Shown here piece by piece: positions 1 to 64,000 of a DNA stretch of 64,000 nucleotides (positions within the stretch are counted from its first letter, which is position 1; every line of letters starts with the position of its first letter). Origin of the DNA: Chloroflexota bacterium (GTDB lineage: Bacteria > Chloroflexota > UBA11872 > VXOZ01); the NCBI GenBank assembly GCA_958295775.1, contig CATQHC010000002.1, positions 953,830 to 1,017,829 of the forward strand, read 5' to 3'. The position numbers were made by a program, and so were the translations under genes. Below the pieces are notes generated by a model. The model was given only the letters and a program-made list of their open reading frames with translations. It made no database searches and was not told the origin of the DNA.

Positions 1-611
1 CGTTGGAAGCGCTGCGCGATGAATGGACCGAATGTCTGCGGCTTTGACATGGGGAGACCGTAGCGCTCGATCGCCGCATTTTCATCGCCTGCGCCCATGA
101 AGCGCTTCTTGATGGCGTCGTTGGTAAGCCAACTGAGACGCGTCGCCTTGGCCTTTTGAAAGTCTCCGTTGGAACCATCGTCGGCAATGGATACCGGTAT
201 GCCCCGCGCGAGCAGAAGCTCGTTCAGACCGGCCCGCTCAAGTATCTCGAAAGTATTGCCCAGAGTGACCTGGTCTAGCACAGGGTGGTATTGGAGAAGC
301 GCACCCTGAGTTACCTGATAAATGAATCCATCGAGTTCATAGAAGCGAGAGGCCGGATAGCCGAGGGCGCTCACGCCGCCAAGTTGATGGAACTTAGTGT
401 AGAAGGCCATGCCGTTGGGCTCATCTCGAATCGAGAAGCCCCGGTTGCCACGGCCGCCAAATCCGTTGGCTTGCTTAAAGAAGTGACCGCCACTGACTGG
501 CTCATCAAGAGAATCAGCAGCGTTGAGAGAAATGGTGGGAAAGAGCAGACTGAAGGCAAAGCCTAAGAAAAAACGAACAGCCAGTCTGCCAAGACTAAGA
601 CGCACGGGCAT
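1..611 (-). CDS. Secreted protein with LGYPASRF-type repeat (partial, C-terminus off the window)
   Basis: The frame is open from an ATG at 611 down to the left window edge, giving 203 codons without a stop. The N-terminus (MPVRLSLGRLAVRFFLGFAF onward, then SLNAADS) is a typical Sec signal peptide: a basic start, a hydrophobic core and a small-residue cleavage site near residue 32. The mature part holds FKQANGFGGRGNRGFSI, a DEPNGMAFYTKFHQLGG stretch, LGYPASRFYELDGFIYQ and a TQGALLQYHP segment. This wording is common in exported Chloroflexota proteins of unknown function (family knowledge). No catalytic motif is visible. The role is probably extracytoplasmic, perhaps binding. Upstream there is no strong Shine-Dalgarno. 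A 12-bp palindrome lies about 40 bp before the start. Confidence 0.72.
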   Translation of the reverse strand, partial: MPVRLSLGRLAVRFFLGFAFSLLFPTISLNAADSLDEPVSGGHFFKQANGFGGRGNRGFSIRDEPNGMAFYTKFHQLGGVSALGYPASRFYELDGFIYQVTQGALLQYHPVLDQVTLGNTFEILERAGLNELLLARGIPVSIADDGSNGDFQKAKATRLSWLTNDAIKKRFMGAGDENAAIERYGLPMSKPQTFGPFIAQRFQ

Positions 612-1022
612 TAACGAATTTCCCGCTGGGTTGGATGTAGCAAACTGTCAGAATTAATTCTACACTATTGCGCCACGAGTGCAAACCCTACGGGTTGCAA
701 AGGACGCTGGGTAGCTGGAGAATGCAAAGCTGGACTGCCGATAGGGGGTCAAGTTTTCTCGCGGCCCTCTAGCTGTAGCGTAAGGTCTGACGACGCTTAC
801 TATTGAGAGTGCCGCGGATAGGCTTGCCGAGCCCGAGAATCTTCATGGCGCGGTCTTGAATTGGGACAACAAGACTACAGCCATCAGACTTCCCGCAAGC
901 AAGCCACTCACATTCGCGGCGCCGGTGCGGTCGGCCGCACAAGAGGTTTTCCGCCGGAAGTAGGTGCTCTTTTGCATACCCAGAGGTGCTCGCAGCGCCG
1001 TCTCAGCTCCATCGGTGGTCCG
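612..1022. other. Intergenic region without a recognised gene
   Basis: The region lies between the start of the secreted protein and the stop of the amidohydrolase, both on the minus strand. The part near 612-700 is AT-richer and probably carries the promoter of the leftward secreted-protein gene. It includes a perfect 12-bp palindrome, AGAATTAATTCT, at 650-661. Between 700 and 1022 all six frames were read and no family was recognised. A plus-strand open frame begins at 861, but it runs antisense through the amidohydrolase and looks like a shadow. Confidence 0.5.
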
Positions 1023-1856
1023 CTAGGTAAACTGCCAGAGTTGCAACGCGGTCTTACCGAGCACCCACTCAAGGTCTTCAGCATTGAAGAAGGACATCTC
1101 GTCGCGCACGGCGGTGAGGCGCGGCAAGTAGTCGGCCTTGTCGAGCAGCATCGGCCAGTCCGTGCCCCACATCAGACGCTGGGGACCCCATGCTTCCTTT
1201 GCCATGCGGAAGAACGGGTGCGTATCGGCGTAGGGATAGGATTCGCCGCTGTAGTGGAGCATGCCCGAAACTTTGGCAAATGTGCGGGGATGGTCGGCAA
1301 GCCTGAGGAGGCCACTAAAATTTGGGTACGGCGGTTCCTCGGCAACGTCGATGCGACCCATGTGATCGACTACCACGTCCACCTGCGGATAGCGCTGCAC
1401 CATCTCTGCGAGCATGGGCGCGTGCTCCAAGTCCATGAGAACGCAGATGGGGATGCCCAAGTCGGCAGCTTTCCGCCAAATGCGGTCGGTCTGGGGCGTC
1501 GTGAACCATTCCGCGCTGTCGGCACGGACCGCGTGCAGCCGCACCCCGTGAAACTTGCGCTCTTGAACCCAGAATTCGAGGTGTTCCGGCGCCTTTTCGT
1601 CGAGGGGATCGACGAGACACACACCGGCAAGCCGGTCTGGGTAGCGGGCAATGCTATCTGCGAGATAGCGGTTGTCCCAGCCGTAGGTGCTTGGTTGCAC
1701 CATGACCACATGGTCGACGCCGGCTCTTCTCGTTACCTCAAGCAGCATCTCGGCAGTGGCGTCATTCGTCGGCGCCGGCACGTCCGGCAGCGTGGGCGCG
1801 AAGGGAAATGCGTCGTCTTGTGTCCAGATGTGGACGTGGGATTCGACAATAGGCAT
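1023..1856 (-). CDS. Amidohydrolase-2 family hydrolase (sugar lactonase-like)
   Basis: The 277-residue protein matches the amidohydrolase-2 TIM-barrel family, which includes L-fuconolactonase-type lactonases. It starts MPIVESHVHIW, the N-terminal HxH metal motif of the first strand. VVVDHMGRI near residue 163 supplies a further likely ligand histidine, and LMWGTDWPM near residue 230 is the C-terminal Asp motif. Length is typical. It lies 18 bp downstream of an oxidoreductase on the same strand. Family knowledge suggests a dehydrogenase/lactonase pair in oxidative sugar or polyol breakdown; the substrate cannot be read from sequence. An antisense open frame covers this gene but shows no protein-like features. 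Confidence 0.85.
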   Translation of the reverse strand: MPIVESHVHIWTQDDAFPFAPTLPDVPAPTNDATAEMLLEVTRRAGVDHVVMVQPSTYGWDNRYLADSIARYPDRLAGVCLVDPLDEKAPEHLEFWVQERKFHGVRLHAVRADSAEWFTTPQTDRIWRKAADLGIPICVLMDLEHAPMLAEMVQRYPQVDVVVDHMGRIDVAEEPPYPNFSGLLRLADHPRTFAKVSGMLHYSGESYPYADTHPFFRMAKEAWGPQRLMWGTDWPMLLDKADYLPRLTAVRDEMSFFNAEDLEWVLGKTALQLWQFT

Positions 1857-1874
1857 GGCAGCGTTGTGCCGGTC

Positions 1875-2909
1875 CTAGACCTGGCCGATCAGAGGCAATG
1901 ACACCGGACGTCCTTCAGCGGCGGAGATGTCAGCCGCAATGCAGGCTTCATGCGTATTGATCGAATCGAAGATATCGGCGTAAGAATCCTCGTCGTTCAG
2001 AATGCAATCCACGATGTGATCGATCTCGCCTTGGAACGGATGATGGGCTACGTCACCGGAGTCGGGCATGACTGTGGGAATGTCCATGAATCCGGTAATG
2101 CCGGGAAATGATGCGGGATAGATGCGGTTATTGCGCGCCGACCCCGCGTCGCCTTGCAGCGACATGTGGAATACGTAGGGCATGCGGGCTTCCATGGTGG
2201 CCGTCACACGGCCAACCACGCCCTCTTCCATTTGCAGGACAGCCGCAGTCGTAAGCGGAAAATCGAAGCCTTTTTCTTCCAAGCGCACCGGTGTCGCGTA
2301 GGCTGACACCGACTCTACGTCTTTGCCGGTCAACCAGCGGATGCAGTCCATGGCATGGCTGCCGCCGGAGAGCATGGCGCTGCCAACGTTCTTCTGGTAA
2401 CGGCCCCAGTGTCCTGGGGGACGGATGTACCCCACTTCATGCATGTAGTCGGCTTCAGCATAGACGATGCGGCCAAAGTCACCGGCCTCCCGCCGGTAGT
2501 GCAATGTCTCGACCAAGGGGTTCCAGCGGAGGACGAAACTCACGACGCTCTTCACGCCTGCTTTCTTGACCGCACTGACCAAACGCTCTAGCTGCTCCAC
2601 AGTAATGGCGATTGGTTTCTCGATAACGAGGTGCTTATTTGCTTCCGCTGCCAGCGCGCCTTGCTCAGCATGGGCAAAGTTGGGTGTGCAAATGGAGACA
2701 ATGTCAACGTTTGGATCGGCAAGCATCGCTTCGTAGTCGGTGTACGGCTTGGCGTCCAATTCAAACTCGTCGATCGCCCCCTGCGCCCGCTCCATTTCGC
2801 GACTACAGACTGCGACCATGCGCGTATGCGGGTTGTTGTTGAACGCCCGTATGTGCTCGCTTGCAACCCAACCGGGCCCAATCAGGCCGACACCCATTAC
2901 GTCTGCCAT
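1875..2909 (-). CDS. Gfo/Idh/MocA family oxidoreductase
   Basis: This is an NAD(P)-dependent sugar or polyol dehydrogenase-type protein of 344 residues. The N-terminal Rossmann motif is VGLIGPGWVASEH, and the catalytic EKP motif appears as VIEKPIAITVEQLE near residue 95. The C-terminal half, with SGGSHAMDCIRWL, fits the family dimerisation/substrate domain. Two ATGs compete. The Shine-Dalgarno AGGAGG sits only one base before the ATG at 2915 but seven bases before the ATG at 2909, so the latter is chosen. The amidohydrolase follows after a short gap, so the two are likely co-transcribed. The substrate is unknown; a sugar-to-lactone oxidation would suit the neighbour. Confidence 0.88.
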   Translation of the reverse strand: MADVMGVGLIGPGWVASEHIRAFNNNPHTRMVAVCSREMERAQGAIDEFELDAKPYTDYEAMLADPNVDIVSICTPNFAHAEQGALAAEANKHLVIEKPIAITVEQLERLVSAVKKAGVKSVVSFVLRWNPLVETLHYRREAGDFGRIVYAEADYMHEVGYIRPPGHWGRYQKNVGSAMLSGGSHAMDCIRWLTGKDVESVSAYATPVRLEEKGFDFPLTTAAVLQMEEGVVGRVTATMEARMPYVFHMSLQGDAGSARNNRIYPASFPGITGFMDIPTVMPDSGDVAHHPFQGEIDHIVDCILNDEDSYADIFDSINTHEACIAADISAAEGRPVSLPLIGQV

Positions 2910-3155
2910 GCTCATTCCTCCTCAGTTCATGACTGCGCCCTGCGCGGCGCTCGGTCCGCAACCAAAGGGCTGCTCGTCCAAGAATCTTCTACTTGCTTAC
3001 ACTAGGTTCAGGCTGCCGCAGAATCGGCGGGAGTCGTAAAGATTGCCTGTAATTCCGCCGTAACGCAAAGACAATTGTACGGCAGGATTTTGCCGTCGGT
3101 TCTGCTTGGCGCTAGCGTACGCTACTGTACCACGGATTGCAAATGGCGCAGGGGG

Positions 3156-4253
3156 TTAGGAATCTCGCTCCAATACGAAGTCTGCGAACAAATGGAGGAC
3201 CTGGCGGTAGGACCCATTTGACACGTGTGCGAGGTGCCTGTGCGCTTCTTCAATGTATGCTTTTGCGAGCGAACCAGCGTACGTCAAGCCGCCTAAGTCC
3301 ACCAATAGTTTCGTTGTGTATGCAACTTGCTCAGCGGTGGCGGTGCGGTTTCCCAACGTGCTGAGGATGTGTTCGCGCTGGACGGCGGTGGCGTTGCGCA
3401 AGGCTGCCCACACAATGAGAGTTCGCTTGCCCTCGCGAATGTCCGATCCGACCGGCTTGCCCGTTGTCGCCGAGTCACCGACAATGCCGAGAATGTCATC
3501 TTGGAGCTGAAAGGCTACGCCGTAGTTGCGGGCATAGGTCGTGAGCGCCGCAACTAGAGGGTCCTCAGGTTGCCACGCGTTAAGGCCGATACAAGCACCG
3601 GCGGTGGCGGCGAACCCGTATAGGACACCGGTCTTCTTTCGCATCATATCCAGAATGTCGCACTCCGAGACCGCTGCCAGGTCCTGCAGACTAAACTGTA
3701 CGTCAAGCGCTTCGCCATCCACGAGATGGGTCTCCACGGAGCCGAAGAGTTCCGCAACCAACCGGAGCACGAGGGTGGCGTCAACACCTTGCCTGGTGGC
3801 AGTTTCCGTGAGCAGCGTCGCAGACCAGCCCTGCTGAATGTCCCCAGCCAGCAGCGCTTGCGTGAGACCGTAGTGACCGGCGGCAGCGGCGGTGAGACCC
3901 AACTCCCGCTGTGCCCGCTCCCCAAATGCTGCGTGAACCGTCGGCCGGCCACGGCGCAAGTTGTCCTGATCAATGAGGTCGTCGTGCACTAATGTCCATA
4001 CGTGGAAGAGTTCGACTGCGGCCGCAGCGGGAATAGCCCGTGTTTCGTCGCCGCCCGCTGCGCCGCAAGAGAGTAGGAGAATGCTTGATCGCAAGCCTTT
4101 GCCCGGCTGCTGGACGTAGCTGGCAATCGCCTCGCCGAGGTGAAGCGAGCTCAAGGAGATGCGGGCAACCGCTTCCTGCAAGTAGTCGTACACGCGTTTG
4201 CGGCGCGGAGCAAGGGCTGCCAGCAACTCAGCGTGCGCTTTCTCAGGACTCAC
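3156..4253 (-). CDS. Polyprenyl (geranylgeranyl-type) diphosphate synthase
   Basis: A trans-isoprenyl diphosphate synthase that condenses isopentenyl diphosphate with an allylic diphosphate. The first aspartate-rich motif is HDDLIDQDNLRRGRPT (Asp 91, 92 and 95). The second is FQLQDDILGIVGD near residues 248-260, followed by GKPVGSDIREGKRT. The third Asp of the second motif is Gly, as in several actinobacterial-type enzymes. At 365 residues it is slightly longer than short-chain enzymes. Its ATG overlaps the galU stop codon (ATGA, 4250-4253), so translation is probably coupled. Product chain length cannot be assigned with certainty. Confidence 0.9.
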   Translation of the reverse strand: MSPEKAHAELLAALAPRRKRVYDYLQEAVARISLSSLHLGEAIASYVQQPGKGLRSSILLLSCGAAGGDETRAIPAAAAVELFHVWTLVHDDLIDQDNLRRGRPTVHAAFGERAQRELGLTAAAAGHYGLTQALLAGDIQQGWSATLLTETATRQGVDATLVLRLVAELFGSVETHLVDGEALDVQFSLQDLAAVSECDILDMMRKKTGVLYGFAATAGACIGLNAWQPEDPLVAALTTYARNYGVAFQLQDDILGIVGDSATTGKPVGSDIREGKRTLIVWAALRNATAVQREHILSTLGNRTATAEQVAYTTKLLVDLGGLTYAGSLAKAYIEEAHRHLAHVSNGSYRQVLHLFADFVLERDS

Positions 4254-5134
4254 GGGGTCGGGTCCATGTTGTCTAGATCCAAGCCGCGCAAGTAGGCTGC
4301 AAGGCCGGGCCGCAGATCAGGACGCTTGAGCGCAAGATCGATCGAGGCGCTCAGGTAGCCCACCTTGTCGCCCATATCGTAGCGCCGGCCGGTGAATTCG
4401 CAGGAGTAGACTGGGCCTTCTTGCGCGAGGGTATTTATCGCATCCGTTACCTGGATTTCGCCGCCGGCGCCCGCCGGTGTGCGGTCGATGTAGTCGAAGA
4501 TCGCCGGTGTGAAAACATAGCGGCCGACGATGGCGAGATTCGACGGCGCCTCGCAAACCGGAGGTTTTTCAATAAGGCTCTGCAGCCGTTGTATTCCCGC
4601 GGCTACTGGTGTGCCTTCCACTATGCCGTAGCGGTCGACGTGGTCGTGGGGCACGGACATAACGGCCACGACCTCACCTCCATGCGCTTCGTGTACATCC
4701 ATGAGTTGACGGATAGCGGGCGGCTCCCCGTCAATGACGTCATCCGGGAGAAAAACCGCAAACGGCTCATTGCCGACCACACTGCGCGCAGTGCGTATGG
4801 CGTCGCCGGTGCCGAGCGGCGCATGCTGGCGCACGCCAATAACCGTTGCCAATTCCTTGAGCGCTTGCAGTTCCGCGAGTTCCTTTTGCTTGCCTCGTGC
4901 GGCGAGACTCTCTTCAAGACGGTACGCGGTGTCGAAGTAGTCCTCAACGGCCTGGTTGCCGGCGGCCGTGACGAGAATAACCTGCTCGATGCCGGCCGCA
5001 ACCGCCTCCTCTACTACGTACTGGATGGCCGGCTTGTCGGCAAGCGGTAGCATTACCTTGGGGATGGACTTGGCCGCGGGCAGCGTCCGGGTGCCCAGTC
5101 CGGCAACCAAGAAGACGCCTTTGCGTACTTTCAT
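4250..5134 (-). CDS. galU: UTP-glucose-1-phosphate uridylyltransferase
   Basis: GalU makes UDP-glucose from UTP and glucose-1-phosphate, the precursor for surface polysaccharides and glycolipids. The nucleotide-binding signature is FLVAGLGTRTLPAAKSIPK at residues 8-26, with the lysine of the SIPKVMLPL motif conserved. AIQYVVEEAVAAGIEQVI, FAVFLPDDVI and GGEIQVTDAINTL follow in family order. The 294-residue length is normal. It is the first gene of a two-gene unit with the isoprenyl synthase, and a good promoter lies about 180 bp upstream. Proximity to the polysaccharide cluster starting near 6.1 kb suits a sugar-nucleotide supply role. Confidence 0.92.
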   Translation of the reverse strand: MKVRKGVFLVAGLGTRTLPAAKSIPKVMLPLADKPAIQYVVEEAVAAGIEQVILVTAAGNQAVEDYFDTAYRLEESLAARGKQKELAELQALKELATVIGVRQHAPLGTGDAIRTARSVVGNEPFAVFLPDDVIDGEPPAIRQLMDVHEAHGGEVVAVMSVPHDHVDRYGIVEGTPVAAGIQRLQSLIEKPPVCEAPSNLAIVGRYVFTPAIFDYIDRTPAGAGGEIQVTDAINTLAQEGPVYSCEFTGRRYDMGDKVGYLSASIDLALKRPDLRPGLAAYLRGLDLDNMDPTP

Positions 5135-5317
5135 ACGGCTAACCTAGCGCAGAATCTAGTAAATGCAAGGGTGATCGCAACCAATGAGTGACATCCAGCG
5201 CGTCAAGGGAAGAGGAATTGGCGCGCGGCAACTGCAAATCGCTCTTTGGCAGGTCGGCAGCAACGCTTGGCCCGGAGCGCACGACGCAGGGGCATTGGAC
5301 GACCCATTTTCACAGCG

Positions 5318-5347
5318 ATTATACTTGCCTTATGCGGCGTGTGACAA
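5318..5347 (-). promoter_or_regulatory. Putative sigma-70-type promoter for galU
   Basis: Read on the minus strand, a TTGTCA -35 element (5342-5347) is followed by an 18-bp spacer and a perfect TATAAT -10 element (5318-5323). It points to galU, leaving a leader of roughly 180 nt. The rest of the 5135-5527 gap shows no gene in either direction. It also contains a GACCC-GA-GGGTC palindrome just before thpR. Confidence 0.5.
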
Positions 5348-5527
5348 GAGCTAACTGTGGCAGCGAACGCGCGCCAAGCATGCGTTCGCGATCTTGATGC
5401 GGTCCGAGGATATGCAAGAGACTTGGAATTTGCAGAGCGCGTGGTTGGCCTGCGCCTTGGCAAGTGACCATAGATTCTTTGCTCTACCTGGAATGACCCG
5501 AGGGTCAAGTGCGACCCATAGACATGA

Positions 5528-6118
5528 GTGAGCGCGGTGCAGACTGAACGCCTCTTCCTCGCCGTCGGCCTGTCTAGCAGTGCTCGGAAGCGCTTGGCAG
5601 AGAGATTGCTTGCGGCATCGGAGCGTCAAGGGAAAGTGCGATGGGTGCCTTTGGAGAACGTGCACATCACCCTCAAGTTTTTTGGTGACGTGTCGGCAGA
5701 ACAGAAGGCGGCTATCGTCAACACAATGGAACGCGTGATAGCCAACGCACAGCCATTTGCGGTCTCGATTTCCGGTGTAAGAATTGTGCGCGGCCGCAGG
5801 CGGCCGCAGATGGTTTGGGCTACAGTGGATGACTGTGATAATCAAATGCGCCGGCTGCATGGCAGAATGGAACGCCTGCTGGAACAGAGTTGTTTTACGC
5901 GCGAAAGACGGCCGTTTTCTCCGCATCTCACGCTGGCGCGAGTGCGAGACGGCATAGCCCTGTGGGAACAGAACGCGCTTGAGGAATGGGCCGAGGCGCA
6001 GCGCGGATTCAAAGCCATCTCGCTGCCAGTGGAGGAAATCGTTCTGATGAAAAGTGAGTTGAGGCCGCACGGGGCGGAATACACTGTATGCGAGCGCTTT
6101 GAATTGCAGCAACGATGA
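5528..6118 (+). CDS. thpR: RNA 2',3'-cyclic phosphodiesterase (2H family)
   Basis: A 2H phosphoesterase of the LigT/ThpR type, 196 residues. Both HxT motifs are present: HITLKFFGD near residues 46-54 and HLTLARVRD near residues 133-141. The start is FLAVGLSSSARKRL, typical of the family (usually RLFxAL). It is expected to hydrolyse 2',3'-cyclic phosphate RNA ends in the cytoplasm. The chosen start is GTG at 5528, because the ATG four bases earlier runs into a stop after seven codons. The stop overlaps the ATG of the ABC permease (ATGA), so it is probably the first gene of the polysaccharide operon, though a functional link is not evident. Confidence 0.87.
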   Translation: MSAVQTERLFLAVGLSSSARKRLAERLLAASERQGKVRWVPLENVHITLKFFGDVSAEQKAAIVNTMERVIANAQPFAVSISGVRIVRGRRRPQMVWATVDDCDNQMRRLHGRMERLLEQSCFTRERRPFSPHLTLARVRDGIALWEQNALEEWAEAQRGFKAISLPVEEIVLMKSELRPHGAEYTVCERFELQQR

Positions 6119-6975
6119 ATGCCATACGGACTTTCATTCTCTTCCCGAATCCGCTGCACGTGTGGGCCATTCTTTGCGAATGGTGGCAGTATCGGGAACT
6201 CCTGGCCAATCTAGTGGTGCGCGATATAAAGGTGCGCTACCGCAATTCAGTACTCGGCTTCGCCTGGTCGCTGCTCAATCCCCTGCTCATGATGCTGGTC
6301 TTTACCCTGGTGTTCACGGTGTTGACGGATCCAGAAGGGATCGAGCCGACCGTGCAGAGCTATCCGATTTATGTCCTGAGCGGACTCTTGGTTTGGAATT
6401 TTACTGCGGACGTAATTACGCGGGCGATGACGAGCATTACGGGAAACCGGGACTTGCTGACGAAAGTCTACTTTCCCCGGGAGATTCTGCCGCTCTCAGT
6501 CGTGCTCGCCAATGTCATCCACTTTGTTCTCGCCCTACCGCTCTTCTTTGTGTTTGCGGTAGTGGTGGACGTCACGTTTACCTACCATGTGTGGTTCCTG
6601 CCCGTGCTTGTACTACTACAAATACTGCTGATGTCGGGCCTGGCGCTTCTTGTGGCTGCCCTGAACGTCTACTTTCGCGATATCGAATCGATCATGAACG
6701 TGGCGTTGATCGCCTGGTTCTTCCTCACACCGATAGTCTACTTGCTTGAACGGATTCCGAATCGGGAAGTTTTCGGCCTCGACATGTGGCGCTGGGTGTA
6801 CTTGCTCAATCCGATGGCTACTCTTATCACCGGCTATCGCTACGCGTTGCTTTACGGCTGGCCGTTGTGGCGGCTGAAGCATCTGCTCGTGACTGGGGCA
6901 ACCGCATTCTTGCTGGTTTGGATCGGGCTGTGGCTCTTCCGCCAGTATGCGAATAGATTTGTGGAAGAGATATAG
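6115..6975 (+). CDS. ABC-2 type polysaccharide export permease (Wzm/TagG-like)
   Basis: An integral membrane protein of 286 residues with about six hydrophobic segments. It opens with the family signature: LLANLVVRDIKVRYRNSVLG followed by FAWSLLNPLLMMLVFTLVF. NVYFRDIESIMNVALIAWFFLTPIVYLLE near residue 180 is also characteristic of O-antigen and teichoic-acid export permeases. It overlaps the upstream gene by 4 bp and is followed with no gap by its ATPase, so the two should form one transporter. The role is moving a lipid-linked polysaccharide across the inner membrane. Confidence 0.92.
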   Translation: MNAIRTFILFPNPLHVWAILCEWWQYRELLANLVVRDIKVRYRNSVLGFAWSLLNPLLMMLVFTLVFTVLTDPEGIEPTVQSYPIYVLSGLLVWNFTADVITRAMTSITGNRDLLTKVYFPREILPLSVVLANVIHFVLALPLFFVFAVVVDVTFTYHVWFLPVLVLLQILLMSGLALLVAALNVYFRDIESIMNVALIAWFFLTPIVYLLERIPNREVFGLDMWRWVYLLNPMATLITGYRYALLYGWPLWRLKHLLVTGATAFLLVWIGLWLFRQYANRFVEEI

Positions 6976-8658
6976 ATGCAGGCAGTCCAATTCCAGGATG
7001 TGTCGAAACGGTTCATTGTGCGCCAGCACCGCACGATCCAAGAAACAGTCATTAGCTGGCTGCGCAGGTCGTCGTCAAGTCAAGAGTTCTGGGCTTTGCG
7101 GGACGTCTCATTTCATCTTGAGGCCGGGCGTACGCTTGGCATCGTCGGCCGCAATGGGTCCGGCAAGAGCACGATTCTGAAACTCTTAAGCCGTGTGCTA
7201 GAGCCTTCGAGCGGCACAGTAACCGCACGGGGGCGGGTCTCGGCATTGCTTGAGCTGGGGGCGGGATTTCATCCCGATCTGACGGGTCGAGAGAACGTCT
7301 TCCTCAACGGCGCCTTTCTCGGACTGCCGCGGGCGCAAATGAGGACTCGCTTCGATGAAATTGTCGCGTTTGCGGAACTGGAGCGTTTCATCGATGAGCC
7401 GGTCAAGCACTATTCGTCGGGCATGTATATGCGGCTGGGCTTTGCGGTCGCTGTACACGTCGATCCCGAGATTCTCGTAATCGACGAGGTCTTGGCCGTG
7501 GGCGACATGCCGTTTCGGCAGAAATGCTTTGCCAAGCTGAGCGAGTTCAAACAGGCAGGTATGACGATAGTCTTCGTTTCCCATGATTTGATGTCTGTCG
7601 GTCGCTTCTGCGATGAAGTGCTATGGATTGATTCGGGGAGCGTGCGCATGCACGGCCCGTCAGACAGTGTGATCAAAGCGTATCTTTCAGAGGCGCGCCA
7701 GCGAGGGGACCTGCAGGTGGCTGTGTCTTCCCGTGCCCTCCCGCCACTAGAGGATACGCGCCAGGAACGCTGGGGCAACGGTGAGGTAGTCATTGATTCC
7801 GTCACTGTAACTGACGAGGCCGGTACACCCGTTGTTGAAGTCGCGTCAGGCGCAAGCGTGCAGATACGGATCGCGTTTACGGCGCTCAACGCCATTGCCG
7901 CGGCGAGCGTAGGAATTGGCGTCCATCGTGCCGACGGCGTATTCGTAGCGGGCAGCCACAGCGCGGCAGATGGGACAACAGTCGCATTGACGAAGGGGGA
8001 GGGTGAGATTGTCTGCACGCTGCCAAATGTGCCGCTGCACACCGGCGACTTTGACGTGAGCGTGGGATTCTGGCCGGCCGGCGACTGGCGGAATCCCTTC
8101 GACATGTGGAAGGGGGTCGCGCGTTTTGTCGTTGCCCCTGAAAATGCAGCTCAGACCGGAATGCTAACGGTTAATCCGACCTGGCAGACTGACGGAGCGG
8201 GCACCCTTGTTCCATCCAACGAGTCTGTGCCGGCGGCGGTACCGTGGCAGCCTGTACCGGACCACGTTGTGATGGGTCATCAGGAAGATGAATTCCTAGG
8301 AGAGGGCTGGTACCCGGTTGAGAATTGGCCCCCGCATGTGCGCTGGATGACACGGCGGGCCGGCCTCTACCTGCGTAAGGGAGGCGCCGCTCAGCTCCTT
8401 GGGATTGCGATGTGCCGACCTCATCATAGCGGCGAGCCCATTACCGGCCGCATTCTCATCGAGGGTGGGCGCATCGGCGACTTTTCGATCGCAACACCGG
8501 ACTTCGAGCGGTATTTGTTTCCACTTCAGTCGTCTGGAAATGGACAGATTTTGCAGATCGAGATTGTTGTCGACAGAGTGATGGGCTCTCCGAAAGCAGA
8601 AGAAACGCGCGACAATCGTGAACTCGGTGTCGCTGTTCGTGAGATTTGGCTGGAGTGA
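6976..8658 (+). CDS. ABC polysaccharide export ATPase (Wzt-like) with two C-terminal domains
   Basis: The ATPase half (about residues 1-240) has Walker A GRNGSGKST, signature YSSGMYMRLGFAVAVH and Walker B EILVIDEVLAVGD. Residues ~265-385 (from WGNGEVVIDSVTV) fit the Wzt C-terminal beta-sandwich, which in known systems binds the exported glycan. A further C-terminal domain, residues ~435-560, begins near FLGEGWYPVENWPP and ends in DNRELGVAVREIWLE. Related copies occur in the next three proteins. At 560 residues it is much longer than simple Wzt proteins. It begins immediately after the permease stop, so the two are certainly one operon. The extra domain may recognise the same glycan (inference). 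Confidence 0.92.
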   Translation: MQAVQFQDVSKRFIVRQHRTIQETVISWLRRSSSSQEFWALRDVSFHLEAGRTLGIVGRNGSGKSTILKLLSRVLEPSSGTVTARGRVSALLELGAGFHPDLTGRENVFLNGAFLGLPRAQMRTRFDEIVAFAELERFIDEPVKHYSSGMYMRLGFAVAVHVDPEILVIDEVLAVGDMPFRQKCFAKLSEFKQAGMTIVFVSHDLMSVGRFCDEVLWIDSGSVRMHGPSDSVIKAYLSEARQRGDLQVAVSSRALPPLEDTRQERWGNGEVVIDSVTVTDEAGTPVVEVASGASVQIRIAFTALNAIAAASVGIGVHRADGVFVAGSHSAADGTTVALTKGEGEIVCTLPNVPLHTGDFDVSVGFWPAGDWRNPFDMWKGVARFVVAPENAAQTGMLTVNPTWQTDGAGTLVPSNESVPAAVPWQPVPDHVVMGHQEDEFLGEGWYPVENWPPHVRWMTRRAGLYLRKGGAAQLLGIAMCRPHHSGEPITGRILIEGGRIGDFSIATPDFERYLFPLQSSGNGQILQIEIVVDRVMGSPKAEETRDNRELGVAVREIWLE

Positions 8659-8734
8659 CGGCATGTCAGTCGACTCAAAGCTCAGGAAGTGTGCTGGAGT
8701 TCAATGCGCAGTGCCGGCGAAGTTGGCGGGGTGA

Positions 8735-10186
8735 ATGAAAACTTTGCCAACACATGGCAGTGAAGAGCTGCCGGCTGTTACCGTCGTCGTGCTCAACTGG
8801 AACGGGATGCGCTTTCTGGGACAATGCTTGACTGCACTCTTGCAAACTACGTATCCAAGCGACCGCTTTACGGTTATTCTCGCTGACAACGCGTCTGCAG
8901 ACGGTTCACCTGATTGGGTACGAGCGCACTTCCCCCAGGTGCGGATACTTGAGACCGGCGGCAACCTGGGGTTTGGCGGCGGTAACAACCGCGCAATCCA
9001 GGCCAGTGCGTCGCCATTTGTCGCATTGCTCAATTCCGACACTGCAGTTCGACCCGATTGGCTGCTGCACCTCGTGCGGCCGCTGCTGGCCGATCCAGCT
9101 ATCGGCGCCACCACCGCAAAACTGCTCTATATGCACGACTTCCTGCCCCTAGAGTTGCGCTGCGAATCGTTTACGCCAAGTGAAGAGATGAACTCGGACG
9201 ATACACGCACATTGGGAGTCCAAGTGTATGGTGCTGCAATGGCTGGTGGGAACGGTCAAGAAGGGCAGGAGGTGCGGCGTCTCGCCGGATTCCACCCACC
9301 TGAACGCGATGGCGAGGGGCGCTCTTTGCAATGGTCCGGCGCTACTGCCGAACTTGGCGTTCCGCTCGCGCATCTTGGTTCCACGGGCATTAACCTAACG
9401 CTGGAACTGGCCGCATGGAGACCGGACCAAAGGACCGTACGTGTGTCTCTGCTGTGTGCCGGCCGCTTACTCTTTGCCGGAGCGGTCGACGGTGAGCCGC
9501 AGACAATCCGGGTAAACCTCCCTGGGTCGTTGCGCCTGCATGCAAAGCCGTTGCTGCAAAGTGCCGGTTCATCCGTGTTACCGGACGGCTCGGGTCGTGA
9601 CCGCGGCACAATCGTGAATCGCGGGCATGTGTATCCTCCTTGGGATGATGGCGCGTTCGATGCTGCTGCGGAGGTCTTTCACTTCAACGGCGCAGCGTGC
9701 CTCTTGCGGCGTGACATGCTTGATGCCGTTGGGCTCTTTGACGAGCGCTTCTTCATGTACTATGAGGACATGGACTTGGCATGGCGCGCCCGCGCCCAGG
9801 GCTGGTGCGTCTGGTACGCGCCCCAAGCGATCGTGCGCCACGTGCACAGCGGGTCAGCCGGGGAGTGGTCTCCTCTTTTCACCTACAACGTGGATCTCAA
9901 CCGGCTGCTAATGCTCATCAAGAACGCGCCCGGGCGGCTTGCGCGACAGCAAGTGGGTCGCTATGCTGCGGAGACAGTCGGGAATGCGGTCCAAGCACTT
10001 TTGGGGCTTCTCTTGCGGTCGGCCGGAACTCGCGGGCAGTTGGGTCGTCTGTGGATTCGATTGAAGGTCTGGTTGCGCTTGTTGTTGCTTACGCCGGGGA
10101 TACTGCGGAACAGACGTGACATTCAAGCGGGACGCTCTGTTTCGCAACAAGATATTGGTCGCTGGCTGCAGCCCGGTGAAGAATAG
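8735..10186 (+). CDS. Family 2 glycosyltransferase with an inserted accessory domain
   Basis: A cytoplasmic GT-A transferase of 483 residues. The start TVVVLNWNGMRFLGQCLTAL and LADNASADGSPDWV mark the nucleotide-sugar fold. FVALLNSDTAVRPDWL near residue 100 has the DxD-like metal site, and FFMYYEDMDLAWRARAQGW near residue 345 carries the ED catalytic motif. Between them, roughly residues 138-265, an insertion absent from ordinary members contains LELRCESFTPSEEMNSDDTR and then GFHPPERDGEGRSLQWSGA. These resemble the two ends of the domain at the C-terminus of the preceding ATPase, but in swapped order. GGGGTGA precedes the ATG. It belongs to the polysaccharide operon; donor and acceptor are unknown. 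Confidence 0.9.
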   Translation: MKTLPTHGSEELPAVTVVVLNWNGMRFLGQCLTALLQTTYPSDRFTVILADNASADGSPDWVRAHFPQVRILETGGNLGFGGGNNRAIQASASPFVALLNSDTAVRPDWLLHLVRPLLADPAIGATTAKLLYMHDFLPLELRCESFTPSEEMNSDDTRTLGVQVYGAAMAGGNGQEGQEVRRLAGFHPPERDGEGRSLQWSGATAELGVPLAHLGSTGINLTLELAAWRPDQRTVRVSLLCAGRLLFAGAVDGEPQTIRVNLPGSLRLHAKPLLQSAGSSVLPDGSGRDRGTIVNRGHVYPPWDDGAFDAAAEVFHFNGAACLLRRDMLDAVGLFDERFFMYYEDMDLAWRARAQGWCVWYAPQAIVRHVHSGSAGEWSPLFTYNVDLNRLLMLIKNAPGRLARQQVGRYAAETVGNAVQALLGLLLRSAGTRGQLGRLWIRLKVWLRLLLLTPGILRNRRDIQAGRSVSQQDIGRWLQPGEE

Positions 10187-10220
10187 GCAAGTGACCCTTA
10201 GGTGGGTGTAGCGGCATCGC

Positions 10221-11858
10221 ATGGCAAGAATGAAGATAGGCATCTACAACCGTTGGCTCCAGACGCAGGGCGGTGCGGAACGGTATACGGGAGTGGCGGC
10301 GGAAGTGCTTGCCGCGCATCACGATGTCTCATTGATCACCCATCGGCCGGTAGACCTCGCCAAAATCGGCAAGAGACTGAACGTTGACCTCTCACAGGTA
10401 CAACTTCGCTGTGTTGAGGACCTGCCCTTCGACCTGCTTGCACCGTTGACTGCGGAATATGATCTCTTTATAAACGGCTCCCACTTCTCATTCGTGCCAA
10501 GCCAGGCCGAGCACAGCATCATGTTTGTCTATTTCCCATTCCTGGGGCTGCATAGCTGGACCGCGCGTTTGCGGCAGTGGGTAGGCCGACAGCTCCTGCG
10601 CGAACTCAGGGTGCCCCACTTTCGCGATGGCTTCTATGCTATACAGGAACTCGGCCAGGGCTGGTACCGTTGGACCGCGGGTAAAGCCGCAATTGAACTG
10701 CCGGTTCCAGGTTGGCGGCGCGACACGCCGATGCAAATCGTCGCAGGTTCATTTCGCCCCGATGGCTGGGACCCGGTTTCGGTGCGTGTGACGTGCGGTG
10801 AGCAGCTACTGTGTGAGACCACATTGCAGACGACAATGGGCAATTACGAGGATATTGAGTTTGTTCTGCCTAAGGCGTGCATCGAGGACGGCCGCGCCCG
10901 GCTCGAATTGACTTGTGAGACGTTTTCGGCTCACGCTGCCGGAGTGGAAGAGCACGACTATCGCGAAGTGGGTGTGGCCGTGGCGGCGGTGCGCACCCGG
11001 AACTGGCGCTACTACTTGTATGAGACAGTATTCGAAAGGCTCTTCCCAGAGCTCGGCCTGCGCTTGCATGGCGTTATGGAGAACCCGTCTTTAGAGTACA
11101 TCCGGACGTACGATTTGCTCTGTCCGATTTCCCGGTTTGTTGCGGACTGGGTCAAGCGGGCGTGGGAGCTGGAGGGTGAGATTCTCTACCCGCCGGTTGA
11201 CGTCGGTGACTTTCAGCCAGGAGAGAAACGTCCGGTTATCCTTAGCGTTGGGAGGTTTTTCCCACACAGCCATGAAAAGAAATACCCGGAAATGATCCAG
11301 GCGTTTGCGGCGTTGTCACGGCAGGAGCTCGCAGGCTGGGAGCTTCATCTTGCAGGGGGCGTTGCGCAGGATTCCCTGAGCCAGGGGTACTATCGGCGTG
11401 TTCAGGAATTGGCCGAAGGATTGCCCGTGGTACTCCATCCAAACGTGGAATATGAAGAATTACGCCAACTCTATAGCCAGGCTTCCATTTATTGGCATGC
11501 GACCGGCTATGGCGAGAACGAAGAACACCATCCGGAGCGCTTCGAACACTTTGGGATTACGCCGGTGGAAGCAATGGCTGCAGGCTGTGTGCCTATCGTG
11601 CTGGGCAAGGGAGGCCCGGCCGAGATCGTTGCGCATGGCGAGAGCGGTTTCCTCTGGAATACCCTGGAGGAACTCAAGCAATTTACCTGCGCCGTCGCTG
11701 CTGATCCGGCGCTAGCTACAAGGCTGCGGGCCGGTGCGCAGGAGCGGGCCAAGCGATTTAGCGAGAACCAGTTTGCGGACCGGCTGCTTGAGCTTGTGGA
11801 CTCGGTTGTTACGGCTCGAGGCAATTCCCTCGCTTCGTCGCAAGAGGTGAAGGCATGA
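10221..11858 (+). CDS. Family 4-like glycosyltransferase with an inserted accessory domain
   Basis: A GT-B transferase of 545 residues. The N-terminal glycine-rich loop is IYNRWLQTQGGAERYTGVAA. The C-terminal donor domain includes ILSVGRFFPHSHEKKYPEMI and the E-x7-E-like region HFGITPVEAMAAGCVPIVLG. Between the two Rossmann halves, about residues 143-260, sits an insertion that begins ELGQGWYRWTAGKAAIELP and ends LELTCETFSAHAAG, then DYREVGVAVAAVR. This is another copy of the domain found in its neighbours. The start could be ATG 10221 or ATG 10230; neither has a clear ribosome site. The stop overlaps the methyltransferase ATG (ATGA). Confidence 0.9.
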   Translation: MARMKIGIYNRWLQTQGGAERYTGVAAEVLAAHHDVSLITHRPVDLAKIGKRLNVDLSQVQLRCVEDLPFDLLAPLTAEYDLFINGSHFSFVPSQAEHSIMFVYFPFLGLHSWTARLRQWVGRQLLRELRVPHFRDGFYAIQELGQGWYRWTAGKAAIELPVPGWRRDTPMQIVAGSFRPDGWDPVSVRVTCGEQLLCETTLQTTMGNYEDIEFVLPKACIEDGRARLELTCETFSAHAAGVEEHDYREVGVAVAAVRTRNWRYYLYETVFERLFPELGLRLHGVMENPSLEYIRTYDLLCPISRFVADWVKRAWELEGEILYPPVDVGDFQPGEKRPVILSVGRFFPHSHEKKYPEMIQAFAALSRQELAGWELHLAGGVAQDSLSQGYYRRVQELAEGLPVVLHPNVEYEELRQLYSQASIYWHATGYGENEEHHPERFEHFGITPVEAMAAGCVPIVLGKGGPAEIVAHGESGFLWNTLEELKQFTCAVAADPALATRLRAGAQERAKRFSENQFADRLLELVDSVVTARGNSLASSQEVKA

Positions 11859-13123
11859 GGCTGGACAATGATGAGGCGCTACAATTCCTGCGCTCCCTGG
11901 AGCATGCACAACGCAAAGAGGTCAGCGACTACCTTAGCACAGCGTTAGACCGTCTGGGGGCTACGTTTGCACTCATTCCGGCCGATCTCCCCACCCAAGC
12001 CAAAGTCCTCGAAATCGGCGCAATGCCGTACTACATGACGGCGCTGCTTCTCCGCTACACGGATTTTGCCGTGTCTGCCATCAATGAACCGTATTGGCTG
12101 GAACTCGACGGCGGCACCGTGAAATTGAGGAGCGCTGAAAGTGACTTTGCACAGACTATTGAGTATCAGGGAGTGAACATCGAGTACGATCCTTTTCCTT
12201 ACCCGGACAACCACTTTGACCTCGTGCTCTATTGTGAGGTTATTGAGCACCTCACGTATGATCCTACGCAGACGCTCTACGAGATCCACCGGGTGCTTAA
12301 GCCTGACGGTCAGTTGATCCTCTCGACGCCAAATCCATTCCGATATACGAACGTCCTAAAGTTTATCAGCGGCAAGAACATCTACCCACCGTTCTCCGGC
12401 TACAACAGCTATGCTCGTCATCATCGTGAGTTCAGCGCGGGTGAATTGAGGCGGCTGCTGCGCTCCTGCAACTATGAGGTCGAGGAACTTTACTCCATTC
12501 ACGACTGCTCATACGATCACCCACGTTTTCTTGATGATCTCGTGCGGGGTGCGGTGCGAATTGGTCTGCTGCGTGGCCAGCAAGACGTAATAATGGTTCG
12601 GGCCCGTGCGTTTGGCAATGCACGCTATGGCTATCCAACGGACATGTATACCGATATCTATGCCTATCGGCGAGTGACCGAGAGTGCAGTTGTGATGGGT
12701 GAAAACGAGGACCCGCAGCTAGGAGGCGGGTGGTACCCCCGGGAGGACTGGCCGCCCCCGGTACGGTGGACGAGTCGGGATGCGCTGGTACGCTTGAAGT
12801 ATGGCGGACAGCAGACAATTTCAATTCATCTCTTCTCCGGACCGAAGGAATTGAATAGGGCTGTGACCGGCGCCATCTACACGAACGAGGTGAAGTATCC
12901 CGTTTCTTTGCCGCCGGGTGAATGGCGGGACTTGTCATATCCTGTACCGCCCGACTCCGACAAGCGTCTTGAAATCGCCTTCCATTGGGATGAGCCTTGG
13001 AAGCCACAGGATGTGCTTGGCTCTCCGGACACCCGTGATTTGGGCGTCGCGGTCCACAAGGTCTGGCTGCATGATGACGGCGCCCTAGAGGTTAGCGCGG
13101 ACAAAGACGAGGACGAAGCATAG
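11855..13123 (+). CDS. SAM-dependent methyltransferase with C-terminal accessory domain
   Basis: Residues ~45-200 form a class I methyltransferase: VLEIGAMPYYMTALLL (motif I, with an unusual M-P in place of the usual glycines), FDLVLYCEVIEHL (acidic motif) and EIHRVLKPDGQLILSTPNPF. The C-terminal ~130 residues, from GGGWYPREDWPPPVRWTSR to TRDLGVAVHKVWL, are the clearest copy of the accessory domain also present in the Wzt-like protein. It overlaps the upstream transferase gene by 4 bp, so it is translationally coupled. It may methylate a sugar of the exported glycan, possibly as a chain terminator recognised by the transporter (inference from known Wzt systems). Confidence 0.88.
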   Translation: MRLDNDEALQFLRSLEHAQRKEVSDYLSTALDRLGATFALIPADLPTQAKVLEIGAMPYYMTALLLRYTDFAVSAINEPYWLELDGGTVKLRSAESDFAQTIEYQGVNIEYDPFPYPDNHFDLVLYCEVIEHLTYDPTQTLYEIHRVLKPDGQLILSTPNPFRYTNVLKFISGKNIYPPFSGYNSYARHHREFSAGELRRLLRSCNYEVEELYSIHDCSYDHPRFLDDLVRGAVRIGLLRGQQDVIMVRARAFGNARYGYPTDMYTDIYAYRRVTESAVVMGENEDPQLGGGWYPREDWPPPVRWTSRDALVRLKYGGQQTISIHLFSGPKELNRAVTGAIYTNEVKYPVSLPPGEWRDLSYPVPPDSDKRLEIAFHWDEPWKPQDVLGSPDTRDLGVAVHKVWLHDDGALEVSADKDEDEA

Positions 13124-13134
13124 GAAATTCGTTC

Positions 13135-13656
13135 ATGGCAGTAGTCTATCTCGGCCTTGGCAGCAATGATGGCGACAGACTCGAGAATCTACGCGATGCG
13201 GCGCGGCGACTGCACACCGAGGTTATGCTTACCCAGGTTTCCTCGATCTACGAGACGGAACCCGTAGGATACGCCAAGCAACCGTGGTTTCTCAACGCCG
13301 TGCTCGAAGGCTTTACAGAACTGAGCCCTGCAGAACTCTTGCAATTTGCCATAGGCATTGAGCGTGCTTTGGGTCGAGTGCGACCATTTCCCAATGCGCC
13401 GCGCACGCTTGACATAGACATCCTGCTCTTTGGCGAACAGATGATCTCAACGCCGTCGCTCACGATTCCGCATCCGCGACTAACAGAGCGCGGCTTCACC
13501 CTCTGCCCTCTGACCGAGATCGCCCCACACTTGGTGCACCCAGTTAGTGGTCAAACGATGGAGAAAATCCTGGCGATGGCGACTGGTCTAGAAGAAACTC
13601 GCCATTACGCCGATCAGAATTGGTATGCTGACGCAGCGCCGGAAGTCCTAAGCTGA
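13135..13656 (+). CDS. folK: 2-amino-4-hydroxy-6-hydroxymethyldihydropteridine pyrophosphokinase
   Basis: FolK transfers pyrophosphate from ATP to 6-hydroxymethyl-dihydropterin in folate synthesis. The start VYLGLGSNDGDRLENLRDA and the SIYETEPVGYAKQPWFLNAV segment are diagnostic. FPNAPRTLDIDILLFG near residue 90 is the HPPK signature with the metal-binding D-I-D. HPRLTERGFTLCPLTEIAP follows as expected. At 173 residues it is normal. It follows the methyltransferase after 11 bp on the same strand, so it may ride on the polysaccharide transcript although its function is unrelated. No folB or folP is nearby. Confidence 0.93.
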   Translation: MAVVYLGLGSNDGDRLENLRDAARRLHTEVMLTQVSSIYETEPVGYAKQPWFLNAVLEGFTELSPAELLQFAIGIERALGRVRPFPNAPRTLDIDILLFGEQMISTPSLTIPHPRLTERGFTLCPLTEIAPHLVHPVSGQTMEKILAMATGLEETRHYADQNWYADAAPEVLS

Positions 13657-13939
13657 AGGCTGAGACGGGTTGCGTCGGCACGGGGTGAAGTGCCCGCCAG
13701 AGAAGGAATATTGCTGGATTAGCAATGGAGTCGAAGTGCCCAATTGCAGGGATATGCAGTCCGTCGCAATCTCGGCGCGCACGGCTAATCTGCGCCACTT
13801 CTTGTTACCACAACCCGGCTACCCGGGCTCCGCTTGCCAGGAACGAATTGTTCGTTAGCAGCGTACCCGCAGATGCCCTTGACTGACCGCACCGGTGGGC
13901 GCTCAGACAGTCCCAATGTCGTAGATTAGGACCGTTTTT

Positions 13940-14329
13940 TCAGGCGTCCTCTCGCTCCAGCAGCTCGATTTCGTAGCCGTCAGGATCGTCGATGAACCCC
14001 ATCTTGCGGCCCTCGGCGAACACTTTCCGCCAGCCGCCCGGCCAGATCTCTATGCCATTGGCCTCCAATTCGGCGCAGAACGCGATTAGGTCCGGCACGC
14101 CAATAGCTAAGTGCATCAAATCCTCGGGAACGTTCAAGTCATAGTCGTCGGAGTAGGTGAGCTCAAGCGTATGCAGGTTGCCCGGCAGCTCGAGGTGGGC
14201 GATCTGGTTGCCGTGGGGAGAACGCTCGCTCCGGCTCATCACTTTGAAGCCTAAGTGGTCGCAGTAGAAATTGATCGAGTTGTCTAAGTCGCTCACGCGT
14301 ATGCGCGTGTGTAAGAGAACCGCCATCAT
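13940..14329 (-). CDS. VOC/glyoxalase-superfamily protein
   Basis: A 129-residue vicinal oxygen chelate fold protein. The two beta-alpha-beta-beta-beta units are visible: LLHTRIRVSDLDNSINFYCD followed by HTLELTY, then LMHLAIGVPDL followed by FIDDPDGYEIELLE. The likely metal ligands His 7, a Glu in HTLELTY, His in MHLAIGV and Glu in GYEIELLE match the glyoxalase I pattern. A GGAGGAG site precedes two adjacent ATGs. It could be lactoylglutathione lyase-like or another VOC enzyme; the substrate is not predictable. The 13657-13939 stretch upstream of its stop shows no gene. Confidence 0.82.
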   Translation of the reverse strand: MMAVLLHTRIRVSDLDNSINFYCDHLGFKVMSRSERSPHGNQIAHLELPGNLHTLELTYSDDYDLNVPEDLMHLAIGVPDLIAFCAELEANGIEIWPGGWRKVFAEGRKMGFIDDPDGYEIELLEREDA

Positions 14330-14427
14330 TCACTCCTCCATTGCTGTTGGTGTTGCTCCATTGGACCGTGTCAATCGCTAATTCACAGGACTATTCTCGC
14401 CTCTCACCTCCTAAGACTCCCGCGCAA

Positions 14428-14811
14428 TTACGTATTGTCCTGTTGCCCTTCCGCGAACTCTTCGCTCGCAAGATCGAAGGGCGGGACATGTATCAGCAAA
14501 AGTCTGGACGGCTCGTTGCCCTGGTTGCGGTACCTAAACCACTCACTCTGTGGTACATGGAGGACGTCCATGGGCCTCAGTGTGATCTCGCGATCCTGGA
14601 CCGCGAATGAAATAAGCCCTTGGACACAGACGTAGAGCTTATCGCTCTTGCGTGAGCGCGCTCTGCGATGCCCTGCCCCAGGCGGCACGTCGATTGCGGC
14701 AACTGAGGCTGATTGCAGCTCCGCCGGCGTAAGTTCACGGATACATAGCCCGTTAAAATCGAAAGGTACAACCCTGCGAATGCTACGCGCACGACGAAAT
14801 TGTCCCCACAT
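14428..14811 (-). CDS. Small cupin-domain protein
   Basis: About 127 residues when started at the ATG at 14811. The frame is open further upstream to 15192, but that part is arginine-rich and unlike protein, so it is not included. The core SVAAIDVPPGAGHRRARSRK, then LYVCVQGLISFAVQDREITL and PMDVLHVPQSEWFRYRNQG, fits a cupin barrel. The usual HxH and Glu metal ligands of motif 1 are largely absent (only one His), and the motif 2 His is Trp. Metal-dependent catalysis is therefore doubtful; ligand sensing is possible. No good Shine-Dalgarno was found, so the exact start is uncertain. Confidence 0.6.
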   Translation of the reverse strand: MWGQFRRARSIRRVVPFDFNGLCIRELTPAELQSASVAAIDVPPGAGHRRARSRKSDKLYVCVQGLISFAVQDREITLRPMDVLHVPQSEWFRYRNQGNEPSRLLLIHVPPFDLASEEFAEGQQDNT

Positions 14812-15091
14812 ATGGCTGCTTCGCGCGGGATCGCGCGTCCCTGCAGGCAATAGTAACAACCTGGCAGAAACGAAACAAACGCAAGGCGGGGGAAATAGGG
14901 ATCTTTGAGTAGCGCGAAAGCTGTAGAAAACTCTCCAGGAGGAGACGCGCAGGCTTGGTGTCGGCCTTTTATTGCCTCTGCCCATTTGAACTGTGGAGAA
15001 CGGGGAGAGGTGTAACAGTTTTTCGGGGAGATAGGTATCGCCCACGGCCAACCGAGACCCGCTCTCGGCGGCATATCGCTGCCGTCTCGTT

Positions 15092-15364
15092 TTATTCTTT
15101 CGCGCCGGCGTCAACCAGTATCTGTATGGTTTCCGGCGTACCCTGAAAACTCGCCGCCGCCAGAAGCGACCGGCCATCGGCCAATCTGACATTCACGTCG
15201 GCGCCGGCATCCACGAGTATCCGTAGCGCTTCGATGTTGTCCCACCAAATCGCGGTGTAGAGTAGCGGATCGTTATTGCTGTCGCGTGCGTTCACATCCG
15301 CGCCGGCCGCAATGAGTACCCGCAGCACATAGAGAGACATTTGCTTGGGGAGATTAGGTTGCAC
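15092..15364 (-). CDS. Short ankyrin-repeat protein (possibly a fragment)
   Basis: The 90-residue frame holds two full ankyrin units and part of a third: VLIAAGADVNARDSNNDPLL, ILVDAGADVNVRLADGRSLL and a terminal ILVDAGAKE. Ankyrin repeats mediate protein binding. The start is GTG at 15364, without a convincing ribosome site. The frame stays open upstream without an ATG until a stop near 15450, just before hemW ends. The protein begins in mid-repeat, which suggests either a minimal ankyrin protein or the remnant of a longer gene. Confidence 0.55.
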   Translation of the reverse strand: MQPNLPKQMSLYVLRVLIAAGADVNARDSNNDPLLYTAIWWDNIEALRILVDAGADVNVRLADGRSLLAAASFQGTPETIQILVDAGAKE

Positions 15365-15458
15365 ACTTCGCCGCGTGTGGCCTGCGGTTGCCGTCAGTTG
15401 GGAAGATACCTTTGCTGCGTCCAGTCGTTTCGCACCGGAGCGGCGCCGACACTAGGTG

Positions 15459-16658
15459 TTATCGAGACGTTGTGACACTTGCAGCGGGTCTTTCGGTCTC
15501 TAAAGACGTAATCAGCCGGACGCAGACTTCGTTGGCAAGGAAATGTCCGTCATCGGTGAGACGAATAGAGTCCTCGTCCACCGCTACCAGGTTGGCGCGG
15601 GTCAATTCTGCGAGTTCAGGCGCGAGCAATGTCACAGGGTCCGTGCCAAAGCGGGCGGCGAATTCCTCGCGCACGATGCCCCGCTGCAAGAGTCGCAGGT
15701 TGAGAAAGATGCTCTCTTCCGCAGCCATGGCGGACGTAATGGTCTCTGTGCGTTGTATTGTCGATTCTCCCTGGAGCGCCCGCTCGATATACGCGCGGGG
15801 CGGGCGCAGCTCTTCCGTGCGAGTATCGTGCAGGTAGCCGTGCGCACCAGCGCCCAAGCCTAAGTAGGGCTCGTAGCGCCAATAGATCCGGTTGTGCTCG
15901 CCCTCCCTGCCCGGCAGCGCCCAATTTGAAATTTCATAGTGTGTGTAGCCGGCGTCCGCCATGCTAGCCGACGCATGCGCGTACATGTCTGCGGCAGTAT
16001 CGTCCGGGGGCAACTGAATGCGGCCACTCCCCACCCAGCGCGCAAAGGGCGTGGTGGGTTCAACGGTGAGGCAATACAGCGACAGGTGTTCCGGCGCGAG
16101 CGCAAGGGCAGTCTCCACGTCATGCCGCCAGTCGGCAAGGGACTGGTCGGGCACCGCGTACATGAGATCGAGACTGACATTTTGAAAGCCGGCTTGCCGG
16201 GCAAGACGCAGGCCGCGCTGCGCTTGCTCGGCGCTATGGTCGCGTCCCAGCACTTTGAGGAGGCGGCCGGAGAAGCTCTGGACGCCGAACGAGAGGCGGT
16301 TGACCCCGGCGGCGCGAAAACCGGCAAAGCGGGCGGCGTCCGCGGTGACGGGATTGGCTTCGAGCGTAATCTCACAGTCGGCTGTAAGCGGCAAGACGTC
16401 GTCAACGGCTTGAATGAGTTGGGCAACGTGCTCCGGTTCCAGTAGCGATGGCGTGCCGCCGCCAAAATACACCGTGCGCGCGGCGTCATATCCGCTTGCT
16501 CTCGCCCGGCATGCGATTACGCGGCACAGTGCCTCAACGTAGGCTGGGGCGAGCGACTGCAAGCCGGAGTACGTGTTAAAATCGCAGTAAGGACACCGCA
16601 CACGGCAGAAGGGAATGTGCAAATAGACGGCGAGCGCGTTCTTGACTTCCACACCCAT
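15459..16658 (-). CDS. hemW: HemW-like radical SAM protein (heme chaperone family)
   Basis: The N-terminus reads VYLHIPFCRVRCPYCDFNTY, with the CxxxCxxC cluster motif (Cys 19, 23, 26) and the following Cys-Asp-Phe typical of HemW rather than true HemN. TVYFGGGTPSLL and LSFGVQSFSGRLLKVLGRDH are further family signatures. At 399 residues it has the full HemW length including the C-terminal domain. HemW binds heme and is thought to deliver it to respiratory proteins; many are misannotated as oxygen-independent coproporphyrinogen oxidase. The 5' end overlaps that of the divergent amidohydrolase by about 40 bp, and a later GTG start (16652) is possible. Confidence 0.9.
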   Translation of the reverse strand: MGVEVKNALAVYLHIPFCRVRCPYCDFNTYSGLQSLAPAYVEALCRVIACRARASGYDAARTVYFGGGTPSLLEPEHVAQLIQAVDDVLPLTADCEITLEANPVTADAARFAGFRAAGVNRLSFGVQSFSGRLLKVLGRDHSAEQAQRGLRLARQAGFQNVSLDLMYAVPDQSLADWRHDVETALALAPEHLSLYCLTVEPTTPFARWVGSGRIQLPPDDTAADMYAHASASMADAGYTHYEISNWALPGREGEHNRIYWRYEPYLGLGAGAHGYLHDTRTEELRPPRAYIERALQGESTIQRTETITSAMAAEESIFLNLRLLQRGIVREEFAARFGTDPVTLLAPELAELTRANLVAVDEDSIRLTDDGHFLANEVCVRLITSLETERPAASVTTSR

Positions 16659-17468
16659 GTCTTTCCCGCAGAGATCGTTAAGGCGCGCGAGCGCTATTTT
16701 GCCAACGAGCCCTGGTTTGAGTCACTCTATGCTGCCCCGCAAAGCCGTTTGGCAACTGCGAGCCATCTTGCCAACGCTATCGAGCGCGACCACATTGCGG
16801 CGGCGGTGGCGCTCAATTTCGGCTGGTCCGATCCGGGACTGTGTCGCGCAACGAATGATTCTATTTTAGAAGCTCTGCGGCCGCATCGCCAGATTGTGCC
16901 ATTTTGCGCGGTTGTGCCGGGTGCTGCAGGCGCTGCCGATGAAGTCGCACGCTGCGCGGCTTTGGGTTTTCGCGGCGTTGGCGAGCTAAACGCCGACGGG
17001 CAGCAATTCGACATCACTGATGAACGCGCGATGCGGCCTGTCATCGAGGCGTGCCGCGCGCACGGCATGGTGCTGCTTCTGCACGCCAGCGAGCCGCTTG
17101 GCCACGCGTATCCCGGCAAAGGCACGACGACACCCGAGAAGCTGCTGCGCTTGCTGGCAATGGCACGAGACGTTCCCATCGTATTTGCGCACTGGGGCGG
17201 TGGTCTGCTGTTCTATGAACTGATGCCTGAGATAGAATCGCTCGCCGGCAATGCCTACTACGACTCTGCAGCCACGCCCTATCTCTACACGCCGCAGATC
17301 TATCGAATTGGCGCGCAGCTTGCCGGCTCGCGGGTGCTCTTCGGCAGTGATTACCCGCTCATGCCGCCGCGCCGCGCCTTAGAGCATTTGGACAGGGCGG
17401 AATTGAGCTTCGAGGAACGCAGGGCGATCTTGTGGGACAATGGAGCGCGCCTGCTGGGATTGACATAG
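16617..17468 (+). CDS. Amidohydrolase-2 family metal-dependent hydrolase
   Basis: A 283-residue TIM-barrel hydrolase. The N-terminal metal motif is LDFHTHVFP at residues 9-17. VLLLHASEPLGHAYPGKG near residue 150 and IVFAHWGGG near residue 185 contribute further histidines, and RVLFGSDYPL near residue 245 carries the catalytic Asp. The start is GTG at 16617, with an AGAAGGGA stretch very close upstream. Any later start would lose the HTH motif, so the overlap with the divergent hemW is real unless hemW starts late. The reaction is unknown; relatives are decarboxylases or lactonases. The stop codon lies inside a hairpin. Confidence 0.83.
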   Translation: MQIDGERVLDFHTHVFPAEIVKARERYFANEPWFESLYAAPQSRLATASHLANAIERDHIAAAVALNFGWSDPGLCRATNDSILEALRPHRQIVPFCAVVPGAAGAADEVARCAALGFRGVGELNADGQQFDITDERAMRPVIEACRAHGMVLLLHASEPLGHAYPGKGTTTPEKLLRLLAMARDVPIVFAHWGGGLLFYELMPEIESLAGNAYYDSAATPYLYTPQIYRIGAQLAGSRVLFGSDYPLMPPRRALEHLDRAELSFEERRAILWDNGARLLGLT

Positions 17469-17491
17469 GGGCACGACATGTCATGCCCCTA
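17466..17491. repeat. Hairpin repeat at the amidohydrolase stop
   Basis: An 8-bp perfect stem, TAGGGGCA (17466-17473) and TGCCCCTA (17484-17491), encloses a 10-nt loop that itself contains ACATGT. The stop codon TAG forms the first three bases. No T-tract follows, so it is not a classical terminator. Similar GGGGC-type palindromes are often dispersed in Chloroflexota genomes (general knowledge). The rest of 17469-17712 shows no gene. Confidence 0.6.
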
Positions 17492-17712
17492 CTGCGCTTG
17501 ACAAACCATGTAGAAACTCTCTCGTAAGCGCCGCGTTGTCTAATGCGACGGTATTTGGGACAAGCCTCCGCGCTACACTTGCCTGCGAGTCTTGGGAACG
17601 AAGCGGCGCAGTATATAAGGCCAAGAGACCACTTCTCTCCGCAGCGCACCGCCCCTGCCGGGCCACGACGTGGTCAGTGGCACCTCATATGTATTCAGAG
17701 GCGATGAAAGTC

Positions 17713-19044
17713 CTATCGGGCTTCGACCAAGGCGCCGCTCAACGTGTCGGCATGGGCGGCGACTTTGGCGAAGGCAGCGGCGTATTGCTCGATCAGTTCA
17801 TCCGCCGGACGGGTGAAGCTGGGCACACGGATCGAATTGTAGGGTATTTCGGGATCCTCGGTGACGGGGAGCGTGACGCTGCTGTAGTCAATTCTTGTGA
17901 CGTTCGGACCCAGGACCTCCCACAGTACGTCTCCTGTCCCGTGTTCGTTGCCCTGGAAAACCGGATGCTTGTGGAGCATGTGGGTAAGCCCGTTCGCATG
18001 AGGAGTGAGGGTGTCCTTCTGCGCGGGTGAAGAGACCTGCGCGCCCTCGGCTTGCAGCACTTCCAGCAGCCGCCTGCGACTCATGCCGCCGAGTTTCTCG
18101 GGATCGAACATGATGCGACCGCTCTGGTACGGCGATGGAAAGTAAGAGGGGAAGTCCGGTGCGGCGAAGCCTTCGATGGCAGCGATGGCTTCTCCCAGCT
18201 TGTCGGTGTTCGCATGGCGCACGGCAAGACGCTCTTCCCAATACTTCATCTGGACGGCGCCGATGGCAGCGCTTATTGTCGCCATGCGATACTTCTCGCC
18301 AAAGCTGAAGCCGGTCATCGCGCGCCACTTTGGATTGGGCAACTCGCGCAGACGTTCGTAATGCCCTAGGCAAGCGGCGCGTTGGTAGACTTCGGTGTCG
18401 TTCGTCATGAAAACGCCGCCTTCACCGGCAGAGGTGCTCTTGCCGTGTTGAAAGCTGATGGCGGACGCGTCGCCGATGCTGCCCGCCATGCGTCCCCAGT
18501 GGGTTGTGCCCTGTGAGATGCAGTTATCTTCGACTACGCGCAATGAGTGGCGTGCGGCGATGTCCATGATGGCGTCCATATCCGCCGGACAGCCGGGCCA
18601 GTGCACGACCATGATGGCCTTTGTGCGGGGCGTAATCTTGCGCTCCACGTCAGCCGGATCGAGGGTGAGTGTGACCGGATCGATGTCGGCAAACACCGGC
18701 GCCGCGCCGCTGCCGACGATGGGCAGGCAGTTAAACGGATGAATGGCCGACTGCGAGATGACCTCATCACCCGGTCCCACGCCAACACCAAAGAGCGCCG
18801 ACCGCAACGATGCCGTACCCGATGAGTGCGCCAAGGCATGTTTGACGCCCCAGACCTCCGCTACTCGTTGTTCCAGTTCCGTAATCGGCCCCGGCCCGCC
18901 AAACTGGCTGGCGAGAGCGTGGTTGCGGATGAGCTCTGAGACTGATTCCACTTCCTCCTCGGTGTAGATCGGCCATTGCATGTAGTAACTGTGGTCCAGC
19001 GTGACGGCGGGTTCGCCGTCCAATATTGCGGGCAGTGCAGCCAT
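17713..19044 (-). CDS. DegT/DnrJ/EryC1/StrS-family PLP aminotransferase-like protein
   Basis: A fold-type I PLP enzyme of 443 residues. HSSGTASLRSALFGVGVGPG and DEVISQSAIHPFNCLPIVGS are the substrate and cofactor regions. VVEDNCISQGTTHWGRMAG carries the PLP-ring Asp/Asn equivalent, and SFQHGKSTSAGEGGVF holds the Schiff-base lysine. Family members aminate keto-sugars or act on sugar-linked substrates. Two ATGs lie 6 bp apart; GAGG is better spaced for the one at 19044. It lies downstream of a TIM-barrel sugar isomerase/epimerase on the same strand, 90 bp apart, suggesting a shared sugar pathway. The product cannot be named. Confidence 0.88.
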   Translation of the reverse strand: MAALPAILDGEPAVTLDHSYYMQWPIYTEEEVESVSELIRNHALASQFGGPGPITELEQRVAEVWGVKHALAHSSGTASLRSALFGVGVGPGDEVISQSAIHPFNCLPIVGSGAAPVFADIDPVTLTLDPADVERKITPRTKAIMVVHWPGCPADMDAIMDIAARHSLRVVEDNCISQGTTHWGRMAGSIGDASAISFQHGKSTSAGEGGVFMTNDTEVYQRAACLGHYERLRELPNPKWRAMTGFSFGEKYRMATISAAIGAVQMKYWEERLAVRHANTDKLGEAIAAIEGFAAPDFPSYFPSPYQSGRIMFDPEKLGGMSRRRLLEVLQAEGAQVSSPAQKDTLTPHANGLTHMLHKHPVFQGNEHGTGDVLWEVLGPNVTRIDYSSVTLPVTEDPEIPYNSIRVPSFTRPADELIEQYAAAFAKVAAHADTLSGALVEAR

Positions 19045-19135
19045 GGTCATTCCTCGCTACATGTTCCGACGACTCTTCACCCTAGGACTTCTCTAACTGA
19101 GCACTCAAGAGTGCAGGATCAATCCTGCCATGCGG

Positions 19136-19996
19136 TCAGTCCTCGTGGGGGATGCCCAGTTCCGCGCAAACGCCCTTGACGTAAGCAAAGTCCGCTTTGG
19201 TCTGCTCGATCAATTCTTCGTGGTTCAGGCTCTTCCATGAGGCGGCGCCTTGGTATTCGCTGTGGAACGAAGCGTAACCGTTGTAGCCGATCTGTTTCAG
19301 GTAGCCAAACGCTTCCGGATATGGCGTGAAGCCGCGATCGAGCGGCACGAGTTTCCGGTTCCATTTATGCTGGCCGGTCTTTTCGTCTTCTTCCCAGAAT
19401 TGGCCCATGTTCTTCATCGCGAGCATGATCAGCCTATCGGAGAGCAGGTCCAGTCCTTGAATCCAGCCGCCAAAGCTGCCCTCTATGCCCATGTGGCCCA
19501 GATCGGCGTAGAGACCTATCGCCTGCGGGTCAAAGCCGTCGATCTGCAAACCAATGATGGGAGCCATCGCAGCCAAGTTTGGGCCGGAGTGAACGTGCAT
19601 GCCCCCGCTCACGTCGTACTTGTGACAGAGGCGTTCGATGCCTTGCATGGCTTCCCGTACCTCGGCAAGCTGGCGCTTGATATTACCGAAGCCGTCGTAC
19701 TTGTGGTAGCCCAGTTTGAACTGCGAAATGCCCAGGTCGCTCGCAGTCGCAAGAATATCCTCGGCATGAGGCGCGTCGGCGCTGTAGATGTTGGTCGTAA
19801 TCCAGCCGACTTCCAGGCCCCGGTCGCGGATTGCTTTGGCAGCTTTGGGGAGATCAGTCTTAACGTTTTCGGGCAGCACGTGGCCGGGACTGCGCACGGT
19901 CAGGTCAACGCCATCCAGGCCGATGCCGGCAATCGTATCCGCAAGCTCCTCGTAGCTGAGATGCTCGAGATGCTTGGTGAACATGATGAACTTCAT
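19136..19996 (-). CDS. Sugar phosphate isomerase/epimerase (xylose isomerase-like TIM barrel)
   Basis: A 286-residue AP-endonuclease-2/xylose isomerase-like barrel. LADTIAGIGLDGVDLTVRSP near the N-terminus is the typical opening. QFKLGYHKYDG, VSGGMHVHSGPN and GLYADLGHMGIEG supply the charged metal-site residues (His, Asp), and FHSEYQG near the end fits the last Glu. Members isomerise or epimerise keto-sugars or inositol intermediates. It is transcribed away from argD and probably heads a unit with the DegT-like enzyme. The substrate is unknown. Confidence 0.85.
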   Translation of the reverse strand: MKFIMFTKHLEHLSYEELADTIAGIGLDGVDLTVRSPGHVLPENVKTDLPKAAKAIRDRGLEVGWITTNIYSADAPHAEDILATASDLGISQFKLGYHKYDGFGNIKRQLAEVREAMQGIERLCHKYDVSGGMHVHSGPNLAAMAPIIGLQIDGFDPQAIGLYADLGHMGIEGSFGGWIQGLDLLSDRLIMLAMKNMGQFWEEDEKTGQHKWNRKLVPLDRGFTPYPEAFGYLKQIGYNGYASFHSEYQGAASWKSLNHEELIEQTKADFAYVKGVCAELGIPHED

Positions 19997-20123
19997 AGAG
20001 GTAGGGACTCCTTGGCAAATTGAGGAAGAATGACTGTTGCGCGCTAGTGTAGCGGTTTTGTCAGGCGCTGTCTATCGGGATTGCCTTACACGGTATAGCC
20101 GCTTCGTTCATGAAACTGAGCGG

Positions 20124-20152
20124 TTCAAAACCGCCTAACTCTGGGTTATACT
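20124..20152 (+). promoter_or_regulatory. Putative promoter for argD
   Basis: TTCAAA (20124-20129), a 17-bp spacer and TATACT (20147-20152) resemble a sigma-70 promoter, leaving a leader of about 40 nt before the argD ATG. The -35 element lies in a small palindrome, GCGGTT-CAA-AACCGC (20120-20134), which could be an operator. The sequence does not look like an ArgR box, which is AT-rich. Confidence 0.5.
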
Positions 20153-20197
20153 AGGCAATGGACGTTTTTTCAGCATTGCAGGAAGAAGGGGAATGAA

Positions 20198-21385
20198 ATG
20201 ACCGACTGGCCTGCCAAAGAAAAACAGTACTATATGAACACATTCAACCGCCTGCCGGTTACGCTGGTGTCCGGTGATGGCTCCTGGGTGTGGGATGATC
20301 GAGGCAGGCGTTACCTGGACTTCTTGCAAGGCATCGCGGTCAACGTGTTGGGCCATGCCCATCCCGTTCAAGTTAAAGCTATTGCCAATCAGGCAACAAC
20401 CTTGCTCCACACGTCCTCGCTCTTTCACGTGCCCCGGCAATATGAACTGGCGGAACTACTGGTAGAAAACTCCGCGTTAGACCGGGTCTTCTTTGTGAAT
20501 AGCGGTTCGGAAGCGCTGGAGACCACCATCAAGATCGTGAGAAAGTACGGCAAGCTGAACCGTGACGGGGCGCATGAGATCATCGTGATGAGCAACGCCT
20601 TTCACGGTCGCACGATAGCTGCCGTGGCGGCGACGGCGAATCCTCACTATCAAGAGGACTTCGTCCCCATGCCGGCGGGTTTCATTCGTGTGCCGTTCAA
20701 CGATCTGGCGGCGGCACAGGCAGCGGTGGGCCCAAAGACCGCCGGCATCCTGGTGGAACTCATCCAGGGCGAGGGCGGCGTGTACGAGGCCGGCCAGGAG
20801 TACGTGCAGGGGCTGCGCACGCTGTGCGACGAGCATGATTTGCTGCTGGCGCTTGACGAAGTGCAGACCGGCATCGGCCGCACGGGGCGTTTATTCGCCT
20901 ATGAGCATTACGGCATCAAGCCTGACGTCATGGCCTTGGCAAAAGCCCTTGGCGGCGGACTACCCATTGGCGCTTGTATGGTCAATGAGCGCGCCGCCGT
21001 GTTTGTGCCCGGCGATCACGGCTCCACCTTTGGCGGCAATCCCTTTGTCTGCGCAGGCGCTGCCGCCGTGGTTGGTCATGTGATTGAGAACGAGCTTTGG
21101 ATGAACGCCGCCCGCCAGGAAGAGCGCATCAAGGCCGGACTTGCCGAAATCAGCGCCCGTCACGGCGATGCAATTGCGAACATTCGCGGCAAGGGGCTGC
21201 TTCTCGCGTTCGATTTGGGTGAAGAACGGGCCGAGAAATTCAATGCGCATGCCTTGGAGTGCGGCCTCATCGTGAACCGCGTGGCTCCGCCCAGCATTCG
21301 GATTGCGCCCGCACTGAACCTGACCGATGCGGAAGCGGACGAGGGCTTGGCGCGGATTGAGAAGACGCTGAGCGGAATCCTTTAG
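20198..21385 (+). CDS. argD: Acetylornithine aminotransferase (class III PLP aminotransferase)
   Basis: ArgD transfers an amino group from glutamate to N-acetylglutamate semialdehyde in arginine synthesis. At 395 residues it has normal length. FVNSGSEALETTIKIVRKYG and NAFHGRTIAAVAATANPHYQ are class III signatures. LALDEVQTGIGRTGRLFAYE contains the PLP-binding Asp, and VMALAKALGGGLPIGACMV the Schiff-base lysine. STFGGNPFVCAGAAAVV follows. A strong AGAAGGGGA site lies just before the ATG. The class is broad (ornithine, GABA or succinylornithine relatives exist), but argG 115 bp downstream on the same strand favours ArgD. Confidence 0.9.
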   Translation: MTDWPAKEKQYYMNTFNRLPVTLVSGDGSWVWDDRGRRYLDFLQGIAVNVLGHAHPVQVKAIANQATTLLHTSSLFHVPRQYELAELLVENSALDRVFFVNSGSEALETTIKIVRKYGKLNRDGAHEIIVMSNAFHGRTIAAVAATANPHYQEDFVPMPAGFIRVPFNDLAAAQAAVGPKTAGILVELIQGEGGVYEAGQEYVQGLRTLCDEHDLLLALDEVQTGIGRTGRLFAYEHYGIKPDVMALAKALGGGLPIGACMVNERAAVFVPGDHGSTFGGNPFVCAGAAAVVGHVIENELWMNAARQEERIKAGLAEISARHGDAIANIRGKGLLLAFDLGEERAEKFNAHALECGLIVNRVAPPSIRIAPALNLTDAEADEGLARIEKTLSGIL

Positions 21386-21500
21386 GAGATCCTGCGCGCC
21401 GTCCTGCCTTTCCAAGTGTGTCCCGCAGCCGTTATTTATTCGTCCAATTTACGACTTTCCAATCGAATACTCTGTTGTCTAAAAAGAGGAGAAACCTGCT

Positions 21501-22754
21501 ATGGCTACAGTAGTCCTGGCCTACTCCGGCGGCCTGGACACCAGCGTGTGCATACGCTGGCTACAAGAAGAATACAAGATGGACGTGGTCACGCTCACTA
21601 TCGACCTCGGCCACGAACCTGACCTGCCCGCGATTCGCGACAAGGCGCTCCAAACCGGTGCGCGCAAGGCGTACGTCGTCGATGCGCGGGACCTGTTCAT
21701 CGCGCACTTCATCTGGCCTGGCCTCAAAGCCGGCGCGGTGTACGAGAATGCCTACTATCTAGCGACGGCATTGGGACGCCCATTGATCGCAAAGCTGCTC
21801 GTGGACGTGGCGCGCGAAGAGGACGCGCAGGCCGTGGCGCACGGCTCCACCGGCAAGGGGAACGATCAAGTGCGCTTCGACGTGTCAGTGCATGCGCTCG
21901 CGCCGGAACTGCAAGTGATTGCGCCGGTGCGCGAGTGGGGCCTGACTCGCGACCAAGAGGAAGCGTACGCCAAGGAACATGGTATTCCGGTGCCGGATGG
22001 GTCGCGTCAACCGTATAGCTTAGACCAAAACCTCTGGGGGCGCAGCATTGAATCCGGGCCGTTGGAAGACCCCTGGGTGGAACCGCCGGCAAATGCGTAC
22101 GAGTGGACCGTCGCGCCTGAAGACGCGCCGGATACGCCTGCCTATGTCGAAATAGGCTTTGAAGAAGGCATTCCTATTGCCATCGACGGCCGGGAATTGA
22201 GTGGCGTTGACCTCATCCAAGAACTGAACGACTTGGGAGGCGCGCATGGCGTGGGCCGGGTGGACCACGTGGAAAACCGGGTGGTCGGCATCAAGTCGCG
22301 GGAGATCTACGAATGTCCGGCGGGCACCATCCTCTTCAAAGCGCACGAGGCCCTGGAGCAGCTCACGCTCTCCGGCGACCAGTCGCACTTCAAGCGCGTC
22401 GTTGCGGAAGAGATTTCCCGGCTGGTGTACGGCGGACTCTGGTTCTCAACGCTTAACCGCGATCTGATGGCCTTTGTAGAAAGCACCCAGCGTGCGGTGA
22501 GCGGCACCGTGCGGGTGAAGCTGTACCGGGGTCAAGCCACGGTGGTTGGGCGACAGTCGCCGCACTCGCTCTACCGCGAAGACCTCGCGACCTATCTGAG
22601 CGGCGATGCTTTCGACCACCGCGCGGCCGAGGGCTTTGTGAAGATATGGGGGCTGAGCACCCAGGTGCAGGCACGGCAGCAATTGCACGCGAATGACGCG
22701 CCGCTACTGCCCCAAGCCAAACGGCTGGAGGCCAAAGAGGCCGGCGATGCGTAA
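21501..22754 (+). CDS. argG: Argininosuccinate synthase
   Basis: ArgG joins citrulline and aspartate using ATP in the penultimate step of arginine synthesis. The PP-loop is VVLAYSGGLDTSVCIRWLQ at residues 4-22. AVAHGSTGKGNDQVRFDVSV, EYGIP-like KEHGIPVPDGSRQPYSLDQN and GRSIESGPLEDPW follow in the expected order, as does VGIKSREIYECPAGTILFKA. It is 417 residues, slightly longer than the usual ~400. AGGAG stands 9 bp before the ATG. With argD it forms a short arginine unit; argH, argB, argC and argF are not in the window. Confidence 0.96.
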   Translation: MATVVLAYSGGLDTSVCIRWLQEEYKMDVVTLTIDLGHEPDLPAIRDKALQTGARKAYVVDARDLFIAHFIWPGLKAGAVYENAYYLATALGRPLIAKLLVDVAREEDAQAVAHGSTGKGNDQVRFDVSVHALAPELQVIAPVREWGLTRDQEEAYAKEHGIPVPDGSRQPYSLDQNLWGRSIESGPLEDPWVEPPANAYEWTVAPEDAPDTPAYVEIGFEEGIPIAIDGRELSGVDLIQELNDLGGAHGVGRVDHVENRVVGIKSREIYECPAGTILFKAHEALEQLTLSGDQSHFKRVVAEEISRLVYGGLWFSTLNRDLMAFVESTQRAVSGTVRVKLYRGQATVVGRQSPHSLYREDLATYLSGDAFDHRAAEGFVKIWGLSTQVQARQQLHANDAPLLPQAKRLEAKEAGDA

Positions 22755-22841
22755 CCGTATGCCGCTCCCGACTGTTAGAGAACGCCCTTGCCCATTTGCA
22801 CCTGTGTGCTCCCGGCAAGAATCTGATGGGTAAGGGGTAGC

Positions 22842-23672
22842 ATGGCGGATGTCGGGGTTGCGGTCTCTGCTGATGCGGTCCAGGAAGATCGCCGCCGCAG
22901 GCTCTTCTTGGCTGACGGCGGTGGGGTCCTAAGTGAGGCTAACGCGGCGGCGTATGTGGAAGAACGGGGCTTCGTTCATCTCTTCTCGCCGGGAAACCTG
23001 CCCTGGCCCAATGTGAGCGCTGCTGAATTGCGCGCACGCGGTAGCCTTGAAACCTTCTCGTTGGCGGTGTGGCGGTGGAAGAATGCCCTGCCCGCGGCGA
23101 AGCGTTGCGCTTATGGGCACCATCTCCGCCGGCGTGGCGTCTTCATTTCTTGGCGGCTCTTGCCGGCGTTTCACCGGCTAGGGGGAATGCACAGTTCTGT
23201 GGATCAAGTGTTGCAAAGTGACCGGCTCAATCCAGTAGAACGTCACGTGCTGCAGGTGGTTGCTATCCAGGGACCGATCCGGTCGCTGGACCTGCGCCGC
23301 GAAGTGCAGGGACTTTCCGGTGCGAGCAAGCAGCACTATCAAGCCGCCTTGCGCACGCTGCAAGAGCATTTTCTGATCACCGTCGCCGGAGGTAGCGTGG
23401 AGGGCTTCACCATGCACGACTGGGACTTGGTGGAGCGGCATGCCCCGCCTGAGACTCTGGCAGCGACGCTCTCTGATGACGAGGCGCGCGCTCAGCTCGC
23501 GCTGCAGGCCGTCGCGAATGCGCCTTACTGCACGGCACGAGAGATTGCGTTACTCTTTGGATGGGAGAGAAGCCTGGTTGCAACGTTGCTTGGGGAGCTT
23601 GCCGAAAAAGGTATGCTTGCCATGACCAAGGTGGAAGGACAGAAGGACACGAGCTACCGCGTTGCAAGCTGA
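22842..23672 (+). CDS. Winged-helix-type protein, possibly AlkZ-related
   Basis: A 276-residue cytoplasmic protein without signal or membrane segments. Residues ~120-190, including LNPVERHVLQVVAIQGPIRS and LRTLQEHFLITVAGG, look like winged-helix DNA-binding units; a second such unit is suggested by YCTAREIALLFGWERSLVAT near residue 225. The overall wording resembles the AlkZ/YcaQ-related winged-helix proteins, some of which are DNA glycosylases, but the catalytic QxQ or QxD motif was not found, so activity is unproven. No strong ribosome site precedes the ATG. It follows argG on the same strand after 87 bp. Confidence 0.6.
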   Translation: MADVGVAVSADAVQEDRRRRLFLADGGGVLSEANAAAYVEERGFVHLFSPGNLPWPNVSAAELRARGSLETFSLAVWRWKNALPAAKRCAYGHHLRRRGVFISWRLLPAFHRLGGMHSSVDQVLQSDRLNPVERHVLQVVAIQGPIRSLDLRREVQGLSGASKQHYQAALRTLQEHFLITVAGGSVEGFTMHDWDLVERHAPPETLAATLSDDEARAQLALQAVANAPYCTAREIALLFGWERSLVATLLGELAEKGMLAMTKVEGQKDTSYRVAS

Positions 23673-23726
23673 CGATGTGGAATTTCCGCGTGCCCGCGTC
23701 GCCGCGTGCAATAGAGTACTAGGCAA

Positions 23727-23910
23727 GACTGCCGTGGATGCCGACACAAGACTGCCGTGGATGCCGACACAAGACTGCCGTGGATGCCGACACAAGACTG
23801 CCGTGGATGCCGACACAAGACTGCCGTGGATGCCGACACAAGAGTGTCGCGGATTTCCACGCAAGAGCGTTGTGGATGCCCACACAAAAGTGTCACGGAT
23901 GTCCACAATG
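23727..23910. repeat. Tandem array of a 23-bp unit (5 exact and 3 degenerate copies)
   Basis: Five identical 23-bp units fill 23727-23841; each contains GCCGTGGATGCCGACACAA. Three diverged units of the same length follow at 23842-23864, 23865-23887 and 23888-23910. There are no spacers between units, so it is not CRISPR. 23 is not a multiple of three, so each strand reads through all three frames in turn. The array lies between a winged-helix-type gene and an IS remnant. Confidence 0.95.
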
Positions 23911-23922
23911 GGGAAACCGTCA

Positions 23923-23940
23923 TTCCCGCGAAAGCGGGAA
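23923..23940. repeat. REP-like palindrome TTCCCGC-GAAA-GCGGGAA
   Basis: A perfect 7-bp stem with a GAAA tetraloop. This type of short palindrome is dispersed in many bacterial genomes. Here it sits 16 bp outside the IS30-like element. The IS orfB frame runs through it and stops just beyond at 23920. IS30 relatives often choose sites near palindromes (family knowledge), so it may mark the target. Confidence 0.8.
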
Positions 23941-23956
23941 GGTGGATTCACATGTC

Positions 23957-23969
23957 AAGTGCAACACTT
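23957..23969. repeat. Left terminal inverted repeat of the IS30-like element
   Basis: AAGTGCAACACTT, exactly inverted at 24870-24882. The position beyond the transposase frame on both sides supports these as element ends. Confidence 0.8.
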
Positions 23970-24869
23970 GGTTGATGAATACTTCAGCTGGCGTTTGGAA
24001 CCCCAGGCACTTGCGCGGGGTGTGGTTGTACGCTTGCACCAGTTGGGTAAAACGTTCTTGGCTGACCTTTGCCAGGTCGGTCTTGCGCGGCAGCACGCGC
24101 CGCATACGGCCGATGGCGGCTTCTTCGAAGAAGACGTTTTCAATACCGCCTTTCTGCCACGGTGAGTGGGTGTCGCAGAAGAAGGTTTGGATGCCCAAGT
24201 CATGGAGACGGTAATGGCGGGCGTCTGCGACGAAGTCGGCAAACTCGGTGCCGTTGTCGAAAGTGACGGTCTGGCGCCAGGCTTGCGGCAATCCCGCCAG
24301 CAAGTTGCACATGGCGCTGGCAATTGGCTCTGCCGCCTTGCCGGGAGCACGGGCAGCCATAAGCAAGCGCGAGTGGCGCTCGTGCAGTGTGAGCACTGCG
24401 GGGCCGCCTCTGCCAAAGAGCATCAGATCAGCCTCCCAATGACCGGGTGTCTGACGGTCTGCCGCCAGTTCCCATCCTTCGTGCGTGCCTGTTGCCCGTA
24501 GATAAAGCGATAGATGGTCTCGTGGGAGATGACCGGGCCGCTGGCGTCCCGCGCCAAGCGTCCGGATACCTGCTCTGGCGACCAGCCGGTTCGCAAGTAT
24601 CCCAGCACCACGTCCCGCAAGGCAGCATCTCGCTCCAGCTTGCTGCCGCGCCAACACCGCGCCCACGCTTGGTCATCAGCAATCTTCGGCTCGTAGCCTT
24701 GCGTTTGCCTGCCATTCCGTTCTACCTCCCGCGTGATCGTCGATAGCGCGCGACCCAGAGCTGCAGCGATTTGCCGGTGCGATGTTTTCGCGGCAAGAAG
24801 TCGGGCCACTTCACACCGCTCTTCAAAGGTAAACTGACTGTAGTATGTTCCCATGGCAACACCTTAGCA

Positions 24870-24882
24870 AAGTGTTGCACTT
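24870..24882. repeat. Right terminal inverted repeat of the IS30-like element
   Basis: AAGTGTTGCACTT, the exact inverse of 23957-23969, lying 16 bp upstream of the transposase start. Confidence 0.8.
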
Positions 24883-24967
24883 CGTTTGTGAGTCTAGCGA
24901 ATCCGTCTTCTAATTGCCCTGTGCAAAATTACTGCGTGCCGTTCGACATCGAGGAGCGAACAGAACC

Positions 24968-26281
24968 TCACGACCGCTGGTTCTCGTAGAGAACGGAACA
25001 GGCTTGATTGACGGCTGAAGCCACCTCATCGCCACGTACCAGTGCTTCCGCCAAACTGTACATTGCGCGAGACTGCGCTAAATCCGATGGCACGAGGCGC
25101 GCGTGTTCCATGGAATGCTGTATCGCCGTGACTTCGTTCGGTTGGAGGTCCGACCGGATCTGCCCGAGCCGCGCCACCGCCTCTCGCTCGGCGGGTACTC
25201 CGACATACGGTTGTATAGCCTTTACGAGACCCCTGAGCGCCGTGTAGGCTACTTCGGGCTTGGCGGTCTGCGCGACTATAGCGATTCCCGGAAAGGTGCT
25301 GACCGGCATGCTGTGTACTTTGCCCCGGGGTAACTCTGCCCGGCGAAAGTTGAAACGCGTATAACGGAGATTGCCGCCGCGATACATCATCGCGGGCCGG
25401 GAACTCGACGGACCATAGACTAGCCTCGAAAGGTCCGTGCCGTGCGCCGCAGGGGAAACGCGGTGGGTGTGTATCAGCCCGCGAAAGAACTCTAGAGCTT
25501 CGATCGCCGCCGATTCCTGAAGTTGGCACTGCAACGTTAGCGGATCAACCATCTCCGCTTCGTTCTGCCACAGGACCCACCAGATCATCCCACTGTGTGC
25601 TTCCAGCCCCCAGCGCGACACCGTCCCGTCCTCCTCTCGCTGCGTCAACTTAAGCGCGTTCTCCACCAGGACGTCCCAGTCCCAGCTACTGTCCGGCGGC
25701 GCCACACCCACCTGCGCAAAGTAGTCCACATCGTAGTGGAGCATCAGCGGACGGGCGTCCACCGGCAGCGCGTAGAGCGTGCCGTTTTCTTGGTACGGTT
25801 CAAGGACAGGCGAGTAGAAATCCCGCTCGAAGTCCGATCCATCTGCACCGCCGAACCGGTCCAAGGGCAGCAAGACGCCCATCTCCCCGAGCGCGAGCGC
25901 CTCGTCAGGCCACACGGTGACAAGGTCCACCTCGGTTTCCTCCAACCACGCCGCCAAGTGCTCCGGCTTGCGAAACTCCTCTGCGTTGGGATCAGAATAG
26001 GATCCCGCGTAAAGGTCGAAGTACTGCAAGGCGAGGCTGTAGCGCCCGTGCTTGGGACTGTAGAGGCTTTCAACGTCACCCGCCAGATTTCGCTCCATCT
26101 TTCGGAGCTTTTGCTCGAACGATGCGATACCAGGCCCGGTATTGAGATCGGGTATCGGGCGCGAGACCCAGGTCAACGCAGTGACCCCTGGCGAGCCCAG
26201 ACTTGGCAAGGAGAATTCCAGCCCGCCGCAGCCGGACGCGAGCACCGCTGTACCTGCAATCAGCGTACGTCGTGAAAGCAT
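24968..26281 (-). CDS. Tat lipoprotein, extracellular solute-binding protein family 1 (copy 3)
   Basis: A 437-residue ABC-type sugar-binding-like lipoprotein. The start MLSRRTLIAGTAVLASGCGG combines a twin-arginine motif (SRRTLI) with a lipobox ending in Cys 18. Downstream, WDWDVLVENALKLTQREEDG, SRWGLEAHSGMIWWVLWQNE and VAYTALRGLVKAIQPY are typical of family 1 binding proteins. The ATG at 26281 has a GGAG site 7 bp before it; longer upstream reading is not supported. It is the last of three tandem paralogues (spacing 113 bp to the previous). No permease or ATPase is adjacent, so the partner transporter is elsewhere or absent. The ligand is unknown. Confidence 0.87.
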   Translation of the reverse strand: MLSRRTLIAGTAVLASGCGGLEFSLPSLGSPGVTALTWVSRPIPDLNTGPGIASFEQKLRKMERNLAGDVESLYSPKHGRYSLALQYFDLYAGSYSDPNAEEFRKPEHLAAWLEETEVDLVTVWPDEALALGEMGVLLPLDRFGGADGSDFERDFYSPVLEPYQENGTLYALPVDARPLMLHYDVDYFAQVGVAPPDSSWDWDVLVENALKLTQREEDGTVSRWGLEAHSGMIWWVLWQNEAEMVDPLTLQCQLQESAAIEALEFFRGLIHTHRVSPAAHGTDLSRLVYGPSSSRPAMMYRGGNLRYTRFNFRRAELPRGKVHSMPVSTFPGIAIVAQTAKPEVAYTALRGLVKAIQPYVGVPAEREAVARLGQIRSDLQPNEVTAIQHSMEHARLVPSDLAQSRAMYSLAEALVRGDEVASAVNQACSVLYENQRS

Positions 26282-26369
26282 TGTCTCGCTCCTTCTATGC
26301 TTATGACAAACGAATCTTGCCACTTTGGCCTAGAAGTGCCCAATATGCCTGAAGAACCAGAGCGCCCGC
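26268..26369. repeat. Duplicated 102-bp leader (copy A, with 28998-29099)
   Basis: This segment covers the first codons, ribosome site and upstream region of copy 3. It matches 28998-29099, upstream of copy 1, at 98 of 102 positions, far higher than the flanking coding similarity. Copy 2 lacks it. It probably carries a shared promoter or regulatory site; a small CCA-CTT-TGG dyad is inside. Confidence 0.85.
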
Positions 26370-26394
26370 CGCGCGGGGTGAAGGCAGTAGTGTG

Positions 26395-27702
26395 TCAGCG
26401 GTTCTCATAGAGGACGGAACAGGCTTGGTTGACTGCGGAGGTCACCTCGTCGCCGCGCACGAGTGCCTCTACCAAGTTGTACATAGCGCGAGACTGCGCC
26501 GCAGCCTGCGGCAAGAGGCGCGCGTGTTCCATGGAATTCTGTATCGCCGTGACTTCCTCCGGCTCAAGGTCTGTCCGCATCTGCCCGAGCCGCGCCACCG
26601 CCTCTCGCTCGGTTGGAACGTCGACGTACGGTCGCATAGCATGCACGAGACCTCGGAGCGCCGTGTAGGCTGCCTCTGGCTTGGCGGTCTGCGCGAGAAT
26701 CGCGATGCCTATATGGCTATCGAACGGCACGCTGCGCGCTTTGCCGCGAGGGAGCTCGGCCCGACGATAGTTGAAACGTGAAGCACCGAGCGGGAGAGTG
26801 GTGTACACCATCGCCGGCGGCGAACCCGCCGGATCATCGATGATTCTCCATAGATCCATATCGAATGCCACTGGGGAAACCCCGTGGTTATGTATCAAGC
26901 CGTGAAAGAACTCCAGAGCTGCGATGGCGGCCGGTTCTTGCAAACGGCATTGCGACGTCAGCGCGTCAGCCAACTCCGCTTCGTTTTGCCACAGAGCCCA
27001 CCAGATAGGCTCGGTGTGTGCCGACAGGCCCCAGCGCGACACCGTGCCGTCCTCCTCCCGCTGCGTCAGCTTCAGCGCGTTCTCGACCAAGACGTCCCAG
27101 TCCCAAGTATCGTCCGGCGGCGCTACACCCATTTGCGCAAAGTAGTCCGCATCGTAATAGAGCATGAGCGGAAACGCGTCTGCAGGCAGGGCGTAGAGCG
27201 TGCCGTTCTCGCGGAAGAAATCAAGCACAGGCGCGTAGAATTCCTTCTCGAAGTCTACGCCACCGGGGCCGCCGAACTGGTCTAGGGGCAGCAGCGCGCC
27301 CATTTCCCCTAGCACGCGCGCCTCGTCATGCCACACGGTCACGAGGTCTGCTTCTATTTCTTCCAGCCAAGCCGCCAGAAACTCCGGCTTGCGGAACTCC
27401 TCTGCGTCGGGATCCGAGTAACTCCCCGCGTAGTGCTCAAAGTACTGCAATTCAAGGCTGTATCGCCCTCGCATAGGACCAATTGGGCTTTCCGTGTCCG
27501 CCTGTAGATCGCGCTCTATGCGTCGGAGCATTTCCTCAAACTGTGCGATGACAGGTCCCGCGCTGAGACCAGTATGCGGGCGAGAAACCCAGGACAATGG
27601 CGTTATCTCTGGAGCGCCCAGAAAAGGAATCGAAATTTCCAGCCCGCTACAGCCGGCCGCCAGAATTGCGGTGCTTGCAATGAGTGTTCGGCGGGATAGC
27701 AT
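26395..27702 (-). CDS. Tat lipoprotein, extracellular solute-binding protein family 1 (copy 2)
   Basis: A 435-residue paralogue of its two neighbours, beginning MLSRRTLIASTAILAAGCSG with the Tat RR pair and lipobox Cys 18. The body shares near-identical blocks with copy 3, including WDWDVLVENALKLTQREEDG and TAKPEAAYTALRGLVHAMRP. The frame is open further 5', but GGAGG 6 bp before the ATG at 27702 fixes the start. It follows copy 1 by 22 bp, so those two are one transcript. It lacks the 102-bp leader shared by copies 1 and 3. Ligand unknown. Confidence 0.87.
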   Translation of the reverse strand: MLSRRTLIASTAILAAGCSGLEISIPFLGAPEITPLSWVSRPHTGLSAGPVIAQFEEMLRRIERDLQADTESPIGPMRGRYSLELQYFEHYAGSYSDPDAEEFRKPEFLAAWLEEIEADLVTVWHDEARVLGEMGALLPLDQFGGPGGVDFEKEFYAPVLDFFRENGTLYALPADAFPLMLYYDADYFAQMGVAPPDDTWDWDVLVENALKLTQREEDGTVSRWGLSAHTEPIWWALWQNEAELADALTSQCRLQEPAAIAALEFFHGLIHNHGVSPVAFDMDLWRIIDDPAGSPPAMVYTTLPLGASRFNYRRAELPRGKARSVPFDSHIGIAILAQTAKPEAAYTALRGLVHAMRPYVDVPTEREAVARLGQMRTDLEPEEVTAIQNSMEHARLLPQAAAQSRAMYNLVEALVRGDEVTSAVNQACSVLYENR

Positions 27703-27724
27703 GACGGTCCTCCCTCGCCGGCCT

Positions 27725-29011
27725 TCAGGCTTGCTGGTACTCGCGGGCGACGGCACAGGCCTCGTTGACCACACTAGCCACTTCATCGCCATGTACGATG
27801 CCCTGGAGCGCTGAGTCCATCGCGAACAGCGCCGGCACGCTCCGTGGCCAAGCGCGTCCATGTTCCATGGACCGCTGTATTGCTAGGACATCTTCGGGGT
27901 GAAGGTCCGACCGAGTCTCCTCCAGCCGGGCTATGGCATCTCTCTTGGCAGGGACCACCACATGCTCCTGCAAAGCGTCGACAAGTCCCTTAAGGGCAGT
28001 ATACGCCGCTTGAGGGTTCTCGGTCCGCGCGACAATGCCAATCCCCATGTCACCGTACACGGGAACGCTGTGCACTTTGCCCCGCGGCAACTCGGCTAGG
28101 TGATAGTGCCCCGGCGGGCGTATAGGAGGACTGCTATACACTATGGCCGGCGCGAATCGTGCCGGCTCGAATACAAGCTTCGCTAGGTCCATGTACAGGG
28201 CCGCAGGTGAGACCCGATGCGTGTGCAGCAGGCTGTGCACGAACTGCAAGGCCTCGATGGCAGCCGATTCTTGAAGCCGACACTGTAGGGTTGCGGGATC
28301 TACTGCCTCCGCCTCGTTCTGCCATAGTGCCCACCAGAGTCGGCTACCGTGTGCCTCCAATCCCCAGCGCGACACTGAACCGTCTTCCCTGCGCTTGGTC
28401 AGCCTTAGCGCGCTCTCCACCAGATCACTCCAGTCCCAGTTACCGTCTACCGGCGGTGAGACCTCCTCCAGCGCGAAGTAATCGGTGTCGTAGTAGAGCA
28501 TCAGCGGACGGGCGTCCACCGGCAGCGCGTAGAGCTCTCCCTGCCGAAATTGCTCCAGCACGCTGGGGTAGAAGGCCTGTTCTAGGGCGGCGCCATCGGT
28601 TGCAATGAACTGGTCTAATGGCAGCAACACGCCCTCTTCCCCGAGCGCCCGCGCACCTTCCGGTGACACGTTCACAAGATCTGCCTCTAGGTCGTGCAGC
28701 CAGTCAACGAACGTCTCCTCGCCTAACTCCGATGTCTTTTCCACGTGCCGCAGCGCAAGATGATACTTGCCGCGCTTCTGGCCATTGGGGTTCCCATTGT
28801 CTTCCTCCAGCGTTGTCACTGCCCTTTGAAGTTTTTCCACAGGACGCAGTCCATTCCCCGTGAGATCGCTAAGGCCAAGATGGTTCCCAAGAGAGACCCA
28901 GGTTAGCTCGGCCCCTTGCGGTGCGCTTGGCGCGGAAAAGAAAGACCCAAGAGGGCCACAACCGGCTGCGAGCACCGCCGCGCTGGCGATCACTGTTCGT
29001 CGTGAAAGCAT
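27725..29011 (-). CDS. Tat lipoprotein, extracellular solute-binding protein family 1 (copy 1)
   Basis: A 428-residue paralogue, first of the three in transcription order and the most diverged. It starts MLSRRTVIASAAVLAAGCGP with Tat motif and lipobox Cys 18. NWDWSDLVESALRLTKRRED and SRWGLEAHGSRLWWALWQNE align with the other copies. GGAG lies 7 bp before the ATG at 29011. All three would be membrane-anchored on the outer face of the cytoplasmic membrane. Retention of three diverged copies suggests different ligands rather than dosage. Confidence 0.86.
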   Translation of the reverse strand: MLSRRTVIASAAVLAAGCGPLGSFFSAPSAPQGAELTWVSLGNHLGLSDLTGNGLRPVEKLQRAVTTLEEDNGNPNGQKRGKYHLALRHVEKTSELGEETFVDWLHDLEADLVNVSPEGARALGEEGVLLPLDQFIATDGAALEQAFYPSVLEQFRQGELYALPVDARPLMLYYDTDYFALEEVSPPVDGNWDWSDLVESALRLTKRREDGSVSRWGLEAHGSRLWWALWQNEAEAVDPATLQCRLQESAAIEALQFVHSLLHTHRVSPAALYMDLAKLVFEPARFAPAIVYSSPPIRPPGHYHLAELPRGKVHSVPVYGDMGIGIVARTENPQAAYTALKGLVDALQEHVVVPAKRDAIARLEETRSDLHPEDVLAIQRSMEHGRAWPRSVPALFAMDSALQGIVHGDEVASVVNEACAVAREYQQA

Positions 29012-29099
29012 TGTCCCGCTCCTTCTATGCTTATGACAAACGAATCTTGCCACTTTGGCCTAGAAGTGCCCATTATGCCTGAATAATCAGAGCGCCCGC
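28998..29099. repeat. Duplicated 102-bp leader (copy B, with 26268-26369)
   Basis: Partner of the 26268-26369 segment, with four mismatches. It spans the first codons and ribosome site of copy 1 and about 88 bp upstream. Confidence 0.85.
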
Positions 29100-29180
29100 A
29101 CAAAGCCTTCGCAACTTCCGCGCAGGCGCTCCAATCCTACCTAAACCTGAGGTCATGCGGATATACCCGGCGTACTTAAA

Positions 29181-29522
29181 CTACGCACCTGGGCACGGTC
29201 TGTTTGGGATTATGCAACCGCAACCTCCGTAGTAAGTCTTCGGCGGGCAAGTCTTCCCGGTATAGCAGTTCTCGCCCTCTACCCTCCTAACATACGGCCT
29301 CTTGCTTTCGTGGCAACGCTCGCCGCAGGAGCCGCAGAAAGTGGTGGTGTTAGTTACACAGAAATGGCTCCCGTCGCAATGATCGGCAAAAGCCGCTCTA
29401 GTGAACAACACAGAGAGTACGGCAGCACCACCAACGGCACCAGCAACTCTCCCCAGAAAGCCGCGGCGATTCATGCTAGCTTTCGCCAGGCTCTCGCTCG
29501 CTTGCGCAATCAGCTTATCCAT
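29181..29522 (-). CDS. Small cysteine-rich Tat-exported protein (MauA-like context)
   Basis: A 113-residue precursor. NRRGFLGRVAGAVGGAAVLS is a twin-arginine signal, and FTRAAFA-DHC gives an AxA cleavage site, leaving a mature part of about 67 residues with ten cysteines and no tryptophan. The start at 29522 is chosen because GGAGG stands 7 bp before it; the ATG 15 bp upstream is within reach of nothing. It follows mauD-like and mauE-like genes on the same strand. In methylamine dehydrogenase clusters, MauD and MauE serve the disulfide-rich light chain MauA, also a Tat substrate. The lack of Trp excludes the TTQ cofactor, so this is not MauA itself. Function unknown. Confidence 0.75.
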   Translation of the reverse strand: MDKLIAQASESLAKASMNRRGFLGRVAGAVGGAAVLSVLFTRAAFADHCDGSHFCVTNTTTFCGSCGERCHESKRPYVRRVEGENCYTGKTCPPKTYYGGCGCIIPNRPCPGA

Positions 29523-29605
29523 GGGTTTACCTCCCATGCGTTGCTTGCATTGCGTCTTGTGATGCGACTCATGCGCGGGGCGTCGTCACACTTCGTGCGC
29601 GGACG

Positions 29606-30199
29606 TTACCCGCTCTTATTCTCTGGCAAGCTGCCGGTCGTCGCATCTCTAGCGAGCAGCTCGCCTAGCACATGCACATCGTTCACCACCCCCTTTCCGG
29701 CTACGTTCCCTTCTTCATCCACGACAAAGCCGAACGGCGTCCAGCTACTGCCGTAGAGGTCCGCAATCTCATGCTCCTGCTGGATCACCAGCGGGTACGA
29801 GAGTTTGAATTCAGCCACCATTTCCCGGTTCTGCGCCTGGCTGCCGCCGCTCACGAGCACGAAACGCGTCCCCTGTTCTTCAATCTGTTCCATTTCGCCA
29901 TCAAGACTCGCGAAAAGCTCCTTGCACGGCGGACACGTCGGATGGACGAAGAGCACGAGCAGTCGTTCGCCGACCATGGTCTCCAGGTCTACGGCCCCAT
30001 TGAGGCCCTCGCCCTGGAAGAGCGGCGCCTTGCTCCCTACGGCGATGCCAACTTCGCGCTCTTCCCCAACGCGCAGGCGCAACTCGCCGATCTGCCGCAT
30101 GAGGCCGATGACGACGAAGGCGAGCAGGCCGATGAGGGCCCACTGCAGGAGGTACGATGCCAGCCATATGCCTTCCAAGACTTCTGCCTTCTGGTCCAC
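29606..30199 (-). CDS. mauD: MauD-like membrane-anchored thioredoxin-fold protein
   Basis: A 197-residue protein with one N-terminal membrane segment (about residues 12-34) followed by a TlpA/thioredoxin-like domain. The active site is FVHPTCPPCKELF (CPPC) near residue 88. VLVSGGSQAQNREMVAEF and WTPFGFVVDEEGNVAGKG match the family end. MauD is required for correct disulfide formation of the MauA light chain in methylotrophs (family knowledge). The start is GTG at 30199; no ATG lies in the open frame upstream. It is 83 bp upstream of the cysteine-rich Tat protein gene, its likely client. Confidence 0.85.
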   Translation of the reverse strand: MDQKAEVLEGIWLASYLLQWALIGLLAFVVIGLMRQIGELRLRVGEEREVGIAVGSKAPLFQGEGLNGAVDLETMVGERLLVLFVHPTCPPCKELFASLDGEMEQIEEQGTRFVLVSGGSQAQNREMVAEFKLSYPLVIQQEHEIADLYGSSWTPFGFVVDEEGNVAGKGVVNDVHVLGELLARDATTGSLPENKSG

Positions 30200-30369
30200 T
30201 TTGGCGACCGGTTGCCGTTGATGCTGAGTGGTCTACACTAAGTCCCTGTCGAAGCATGAACGGAAGAGCAAATGCTCAATCCGACAAGCTGGACCCCCAC
30301 CCCTCCTGGATTGCGGCTTTCGCCGGAATGGCAGTCTCTTTCACTCCCTATGGAGTGCGTTTCCGTAAT

Positions 30370-30960
30370 TCAGTGCGACTGGGAAATAGTGCGCAGCCGC
30401 AGCAGTTCGGCAGCGACGAAGGCCACCGCCCACGCCCCGATCACGAACACCGCAGCCCCCGCCACGCCGCTGGCGTCCCCAGTGAGACCGACATCCACTA
30501 ACCAAGTTGAGCCGGCAGTGGGCGCCAGGACTACAAGCAATGTCAGGATGACGATCTGCTTGATGATGGTGGCTTTGCCTAGCGGCTGACGACCCGCGCC
30601 GAAGCAATAGCAGTCGATCCCACCCCGTCCCTGTGCTAACGCCACGGACGAGGCTACGATGAAAGCTGCCACTAGGCTTACGCCCAACCACACACCCCAT
30701 GCCACGGCAAAGCCCGTGATGAGCAAAGTGCCACAGAGAAGTTCCAATACGGGGACCGCGCCACTTACCGGCTGGAGCGCAGGTGTCGGTACCAAGCCAA
30801 ATCCCTGTACCGCCGCTTTGAAATCGGACAGGTGCAGCAGCTTGGCGGCGGCGGCAAGGAGGAAAACGCCGCCTATCAGGAATTGAAGCACGAGCACGCC
30901 AGTTGCAAGCATTAGCCCGTTCCTTCCAGATCGGGAGGGGCCTTTCGGCACATCCTCCAC
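30370..30960 (-). CDS. mauE: MauE/DoxX-like redox membrane protein
   Basis: A 196-residue protein with four or five membrane segments, for example GVLVLQFLIGGVFLLAAAAK and WGVWLGVSLVAAFIVASSVA. GGIDCYCFGAG near residue 116 is the conserved CxC redox loop of the MauE family. KLLHLSDFKAAVQGFGLVP and VSGAVPVLELLCG are also typical. MauE is thought to support MauD in oxidising exported cysteine-rich proteins. The start is GTG at 30960, with ATG and GTG alternatives shortly after. It heads the mauE-mauD-cysteine-rich unit; a possible promoter lies at 31022-31048. Confidence 0.85.
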   Translation of the reverse strand: MEDVPKGPSRSGRNGLMLATGVLVLQFLIGGVFLLAAAAKLLHLSDFKAAVQGFGLVPTPALQPVSGAVPVLELLCGTLLITGFAVAWGVWLGVSLVAAFIVASSVALAQGRGGIDCYCFGAGRQPLGKATIIKQIVILTLLVVLAPTAGSTWLVDVGLTGDASGVAGAAVFVIGAWAVAFVAAELLRLRTISQSH

Positions 30961-31021
30961 GATCTCTTTCCCAACCCACTCTTAGCGTCATTATTGACTA
31001 GCACTGTTATGTCATACATGC

Positions 31022-31048
31022 ATGCTAGCACACAATAATATGTGTCAA
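31022..31048 (-). promoter_or_regulatory. Possible promoter and operator for the mauE-like unit
   Basis: On the minus strand, TTGACA (31043-31048), a short 15-bp spacer and TAGCAT (31022-31027) form a weak promoter. An imperfect dyad ACACA-ATAATA-TGTGT (31030-31045) overlaps the spacer and -35, as an operator might. The region 30961-31202 is clearly AT-richer than its surroundings and has no gene. Confidence 0.35.
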
Positions 31049-31202
31049 GATTTAAATGAACTAATTCTTGACATTCCGTGAGATACTGCACGTTCTTGCA
31101 TGAAAACGCGGTTGCTTGCCATGCAGAATGGAGGGCGTGCGGAGATCCGGCACCCAGGAGATCAGCAAGGGGGCAACAGCACCTTGAGCCAAGAGCTTGA
31201 GA

Positions 31203-32036
31203 CTATGTATCAAGCTGCGGCGGGGGGAGAAGCTGAGTGATGTGCGCCATGGCGGCGTCTACGTGGCGCTTGCCGTCCTGCAAGCTGACGCTCACGTGAC
31301 CGGGGAAGAACTGCGTGAACTCTAGCTCAGCAAAGCGCTCGACAGTTGCAATTGACTCCGCAAGCGAACAGTCCCAGATATTCTGGAGGAGGATGCGGCC
31401 GCCGGGGAAGAGGGCGTCGCCGCTGAAGAGAGCCCGTTGCGCGGCATGGTTGTTGCTCGCGTCGACCTCGCGATTCGCGACACTATCTCTACTCGCGCAG
31501 TCTTCGCGTTTCGCGCAGTCTTCGCGTTTCGCGCAATCGTCAACAAGAAACGCCAGGTGGCCCCGGCTGTGTCCGTCGGCCTTAACCACCGTCACGTTGA
31601 GCGCACCGACGCTGATCACGTCGCCGTCACCGGCAGCGGTAGCGGACTGCACCGGCCGCAAGAAGTTCTCTACCGGATACATGCCTGTCTGACGCGCGGC
31701 AACCAAGCTCGCCGCCTCCTCGTCACCGCTTTCCAGCCACCCGGCCACATCCCGGGAGGCAACAATCTCGGCGCCGCAGAGCTTCTGCAATTCCGCCGCG
31801 CCGCCGGCATGATCGAGGTGCAGGTGGGTGACGAGAATCTTCGCAATGTTGCCAGGATTGAAACCGGCCGCCTCAATCTCCGCAATGATCGCCGGCACGT
31901 CCCTGCCTACGCCCGTATCGACAAGGGCCAGTTCCGAACCGCCGTCGAGGAGATAGACATGACAATCTAAGGGGTGTGTGAGACTGAAGCCGTTGTCGCC
32001 GCTGCCAACGAGATGGACGGTATCCGTGAGTTGCAT
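31203..32036 (-). CDS. MBL-fold metallohydrolase
   Basis: A 277-residue metallo-beta-lactamase-fold hydrolase. The zinc motif THLHLDHAGG (HxHxDH) is near residue 70, VKADGHSRGHLAF holds the next His, LFSGDALFPGG the bridging Asp, and FPGHVS the last His. Between the GHSRGH and GDALF motifs there is an unusual insertion of about 30 residues, CAKREDCAKREDCASRDS onward, rich in Arg, Asp and Cys. It is encoded by an 18-bp tandem repeat (31494-31511 and 31512-31529). The substrate is unknown; glyoxalase II or lactonase relatives share this motif set. Confidence 0.87.
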   Translation of the reverse strand: MQLTDTVHLVGSGDNGFSLTHPLDCHVYLLDGGSELALVDTGVGRDVPAIIAEIEAAGFNPGNIAKILVTHLHLDHAGGAAELQKLCGAEIVASRDVAGWLESGDEEAASLVAARQTGMYPVENFLRPVQSATAAGDGDVISVGALNVTVVKADGHSRGHLAFLVDDCAKREDCAKREDCASRDSVANREVDASNNHAAQRALFSGDALFPGGRILLQNIWDCSLAESIATVERFAELEFTQFFPGHVSVSLQDGKRHVDAAMAHITQLLPPPQLDT

Positions 32037-32064
32037 GGGCCTGGCCCCCTCCCTGTAACGCCGA

Positions 32065-32574
32065 TTACCGGCGGATGAGACGGAAGAGCACGTAGCAGAG
32101 GCCGATGACGAGGCCGCAAATCGCCGCGCCGCGCGTATCGAGCAGGGTGTTCACGTTGCCGTTCACGCGGCCGCCCACCACTACCACGCTTGCCACCTGC
32201 TCGGCCTCGATTTGACCGCCTATGATCCACTGCGACACGGAGTAGTTCGTATCCACGCTGCCGCCAAGCACCAGCCACGTGGCCCCTTCGCTCACACTCA
32301 CCTCGTGGCCGGCGGCAACGCCTGTCAGCCCTTGCTGCAGTGAAGCGGCCTCAGCCTGGACGACCCCGGCCGCGGTGTTTTGCATGTCGATGTCGTCCGC
32401 GACCACATGCCGCACCAGGCTATTCGTAATTTGAAAACGCTCGTCAACTCCCGAAGCATCTTCTGCAGGGTCTTGGAGACTGTCCGCGACCGTATGCGCT
32501 GCAACATCCTCAGAATTGCCATCATTTGCGGAAATCTGTTCCGGCTGCACCTCAGAAGACCCCATTTTCGGCAC
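32065..32574 (-). CDS. Hypothetical protein with C-terminal membrane anchor
   Basis: A 169-residue protein with an acidic, low-complexity N-terminus (residues 1-45). The middle is rich in short hydrophobic beta-like repeats, for example VSVSEGATWLVLGGSVD, SQWIIGGQIEAEQVASVVVV and GGRVNGNVNTLL. This pattern suggests a small beta-solenoid resembling bactofilin-type polymer domains (inference only). A single C-terminal membrane segment, AAICGLVIGLCYVLF followed by RLIRR, would anchor it as a tail-anchored protein. It ends 28 bp before the MBL hydrolase gene on the same strand. No family was recognised. Confidence 0.65.
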   Translation of the reverse strand: MPKMGSSEVQPEQISANDGNSEDVAAHTVADSLQDPAEDASGVDERFQITNSLVRHVVADDIDMQNTAAGVVQAEAASLQQGLTGVAAGHEVSVSEGATWLVLGGSVDTNYSVSQWIIGGQIEAEQVASVVVVGGRVNGNVNTLLDTRGAAICGLVIGLCYVLFRLIRR

Positions 32575-32642
32575 CCCTTCTCTTCGACAGTCGCTCGTGC
32601 TTTCGCACGCGCCAATTGCCGTTGCACATATCTTACAACTCT

Positions 32643-32651
32643 ATGATAGCA
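32643..32651 (-). promoter_or_regulatory. Extended -10 promoter candidate for the tail-anchored protein gene
   Basis: On the minus strand TGCTATCAT, an extended -10 (TGn-TATCAT), lies about 70 bp before the ATG at 32574. It sits between the larC stop and this gene, so the gene need not depend on larBC read-through. Confidence 0.4.
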
Positions 32652-32678
32652 GTCCAGTCACCTGGGCAAATGGGTTTG

Positions 32679-33845
32679 CTACACGGAAACCGTGCGCGCG
32701 AAATCCATCACCTGCTTCACCGGCACACGCGCTTCAGTGGCAACTCGCAGGCAGTCCTCGTATTCCGGACTGCGATTGACCACCTTCCCCCGCCTGAGAG
32801 CGATCTTTCTCCGCACCGTGCCCCACGGCGTTTCCACGCGCTCCACCTGCCGCTCCAGCTTGATGCGCTCGACACGGTGCAGCCGTACGCCAATGGTGGT
32901 CGTCTCTGTGAAGATTATGTCCAGTAGCGGCTCGTCTGCCACGGCTTCCGTCAGCACGCTCAGCACATGCCCGGGTCTGCCTTTTTTCATTTGGATGGGC
33001 GTGAGAGTTACATCCAGCGCTCCGGCCGCGAACAGTTGCGCCGCCACATGCCCGTACAATTGCGGATTCATGTCATCGATGGTGGTCTCGATGACGGTTG
33101 CCAGGCCGTGGGTGTCCGCAGCGGAATCCTCGCCAATGATGACGCGCAATACGTTTGGAATGGCGCTGTCCCGCATGCCGGCGCCGTAACCCACTCGTTG
33201 CGCCTGCATGGCTGGAATGGGCCCGAATTCGTCCGCAAGCTCGCTGAGCAGGAGCGCCCCCGTCGGGGTCAGAGTTTCGCCCATGTCGGCCGTGGCATAG
33301 ATAGGCTTATTCTTCATCAGATCGAGCGTCGCCGGGCCCGGTATCGGCCACCAGCCGTGGCGGGTTTGGATGGGCGCGCTGCCGCCAATGTTCACGGGAG
33401 AGCAGATTATACGTTCAATGCCGAGCGCCTTTACTCCGGCAACCACACCCACCACATCCAGGATTGAGTCCACCGCGCCAACCTCATGGAAGTGCACCTT
33501 CTCGGGCGCGACCCCGTGCATGCGACCTTCGACTTCCGCCAGCCGCACGAAGAGCCGCTTGCTCTTCTCCACGATGTCCGCAGCCAGGCTGCTGGAGTCG
33601 AGCAAGTGTTCAATATCGCTAAGATTGCGCTCAACGGTGTGTTCGTGTGCGTCAATGTCGATGTGCACCTGCAGGGCGCGGAGCAGACCCTTGCGTACCT
33701 CTTCCGTTCCGATTTGGTAGCCGCCCAGTGGAATCTTGGAAAATGTGGCTTTCAGGTCGTCCAATGCCCAGCCGCAATCAACCAAAGCGCCGAGCAGCAT
33801 ATCGCCTGATGCGCCCGCAAAGCAGTCGAAATAGGCGACTCTCAT
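32679..33845 (-). CDS. larC: Nickel pincer cofactor biosynthesis protein LarC
   Basis: LarC inserts nickel into the pyridinium-bisthiocarboxylate mononucleotide cofactor used by lactate racemase and relatives. The start MRVAYFDCFAGASGDMLLGA is the family signature. VHFHEVGAVDSILDVVG, SPVNIGGSAPIQTRHGWWPI and TTIDDMNPQLYGHVAAQLF follow. The 388 residues form one uninterrupted frame, whereas some lactobacilli need a frameshift between larC1 and larC2. AGGAGG 6 bp upstream fixes the start at 33845. Its ATG overlaps the larB stop by 4 bp. Confidence 0.94.
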   Translation of the reverse strand: MRVAYFDCFAGASGDMLLGALVDCGWALDDLKATFSKIPLGGYQIGTEEVRKGLLRALQVHIDIDAHEHTVERNLSDIEHLLDSSSLAADIVEKSKRLFVRLAEVEGRMHGVAPEKVHFHEVGAVDSILDVVGVVAGVKALGIERIICSPVNIGGSAPIQTRHGWWPIPGPATLDLMKNKPIYATADMGETLTPTGALLLSELADEFGPIPAMQAQRVGYGAGMRDSAIPNVLRVIIGEDSAADTHGLATVIETTIDDMNPQLYGHVAAQLFAAGALDVTLTPIQMKKGRPGHVLSVLTEAVADEPLLDIIFTETTTIGVRLHRVERIKLERQVERVETPWGTVRRKIALRRGKVVNRSPEYEDCLRVATEARVPVKQVMDFARTVSV

Positions 33846-34618
33846 TGTGCCTCCTGTGCATTGCCGCTCTCGGCAACGCGGCAAATCAGACCGGCCATGT
33901 AGCCGGCCCCAAAACCATTGTCGATGTTAACTACCGAAAGTCCGGCGGCACAGCTATTGAGCATCGTGAGGAGTGGAGTCAGTCCACCAAGAGAAGCGCC
34001 ATAGCCAACACTCGTCGGGACTGCGATTACGGGGCGGTCGATGAGCCCGGCAAGCACACTCGGCAGCGCGCCTTCCATGCCGGCAACAGCCACGACGGCG
34101 CGGGCCGCCTGCACGGATTCTAGGTTCAGCAAGAGCCGATGCAGTCCCGCCACACCCACGTCCGCCAGGCGATCTACACGGCAACCCATCAACTCCGCCG
34201 TGAGGCTCGCCTCGGCTGCCACCGGCAGATCGGCCGTACCCGCCGCCACCACTGCGACCCGCCCGTGGGCCAAAGCCTGCACGTGACGGCGCACGACGAT
34301 GGCGCGAGCGTCTTCATCGTATTCAGCGGCTGGGATGTGCGCTTGCACCTCTGCGTAGAGCTCAGCCGTCGCGCGTGTCGCAAGGACCGTCTGATCCTGG
34401 GCCAGCAACTCCTTAGCAATGCCAATCACCTGCGCCGGTGTCTTGCCCGGACAGAATATGACCTCCGGAAAGCCAACCCGCAGTTGCCTCTGCGCGTCGA
34501 CCTTGGCAAAGTCCAAGTCCTCGTAAGGGGCCAGGCGCACGCGGCGGACTACCTGCTCTACGTCGATTTGACCTTGCTGCAACTGTGTCAGCAGAGAGCG
34601 TAGCGTATTCGCATCCAT
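33842..34618 (-). CDS. larB: Nickel pincer cofactor biosynthesis protein LarB
   Basis: LarB carboxylates nicotinic acid adenine dinucleotide, the first step of the nickel pincer cofactor. The C-terminal PurE-like domain is clear: VAVVAAGTADLPVAAEASLT, VVAVAGMEGALPSVLAGLID, PVIAVPTSVGYGASLGGLTP and NIDNGFGAGYMAG. The N-terminal part has FPEVIFCPGKTPAQVIGIAK. About 258 residues, normal. The ATG at 34618 is preferred over a TTG seven codons earlier, although neither has a good ribosome site. It is coupled to larC; larE, the sulfur donor, and larA are not in the window. Confidence 0.94.
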   Translation of the reverse strand: MDANTLRSLLTQLQQGQIDVEQVVRRVRLAPYEDLDFAKVDAQRQLRVGFPEVIFCPGKTPAQVIGIAKELLAQDQTVLATRATAELYAEVQAHIPAAEYDEDARAIVVRRHVQALAHGRVAVVAAGTADLPVAAEASLTAELMGCRVDRLADVGVAGLHRLLLNLESVQAARAVVAVAGMEGALPSVLAGLIDRPVIAVPTSVGYGASLGGLTPLLTMLNSCAAGLSVVNIDNGFGAGYMAGLICRVAESGNAQEAQ

Positions 34619-34881
34619 TAGCTGGGAACAGGTCTCCAATATCTGTGATTGCCACTCTGTCGGCTGGCGCGGAGCACCGCATTTCGCCGACCAATGCCAC
34701 TATTGTAGCGCAGGTGGACACGATCTAAGCGTGACAGTATCTCTGTGCCCTTTCTAAGCTGGGCGAGCATGCGTGGCCGGACAGAACGAAGAACGTCTTT
34801 CACCACAAGCAGACGACTGTACACTGTCGCAGATTTCTGCGGACGTGTGTCCGTAGGCCAGGTTCGAGCGGGCCAAGTCTG

Positions 34882-36195
<1,314 letters not shown>

Positions 36196-37062
36196 TTACG
36201 CCACGGTAGATTGTAAACGGGCGGCCCGTATAGTGTTCGCAACGAGCATGGCGTTCGTCACCGGCCCAATACCGCCCGGGACGGGCGTAATCGCACTAGC
36301 CACTTCGCTCACCTCATCGTACTGCACGTCGCCAACCAGACCGCCCGGCGTCACATTGATGCCAATATCCACCACTACGGCGCCGGGCTTCACCATATCC
36401 GGCGTGACAAATTGGGGTCTTCCCATGGCTACCAACAGTATGTCGGCCTGTCTGGTATGTGATGGAAGATCGACCGTGCGGCTGTGCGTGACGGTTACGG
36501 TGGCATCGTGCGCAATCATCAGGGCAGCTAGGGGCCGGCCCGCCACATTGCTGCGGCCGATCAGCACAGCATGCTTGCCGCTCAGTGTGATGTCGTAGTT
36601 CCGCAGCAAGTAGATCACACCTGCGGGCGTATTCGGCACGAACGCCTCCATACCCAGAAACTGGCCCCCCAAGAAGACACGCCCGGCATTCAACGGGTGC
36701 AGGCCGTCGATGTCCTTGCGCGGATCTAGGGTCATCGCAACTAATTCTGGATCCCACTCCGACGGCAGCGGCCAGCTCAGCATGATTCCCGTCACCCGGG
36801 GGTCAACATTGAGGCTGCAAATGCGACCGATAAACTGCTCCCGGTCGCTTGCGGAAAGCGCGTGTTCCTGATATTCCATACCCACACGCCGACAGAGTTT
36901 TTCGATTTGGCCCAGGTAGCTCGCCGACGCCTTGTTCTTCCCGGCACGAACAACTGCCAAAGTCAGAGGATGTCCCAGACGTCTCTGAATGTCCGCGATC
37001 TCGTCTCGATGCCTCCAACTCAATGTACGAGCGATACGACGACCATCAAGAATAAGTGCCAT
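36196..37062 (-). CDS. folD: Methylenetetrahydrofolate dehydrogenase FolD-like, with altered cyclohydrolase residues
   Basis: FolD normally oxidises 5,10-methylene-THF and hydrolyses methenyl-THF. The NADP-binding half is intact: GKHAVLIGRSNVAGRPLAAL, VVVDIGINVTPGGLVGDV and ITPVPGGIGPVTNAMLV. In the active site, Tyr 49 is kept, but the catalytic Lys four residues later (YxxxK) is Ile 53. The Gln of the usual VQLPLP motif is Ser 96 (MLSWPLP). The KDIDGLHP aspartates are conserved. Dehydrogenase activity may remain, whereas the cyclohydrolase is probably lost or changed. A separate FchA-type cyclohydrolase gene lies 113 bp upstream on the same strand, which may compensate. Length, 288 residues, is normal. 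Confidence 0.9.
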   Translation of the reverse strand: MALILDGRRIARTLSWRHRDEIADIQRRLGHPLTLAVVRAGKNKASASYLGQIEKLCRRVGMEYQEHALSASDREQFIGRICSLNVDPRVTGIMLSWPLPSEWDPELVAMTLDPRKDIDGLHPLNAGRVFLGGQFLGMEAFVPNTPAGVIYLLRNYDITLSGKHAVLIGRSNVAGRPLAALMIAHDATVTVTHSRTVDLPSHTRQADILLVAMGRPQFVTPDMVKPGAVVVDIGINVTPGGLVGDVQYDEVSEVASAITPVPGGIGPVTNAMLVANTIRAARLQSTVA

Positions 37063-37175
37063 TCCGCGTCATCCTCTTAAGTACTCTTCGCGTCTGTTCC
37101 AACCTCGCCCTACTTCAACCGGATTGAGTTCCGTTCACTTGGTCAAGCGCCTGTAATCCCCGTCGCACATCCGGC

Positions 37176-37790
37176 CTATTCTCCCAACGCCAAGGCTTCC
37201 TTGCGCACGCTCGCCATTGGCTCGTAGGCGCGTAGCCGCTGCCGCATCACCGCAACCACCGTCTCATCCTTGATGAAGCCCAAGCTCGACTTAATGGTTG
37301 CCACACTTCCCTGCAGGGCAGCCTCCGTCAGCAGCACCGCCATGACGGCATCCGCCAATAAATTAGGATTTCCATGCTCGGCCAACCACAACGCATGGTC
37401 GCTTACGTCAACACAGGCGTCTGCAATAGCAAAAAGCACTTCCGTTGCCTGCACTGACGCCTGCTGGATATGGGCGGAACGTGCCGCACGCTCTTGCGCG
37501 GTAGCGCGCGGCATAGCGAATCCCGCCCCAACTGCGCCGTAAGCATCGATGTCTTTCTGCACCAAGTCTTCCAAGGTGCGCAGAGTTTGACTTAAGTGCC
37601 CCAGGCGTTCCTCAATTTGGGGAGCAATTGCCGCGTACTTCTTCCTGCCCCGCGTGAAGTTGGCCACCATTGCAGCCAAGCCGGCGGCGAGCGCTCCCGC
37701 GAGCGCGGCTACGCTGCCGCCGCCGGGCGTAGGTTCACGCGCGGACAGCGCTTCCAAGTATGAGTGAATGCTCTTATCAGTTATCGTCAC
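37176..37790 (-). CDS. fchA: Cyclodeaminase/cyclohydrolase family protein (FchA-like)
   Basis: A 204-residue helical protein of the formiminotransferase-cyclodeaminase/FchA family. SAREPTPGGGSVAALAGALA near residue 16 is the diagnostic folate-binding signature, followed by AAMVANFTRGRKKY and DAYGAVGAGFAMPRA. Known members are methenyl-THF cyclohydrolases or formimino-THF cyclodeaminases. Lack of a formiminotransferase gene nearby and the position between purN and folD favour the cyclohydrolase role, making 10-formyl-THF for PurN and PurH. It starts 26 bp after the purN stop. Confidence 0.9.
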   Translation of the reverse strand: MTITDKSIHSYLEALSAREPTPGGGSVAALAGALAAGLAAMVANFTRGRKKYAAIAPQIEERLGHLSQTLRTLEDLVQKDIDAYGAVGAGFAMPRATAQERAARSAHIQQASVQATEVLFAIADACVDVSDHALWLAEHGNPNLLADAVMAVLLTEAALQGSVATIKSSLGFIKDETVVAVMRQRLRAYEPMASVRKEALALGE

Positions 37791-37816
37791 TCACTCCTCC
37801 TATCTAGAGCCTCTCA

Positions 37817-38476
37817 CTACGCGTCACCCCACCAACGCGACGGGATGGCCCCATCAATTCGTACTCTATCATTCTCAATCTGCACCCTATTCTCGGCAAA
37901 CCACTGCACAACTTGGGGTAGCAGGCGGTGTTCTTGCGCCAAGATGCGGTTCGCCAAAGATTCTACGGTGTCATCCATGAATACGGGCACCGCGCCCTGC
38001 GCGATAATGGGACCTGCGTCCACCTCATCGGTGGCAATGTGCACAGTGCATCCGGCAATCTTCACGCCGGCCTCTAATGCATCCTGTTGCGGTTTCGGGT
38101 TCATGCCGCCGGCAAATGCCGGCAGCAGTGAGGGGTGGATGTTTATGATTCTATTCGGATAGGCCTGGACCCAAGCAGATGAAAGGATTCGGTCGAAGCC
38201 ACCGAGCACAATCAACTCGGCCCGATGCCGTTGCGCGCACGCCAGCATGGCGGCGTGATGCTCCTCCCGCGACCCATACTCCCAACGTACCACCTCATAG
38301 GTTGGAATGCCGGCTGCACGTGCTCTCTCTACCCCTTGCGTACCCCTATGGTTACAGATCACGGCAACAATCTCTGCATCTAGGTGTCCGGCAGCCCTCG
38401 CATTAATTAGCGCTTGCAAGTTGGTGCCGCGCCCTGAGACCAGCATGGCCACCCGCAAGGCATTCTTGTCAGCCAC
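37817..38476 (-). CDS. purN: Phosphoribosylglycinamide formyltransferase
   Basis: PurN formylates GAR with 10-formyl-THF in the third step of IMP synthesis. The start ALRVAMLVSGRGTNLQALIN is typical. The catalytic Asn and His are in IINIHPSLLPAF, and the Asp in ATDEVDAGPIIAQGAVPV. At 219 residues length is normal. It lies 33 bp after purM and just before fchA and folD, the folate enzymes that should supply its formyl donor. It belongs to the long purine run on this strand. Confidence 0.95.
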   Translation of the reverse strand: MADKNALRVAMLVSGRGTNLQALINARAAGHLDAEIVAVICNHRGTQGVERARAAGIPTYEVVRWEYGSREEHHAAMLACAQRHRAELIVLGGFDRILSSAWVQAYPNRIINIHPSLLPAFAGGMNPKPQQDALEAGVKIAGCTVHIATDEVDAGPIIAQGAVPVFMDDTVESLANRILAQEHRLLPQVVQWFAENRVQIENDRVRIDGAIPSRWWGDA

Positions 38477-38509
38477 TGTCGACCGGTTGCCTCTCTGCTG
38501 CCGGCGCAG

Positions 38510-39541
38510 TCACCGATCGATGACCACGCGCGGATCTCCAGCGAATTCTTCCACAACACCAATCCGGCAGAGCTCCGGCTCTAGACGCTGGGCCTCTGCC
38601 GCATCGCTCTCATCAAGCATAACAACGTAGCCGACACCCATGTTGAAGGTGTGGCACATCTCATAGAATTCTACCTGCCCGCGCTCTTGAATGAGCCGGA
38701 AAATCGGCGGCACCGGCCACGATCCCCATTGCAAGCGCACCTGCGTATCTTGCGGCAAGACTCTCGGTATGTTGTCCCAGAGTCCGCCGCCGGTAATGTG
38801 CGCCATTCCCTTTATGTCGAGTTTCGAAAGCAGTCGGTGAATGGGCTGCAAGTAGCTGGTATGGACCGCCATGAGGGCGTCCGCTACCGTCGTCGTGAGA
38901 GGAGGCGCCGGCGCCTGGAGCGCTTCCTCGGCAAAGACCCGGCGCGCCAGCGAATACCCGTTTGTATGCAAGCCGTTGCTGGGAAACGCGAGAACCACGT
39001 CACCCGGCACGATGCGCTCTCCGCTGACAATCTGGGCACGTTCCACCACCCCGACTATCGTGCCGGCAAAGTCGAAATCTTCCTCGGCGTAAAGATCGGG
39101 CATCTCGGCCAATTCGCCGCCAAGCAACGCGCACCCGGCATTCTTGCACGCCAACGCGGCGCCGGAAACGACATCGCGCATCACTTCAGGCACAAGCTTG
39201 CCCATTCCGACATAGTCGAGAAAGAAGAGCGGCCGCGCGCCAAGCGTGAGAATATCGTTGACGCAGTGATTGACGATGTCTTGACCGACCGAATCGTAAC
39301 GCTGTAGCAGCGACGCGAGCTTTACCTTGGTCCCGACACTGTCGGTGCTTGCCACCAGCACCGGTTCGGCAAAGTGCGTGGGAAACTGAAAGAGACCGCC
39401 AAAGCTGCCAATGCCGGTGAGCACTTCCGGTCCATGGGTAGCCTCAACCTGAGGCTTGAAGAGCGCGACAGCCTTGGCGCCTGCGTCAATGTCGACGCCG
39501 GCCTGTTTATACGTAGCGGGAGTGTAACACTCGTCACGCAT
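38510..39541 (-). CDS. purM: Phosphoribosylformylglycinamidine cyclo-ligase
   Basis: PurM closes the imidazole ring to form AIR using ATP. The 343 residues include YKQAGVDIDAGAKAVALFKP, VASTDSVGTKVKLASLLQRY and VNDILTLGARPLFFLDYVG, all family signatures. GGELAEMPDLYAEEDFDFAG and MAHITGGGLWDNIPRVLP follow. It lies between purF and purN; the 240-bp gap to purF holds no gene. Confidence 0.96.
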   Translation of the reverse strand: MRDECYTPATYKQAGVDIDAGAKAVALFKPQVEATHGPEVLTGIGSFGGLFQFPTHFAEPVLVASTDSVGTKVKLASLLQRYDSVGQDIVNHCVNDILTLGARPLFFLDYVGMGKLVPEVMRDVVSGAALACKNAGCALLGGELAEMPDLYAEEDFDFAGTIVGVVERAQIVSGERIVPGDVVLAFPSNGLHTNGYSLARRVFAEEALQAPAPPLTTTVADALMAVHTSYLQPIHRLLSKLDIKGMAHITGGGLWDNIPRVLPQDTQVRLQWGSWPVPPIFRLIQERGQVEFYEMCHTFNMGVGYVVMLDESDAAEAQRLEPELCRIGVVEEFAGDPRVVIDR

Positions 39542-39781
39542 TGACCGAAGACTGCCTGTAGTCGAGGAATGAAGCTGGAATCAGAACTAGGGTAGCTACC
39601 TTGAGCAGCCGTCCAAACTCTCCAAGTCTTGCGCGGTGTTCTACCTTGGGTGGAATGTTAGCGCACGCATCCGAAGAAAGCTCCCGGCATTGCGTTGGGA
39701 GACCTGCAATTGGCGGGGCAAGGACCCTGATCGACCGACTGCGCAACGGTGCTGACTCCGCCTCAACGTCTTCCGTCGCCG

Positions 39782-41236
39782 TCATGACACAGGCGCTCGG
39801 AGTTGCTCGAGGGAAAGTTTATCGAATTCCATCTGCACCGGCACGGGGTAATCACCGTTGAAGCAAGCCAGGCAAAAGTCATCGTATGGCAAGCCAACGG
39901 CCTCTACAATGCCCTCGATGCTCAAGTACCCCAGGCTATCTGCCTGAATCACGGACCCTACGGCCACTTCCGCTTCCTCCCGTGATTGGAAGGCAGACGC
40001 GATGATTTCGCCTCGAGTCGGCATGTCAACACCCAAGAAGCACGGGTGCCGTATCGGCGGCGCGGCAATGCGGACATGCACTTCCACCGCCCCCGCCTGG
40101 CGCAGCATCTTCACGACGGGAAGGGTATTCGTGCCACGCACAATAGAGTCGTCTACTACGACAACACGACGGCCCTCGATCACTTCCGGCATTGTGTTGT
40201 ACTTTAGGTGCACGCCTTCGCGGCGCAACTGGTCGGTAGGCTGAATGAAGGTGCGGTGGATGTAGCGGTTGCGCACCAAGCCGTCGCGCAGCGGCAGTCC
40301 GCTTTCCTCCGCGTAGCCCTGTGCGGCCGCAATCGCGCACTCAGGCACGCCCATTACCAGGTCGGCCCCTGGCGTTGGCCGCTCTCGCGCAAGCTGGCGT
40401 CCCATTTCCCGCCGGGCGTGGTACAGCAATTTATCCTCAATATACGAGTCCGGTCGGGCGAGATACATAAACTCGAACATGCAGACCGCCCGCTTCGTGA
40501 CCGGCTGAATGCGATATGACCGCAGGCCCTCCTCGCCAACCGAGATCAATTCTCCCGGCTCAACTTCACGCACGAGTTCGGCGCCAACGGTATTCAATGC
40601 GCAACTCTCGGAGGCCACTACCCAATAACCGTCAACCGTTCCCAAACAGAGCGGTCTGTTACCCATAGGATCCCGTGCCGCTAACAAGTGGTCGGCCGTT
40701 GCCATGACGAAGCTGTACGAACCCACCAACCGGGGCAGCGTGTGCTGCAGCTTCTCGGGCCACGTGCTACCCGGTGCGAGCGCAATTAGCCACGCCGCAA
40801 TCTCGCTGTCGGTAGAGGACGTTGGGCGAACGCCCAATTCTTCAAGATCATCCCGCAACTGATCGGCATTCGAAAGATTGCCGTTATGCGCCAAAGCAAA
40901 TGGGCCGAGCGGCCCTTCGACGAATATAGGTTGAGAGTTGTCCTCGCTGCTCGAACCCTTAGTGGAGTAGCGCGTATGCCCAATTGCCAGGATGCCGTCC
41001 AAATCTTCCAATATCTCTTCGGAAAAGACATGGGAGACAAGACCCATCTTGCGGTACACCTGCATTTGCTTGCCGTCGGCACTGGCAATGCCGGCACTCT
41101 CTTGCCCGCGATGCTGCAGCGCGTGCAAGCCAAAGTAGGTGAGTTTCGCAACGTCAAGATCGCGGCCGTAGATACCAAAAACACCGCACGCTTCACGCGG
41201 CGAATCAGTCTCGGCGGTAGCTGGTACGTCGTTCAT
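39782..41236 (-). CDS. purF: Amidophosphoribosyltransferase (propeptide, Fe-S type)
   Basis: PurF makes phosphoribosylamine from PRPP and glutamine, the committed step of purine synthesis. The mature N-terminal nucleophile is Cys 17 in SPREACGVFGIYG, so the first 16 residues are a propeptide to be removed. The PRPP loop is VVVVDDSIVRGTNTLPVV. Cysteines in AVCMFEFMYLARPDS, HPCFLGVD and CLACFNGDYP fit the [4Fe-4S] B. subtilis-type enzyme rather than the E. coli type. It is 484 residues long and follows purL by 27 bp. Confidence 0.95.
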   Translation of the reverse strand: MNDVPATAETDSPREACGVFGIYGRDLDVAKLTYFGLHALQHRGQESAGIASADGKQMQVYRKMGLVSHVFSEEILEDLDGILAIGHTRYSTKGSSSEDNSQPIFVEGPLGPFALAHNGNLSNADQLRDDLEELGVRPTSSTDSEIAAWLIALAPGSTWPEKLQHTLPRLVGSYSFVMATADHLLAARDPMGNRPLCLGTVDGYWVVASESCALNTVGAELVREVEPGELISVGEEGLRSYRIQPVTKRAVCMFEFMYLARPDSYIEDKLLYHARREMGRQLARERPTPGADLVMGVPECAIAAAQGYAEESGLPLRDGLVRNRYIHRTFIQPTDQLRREGVHLKYNTMPEVIEGRRVVVVDDSIVRGTNTLPVVKMLRQAGAVEVHVRIAAPPIRHPCFLGVDMPTRGEIIASAFQSREEAEVAVGSVIQADSLGYLSIEGIVEAVGLPYDDFCLACFNGDYPVPVQMEFDKLSLEQLRAPVS

Positions 41237-41263
41237 AGCCTGCCCCCCTCTGATGCGACGCGC

Positions 41264-43489
41264 TCATTGGCCCTCCACAGCCAAGGCCTCGGCCATTCCA
41301 TTCTGCCACGCCTGACGTGCAGATGCCAGCGGCACGCGCACCCGGTCACCGAGAGCCAATGCGCTGCCCTGCACGCGACCTATGATTGCAAACGGCACCC
41401 CGTGCCCATCGGCAACCGCGCGCGCGGCTTCCAGGCCCTTTTCAGGCAGACTGACGACAATTCGCGACTGACTCTCGCCAAACAGCAAGCCGTCCACGCG
41501 CCCCGTGCCGGGCACCTCCACCTCGCACCCAATTCCGCCGGCAATTGCGCTCTCGGCAAGGGCGACAGCGAGGCCCCCGTGGGAACAGTCGTGCGCGCTA
41601 CTGAGCAAGCTCGCGCGAATGAATTGACGGCACGCTGCCTGAACGCTGACTTCCATGTCAAGGTCGATGCGGGGTGTGCGACCTGACACCATACCGTGAA
41701 TTGAAGACAGGTACTCACTGCCGCCGCAATCATCACTCTGGGGGCCGAGCAGGGCGATGACGTCGCCTGCGCGCTTGAAGGCCGAGGTAACGCGCTGCTG
41801 CACGGCATCCAGTTTGCCCACCATGCCTATCATTGGCGTTGGATAGATCGCTTGGCCGCGTGTTTCGTTGTAGAGACTGACATTCCCGCTCACGACCGGG
41901 ACGTTCAGCGCCTCACAGGCTGCGGCCATGCCGCGAATTACCTGCTCCAACTGAAAGTAGACATCAGTCTTTTCCGGATTGCCGAAGTTAAGGCAATTCG
42001 TCAGGGCGAGCGGCTCTGCACCCACACAAGACAGGTTTCGCGCCGCCTCCGCAACGGCGATCGCGCCGCCCCTGTAGGGGTCTAGGTAGCAGTACTGGCC
42101 GTTGCCGTCAATCGTGACGCCAAGGCCCGACGATGTCCCTTTGATTCGCAATACGGCCGCGTCGCCGCCCGGTCCCTCTACCGTGTTGACCTGAACGCTA
42201 TAGTCGTATTGCTGAAAGACGCTCTCCTTGCTCGCAATATTGGGGCTGGCGAGCAGTTTGAGCAACGCTTCATTGTAGTCCTGCGGCTCCGGCAGCGAAC
42301 TCAGTGCGAAGCTGTGCGCTTCCTGCAAATAGGCCGGCGCAGTCCCCTCTCGCACATAGGTCGGCGCGTCTGCAAGCTGATGGGCGGGAATCTCCGCGAC
42401 AATCTCGGCACCGCTGCGCACCCGCACCATGCCGTCGGCAGTGACGCTGCCGATTACGGTGGAGTGCAGCCCCCAGCGCGAGAAGATAGCCTCTACTTCT
42501 GCCTCAGCGCCGCGACGCACAATTGCGAGCATGCGCTCCTGGCTCTCGCTCAGCATGATCTCATAGGGGGTCATACCCTCTTCCCGGCAGGGGACGCGGC
42601 TTACGTCAATCTCAACGCCGCTCTCCCCCTTGTGCGCGGCTTCCACAGACGAGCTCGTCAAGCCGGCCGCGCCCAGGTCCTGCAAGCCCACGAGATAGTC
42701 GGTTTCTCCCAACTCAAGACACGCCTCGATGAGCAGCTTCTCCATGAAGGGATCGCCCACCTGCACCACGCCGCGGTGGGATAGTTCGGGGTCATCCAGG
42801 GAAGCGAAAGAGGCGCCGTGTATGCCGTCGCGGCCGGTCGCCGCCCCAACCAGCATCAAGGTATTGCCTGCGCCCCGCGCACGGGCGCGGATAAGCTTCT
42901 CTTGGCGGATTATGCCGACGCACATCGCATTGACAAGGGGATTGCCGGCATAGCTTGACGAAAAAACCACCTCGCCGCCGACGTCCGGTATGCCCACACA
43001 ATTGCCGTAGTGGCTAATGCCGCCGACCACGCCATTGAAGAGGTAGCGGTTGCGCGCGTCGTCCAGAGGTCCGAAGCGCAACGAATTGAGCAGTGCAATG
43101 GGACGCGCACCCATGGTGAAGATGTCCCGCACGATGCCGCCAACGCCGGTCGCTGCGCCTTGAAACGGCTCTACGGCGCTGGGATGATTGTGGCTCTCGA
43201 CCTTGAAGACCACGGCGAGACCGTTGCCTATGTCAACCGCTCCGGCATTTTCCTCGCCGGCGCCGATCAAGACGTGCGCGCCCGCGGTAGGGAGCAATTC
43301 TAAGAGCGGTCGCGAATTCTTGTAACCGCAGTGCTCACTCCACATAGCGCCGAACATGCCGAGTTCGACGCGATTTGGGGGCCGCCCCAACTGCGCGCAA
43401 ACGCGATTATATTCATCGCGAGTGAGCGAGACTTCACGCAGCTCAGCATCAGTTACGGCTGCATTTGTTTGCGGCACACTAGCCCTCAC
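41264..43489 (-). CDS. purL: Phosphoribosylformylglycinamidine synthase subunit PurL (small type)
   Basis: PurL uses ATP and ammonia from PurQ to convert FGAR to FGAM. At 741 residues it is the small form that needs PurS and PurQ, both present upstream. NRVELGMFGAMWSEHCGYKN is the start signature. ESHNHPSAVEPFQGAATGVG and QDLGAAGLTSSSVEAAHKGE are the ATP-binding motifs, and SAHDCSHGGLAVALAESAIA lies near the end. The start is GTG at 43489, with a weak ribosome site. The gap of 120 bp to purQ shows no gene. Confidence 0.96.
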   Translation of the reverse strand: MRASVPQTNAAVTDAELREVSLTRDEYNRVCAQLGRPPNRVELGMFGAMWSEHCGYKNSRPLLELLPTAGAHVLIGAGEENAGAVDIGNGLAVVFKVESHNHPSAVEPFQGAATGVGGIVRDIFTMGARPIALLNSLRFGPLDDARNRYLFNGVVGGISHYGNCVGIPDVGGEVVFSSSYAGNPLVNAMCVGIIRQEKLIRARARGAGNTLMLVGAATGRDGIHGASFASLDDPELSHRGVVQVGDPFMEKLLIEACLELGETDYLVGLQDLGAAGLTSSSVEAAHKGESGVEIDVSRVPCREEGMTPYEIMLSESQERMLAIVRRGAEAEVEAIFSRWGLHSTVIGSVTADGMVRVRSGAEIVAEIPAHQLADAPTYVREGTAPAYLQEAHSFALSSLPEPQDYNEALLKLLASPNIASKESVFQQYDYSVQVNTVEGPGGDAAVLRIKGTSSGLGVTIDGNGQYCYLDPYRGGAIAVAEAARNLSCVGAEPLALTNCLNFGNPEKTDVYFQLEQVIRGMAAACEALNVPVVSGNVSLYNETRGQAIYPTPMIGMVGKLDAVQQRVTSAFKRAGDVIALLGPQSDDCGGSEYLSSIHGMVSGRTPRIDLDMEVSVQAACRQFIRASLLSSAHDCSHGGLAVALAESAIAGGIGCEVEVPGTGRVDGLLFGESQSRIVVSLPEKGLEAARAVADGHGVPFAIIGRVQGSALALGDRVRVPLASARQAWQNGMAEALAVEGQ

Positions 43490-43609
43490 TTATGCAATCC
43501 CAGTGCAGTCCAGGTCTTAGGCCCCGGCAATTGTGTCCGAGGCGGCAAGTCCGGCAAGGGGTACGCTCGCTCGGTGAGAGCCGATCACTGGCAGGGTGCA
43601 TCGAGGAGT

Positions 43610-44317
43610 TCACACGCGCACTGGTTCGGCTTCAAGCACGGACGCAAGCGCCCGCCACACCCCCAAGCCGTCCACGCCGCCCAATTCCGGCTCGGCGCAC
43701 CGCTCCGGATGCGGCATCAAGCCGAATACGTTGCCGGCTTCATTGCACACCCCCGCGATATTGTCCACGGAACCGTTGGGGTTCGCAGCCGGTGTTGTGT
43801 CACCATGCTCATCGCAGTAGCGCAGGACGATCTGGCCGTGGTCGTGCATGCGGTTGAGTTCCTCCGGACCAGCCACAAAGTTGCCGTCTCCGTGGGCAAT
43901 CGGCATGCGCAACACCTGGCCGTGGTCGTAGCCGGCCATGAACGGGGACAACGTGCTCTCTACCCGCAGGTGCGCCCACCTGCAGCGGAATTCGAGGGCG
44001 CTGTTCTTGAGCAGCGCGCCGGGCAGCAGCCCGGCTTCAGTAAGGATTTGAAAGCCGTTGCAAATGCCCAGCACCAGCCCACCGGCATCGGCGAATTTGA
44101 TTACGGCGCCCATTACGGGAGAAAAACGCGCGATCGATCCCGAACGCAGATAGTCTCCGTACGAGAAACCACCCGGCAGCACGAGCGCGTCGTAGCCTGA
44201 GACGCTGTGCTCCTGATGCCAAATGAACGCTGCCTGCTGCTGGAGCACTGTGCGGGCCACATGGAGACAGTCGTAATCGCAATTGGAACCTGGGAACTGC
44301 ACAATGCCAATCTTCAC
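43610..44317 (-). CDS. purQ: Phosphoribosylformylglycinamidine synthase subunit PurQ (glutaminase)
   Basis: PurQ releases ammonia from glutamine for PurL. It is a class I glutamine amidotransferase of 235 residues. The nucleophile is Cys in LVLGICNGFQILTEAG, and the His-Glu pair is in FGLMPHPERCAEPELGG. The start KIGIVQFPGSNCDYDCLHVA and VLPGGFSYGDYLRSGSIAR are PurQ signatures. Its ATG overlaps the purS stop by 4 bp, so the subunits are translationally coupled. Confidence 0.96.
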   Translation of the reverse strand: MKIGIVQFPGSNCDYDCLHVARTVLQQQAAFIWHQEHSVSGYDALVLPGGFSYGDYLRSGSIARFSPVMGAVIKFADAGGLVLGICNGFQILTEAGLLPGALLKNSALEFRCRWAHLRVESTLSPFMAGYDHGQVLRMPIAHGDGNFVAGPEELNRMHDHGQIVLRYCDEHGDTTPAANPNGSVDNIAGVCNEAGNVFGLMPHPERCAEPELGGVDGLGVWRALASVLEAEPVRV

Positions 44318-44565
44318 TGCGACGTCTCCAAATCAAATCGGTAGCTCTCGATGACGGGATTCGCCAGCAGTTGCTCGCACATCGCCTCTACATCCTGTTG
44401 GGCCTTGGCGGCATCGTCAGTGCCCAACTCTACCTCCAGGTACTTTCCCATACGCACGGAATCCACTTCCGCAAAGCCGAGGTGGTGTAACGCCGTGCGG
44501 ATGGTATTCCCTTGAGGGTCAAGTACCGTCGGTTTGTACGTTACGTAGATGCGTGCTTTCGTCAC
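44314..44565 (-). CDS. purS: Phosphoribosylformylglycinamidine synthase subunit PurS
   Basis: PurS is the small structural subunit that bridges PurL and PurQ. The start is taken as GTG at 44565, giving 83 residues (VTKARIYVTYKPTVLDPQGN), the normal family length; the open frame extends 32 codons upstream but without family-like sequence. HHLGFAEVDSVRMGKYLEVE and CEQLLANPVIESYRFD are typical. It is the first gene of the purine run. Confidence 0.93.
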   Translation of the reverse strand: MTKARIYVTYKPTVLDPQGNTIRTALHHLGFAEVDSVRMGKYLEVELGTDDAAKAQQDVEAMCEQLLANPVIESYRFDLETSQ

Positions 44566-44883
44566 CGCAGACCTAACCTCATCCCAACGCTGAATTGATG
44601 CCCAAAGGCACCCATCAACTCGAAAAACCCCAATCGCGACCGGCCTCATGCGATCGGACACAGATCACTCCACTGCGTCCGCGCTTGCGGCCCGCAGCCA
44701 CCGTACGCTCTGGCCTTGTCGAAGGGTCCTACACTTCCTGCGTAACAGGCCGAGTCGATCCTCTTCAAATAGGTCAAGCGACCGGCGAAGTATACCAACC
44801 TATCAAATGGTAACGCCGGGAGGCCCATGCGCTCAAGTCCAGTGACGTTCTCGCATGCGACTCCCAGCGTTCCGATCGATCTA
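44566..44883. other. Intergenic region between the UPF0182 gene and purS
   Basis: No gene was recognised in 318 bp. The purine promoter should be here, but no convincing -10/-35 pair was found. The segment near 44714, CCTTGTCGAAGGGTCCT, resembles a short element seen again near 30246 and 53950, so it may hold a dispersed repeat copy. The frames open across this stretch have no protein-like features. Confidence 0.5.
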
Positions 44884-47742
44884 CTACTCTTCGCTCTGAC
44901 TATCCATTTCTTCGAGAAGCTGCTGTATCAACTCGTTCTGACGCCGGAGCGCATCGAGCAGCTCCTGAATAGTCGTATCGGTACCCGGGGTCGGCGACGC
45001 CGGTGGCGTGAGTTCACGTGCCGCTGGCGTGGCTCCCGCCTGGGGTGTGGTCTGTGGTTGCGCCGTCGGTTGCGCAGAGGCGGTTGGCGTCGGCAGCACT
45101 ACCGGCGCAGGCGTGGGAGTCACTGTGGTTGTAGTGCTTGAACCGCCTTGATTCCCACTACCGCTAGTGGTCGCGGCGGTCCCAGTGAAGATACCCTCTA
45201 CCCCCTCGCCAAACAACTCTTGCAGGCCCAGCAACACGCTCTCCGCCATGACCACGTTCGACCCATTGGCAATGATCACACGCTTGAGCTCGGGCAACTG
45301 GCCCTGCTCGGACTGAAGATAGATCGGCTCCACGTACAAGTTTGACTGGCCGATGGGCACGACAAGGAGATTCCCGCGAATTACCCGTGAACCGCCCTGG
45401 CCCCAGAGGGTAAATTGCTGCGAAATCGTGGTATCTTGGTCGGCGCGCGCTTCAATCTGCATCGGCCCGAATATGAGCTTGTCCTTGGGATACTTGAAGG
45501 CAAAGAGCGAACCATAGCCCTCCGGATCCGACCGTGCCGCCAGCCAGGCTACCATGTTGTCCTTTTGTATCGGCGTATACGGCATGATGAGAATGAACTC
45601 TTCACGCGGGAAATCGGGGAGACGCATGATGACGTAGTAAGGCCGCACCGGCACTTGTCCCGCGCCATACAGTTCGCGCGGCCGAGAAAACGCATCTTCG
45701 CGATTGTAGAAGATGTCCGCTTTTTGCATGTGGTAGAGAGAGTACAGTTCCACCTGCACCTGGAAGAGAAACGCCGGATAGCGAATGTGCTGGAGAATTG
45801 CCGGAGGCATCTCGCTCAACGGGTGGAAGAGATCTGGGAAAGCCTGCGAGTACGCCTGCAAAATCGGTTCATCTTCCTCCACCGCGTACAGGCGCACGGT
45901 GCCATCATATGCGTTGACCGTGGCCTTCACGCTGTTTCGGATATAGTTGAACGCGCCGGCCAGAGGTTGCGAATAGGGGTAACGATTCGTAAACGTATAC
46001 GCATCCACGATCCAGAACAATTGGCCGTCAGCGACTACGATATAGGGGTCCTGGTCGATGACAAGGAACGGCGCCACCGTCGCTACACGCTCGCGCACGT
46101 GGCGGCGATAGAGAATTTGGCTCTGGGGTTCGAGTTCATCGGAAAGCAGGATGTTTACGTCTTTGAGATACCAAGCATACAGTAACTTGCGAAGATAGGT
46201 GCCAATGCCCACTCCCGTACGCGACTGGTAGAACGATCGTGCGTTGTCCTCACCGCTCGGATAATCAATCTCCGCAATTCGAGCGTTGACGATCACATAG
46301 TCGAACGTCTTCTCACCGTAGTAGATTTCCGGTCGTTCAATGTCCATGATCCCCGTGGGAGGCACGTCCTTGAGGAAGAATGACGGCAATCCCTCCGGTG
46401 AGACCTCGTTTACGGGACTCATAACCACGCCGTAGCCGTGGGTGAACTGCAGCCGGCGGTTGACCCACGTCTGCGCCGAGCCCGGCAACTTCTCCGGTGA
46501 GAGCTCGCGCGCGCCGACCATCACTTGACGATACTCCCCGTCTACGTAATAGCGGTCCACGTCCGCATCGAGAATATCGTAGTAGAGGCGGATGCTCTGC
46601 ACCTGGTTGTACGTGATCAGCAGTGGTTCTGGATCCCATAGGCGGAAGTTGCGTACCGTCAGGGGATTGTCAACTAATTCTTCTTGCGTAACCGCAGGTT
46701 CGCCGGGGTGCTCCCTTTCCACAATGCGGTTGAGACCATAGGCCTCGCGTGTGAACGCGATGTTGTTCTCGATGTAGGTGCGCTCGCGCTCCAACTCATT
46801 CGGCTGCACCTCCAGACGATGCGCCAAGCCGGGATACGCCCACGCGCCCACAACCAGCACTAGCAACCACAGCCCCAGTCCACCGACGGGCAGCCAGCTC
46901 TTATTGAAGACGGCGCCGAGCACAAGCCCAATTGCCGCCACCACGGCCAGCACGATGAGCACCTGTTGCACGGGTTGCATGATGTTGACGTCAATATAGC
47001 TCGCGCCGTAGGCCGCACCCCGTGTAGAGAACTCAAGCGTGTGCAGGCTCAGCCAATGTGCCCACGCTACATTGAGCATCACCAGCAAGCCCAATACCGA
47101 AATGTGTATGCGAATGGGAGCGCCGGCGATTATGTTGCGGGGAATCTCGCGCCGTTCGCCTTCGTCATCTTCCGGCGAGATCATGTACGGCAGCACTAGC
47201 CGAAAACCGTATGCAAAGACTGCCACCAGCAACACGACAATCGACGCGCGGAAGAGCCACGCTTGAATGAATTCGAATAGAGGCAGCGTAAAGACAAAGA
47301 ATGAAAGGTCTTTGCCAAAGAGAGGGTCCGTTTTGTCAAACGGTACGAGGTTCTGGGCGCGCAGTACCGTATTCCACTGCCCGGAGGCGAGCAAGCCAAA
47401 GATTACCGCAGCAATTACGCCTACAACTCCGGAGATGATTCGTGACGCCTGCTCTGTCCGCCGCGCCGAATTCGAAAGGAAGTCCTCGCCGGTATTGTAC
47501 GCCTGCCGCGCGACATTCTTGCGCACTAACACCATGTTGCCAAAGTACAGCACGCCAAAGCCGACGAGACCCGCGGCAAAGAGACCTATCTGCAGTGTGA
47601 TAATTCTGGAAAAGACATCGGTCCGTTCAAGGCTTTGGTACCAGAGCCAATCGGCGATGATATTCGGCACCACAAGCACAAGCGCGATGAACACGACGAT
47701 AGTGACGAATACTGCACCAATTATGGTATTACGCTGCATCAA
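44884..47742 (-). CDS. UPF0182 family large membrane protein
   Basis: A 952-residue protein with seven N-terminal membrane segments (about residues 8-305), followed by a large extracytoplasmic domain and a Pro/Thr-rich, low-complexity tail near residues 880-930. Signatures are ADWLWYQSLERTDVFSRI, HRLEVQPNELERERTYIENN, NIAFTREAYGL, YGEKTFDYVIVNARIAEIDY and FLVIDQDPYIVVADGQLFWI. The family is found in Actinobacteria, Cyanobacteria and Chloroflexota, with no established function. It lies 169 bp downstream of an FtsH-like protease gene on the same strand. The final 20 residues look like a coiled coil. Confidence 0.92.
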   Translation of the reverse strand: MMQRNTIIGAVFVTIVVFIALVLVVPNIIADWLWYQSLERTDVFSRIITLQIGLFAAGLVGFGVLYFGNMVLVRKNVARQAYNTGEDFLSNSARRTEQASRIISGVVGVIAAVIFGLLASGQWNTVLRAQNLVPFDKTDPLFGKDLSFFVFTLPLFEFIQAWLFRASIVVLLVAVFAYGFRLVLPYMISPEDDEGERREIPRNIIAGAPIRIHISVLGLLVMLNVAWAHWLSLHTLEFSTRGAAYGASYIDVNIMQPVQQVLIVLAVVAAIGLVLGAVFNKSWLPVGGLGLWLLVLVVGAWAYPGLAHRLEVQPNELERERTYIENNIAFTREAYGLNRIVEREHPGEPAVTQEELVDNPLTVRNFRLWDPEPLLITYNQVQSIRLYYDILDADVDRYYVDGEYRQVMVGARELSPEKLPGSAQTWVNRRLQFTHGYGVVMSPVNEVSPEGLPSFFLKDVPPTGIMDIERPEIYYGEKTFDYVIVNARIAEIDYPSGEDNARSFYQSRTGVGIGTYLRKLLYAWYLKDVNILLSDELEPQSQILYRRHVRERVATVAPFLVIDQDPYIVVADGQLFWIVDAYTFTNRYPYSQPLAGAFNYIRNSVKATVNAYDGTVRLYAVEEDEPILQAYSQAFPDLFHPLSEMPPAILQHIRYPAFLFQVQVELYSLYHMQKADIFYNREDAFSRPRELYGAGQVPVRPYYVIMRLPDFPREEFILIMPYTPIQKDNMVAWLAARSDPEGYGSLFAFKYPKDKLIFGPMQIEARADQDTTISQQFTLWGQGGSRVIRGNLLVVPIGQSNLYVEPIYLQSEQGQLPELKRVIIANGSNVVMAESVLLGLQELFGEGVEGIFTGTAATTSGSGNQGGSSTTTTVTPTPAPVVLPTPTASAQPTAQPQTTPQAGATPAARELTPPASPTPGTDTTIQELLDALRRQNELIQQLLEEMDSQSEE

Positions 47743-47911
47743 TTTCCTCGCAGTTTGCTACGTGAAGCGTCGCCAGGATGTTCAACTATGTGTGCAATAC
47801 GTTCGGAGAAAAAAACGCACTACCCCCATGCTCGCCCCAGCACGTTGATAGTGCGCCGTCTTCGACGAGTCGCCATAAGCCAAACGTCATCAGCCTCTCA
47901 CGGCGCGGCCA

Positions 47912-49738
47912 TTAGGATTCAGGTTCCTTGTCCGTGTCCTCGCTCGAATCCGCCTTACTCTCGGGTGGGTCTGCCGGATTGCCGTTCTGCACGGCGCCAT
48001 CGGACGGGCCATTGGTCTGTTGGCCAAGCGCCAGGCCGCCCGAATAGCCGGTCAGCGCGGCGACTCCCACACCCGCGCGGTCACGTTTCACCCCTCTGGC
48101 CTCAAGGATATCTCTTACGTCCTCTCCATGAAGTTCCAGTTCCTCGAGCAGCCGTTCAGAAATGATGTGCACTTCATCAGCATGCTCTGCCAGGAGTTGC
48201 TTAACCTCACGGTATTGCTCGTCCAGCAATGCCTCAATGCGCCGTTTAGTATCCGGGTCGATACCGCCCAAGCCGCTCGGCATCGCAAGGTACGAGTAGA
48301 AGCTATTGCCCATACCATAGAAACCGAAGTACCCCATTGCCAAGCGCGTTGCTTGCTGCAAGTCCGAGGTAACGCCGGTGAGGCCGGTGCCCAGGAAAAG
48401 TTCCTCGGCGGCGCGGCTCGCAAGGGCAACTTTGATTTCCGATAGGACTTCCTCACGGGTCTGCGTATAGCGTTCTTCCAGTGGCGTACTGGCAGCCAGA
48501 CCCAGGGCACGCCCGTACCGGACGATCGTCACCTTGTACAGTTGATTCTCTGGCTGCAGCAATGCCATCGCTATGGCATGGCCGGTCTCATGGTACGCAA
48601 GCCGCCGCCGTTCCTTTTCGCTCATGCTGCGGATTGGCTGGCGCAAGCCCCATTCATTGGTCTCTCTCGCCTCGCTAAAGTCGGTATACGAGATATAGTC
48701 GCGACCCTCAAAGTGCGCGACCACCGCTGCTTCGTTTATGAGGTACTTGATACTGACCGGCGTGTAACCGACCGTGTCGGCAGCGATCTTATCGATATTG
48801 ATATCGGGGTCGTGGCGCACCTTGTCCATGTAGTATTGGATGACGTCTTTGCGTCCGTCAAAGTCAGGCGCGTCAATCGTGATCTTGCGGTCGAAACGTC
48901 CTGGGCGCAGCAGCGCCTGGTCCAAGACTTCAGCGATGTTGGTGGCGCCAATCGTCAGCACCACGGGTTGCACCATTCTCCCTCTGCGCAGACCGAGGCG
49001 GCGCAAGGCCCGTGCTCTCCAACTCGTATCCACGTTCGGGGGATCCATCTCGAGGAGCAGGGTATTGAGCATACCCATCCCACCGCCGCCGAACATGCCG
49101 CCCATCATGCCCGCGCCCCCGCCCATTTGCGAGGTACGAGCAGTGCCAACGGCGTCAATTTCATCGATGAAGATGATAGCAGAGCCATATTTCCGCGCGA
49201 GCCGCCGCGCCTTGCCGTAAAGCATCGTGATGCGCAAGTTGCCGACGCCCATAAACATATTCTGAAAGCCGGGCGCTGAAGCATAAGCGAAAGGCACACC
49301 GGCCTCGGTGGCAATGGCTTGCGCCAAATATGTCTTACCGGTTCCGGGCGGGCCAATCAGGAGCAAGCCGCGCGAGACCTCACCGCCCATACGCTTGAAA
49401 TCGCGTACGCCGCGGAGCAGGGTCACGATCCGCGCTGAAACTTCTAGCACTTGCTCGTTGCCGCGGTAGTCTTTAAACGAAATCCCGGTCTCACCGCCGG
49501 GCATGATCCAGTACACGCGTCCACGCCCAAGAAACCAGAATAGGGCGACAAACTGAATGAGTACGAAGAGGATTGCGAATGCAAGTTGAAAGAGCGTGGC
49601 AAAGATCAGGAACAGAATTTGCAGGACATTGCCTGCACCGAAGGTGGAAACAGACCACCAGAAACCAATTGCAACCAGCACCCAGAGCAGAATTCCGCGC
49701 CAGTGCCGACCGATGAACCCCAGGACCCCACCTATCAT
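47912..49738 (-). CDS. FtsH-like membrane AAA metalloprotease, divergent
   Basis: A 608-residue membrane AAA protease. Two adjacent membrane segments (about 13-33 and 38-72) are separated by only a few residues, so the periplasmic domain of normal FtsH is missing. Walker A is GPPGTGKT (129-136), Walker B IIFIDEIDA, the second region of homology ATNIAEVLDQALLRPGRFDR, and the pore loop MFMGVG. The zinc site HETGH (383-387) and Asp 459 are present, so it should be active. A Gly/Met-rich insertion (residues ~205-223) follows Walker B. GYTPVS replaces the usual GFSGAD. It may perform membrane protein quality control, perhaps on the UPF0182 neighbour (inference). Confidence 0.9.
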   Translation of the reverse strand: MIGGVLGFIGRHWRGILLWVLVAIGFWWSVSTFGAGNVLQILFLIFATLFQLAFAILFVLIQFVALFWFLGRGRVYWIMPGGETGISFKDYRGNEQVLEVSARIVTLLRGVRDFKRMGGEVSRGLLLIGPPGTGKTYLAQAIATEAGVPFAYASAPGFQNMFMGVGNLRITMLYGKARRLARKYGSAIIFIDEIDAVGTARTSQMGGGAGMMGGMFGGGGMGMLNTLLLEMDPPNVDTSWRARALRRLGLRRGRMVQPVVLTIGATNIAEVLDQALLRPGRFDRKITIDAPDFDGRKDVIQYYMDKVRHDPDINIDKIAADTVGYTPVSIKYLINEAAVVAHFEGRDYISYTDFSEARETNEWGLRQPIRSMSEKERRRLAYHETGHAIAMALLQPENQLYKVTIVRYGRALGLAASTPLEERYTQTREEVLSEIKVALASRAAEELFLGTGLTGVTSDLQQATRLAMGYFGFYGMGNSFYSYLAMPSGLGGIDPDTKRRIEALLDEQYREVKQLLAEHADEVHIISERLLEELELHGEDVRDILEARGVKRDRAGVGVAALTGYSGGLALGQQTNGPSDGAVQNGNPADPPESKADSSEDTDKEPES

Positions 49739-49860
49739 AGCTTCACCGTGCCTTCCATATTTGTGGAGAATGAGCTAGTGATACTCAAACCCCTCTGCTC
49801 GCTTAGCAAAACCACAACGCTTCCGCATGTAGTGAACGAACCTGAACCCAACTGCAAACC

Positions 49861-49869
49861 ATTATAGCA
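49861..49869 (-). promoter_or_regulatory. Extended -10 promoter for the FtsH-like gene
   Basis: On the minus strand TGCTATAAT combines a perfect TATAAT (49861-49866) with the extended TG. No good -35 is visible, as is common with extended -10 promoters. The leader would be about 115 nt. The surrounding 49739-50207 gap is AT-rich and otherwise holds no gene; an 83-codon frame at 50008-50259 overlaps the next gene and was rejected. Confidence 0.55.
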
Positions 49870-50207
49870 CGGGGTAATAACCCTATTGTCGTTACGCTCT
49901 AAACAAGCTTAAGAATTACATAAGAGTCTCACGTTTACGGTAAGAAACATTACATTACGTCTCCAAGGGCGCCAAAAATAGGCACTAGCAGGCGCAAAGG
50001 GAAGGCGTTGAGCGGTCTCTTGGGCTTGCATCAAGCTTCACCGCAGGGCATGTCTCTCGCAGATTACTTGAATACCGACCGTTTGCGCGAGGAAGCCGCT
50101 GCCTCCGCTAATTCCCGTCCTGCACGGTTGAGCAGCGAGGCATATACTGTTGCCAGAACGCATGATGTCGACTCCGCGCCCCTTCCAAAGAACGATGGGA
50201 CACGCGT

Positions 50208-50966
50208 ATGGCTGTTTCTAAGGCTGACATTCGCTTGGGGCTCCAGGATATCGGAGTAGCGCCAAGCGACGCGCTTCTCGTCCATAGTTCGCTGCGGAGC
50301 TTTGGGTACGTCCACGGCGGCGCCGACGCGGTCATCGACGCGCTGCGAGAAGCAGTGGGAGACCAGGGGACCGTGCTCGTTCCCACGCTCACGTTTTCAA
50401 TCCTCAAGGAGGAACCGTACCGATTCTCCGCCACTCAAACCCGGTCCACAACCGGGCGCATAACCGAGGTGTTTCGCCACCGCCCGCAGGCGCGCCGCAG
50501 CCTCCACCCCGTCTCATCAGCCGCGGCCATCGGACCCAAGGCGACCTACCTCACTGCCGATCATCTGGACACACCCTGCGGACCGGGTTCTCCGTACTAC
50601 CGAATCTATGAGCTCGGCGGCAAGGTCGTTTTCTTTGGGGCAGCGCTAGGTTCGAATTCGCTCTTCCATTGCGCCGAGGAGATCGTCTCTCCCAGCTATC
50701 TGGGGTATGCAAGAATCGAAAACGCCATCGTGGAGGACATGAGAGGCCGCGAGACCACTTTCACTGCCCGCCGGTACGACTGTTTCGACCGTGGCGTCAT
50801 CCGCTACCTCGGCAATATGGAACCGGTGTTCAATGCCCGCAGAATAATGCGGCAAACGAAGATCGGGGAGAGCAGGACGATTGTCATTGACGCGCAAGAA
50901 AACGTGGGGGTCTCGTGCGAAGTCCTGAGAATGGACCCGGACTACATCCTAAAGCCGCTGTCATAG
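50208..50966 (+). CDS. AAC(3)-type aminoglycoside N-acetyltransferase family protein
   Basis: A 252-residue acetyl-CoA-dependent transferase of the antibiotic_NAT fold. The signatures are LLVHSSLRSFGYVHGGADAV, GTVLVPTLTFSIL, SLHPVSSAAAIGPKA with the conserved His, and PCGPGSPYYRIYELGGKVVF followed by FGAALGSNSLFHCAEE. Chromosomal members such as YokD often act on unknown amines, so resistance to aminoglycosides should not be assumed. It is a single gene; the nrdR regulatory region follows. Confidence 0.87.
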   Translation: MAVSKADIRLGLQDIGVAPSDALLVHSSLRSFGYVHGGADAVIDALREAVGDQGTVLVPTLTFSILKEEPYRFSATQTRSTTGRITEVFRHRPQARRSLHPVSSAAAIGPKATYLTADHLDTPCGPGSPYYRIYELGGKVVFFGAALGSNSLFHCAEEIVSPSYLGYARIENAIVEDMRGRETTFTARRYDCFDRGVIRYLGNMEPVFNARRIMRQTKIGESRTIVIDAQENVGVSCEVLRMDPDYILKPLS

Positions 50967-50996
50967 CAACTTCTCGCGTTGGCTACACTTTATGGA

Positions 50997-51012
50997 AACT
51001 ACATATTGTGTT
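50997..51012. promoter_or_regulatory. Putative NrdR box upstream of nrdR
   Basis: AAACTACATATTGTGT agrees with the NrdR-box consensus ACACWATATATWGTGT at 14 of 16 positions. A half-site, ACACTTTAT, begins 11 bp upstream (50986). It lies about 100 bp before the nrdR ATG, in the gap after the acetyltransferase. It suggests autoregulation; nrd genes are not in the window. Confidence 0.5.
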
Positions 51013-51110
51013 ATGGTAATGTCAGCGTCGCACCCAGTGTGCCCGCAGGTTGGGCATCGGGAGACCAAGTCGCCGGGACATGAATTGTCTGAGCCGACGG
51101 AGGTAGTGGC

Positions 51111-51749
51111 ATGCGTTGCCCGCAATGCAGCAAGCACGATACCCGCGTGGTTGACAGCCGACCGGAAGAGATGAGCATTCGCCGCCGCCGCGAATGCGGG
51201 AGTTGCGGACACCGGTACACCACCTACGAGCGCCTGGAAGTACTCGCGTGCCCTCACTGTGAATCGATTGAATCGCGCGTTGCTTCCTATCAGCTCCTCA
51301 AGGCCGGATCGCGGCGCTTTCGCGAATGCCTGCGCTGCGGTAGAGAGTTCACCACTACGGAACGTGTCGATCCGGTACCGTTGACAGTGCTTAAGCGGGA
51401 CGGCCGGCGCGAGGAATTCAACCGAGGCAAGCTGCGCGACAAGATCAGCACAGCGTGTTGGAAACGCCCGGTCAGCTCGGAGGAAGTCGGTCACATCGTG
51501 GAACGCATCGAGCGCGACTTGCTGGAACTCGGTGAACCCGAGGTGGAGTCCACGGTCATTGGCGATAGGGTGATGCAGCGGCTGCGAGTCATTGATGAAG
51601 TTGCTTATGTGCGATTCGCATCCGTGTATCGTCACTTTGAAGACATCGATAGCATTGCTGAGGAAATCGCGGAATACCAGGAGTGGAAACGCAGCCGCGC
51701 GCAGCCGGACCAGATCGCCCTGCTGCCTGAAGAATCTTCTCTCTCCTAA
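51111..51749 (+). CDS. nrdR: NrdR-family repressor with duplicated zinc ribbon
   Basis: NrdR represses ribonucleotide reductase genes according to ATP/dATP bound by its ATP-cone. Usual NrdR has ~150-165 residues with one zinc ribbon. This one has 212. The first ribbon has Cys 3, 6, 29 and 32 and contains the standard RRRRECGSCGHRYTTYERLE. A second follows with Cys 47, 50, 73 and 76, ending in FRECLRCGREFTTTERVD. Both have identical spacing, 44 residues apart. The ATP-cone (about 88-178) is complete: LTVLKRDGRREEFNRGKLRD and DEVAYVRFASVYRHFEDID. A 30-residue tail remains. A NrdR box lies upstream. Confidence 0.93.
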   Translation: MRCPQCSKHDTRVVDSRPEEMSIRRRRECGSCGHRYTTYERLEVLACPHCESIESRVASYQLLKAGSRRFRECLRCGREFTTTERVDPVPLTVLKRDGRREEFNRGKLRDKISTACWKRPVSSEEVGHIVERIERDLLELGEPEVESTVIGDRVMQRLRVIDEVAYVRFASVYRHFEDIDSIAEEIAEYQEWKRSRAQPDQIALLPEESSLS

Positions 51750-51874
51750 GCACAGGCAGACGAAGTGGTCGCCCTGCATCTCAGTTGGCAACGGATGGGT
51801 TGGGCGCGAACGGCAGTGTGCAGAGAATTCACCTCTCTTACGTAGGATCTCTTCAAGACAGAGTCTCTTTCCGC

Positions 51875-52282
51875 ATGCGCAACCTTCTATTCTACTGGGC
51901 GCCTCCAATTCTCTGGATGGGGCTCATCTTCTACGGTTCGGCGCAACCCACGTTGCCGTCGCTCTCGGACAGTTTCCTCGATTTATTGGTGAAGAATGGC
52001 GCCCACTTTGTCGAATACGCCGTCTTGGCGTTGCTGTGGTACCGGGCAATCTACTCTCGTTTTCCTCATCCGATTATTCAACCCTTGGCGTTTGTCATCG
52101 TTGTCCTCTACGCCTTGAGTGACGAATTCCACCAGTCCTTCGTCCCGGGGCGGAGCGCTACCTGGCAGGACGTCGCTATCGACGTAATCGGCGGCGCATG
52201 TGCCCTACTGGCTTGGAATGCCCTGCACCATTGGTGGATTCGAAAGAGATCCGCGCCGGAAAGCCCTGTAAAGGAATCTTAG
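51875..52282 (+). CDS. VanZ-like membrane protein
   Basis: A protein of 135 residues if started at the ATG at 51875; the frame extends to a TTG at 51785 but without convincing sequence. It has three or four membrane segments. YWAPPILWMGLIFYGSAQPT, HFVEYAVLALLWYRAI and ALSDEFHQSFVPGRSATWQD, then DVAIDVIGGACALL, are typical of the VanZ/teicoplanin-resistance-associated family, whose function is mostly unknown. It lies 125 bp after nrdR and converges with mnmE, with 13 bp between the stops. Confidence 0.8.
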   Translation: MRNLLFYWAPPILWMGLIFYGSAQPTLPSLSDSFLDLLVKNGAHFVEYAVLALLWYRAIYSRFPHPIIQPLAFVIVVLYALSDEFHQSFVPGRSATWQDVAIDVIGGACALLAWNALHHWWIRKRSAPESPVKES

Positions 52283-52295
52283 GCCGTTCTTCGCG

Positions 52296-53690
52296 CTACT
52301 TGCCGATACAAAACTCGCCGAAGATGCGATCGAGGAGGTCTTCGGTAGCGCTCTCGCCTGTCAACTCTCCCAAGGCATTGAGCGCGGCGCGCAGGCCGAT
52401 GCAGACAAAGTCCGCCGGCAGGTCTTCCGTTGCCGCCTGCCGCGCTTCACGGAGCGCCCCATGCGCTTCCTCAAGCACCGCCTGATGCCGCAGCGAGGTG
52501 ACAATTGCGCTATCGGCCGGTGGACTGCGCCGAATGAGAGTCTTGCCGATGAGGCCGCGTAACTCGCGCAGACCATCCTCGGCAAGCGCGGAAGTTCGCG
52601 CCACCTGGACCCCTTCCAGCAGCCCTGCCACATCTTCTGGTGAAAGCACTCGCGGCCTATCGGCCTTGTTCAGTGCGATGATTGCCCGTTGGTCGCCGTT
52701 CCCTCCTCGCAATTGCTCAACTTCCGCGGCCACGCTGCGGTCTTCAGGTTGGAGCGGCATACTGCTATCCAAGACCAGAATCACCAAGCGGGCAGCCGCC
52801 AGCGACGCGCGGCTGCGTTCCACACCGATTTGCTCGACAGGATCAACCGTCGCCGCAATGCCGGCAGTATCCGCCAAGACTAGCGGAATACCGTCCACGT
52901 CTACGGTTTCTTCCAGCACGTCACGCGTCGTCCCGGGAATATCCGTCACAATGGCCCGGTCTGCGGACAAGAACGCGTTGAGCAGGCTCGATTTACCCAC
53001 ATTCGGACGCCCCACCAGCACGGCCCGGACACCCTCACGCACCATAGCGCCGCTCTGCACCGTTTCAAGCAGTCGCTCCAAGGCCGCGAAGGTAACCGCA
53101 ATGGCAGCTTCCACCTCGTGCGCGGGCACAGACGGCACGTCGTCTTCGCTGAAGTCAATGTTGGCTTCCAGGCGCGCCAGAAGCCGTAGCACCTCCTCCC
53201 TTAGGTCTTGCACCTGACGCGAGAGGCGTCCCTCTAGTTGGTCGAGCGCAAGTGACAGCCCTTTACCCGTGCGCGCGCGCACCACGTCCATGACCGCCTC
53301 GGCCTGTGCCAGATCGAGCTTGCCGTTGAGAAAGGCCCTCAGCGTGAATTCCCCCGGCAGGGCCAAGCGCGCGCCCTGGTTGAGCAGTAATTCAAGGGTG
53401 CGCCGGAGCACCGCGGGACTACCATGGCAGGAAAACTCAACCACGTTCTCGCCCGTGTAGGAATGCGGCGCACGCATCTGCGTGCAGACCGCCCGGTCAA
53501 CTTGGGTGTTCGTCAGCGGATCAACCACAAATCCGAGGTAGGCGCGGCGGCTATGCCACTTGCCCGGCTTCTGCCGCCGGAAGCAACTCTCGCCGATTGC
53601 CAGCGCTCGCGTGCCGCTTAGACGCACAATGCCAATCGCGCCCTCTCCCGGCGCCGTGGCCACGGCAGCGATAGTTTCCTCAAGATTCAC
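52296..53690 (-). CDS. mnmE: tRNA modification GTPase MnmE
   Basis: MnmE with MnmG modifies U34 of certain tRNAs to 5-carboxymethylaminomethyl-uridine. The folate-binding start is IAAVATAPGEGAIGIVRLSG. The GTPase domain has G1 VGRPNVGKSSLLNAFL, IVTDIPGTTRDVLEETVDVD (G2), ADTAGIA (G3) and ALNKADRP (G4). The C-terminus LLDRIFGEFCIGK is the invariant CIGK. At 464 residues it is normal. The start is GTG at 53690. No mnmG is nearby. Confidence 0.96.
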   Translation of the reverse strand: MNLEETIAAVATAPGEGAIGIVRLSGTRALAIGESCFRRQKPGKWHSRRAYLGFVVDPLTNTQVDRAVCTQMRAPHSYTGENVVEFSCHGSPAVLRRTLELLLNQGARLALPGEFTLRAFLNGKLDLAQAEAVMDVVRARTGKGLSLALDQLEGRLSRQVQDLREEVLRLLARLEANIDFSEDDVPSVPAHEVEAAIAVTFAALERLLETVQSGAMVREGVRAVLVGRPNVGKSSLLNAFLSADRAIVTDIPGTTRDVLEETVDVDGIPLVLADTAGIAATVDPVEQIGVERSRASLAAARLVILVLDSSMPLQPEDRSVAAEVEQLRGGNGDQRAIIALNKADRPRVLSPEDVAGLLEGVQVARTSALAEDGLRELRGLIGKTLIRRSPPADSAIVTSLRHQAVLEEAHGALREARQAATEDLPADFVCIGLRAALNALGELTGESATEDLLDRIFGEFCIGK

Positions 53691-53933
53691 AAGTTTTCAA
53701 CCCTCAATTCACCACGCCCACCCCATGCCGGGACATCGCAACGTCCTTGTCGAACGTCTGCTTCCAGCTTGCATGCCTCATCGAAGCCCAGGTTTCGTTC
53801 TTTCGTGGCACTGAGCGCTCTTGTGCAGTTCCTGCAATAACTGCCTGCCCCGATAATACTGAATTGGCTAGTCTCGTTCGTGTTCAGTTGGCCTGCCCCT
53901 TTCGGGCTGAGCCAGCCCGCTCCGTTCGGGCAG

Positions 53934-53990
53934 GTCTTGCCGGACCCGTTCGTGCCGAGCTTGTCGCAGTATGAACGGGTCCGGCAAGAC
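53934..53990. repeat. 18-bp perfect inverted repeat in the mnmE-pyrE gap
   Basis: GTCTTGCCGGACCCGTTC (53934-53951) is exactly inverted at 53973-53990 around a 21-nt loop. The loop sequence GTGCCGAGCTTGTCGCAGTAT resembles dispersed elements of the TTCGTGCTGAGCTTGTCGAA type seen in many genomes. There is no T-tract, so a terminator role is uncertain. The rest of 53691-54148 has several smaller GC-rich repeats and no gene; an open frame on the minus strand there is low-complexity. Confidence 0.85.
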
Positions 53991-54148
53991 GCACCCGTGA
54001 TATCAGAATTTGCAATTGCCAAGACCATCAGGGCGAACGTACGCTCTGACTCAACCCCATCTCCGCCATACTCATCTCTCATGGCAGCGGTTAAGACCAA
54101 CGCCCTGGGCTCAAAGCCAAGAACTCCAGATGAAATTCCATGCTGGCG

Positions 54149-54712
54149 CTAACCCTCGTGCGCTCCCGCATTCACACCCAGGTCTTCGATCGTGAAAATG
54201 TGTTGATACGCATAGCCGGCGGCTGAGATGGCGGCGGCTCCGCCCTGCAGGCGGTCCACCAACGTCCAAATGCCGGTGACTACGCCCCCTGCCTCCGTGA
54301 CCGCTGCGGCGGCGCGCAGCACCGAGCCGCCTGTCGTGACCGTATCTTCCACAATTGCCACCCGCATGCCCGGTTGCAGAGGGCCCTCCACCTGTTTGCC
54401 GGTGCCGTGTTCCTTCGCGCGACTGCGCACGATCAGCGCCGCTATGGGCGTGTCTGCGGCGAAACTGGCAATTGCGATGGCAGTCACCACCGGGTCGGCG
54501 GCAACCGACATGCCAGCCACAGCGTCCGGCAGTTGACTTCCTAGCGCCCGCAGCATTACCCGCCCTGTCAGAAACGCCCCTTCGGCCGCAAGCGTCACCA
54601 GGCGGCAATCGATATAGTAGTTGGCCCGCTTACCGGAGCTGAGGATGAAGTCCCCTACCTCGACTGCTTCAGTCTGCAACAACGCGCGCAGCCGCTCCCG
54701 CTCAGCTTCCAC
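54149..54712 (-). CDS. pyrE: Orotate phosphoribosyltransferase
   Basis: PyrE converts orotate and PRPP to OMP in pyrimidine synthesis. The 187 residues include FILSSGKRANYYIDCRLVTL at the substrate end, DAVAGMSVAADPVVTAIAIA and the PRPP loop VAIVEDTVTTGGSVLRAAAA near residue 122. The C-terminus FTIEDLGVNAGAHEG is shortened relative to long forms. No other pyr gene is nearby. It is transcribed away from the HAD gene. Confidence 0.93.
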   Translation of the reverse strand: MEAERERLRALLQTEAVEVGDFILSSGKRANYYIDCRLVTLAAEGAFLTGRVMLRALGSQLPDAVAGMSVAADPVVTAIAIASFAADTPIAALIVRSRAKEHGTGKQVEGPLQPGMRVAIVEDTVTTGGSVLRAAAAVTEAGGVVTGIWTLVDRLQGGAAAISAAGYAYQHIFTIEDLGVNAGAHEG

Positions 54713-55016
54713 AGCATATTTCCTTCCAATATTCTTGAAATCTCAGGTCAACCAGATTCTACCTAGCCGCGCATGCCCTGACCAGCGCTTTTGCCGCGCG
54801 TAGAGTCCTGCCATCCAAGGCGCACGCTCTCCATCCGCAAGCAGCAAGAGGAACTTGGCTGGACTGCATTCCCGGCCAAAGGCTGCCAACACAACATAGT
54901 GAAGCAGAGGCCAATTGCCGGGCTGCGCGGTTGACACCTCCCGCCGCGGACGCAGACAATACAGCCAATCCCAAGCAACAGCGATTTTGGATTTGCACCC
55001 ACGAAACCGAGGAACA

Positions 55017-55757
55017 ATGTCGAAAAACGCGCGCAGAGGCATCTTCTTCGACCTGGGCAGCACACTGGTCACCGCGTATCCTGCGGTTGCCGAACAGATC
55101 ACGCAAACCCTCGCCGATCTAGGGCATCCGGTGCCCCAGCGCGACGTCGCAGGCGCTCTTGCAAGGATCACACCGCAATTCGATGATCCGGGCAACCGCG
55201 GTTGGACGCTGACGCATGAGCGTTCGTACGCGTTCTGGACCAACTACTACGATACCGTGCTGGCGGCAGTTGGTCTTTCGCCGGCAGAGCGAAGAAACAT
55301 TGTTCTGAATGTCTATGCGAGATTGAGCAAACCGCAGGGATACGCCCTCTATCCGGATGTAATTCCGGTGCTGGAGCGCTTGGCAGGCGCAGGCTATGTG
55401 TTGGGGTTGATCTCCAACTGGGAAGCGTGGGGCGCGGAGCTAGTCAACCACCTTGGCATACATCGATACTTCCCTACGCAGGTGCTTTCCGGCTGCGTCG
55501 GCATTGAGAAACCGGATGCTGCAATCTTCGAACTGGCCCTCAATCATGCCGGCTTCTCACCCGAGCAGGTGCTCTACGTCGGCGACAGCGTCCGGTTTGA
55601 CATCGAACCGGCCAAAGCCATCGGCATGAGCGCGGTTCTAATCAACCGTCACGCCGAACGCAGCGAGCAAGACACCTCGACCGTCCGCACGCTCCGCGAG
55701 TTGCACTGCCATGAATTCTTGCTGCGCGATTCCGCGAATGCTCGTGCCGACGGCTGA
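55017..55757 (+). CDS. HAD-superfamily hydrolase
   Basis: A 246-residue haloacid dehalogenase-like protein. Motif I is GIFFDLGSTLVTA, where the second Asp is Gly, as in a large subgroup. Motif II is LGLISNWEAWG, the Lys is in GIEKPDAAIFELAL, and motif III-IV is VLYVGDSVRFDIEPAKAIGM. The helical cap lies in between. GAGG 4 bp before the ATG at 55017 fixes the start; the upstream extension of 34 codons is unlikely. It may be a phosphatase or a house-cleaning enzyme. RecQ follows after 18 bp on the same strand. Confidence 0.86.
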   Translation: MSKNARRGIFFDLGSTLVTAYPAVAEQITQTLADLGHPVPQRDVAGALARITPQFDDPGNRGWTLTHERSYAFWTNYYDTVLAAVGLSPAERRNIVLNVYARLSKPQGYALYPDVIPVLERLAGAGYVLGLISNWEAWGAELVNHLGIHRYFPTQVLSGCVGIEKPDAAIFELALNHAGFSPEQVLYVGDSVRFDIEPAKAIGMSAVLINRHAERSEQDTSTVRTLRELHCHEFLLRDSANARADG

Positions 55758-55775
55758 AGTGAAGGTGGCGCACTG

Positions 55776-58205
55776 ATGGCAACAGCACGCGGAAGGCCTG
55801 TACCGGCAGCCGATCCCAAAGACCTGCTTCAGTCGAAGTTTGGCCACAGTCGCTTCCTGCCGTTGCAGGAGCAAGTCATCGAGCAGGTCCTGGACGGCAA
55901 GGATTGCTTCGTCTTGATGCCCACGGGCAGCGGCAAATCCCTGTGCTATCAATTACCGGCCCTCTGTCTCGACGGCCTGACCCTTGTCATCTCGCCGCTG
56001 ATCGCGCTGATGAAGGACCAAGTCGACGCTTTGCAGGCCCGCGGCATTGCTGCAGACTGTGTCAATAGCGCCATGGGTCCAGCGCACAATCGGCGCGCGC
56101 AGAAGGCAGCGTACATGGGCCAACTCGATATACTGTATGTCGCCCCTGAGCGCGTGTCGACCCCAAAGTTTCGCGACTTTCTCCATGCCTTGAAACTCAG
56201 CTTGATCGCCATCGATGAAGCACACTGTATCTCAGAGTGGGGCCACGATTTTCGGCCGGACTACCGTAACCTGCAAGTGCTGCGCGACAATTTTCCCACG
56301 GTGCCGGTGATCGCACTCACGGCCAGCGCGACGGAGCGCGTGCGCGAGGACATCCTCAATCAACTGCGCATGCCGAACGCCGCTCAATTCGTCGCGAGTT
56401 TCAATCGACCGAATCTGACCTACCGCGTCAGACCCAAGCGCCGCAGCTTGGAAAGGCTTGTTGAGTTGCTGAGCGGGATTCGGGACGGCTCCGCCATTAT
56501 CTATCGTTTTTCGCGGCAGAATACCGAGGCGCTCGCCAGCGATCTGCGCGATCACGGCTTCCAAGCGCTGCCGTACCACGCCGGACTTGATGACGAGGTA
56601 CGCCGTGAGACCCAGGAGCGATTCTTGAGAAATGAGGTGCCAATCATCGTTGCGACGATTGCATTTGGCATGGGCGTGGACAAGCCGAACGTCAGGTTGG
56701 TCGTGCACTACGATCTGCCTAAGACTATTGAAGGCTACTACCAGGAGACCGGCCGTGCAGGTCGCGACGGACTCCCCAGCGCGTGTGTGCTCTTCTACTC
56801 CTATGGCGACAAGATCAATCAGGAGTACTTCATCAACCAGATCGAGGATGATGCGGAACGCGGCCATGCCAAAGAAAAACTCGCCAAGATGGTCGCCTAC
56901 GGCGAAGCCAACACGTGCCGCAGGGCGTACCTCCTCAACTACTTTGGCGAAGCATGGACTCAGAAAAACTGCGGGGCTTGCGACGTTTGTCTTGCGAAGA
57001 TTGAGCAACCGGACGACGAGCGTGCCTACGACGGCACGCAAATCGCGCAAAAGGTGCTGTCTGCCGTAATTCGGACGGGTGAACGCTTTGGTGTAAATCA
57101 CGTGGTTGACGTACTGCGGGGCAGCCGTTCGCAGCGAGTCCGGCAATTCCACCACGACGAACTGCCGGTCCACGGCATCGCGCGCGGCTACGCAAAGGAT
57201 GAGCTACAGGATGTCATCGACCAGCTCATTGAAAAGGGCCTGCTGGCGCGCAACACCTCTAGCGGCTTTCCAACCATTTCCGTAACCGCAATGGGGAAGG
57301 AATTTCTAAAGAATCGTGATGCCTTGACGCTTGTGGGGATGGCGCCCATTCGAGAGTCAGAGGGCGAACCCGATACCTTGCTCTTTGAGAAGCTTCGCTC
57401 TCTGCGCAGGGAGCTATCGGCTGAATTGAGCGTCCCTGCATACGTTGTCTTTTCAGACGAGACGCTGCGCCAGATGGCTTTACTTTCGCCTGAACATCAT
57501 GAAGCCCTGCTCCTAATCAAGGGGGTTGGCCCAATCAAGGCCCAGCAGTTTGGCAGGCAATTCTTGGAAGCGATCCGCGCGCACGCAAGCAAGGATGGTA
57601 GCAATGGCACATCGCAGCGCCCGGAGCAGGATGCCGAAGCCTCAGATGAGCCAGCCATCGAGCGAGCGAAACAGTCCCATTCGCGCGCCTATGAAGTGTG
57701 GACATCGGAAGAAGAGGAAGAGCTTGCGCGACTGTTCGCAACGGGTCGCTCGCTCAATGAGATCGCAGCAGCTCTGGGGCGCCAACCGTCTGCCATTTCA
57801 TCGCGGCTGAGACTGACCGGGGCCTCCTCCGATCACCGTCAATCGCTTAGCGCAACCGAAGAGCGCACACTGGAGTTGGTGCGACAGGGCCTCACCCTGG
57901 CGGAAGTGGCCGCAGCGCGGAGCATTTCACCTGGCACAGTTGTCGCACACGTGGAGCGGATCGCAAGGGTTGAGGAATCTCTGGACATTATTCACTTGCT
58001 CCCCACCGCAGACCGCTATGCTGCCATTGTGGAGGCCTTCCGCGCTGAGAACGACGATTCTCGATTGAAGCCTGTCAGGGAGAGACTTGGTGAAGACTAC
58101 GCGTACGAGGAATTGCGGCTCGTGCGCCTCCGCTTGCGCCAACTGTCTACCGGCATTGCGATGAGTTCCTCAAAGTTTGACGTACTTACAAGAGAGCAAG
58201 ACTGA
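55776..58205 (+). CDS. recQ: ATP-dependent DNA helicase RecQ with C-terminal DNA-binding extension
   Basis: A 3'-5' DNA helicase of 809 residues. Walker A is [16 protein letters not shown] (51-55 GSGKS), motif [20 protein letters not shown], and motif [17 protein letters not shown]. The RecQ zinc-binding region has [14 protein letters not shown] and KNCGACDVC. The winged-helix RQC domain includes [20 protein letters not shown], and the HRDC domain spans about 520-605. Beyond it are a Myb/SANT-like segment ([20 protein letters not shown] and so on, near 650) and an HTH-40-like segment to residue 790. Usual RecQ is ~600-720 residues, so the tail is an extension. Confidence 0.94.
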
Positions 58206-58780
58206 TGAGTGAAGATCGGCATAGTGATTCCCGTACGCCGCTAGGGTGGAAACTCGTCGAATCGAAAGTCGCCTATAGCGGGCGCTTCCCGGTGCGTGAG
58301 GATGTCCTGGAAGCAGAGTTGGACGGCCGGCGCATGCTCTACACGTATCTGGACATTCGGCGCGACGCGGTAGCCATCCTAGCGCTCAATGACGTTGGCG
58401 AGGCTGTGCTTGTGCGACAATACCGGCACCCCTTGCGCCGCACTACGCTCGAAGTGCCCGCGGGGGCGCTCGATCCCGGTGAAGACCCCGCGGCGGGCGC
58501 ACTGCGGGAATTGGAAGAAGAGACCGGCTATCGGGCGGGCAACATCCAGCCCTTGGGCCTCTACCACCCCAGCACGCCATTGCTGCCGCTGTTGATGCGT
58601 CTTTACTTTGCGACCGATCTTCACTATCATGCACCAAAGCGTGACGAGTTTGAGATTATGCAAGTTGAGCTTGCCCCTGCCGCGCTCTTGCTGCAGGAGG
58701 TTCTCGACGGCAAGCATCCGGAGGCGGCGTTGACCGTAAGTATGCTCTATGCCGCCCAGCGCGGTTGGCTGCCGGAGTGA
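58205..58780 (+). CDS. Nudix hydrolase (ADP-ribose pyrophosphatase-like)
   Basis: A 191-residue Nudix protein. The Nudix box [20 protein letters not shown] then TGY (about 88-110) carries the full GxxxxxExxxxxxxREUxEExG pattern. [20 protein letters not shown] before the box is typical of ADP-ribose pyrophosphatases of the NudF type. The ATG shares one base with the recQ stop (TGATG), so it is translationally coupled to recQ. It probably hydrolyses ADP-ribose or related nucleoside diphosphates. Confidence 0.92.
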
Positions 58781-58845
58781 CTACGCAGCGCCAGGCCCCG
58801 GTCTCCAGATGAAAACCGGAGCGCAAACGAGAGAAACTAATCTTC

Positions 58846-59742
58846 ATGGGCAATCAATCGGTACTGCTCGTCGGTGCGGACAACCTCGCGGAACGTGCGG
58901 CGGCGTATAAGCGCTTGCTCCCCACGGACGCCATTGCAATTCTCAAGCCCGATAGCAGCGACGAGAGCCGGAACACGTTTCTCGGCGTGCCGGTGGCGCA
59001 TGATTGGCCGGACGACGATGCGGTGGTTGCAGACATCGCCGGTGACATTGCCTCTCGCTCGTTTTCCGCCCGCCATGCGCTTGAGAGAGGCGGAAGGGCA
59101 ATTATACACCCGCCTCTTGGCGATTCGCTGGCGAACGCGGAGGCTATCCTGGCTGCCGCCGGCGGCTCCGCGCGCGTAGCGCTGCCCATCCATTACACCC
59201 ACAAGTATGAGGCCGCTGCGCGCTCCGCACGCTCCGGCATTGGCGACATCATCACCGTCCGCGCAATTCGCATCTTCCCTCCCACGCAGGTTTGGCAGCA
59301 GAGTTTCTTCCACCTGGTGGAGTCGCTCGTAATGCTGGGCGGCCCGCTGCGCAGGGTTTACGCACGTGCCGCCGCCCTCAAGTCAAGCACCACGGACACC
59401 GTATTCTGCAATGGCCGCTATGCGAATGATGCGATCTTCTATGGCGAGATGAGCACTGCCTATCCCAGCCAATATAGTAAGGAAGTAATCGAGATTACGG
59501 GACGCGACGGCATGGTGGAGTACGACTCCAATGCGCGCAGCTTCTGGTTGGCGTCCGAGAACGGCATTAGCCTAACCGAGGCGTATCACCGCACGCCGTA
59601 CGAAAAGATGGCGGCGGCGTACTTACAGGCGTGGGAGACAAGCGCTGAATTTGCCGCAAGCCTCCCCGATCCCTTACCTGTGATCCGGTCCTTTTGGGCG
59701 GCCATTAAGAGCATCGAGGACAATGAAGTGGTGTCTATATGA
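58846..59742 (+). CDS. Degenerate Gfo/Idh/MocA-like protein lacking Rossmann and EKP motifs
   Basis: A 298-residue protein with the outline of the Gfo/Idh/MocA family. The N-terminal half has VLLVGADNLAERAAAY in place of the GxGxxG loop, and the catalytic EKP is replaced by HPP in AIIHPPLGDSLANA. The C-terminal part, SGIGDIITVRAIRIFPPTQV to HLVESLVMLGGPLRRVYARA, fits the family beta-sheet domain. It overlaps the next gene, an intact member, by 4 bp (ATGA), so both should be made together. It may be a non-catalytic subunit or an enzyme with new chemistry. Family call is by shape and context. Confidence 0.65.
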   Translation: MGNQSVLLVGADNLAERAAAYKRLLPTDAIAILKPDSSDESRNTFLGVPVAHDWPDDDAVVADIAGDIASRSFSARHALERGGRAIIHPPLGDSLANAEAILAAAGGSARVALPIHYTHKYEAAARSARSGIGDIITVRAIRIFPPTQVWQQSFFHLVESLVMLGGPLRRVYARAAALKSSTTDTVFCNGRYANDAIFYGEMSTAYPSQYSKEVIEITGRDGMVEYDSNARSFWLASENGISLTEAYHRTPYEKMAAAYLQAWETSAEFAASLPDPLPVIRSFWAAIKSIEDNEVVSI

Positions 59743-60764
59743 GTGCAACTCGTGCTATGAATATCGGCGCTATTTCGTTTGACCACGGCCATCAGAACGG
59801 CTATGTCTCTGCCATCCTCGAACTGCCGTCCGCGCAACTCGTTGCTGCCGCGGATCCCATACCGGAGCAACTCCAGTCCATGCAGGCCATGCTCGCCGCC
59901 CATCCTGAAGCCCCGGATGTCAAGGTGTTTTCCGACTATCACGAGCTGTTGGCGCTTGACGAGGTCGAGGCGGTCTCGATTTGTTCCGCCAACGCCGACC
60001 ACGCGCAAATGACGATCGACGCCGCGCAGGCCGGCAAACACGTGCTGTGCGAAAAGCCGCTCTGCATTACCTTGGAGGAAGCAGACGCAATGATTGCTGC
60101 CTGCCGCAATGCCGGCGTAGTCTTGTGCACGGCCTACCCCTGTCGTTTTGCACCCGTGGCCTGGCAGGCCAAGCAGCGCGTGGACGCCGGGGAGATTGGC
60201 GATATACTCGCGATGCACGGCACCAACCATCTCCGGCCGTTTACGGAAGGCTGGTTCATCGATCCCCAACGCTCCGGCGGCGGCACGATTCGCGATCACA
60301 TCGTCCACGTCACCGATCTGATGCGCTGGTTTACGGGTAAAGAGGTGGTGGAAGTCTACGCGGAAGGCGACACGCTCAAGCGGCCGCACATCGCTGTGGA
60401 CGACGTGGCAATCCTGGTCGAAACATTCGAAGGCGGAATAATGGCTTCCACCGACCCTTCGTGGAACCGGCCTGAGAATTGGTCCAAGTGGGGTAACGTG
60501 TACCTCCGCCTGCTTGGTACCCGCGGAATGATCGAATTTGAAATAACGGGCCAAGCGCTCGTCCGCACCGAGGCAAAGAGCGGCGCCATCTCGTCGATTG
60601 ATACATCAGAGTCAATGAATTACTATTTGCTTAAGGATTTTTGCGAGACCATACTCGCTGGACGCTCTCCGTTAGTCACAGGGGAAGACGGTCGCGCCGG
60701 GGTGGCAGCCGTCCTGGCAGCATACCAGTCCATTGCAGAGGGACGACCGATTCGCATCGGCTAA
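59739..60764 (+). CDS. Gfo/Idh/MocA family oxidoreductase
   Basis: A 341-residue family member. The start NIGAISFDHGHQNGYVSAIL has an unusual F-D-H-G-H in place of GxGxxG. VLCEKPLCITLEEADAMIAA holds EKP near residue 107. GTIRDHIVHVTDLMRWFTGK gives the D-x3-H-type active-site histidine seen in the family. The C-terminus ends VAAVLAAYQSIAEGRPIRI. It is coupled to the preceding degenerate member. Substrate is a sugar or polyol of unknown identity. Confidence 0.87.
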   Translation: MSATRAMNIGAISFDHGHQNGYVSAILELPSAQLVAAADPIPEQLQSMQAMLAAHPEAPDVKVFSDYHELLALDEVEAVSICSANADHAQMTIDAAQAGKHVLCEKPLCITLEEADAMIAACRNAGVVLCTAYPCRFAPVAWQAKQRVDAGEIGDILAMHGTNHLRPFTEGWFIDPQRSGGGTIRDHIVHVTDLMRWFTGKEVVEVYAEGDTLKRPHIAVDDVAILVETFEGGIMASTDPSWNRPENWSKWGNVYLRLLGTRGMIEFEITGQALVRTEAKSGAISSIDTSESMNYYLLKDFCETILAGRSPLVTGEDGRAGVAAVLAAYQSIAEGRPIRIG

Positions 60765-60854
60765 CGCCGATGGTGTTTGGTGCGCGACGGGTAGGAGTAT
60801 CGATCCTGGTGATGGAGAGTTCGAAGTTAATGCTCCGGTAGGTGGAGGACAATA

Positions 60855-61235
60855 ATGCGAAGACGGCTATTCTTGGTACTGGCAGGAAGCAGTGTTCTCA
60901 GTGCGTGTAGGTTAGGAGTCGGCGAGGCCCCTCCTGAAGAAGCGCAGTTCATTCCATTGCGCATACTTACATACTCGGAAATCGTGCACCGTGGCAAACT
61001 CGCCATACTCCACGCCGCCACAAAGGAAGGCAGCGAAGTCACCCCCGTGCTCATGCGCGGTGAGGAGACTTTCGAAATTGAGGAGTTTACCCCTCAGATG
61101 GCGGGGGAGGACGGCTTTGTGCGGTGGAATTGGACGGTGCCTGAATCGCTAGAGCCCGGCACGTATACAATTGTGGTGACGGCAGTGGCCGCTGAAGGCG
61201 AGATCTCGTGGACTGAGGATTTCGAGATCAGGTAG
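60855..61235 (+). CDS. Small lipoprotein with Ig-like beta domain
   Basis: A 126-residue precursor. MRRRLFLVLAGSSVLSACRL carries a lipobox LSAC at Cys 18, and the arginine stretch suggests possible Tat routing, though a clear twin-arginine consensus is lacking. The mature part, VPESLEPGTYTIVVTAVAAE and EISWTEDFEIR, looks like a small beta-sandwich. GGAGG stands 6 bp before the ATG. It sits between oxidoreductase genes and may be a surface binding accessory; no family was recognised. Confidence 0.72.
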   Translation: MRRRLFLVLAGSSVLSACRLGVGEAPPEEAQFIPLRILTYSEIVHRGKLAILHAATKEGSEVTPVLMRGEETFEIEEFTPQMAGEDGFVRWNWTVPESLEPGTYTIVVTAVAAEGEISWTEDFEIR

Positions 61236-61256
61236 CCGCAAACCAGGGAGGCCTTC

Positions 61257-62288
61257 ATGGCAGGCGAGCGCCTGAGCACCGCCGTTGTCGGCGTGGGCTT
61301 GATTGGCGAGCAGCACGCCGACGTCTATGCTGCGTACGACCGCGCCGACCTTACCTATGTCTACGACGCAAGTCCCGAGCGCGCGCAAGCGGTGGCGGAC
61401 CGCCTGGGCACTCAGGTCGCCCCTGACTTGGCGGCGCTTGCGGCCTCAGATGTCGCGCTGGTAAGTGTGGCGACGCCCGATTTCGCCCACCGCGACGCGG
61501 TCATCACAATGCTTGAGGCCGGCAAGCACGTCCTCGTGGAAAAACCGCTGGCTACCAGCGTCGCTGACGCCGTCGCCATGGTGCAGGCCGCCGAGCGCAA
61601 TGACCGCCTCTTCAGCGTGAGCCTCGGCAATCGTTGGGTCTCCGATATTCAAGAATTGCGCGACTGCGTGCAGAGCGGCGAAATCGGCGAGCCGGTCTTC
61701 GGGTTCTCGCGTCTCTCCGATACGGTGTGGGTGCCTACGCAAATGCTCTCCTGGGGCAGCCAATCCGGTCCCCACTGGTTCCTCTTTCCCCACACCATGG
61801 ACTACATGCGCTGGATTATCGGCCAGGAAGCCGTTAGTGTCTTTGCGCGCGGCGAAAAGCGCCTGCTCCCCCAAAAAGGCGTGGATGCGTATGACTTCGT
61901 GCAGGCGATGGTAGAATTCGAAAACTGCACAATTACCTTTGAAACTTCCTGGATCGTGCCGGAAGGCTATCCCGCCATCGTCGAACAATACCTCTCACTC
62001 TACGGCACCAAGGGCAAGGTTGCGCTCGATCGCTCCAACCGCGGCTTTTCGTTGGATACCGAAGAACGCCAACTGACAATTCGGCCCAAGATGTGGTCGT
62101 ACTTCAAGACTGACCATTCCTGGGGCAATTCCATGCGGAATATGGTGGACTGCGTGCTGGACGGCGGCGAACCGGCGATACCGGCCCGCGACGGCTTGGC
62201 GGTAGTTGCCATGATCGAGGCCGCCGAGCGGTCTATTGAGACCGGTCAGCCGGTGCGACCTGCCGACTTGATCGCGGAGCAAGTGTAA
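61257..62288 (+). CDS. Gfo/Idh/MocA family oxidoreductase
   Basis: A 343-residue NAD(P)-dependent dehydrogenase-type protein. The Rossmann loop is VVGVGLIGEQHADVYAAYDR at residues 9-28 and EKP is in VLVEKPLATSVADAV near residue 99. HWFLFPHTMDYMRWIIGQEA contains the family active-site His. GGAGG 5 bp upstream fixes the start. It follows the small lipoprotein gene by 21 bp and probably belongs to the same unit as the neighbouring oxidoreductases. Confidence 0.9.
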   Translation: MAGERLSTAVVGVGLIGEQHADVYAAYDRADLTYVYDASPERAQAVADRLGTQVAPDLAALAASDVALVSVATPDFAHRDAVITMLEAGKHVLVEKPLATSVADAVAMVQAAERNDRLFSVSLGNRWVSDIQELRDCVQSGEIGEPVFGFSRLSDTVWVPTQMLSWGSQSGPHWFLFPHTMDYMRWIIGQEAVSVFARGEKRLLPQKGVDAYDFVQAMVEFENCTITFETSWIVPEGYPAIVEQYLSLYGTKGKVALDRSNRGFSLDTEERQLTIRPKMWSYFKTDHSWGNSMRNMVDCVLDGGEPAIPARDGLAVVAMIEAAERSIETGQPVRPADLIAEQV

Positions 62289-62553
62289 AAGAACAAGCCC
62301 GTTCACTGTCGCAGGTCGCTGCCTTGTTCGTCCATGCTACGGGTGCTTGGAGTCGGTAGTTTACCGGGAGTAACAAGCCCGGGCAATCGGGGGCGTGTAA
62401 ACAACGCCCTCTCACCATAGAGTGGAAACATTTGCGCTCCAGCAGGCAGAGAGACTCCCTCTCCCTGGGGGGTGAGGGGAAATCTTCACCGTTTCAGCCT
62501 ATTTCCGCGCGTTGGTCAGGGTACGCGAAGGTCTCTTGTGGGAGAACGGAAGA

Positions 62554-63564
62554 ATGAACCAAATCGGCATTGGCGTGATTGCCGCCGGACAGATGGGCCA
62601 GCGGCACGCGAACGTCTACCGGCAACTGCCCGAGGTGCAACTGCGGGCAGTCGCGGACCTGAATCCACAGGCCGCGCACGCTGCCGCTGATCCTGCGGGG
62701 GCCGACGTGTACTCAGACTGGCATGACGTGCTCGCGCGCGATGACGTTCAGGCGGTCAGCATTTGCCTGCCGGACTGGGACCACCGCGACGCAGTGATTG
62801 CGGCCGCGAAGGCCGGTAAATACATCTTGCTCGAGAAACCGCTCGCCATCGACGTTGCCGACGCAGACGACATGGTCGCTGCGGTGAAGCGCGCCGGCAT
62901 CACACTGCTGGTGGGACACACCCTCCACTTCGACCCGCGCTATGCCATGCCGTTGGCGGACTACCGGCGCGGCGCAATCGGCGACATCATTCACGTTTTC
63001 GCCCGCCGTAACAACCCCATCACCAGCGCCGAGAAATTCGAGGGCAACACGACGGTGCTGCAATTCCTGGGCATCCACGACATCGAATACGTGCTGTCGA
63101 TGCTAGATGAACCGGTCGTGCGCGTCACGGCGGAGTCCCACCAAGTGCTGGCGGCCGACCTTGGCATCGATGACGCGGTGTTTACCCTCGTGAAATTTGC
63201 CTCCGGCGCCGTTGCCAGCTTCGAGCATGCCTGGACTCTGCCAGTACAGACATACCGTGCGTTGGACGCGCGCCTCGATGCCGTGGGTACCCAAGGCATG
63301 CTCCGCATCGATTGCGCGCCCGCCACGAGCATGACCATTTCCCAACAAGAGGTCGAAACCCACGACACCTGGTACGGTCCTACGCTGGACGAGGACTACG
63401 TGGGCGCAATCTTCCACGAGGTCAAGCACTTCGTGGACTGCGTGCGCACCGGCAAAGAGCCAGCGGTCAAGCTGAGCCACGCTTACGAAGCCGTGCGCGT
63501 GGTAGATGCGGCACAGCAATCCGCCGCCAGCGGCAGGCCTGTCAGCCTGGCAGCGAGCAAGTAG
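62554..63564 (+). CDS. Gfo/Idh/MocA family oxidoreductase
   Basis: A 336-residue member. The start at 62554 is chosen for GVIAAGQMGQRHANVYRQLP and a GGAAGA site just upstream; 14 extra codons before it are unlikely. EKP is in YILLEKPLAIDVADADDMVA. LQFLGIHDIEYVLSMLDEPV carries the active-site H-D pair. The gap 62289-62553 before it holds small GC-rich repeats and no gene. Substrate unknown. Confidence 0.9.
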   Translation: MNQIGIGVIAAGQMGQRHANVYRQLPEVQLRAVADLNPQAAHAAADPAGADVYSDWHDVLARDDVQAVSICLPDWDHRDAVIAAAKAGKYILLEKPLAIDVADADDMVAAVKRAGITLLVGHTLHFDPRYAMPLADYRRGAIGDIIHVFARRNNPITSAEKFEGNTTVLQFLGIHDIEYVLSMLDEPVVRVTAESHQVLAADLGIDDAVFTLVKFASGAVASFEHAWTLPVQTYRALDARLDAVGTQGMLRIDCAPATSMTISQQEVETHDTWYGPTLDEDYVGAIFHEVKHFVDCVRTGKEPAVKLSHAYEAVRVVDAAQQSAASGRPVSLAASK

Positions 63565-63784
63565 CGACTGCTGGACGTTTTCTCCGACTGTCTCTCCCAT
63601 TTGCCGAGCAGCCAAACCGCCTGTTCAATCGTCCCTCAGACCGTTCGTGCTGGGCCTGTTGAGGCACACTCCTGGTGAAGGACGGAGATGAATTCTAGAA
63701 ATCGTTCGTGAAGAGCCTGTCAAAGAGTCGAAGCAAGCGCGAACTGTGTCCGACCCCTGCGCCAAGTCCTGTTTCACGTTCAAC

Positions 63785-64000
63785 CTATGTTCCCACCACC
63801 CGCTCTAGTTGACCAAACACCTTCTGAAACGCCTGCACGTACCTCGCCATCAGAGACTCGTCATTAGGCGGGGTCAGCCCCATTAGCGGGATGACCCTAT
63901 CCACCGCATTGGCGGCGTGCGGGTAGTCTTCCGGGCGATATTCTATCGTGCCGTCGTAGCAGCACTCCCAGGGACACCCCCGCCCGTAGCCTTCCTGCTC
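63785..64000 (-). CDS. DegT/DnrJ/EryC1/StrS-family aminotransferase, C-terminal fragment (partial)
   Basis: The minus-strand frame is open from the right window edge to a TAG at 63785-63787, giving 71 residues. EQEGYGRGCPWECCYDGTIE and YRPEDYPHAANAVDRVIPLM, then a PPNDESLMARYVQAFQKVF-type end, match the C-terminus of a DegT-like sugar aminotransferase (the GCPW stretch is a common hallmark in this subgroup). The rest lies outside the window. It converges on the oxidoreductase cluster. The gap 63565-63784 has no gene. Confidence 0.7.
   Translation of the reverse strand, partial: EQEGYGRGCPWECCYDGTIEYRPEDYPHAANAVDRVIPLMGLTPPNDESLMARYVQAFQKVFGQLERVVGT

Follow-up and report, generated by a model that had tools for sequence, protein, structure and literature searches.

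The window analysed here is a 64,000-nucleotide stretch of DNA from a Chloroflexota bacterium. It carries a minus-strand run of purine genes adjoined by two folate genes and an enolase gene, as follows.

34882..36171, minus strand: eno (enolase), assigned with Pfam; 24 bp downstream of folD and in the same orientation
36196..37062, minus strand: folD, a FolD-family protein of 288 aa and predicted monofunctional 5,10-methylene-THF dehydrogenase
37176..37790, minus strand: fchA, an FTCD_C-family protein of 204 aa and predicted methenyl-THF cyclohydrolase; GTG start with AGGAGG ahead of it
37817..38476, minus strand: purN-like GAR formyltransferase (Formyl_trans_N, PF00551, E 5.1e-56), 26 bp upstream of fchA
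38510..44317, minus strand: purM, purF, purL and purQ, upstream of purN; assigned by reading the ORF translations, with no HMM

The gene directly upstream of folD had been described as fchA-type and the pair as lying in an operon with purN. The genes are as described: the open reading frame at 37176-37790 (minus) belongs to the FTCD_C/FchA family, the purN-like frame adjoins it, and the order purN-fchA-folD-eno is kept in 6/6 genomes of the genus. The four genes are presumably co-transcribed, and the purN product is a consumer of 10-formyl-THF. Past eno and co-directional with it, larC-like (Ni_insertion) and larB-like (AIRC domain) genes at 32679-34639 (minus) suggest a nickel-pincer cofactor pathway. 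Elsewhere in the window, 50208-50966 (plus) encodes an aminoglycoside 3-N-acetyltransferase family protein (PF02522, E 7.8e-51).

The FolD protein meets the Pfam cut-offs for both halves of the family (THF_DHG_CYH, PF00763, E 9.6e-23; THF_DHG_CYH_C, PF02882, E 7e-61), and every NCBIfam match shown for it is labelled bifunctional. Identity to solved FolDs is roughly 35-43%, and an AlphaFold2 model (pLDDT 87, from a ten-row alignment) matches them in Foldseek with E about 1e-33 and TM about 0.9. With the bifunctional enzymes of E. coli (1B0A) and human (MTHFD1, 1A4I) it has in common the fold, the active-site Tyr and Asp, the glycine loop and the NADP half, whereas Lys is replaced by Ile and Gln by Ser. 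Residues were read from an alignment in which the references were one Histophilus FolD and, from prophage-edge contigs, FolDs with the canonical SQIYVASKRKACEEVGF block; the prophage-edge sequences are mostly host folD genes picked up in a viral scan and served only as alignment rows. The sites concerned are these.

36916..36918, minus strand: codon TAC, Tyr49, the substrate-stacking Tyr, retained
36904..36906, minus strand: codon ATC, Ile53, at the catalytic-Lys site (E. coli K54, human K56)
36775..36777, minus strand: codon AGC, Ser96, at the Gln site of VQLPLP (E. coli Q98)
36706..36714, minus strand: codons of D117-I118-D119, within the retained KDIDG pterin-binding motif

The alignment has no gaps across the YxxxK helix region and the helix itself is intact, which bears out the original prediction that Tyr 49 is kept while Ile 53 stands at the Lys site and Ser 96 at the Gln site. 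Two residues expected of a bifunctional FolD, the Lys of YxxxK and the Gln of VQLPLP, are therefore missing. The NADP half and KDIDG had been called intact, and so they are: KDIDG aligns on the KDVDG of the reference FolDs, and the PVPGGIGP loop is likewise preserved.

In bifunctional FolD, Lys and Gln support hydride transfer, and Lys may move a proton in methenyl-THF hydrolysis (PMC3368264). Cyclohydrolase activity is undetectable in the E. coli K54N mutant and falls to about 1% in Q98H; methenyl-THF can also hydrolyse spontaneously (PMC5688156). The K54N result agrees with the earlier statement that mutation of this lysine abolishes cyclohydrolase activity. The same changes also lower the E. 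coli dehydrogenase, to about 19% in K54N and about 8% in Q98H (PMC5688156), which counts against a purely dehydrogenase role for the window FolD; competence in that reaction would have to come from compensating changes.

The neighbouring protein carries the FTCD_C domain (PF04961, E 6.1e-50). Its closest PDB match is 7vg4 (E 5.5e-31), annotated as a methenyltetrahydrofolate cyclohydrolase, which we take to be the Methylobacterium enzyme. It retains PxPGGG, D80, R104 and D147, positions that vary little or not at all among 103 FchA-like proteins encoded beside a FolD. It misses the NCBIfam FchA equivalog cut-off (145.9 vs 275 bits), so its identity as a cyclohydrolase rests on family, context and the absence of a formiminotransferase, and we regard it as a member of the FTCD_C/FchA family that probably works like FchA rather than as a certified equivalog. 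The formiminotransferase domain PF02971 was absent from 41/41 genomes of the class, with a positive Thermotoga control. A formimino-THF cyclodeaminase of histidine degradation, considered as another identity for the FTCD_C protein of the class, was rejected as unlikely on this ground. In families f10 and f41 of the phylum the FTCD_C domain lies in a frame of more than 480 aa and is likely to belong to just such a histidine-pathway cyclodeaminase.

A second canonical folD elsewhere in the genome had been named in advance as a finding that would overturn the prediction. The assembly (3.42 Mb, 95.3% complete) has a single PF00763 match and a single FTCD_C protein, so that a FolD without the cyclohydrolase Lys is accompanied by a separate FchA. 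The pattern extends through the class. FolD was found in 35 of its 41 genomes, and the Lys site is Ile, Val or Leu in all 35; since Lys is kept in other clades of the phylum, Ile53 is not a chance substitution. An FTCD_C protein is present in 34/35 of these genomes, the exception (G035) being 77% complete and having Fhs. The Gln site is likewise changed, to Ser, Gly, Ala, Leu, Phe or Pro, in families f1-f3 of the class, while most members of f4 and f5 keep Gln without Lys. Five MAGs of genus g3 (G012, G013, G014, G021 and G022) are without both FolD and FchA. Members of this genus that have the genes hold them as an fchA-folD-fhs cluster, and in G013 and G014 just part of fhs remains, located in G014 where a contig ends; for these two the pattern points to a cluster missed in the assembly rather than lost.

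Across the phylum, the FolD residues of 219 genomes were read; 80 have a Lys-bearing FolD and 139 only a Lys-less one. No Lys-bearing genome has an adjacent fchA (0/80); 48 of the 80 have no FTCD_C, and in 19 its frame is as long as is usual for fused FTCD. Among Lys-less-only genomes FTCD_C is found in 130/139 and adjoins folD in 105, with fchA upstream in 104 of those 105. At the level of families, which are not independent samples, 31/44 of those without Lys and 0/30 of those with it show adjacency. Gln is retained by 81/82 FolDs that have Lys and by 94/156 that do not, as expected if the main constraint on it is to support the Lys. Lys-less homologues lacking any fchA, which would have told against the prediction, were looked for and amount to 9 of the 139 genomes, seven of them incomplete MAGs and two from family f45 (see below). 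The presumed FolD/FchA split is the rule across much of the phylum.

In a tree of FolD proteins, nearly all Lys-less sequences fall in one clade (support 0.967), deeper branches being weakly supported, and a second Lys loss lies in f28/f44. Lys thus appears to have been lost essentially once, and once more in a tandem Lys-less/Lys-plus pair. One Lys-bearing FolD (L078, from genome G154, f49) sits within the Lys-less clade; it has RDVDA for KDVDG and a Glu in place of the Gln, and represents either a regain of Lys or a long branch placed wrongly. Annotation still treats Lys-less FolDs as bifunctional, and the Lys-site residue together with fchA offers an easy criterion by which folate maps can be corrected for a large part of the phylum. 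The clades with and without Lys separate cleanly and so also provide a natural experiment on what holds two reactions on one active site.

We consider it very probable that the window FolD is a monofunctional NADP-dependent dehydrogenase and the adjacent FchA a stand-alone cyclohydrolase, the pair doing the job of a bifunctional FolD. FolD would carry out only the NADP-dependent oxidation of 5,10-methylene-THF; the lost Lys would be the driver of methenyl-THF hydrolysis, its partner Gln having gone too in the subgroup to which this FolD belongs, and FchA would catalyse the second step, as methenyl-THF cyclohydrolase, next to purN. The Lys loss would be old and inherited, and we propose that the inactive cyclohydrolase half of FolD is the reason why fchA has been kept. 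The original prediction that the two reactions are split between neighbours is supported by the residues, the single-copy FolD, the adjacency and the lineage-wide co-occurrence, the activities themselves being deduced from sequence.

The direction of flux is a separate matter. Fhs is encoded in the same genome, on contig 8 and away from fchA-folD, as well as in most f1-f3 genomes; it is a second possible source of 10-formyl-THF, and the pair may therefore run in either direction. The pair could be mainly reductive, as in acetogens, with Fhs converting formate to 10-formyl-THF, FchA forming methenyl-THF and FolD methylene-THF. The distribution of Fhs and the single fchA, folD and fhs cluster of g3 speak for this reading, which does not conflict with the split of activities and alters only the flux. 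The window pair, however, lies in a purine run beside purN and apart from fhs, a neighbourhood that favours synthesis of 10-formyl-THF, and seven f5 genomes keep a Lys-less FolD and FchA without Fhs, so that the pair can serve alone. A mainly reductive role seems to us rather unlikely for these reasons.

That FolD is still bifunctional, another residue standing in for Lys and FchA serving some other purpose (as a formimino-THF cyclodeaminase or a spare copy, for example), is highly improbable. The change of Lys has been tolerated over long times in FolD lineages, and a lysine, K55, does lie two residues past Ile53 in the window protein; that site, however, is Asn, Arg or other residues in the genus and class, and no column of the Lys-less FolDs has a basic residue that is both new and strongly conserved. 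Other helix lysines were rejected as substitutes because they are not conserved either. Continued bifunctionality would also leave the tight co-occurrence with fchA unexplained, and formiminotransferase is missing from the class. Slightly less credible still is a degenerate FolD that does little of either reaction, 10-formyl-THF coming from Fhs: Lys and Gln are both gone, each single change lowers the E. coli dehydrogenase and Fhs is present, but the NADP half, Tyr49, KDIDG and the PGGIGP loop are conserved in the genus and largely in the class, the single-copy gene is kept together with fchA, and families without Fhs keep FolD.

The preferred reading, a dehydrogenase-only FolD beside a cyclohydrolase, has parallels. 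Aluri, Sah, Miryala and Varshney (doi 10.1099/mic.0.000209) reportedly found in 2016 that the FolD of Clostridium perfringens is a dehydrogenase only, FchA being the cyclohydrolase and Fhs also present. The likeness lies in the split of the two activities in the presence of Fhs; C. perfringens differs in being a Firmicute, and in the window the neighbours of the pair are purN and eno, not fhs. In Methylorubrum/Methylobacterium, dehydrogenase and cyclohydrolase likewise reside on separate proteins, MtdA and Fch, although MtdA is a separate dehydrogenase and not a FolD that has lost Lys. Yeast MTD1 is a dehydrogenase-only, NAD-dependent member of the fold, and its structure (1EDZ) is distantly similar to the window FolD (E 8.9e-10). 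A passage of PMC7219735 cites Aluri et al. 2016 (C. perfringens FolD/FchA/Fhs) for organisms with a separate FchA. Clusters of fchA-folD(-fhs) occur in acetogens and syntrophs such as T. acetatoxydans (PMC3584212) and C. autoethanogenum (PMC9618320); fchA adjoins folD there too, and fhs joins them as in g3, but their context is energy metabolism, whereas that of the window is purine genes. Separate FolD and FchA activities had thus already been reported, for C. perfringens; what is new is the breadth, the phylum-wide table of residue against fchA and a possible fusion.

The fusion concerns f45, the one real exception among the nine Lys-less genomes without FTCD_C. The other seven (G035, G070, G228, G262, G268, G292 and G190) are 74-89% complete, and four of them, G070, G262, G268 and G292, yielded no FolD other than a second paralogue, the folD-fchA locus appearing to be missing from the assembly. 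A search of the order to which f45 belongs brought its genomes with the protein to 16. FTCD_C was undetected in the sampled members and Fhs is present in 1/16. Their FolDs (L237-L252; for example L155:190-1450, minus, and G167:C59:13392-14648) are Lys-less and divergent, and those complete at the C-terminus have a conserved extension of ~145 aa resembling the start of FchA (LLEAVARLLSPRDPAGGAAAAAITGALAAALDG). In hhalign the extension matches FchA with a probability of 92.5 (pairwise E 4.9e-7); the score drops steeply on column shuffling or reversal, whereas block shuffles can reach that of the real sequence, which means that local motifs carry the match. The Pfam match to the FTCD_C family has an E of only 1.3. 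The similarity is suggestive only, and the f45 protein is possibly a FolD-FchA fusion; if so, it would be a re-made bifunctional enzyme with a new architecture. More broadly, and tentatively, an old loss of the FolD cyclohydrolase in the phylum may have been met by at least three supplies: an adjacent or separate FchA, a tandem Lys-bearing FolD (f28, f44) and the FolD-FchA-like fusion of f45.

Additional FolD copies were seen in several families. The tandem FolDs of f44 and f28 (L162:934-2793 and L169:1011-2828) comprise one with Lys and one without, in genomes with Fhs and no FTCD_C. Members of f14, f21, f36 and f39 (L106, L126, L125, L121, L108, L131, L144, L143 and L100) have a second FolD without Lys and Gln; it shows a motif like GVVLLLPLP and is not beside fchA, the first FolD, elsewhere, being the one that adjoins it.
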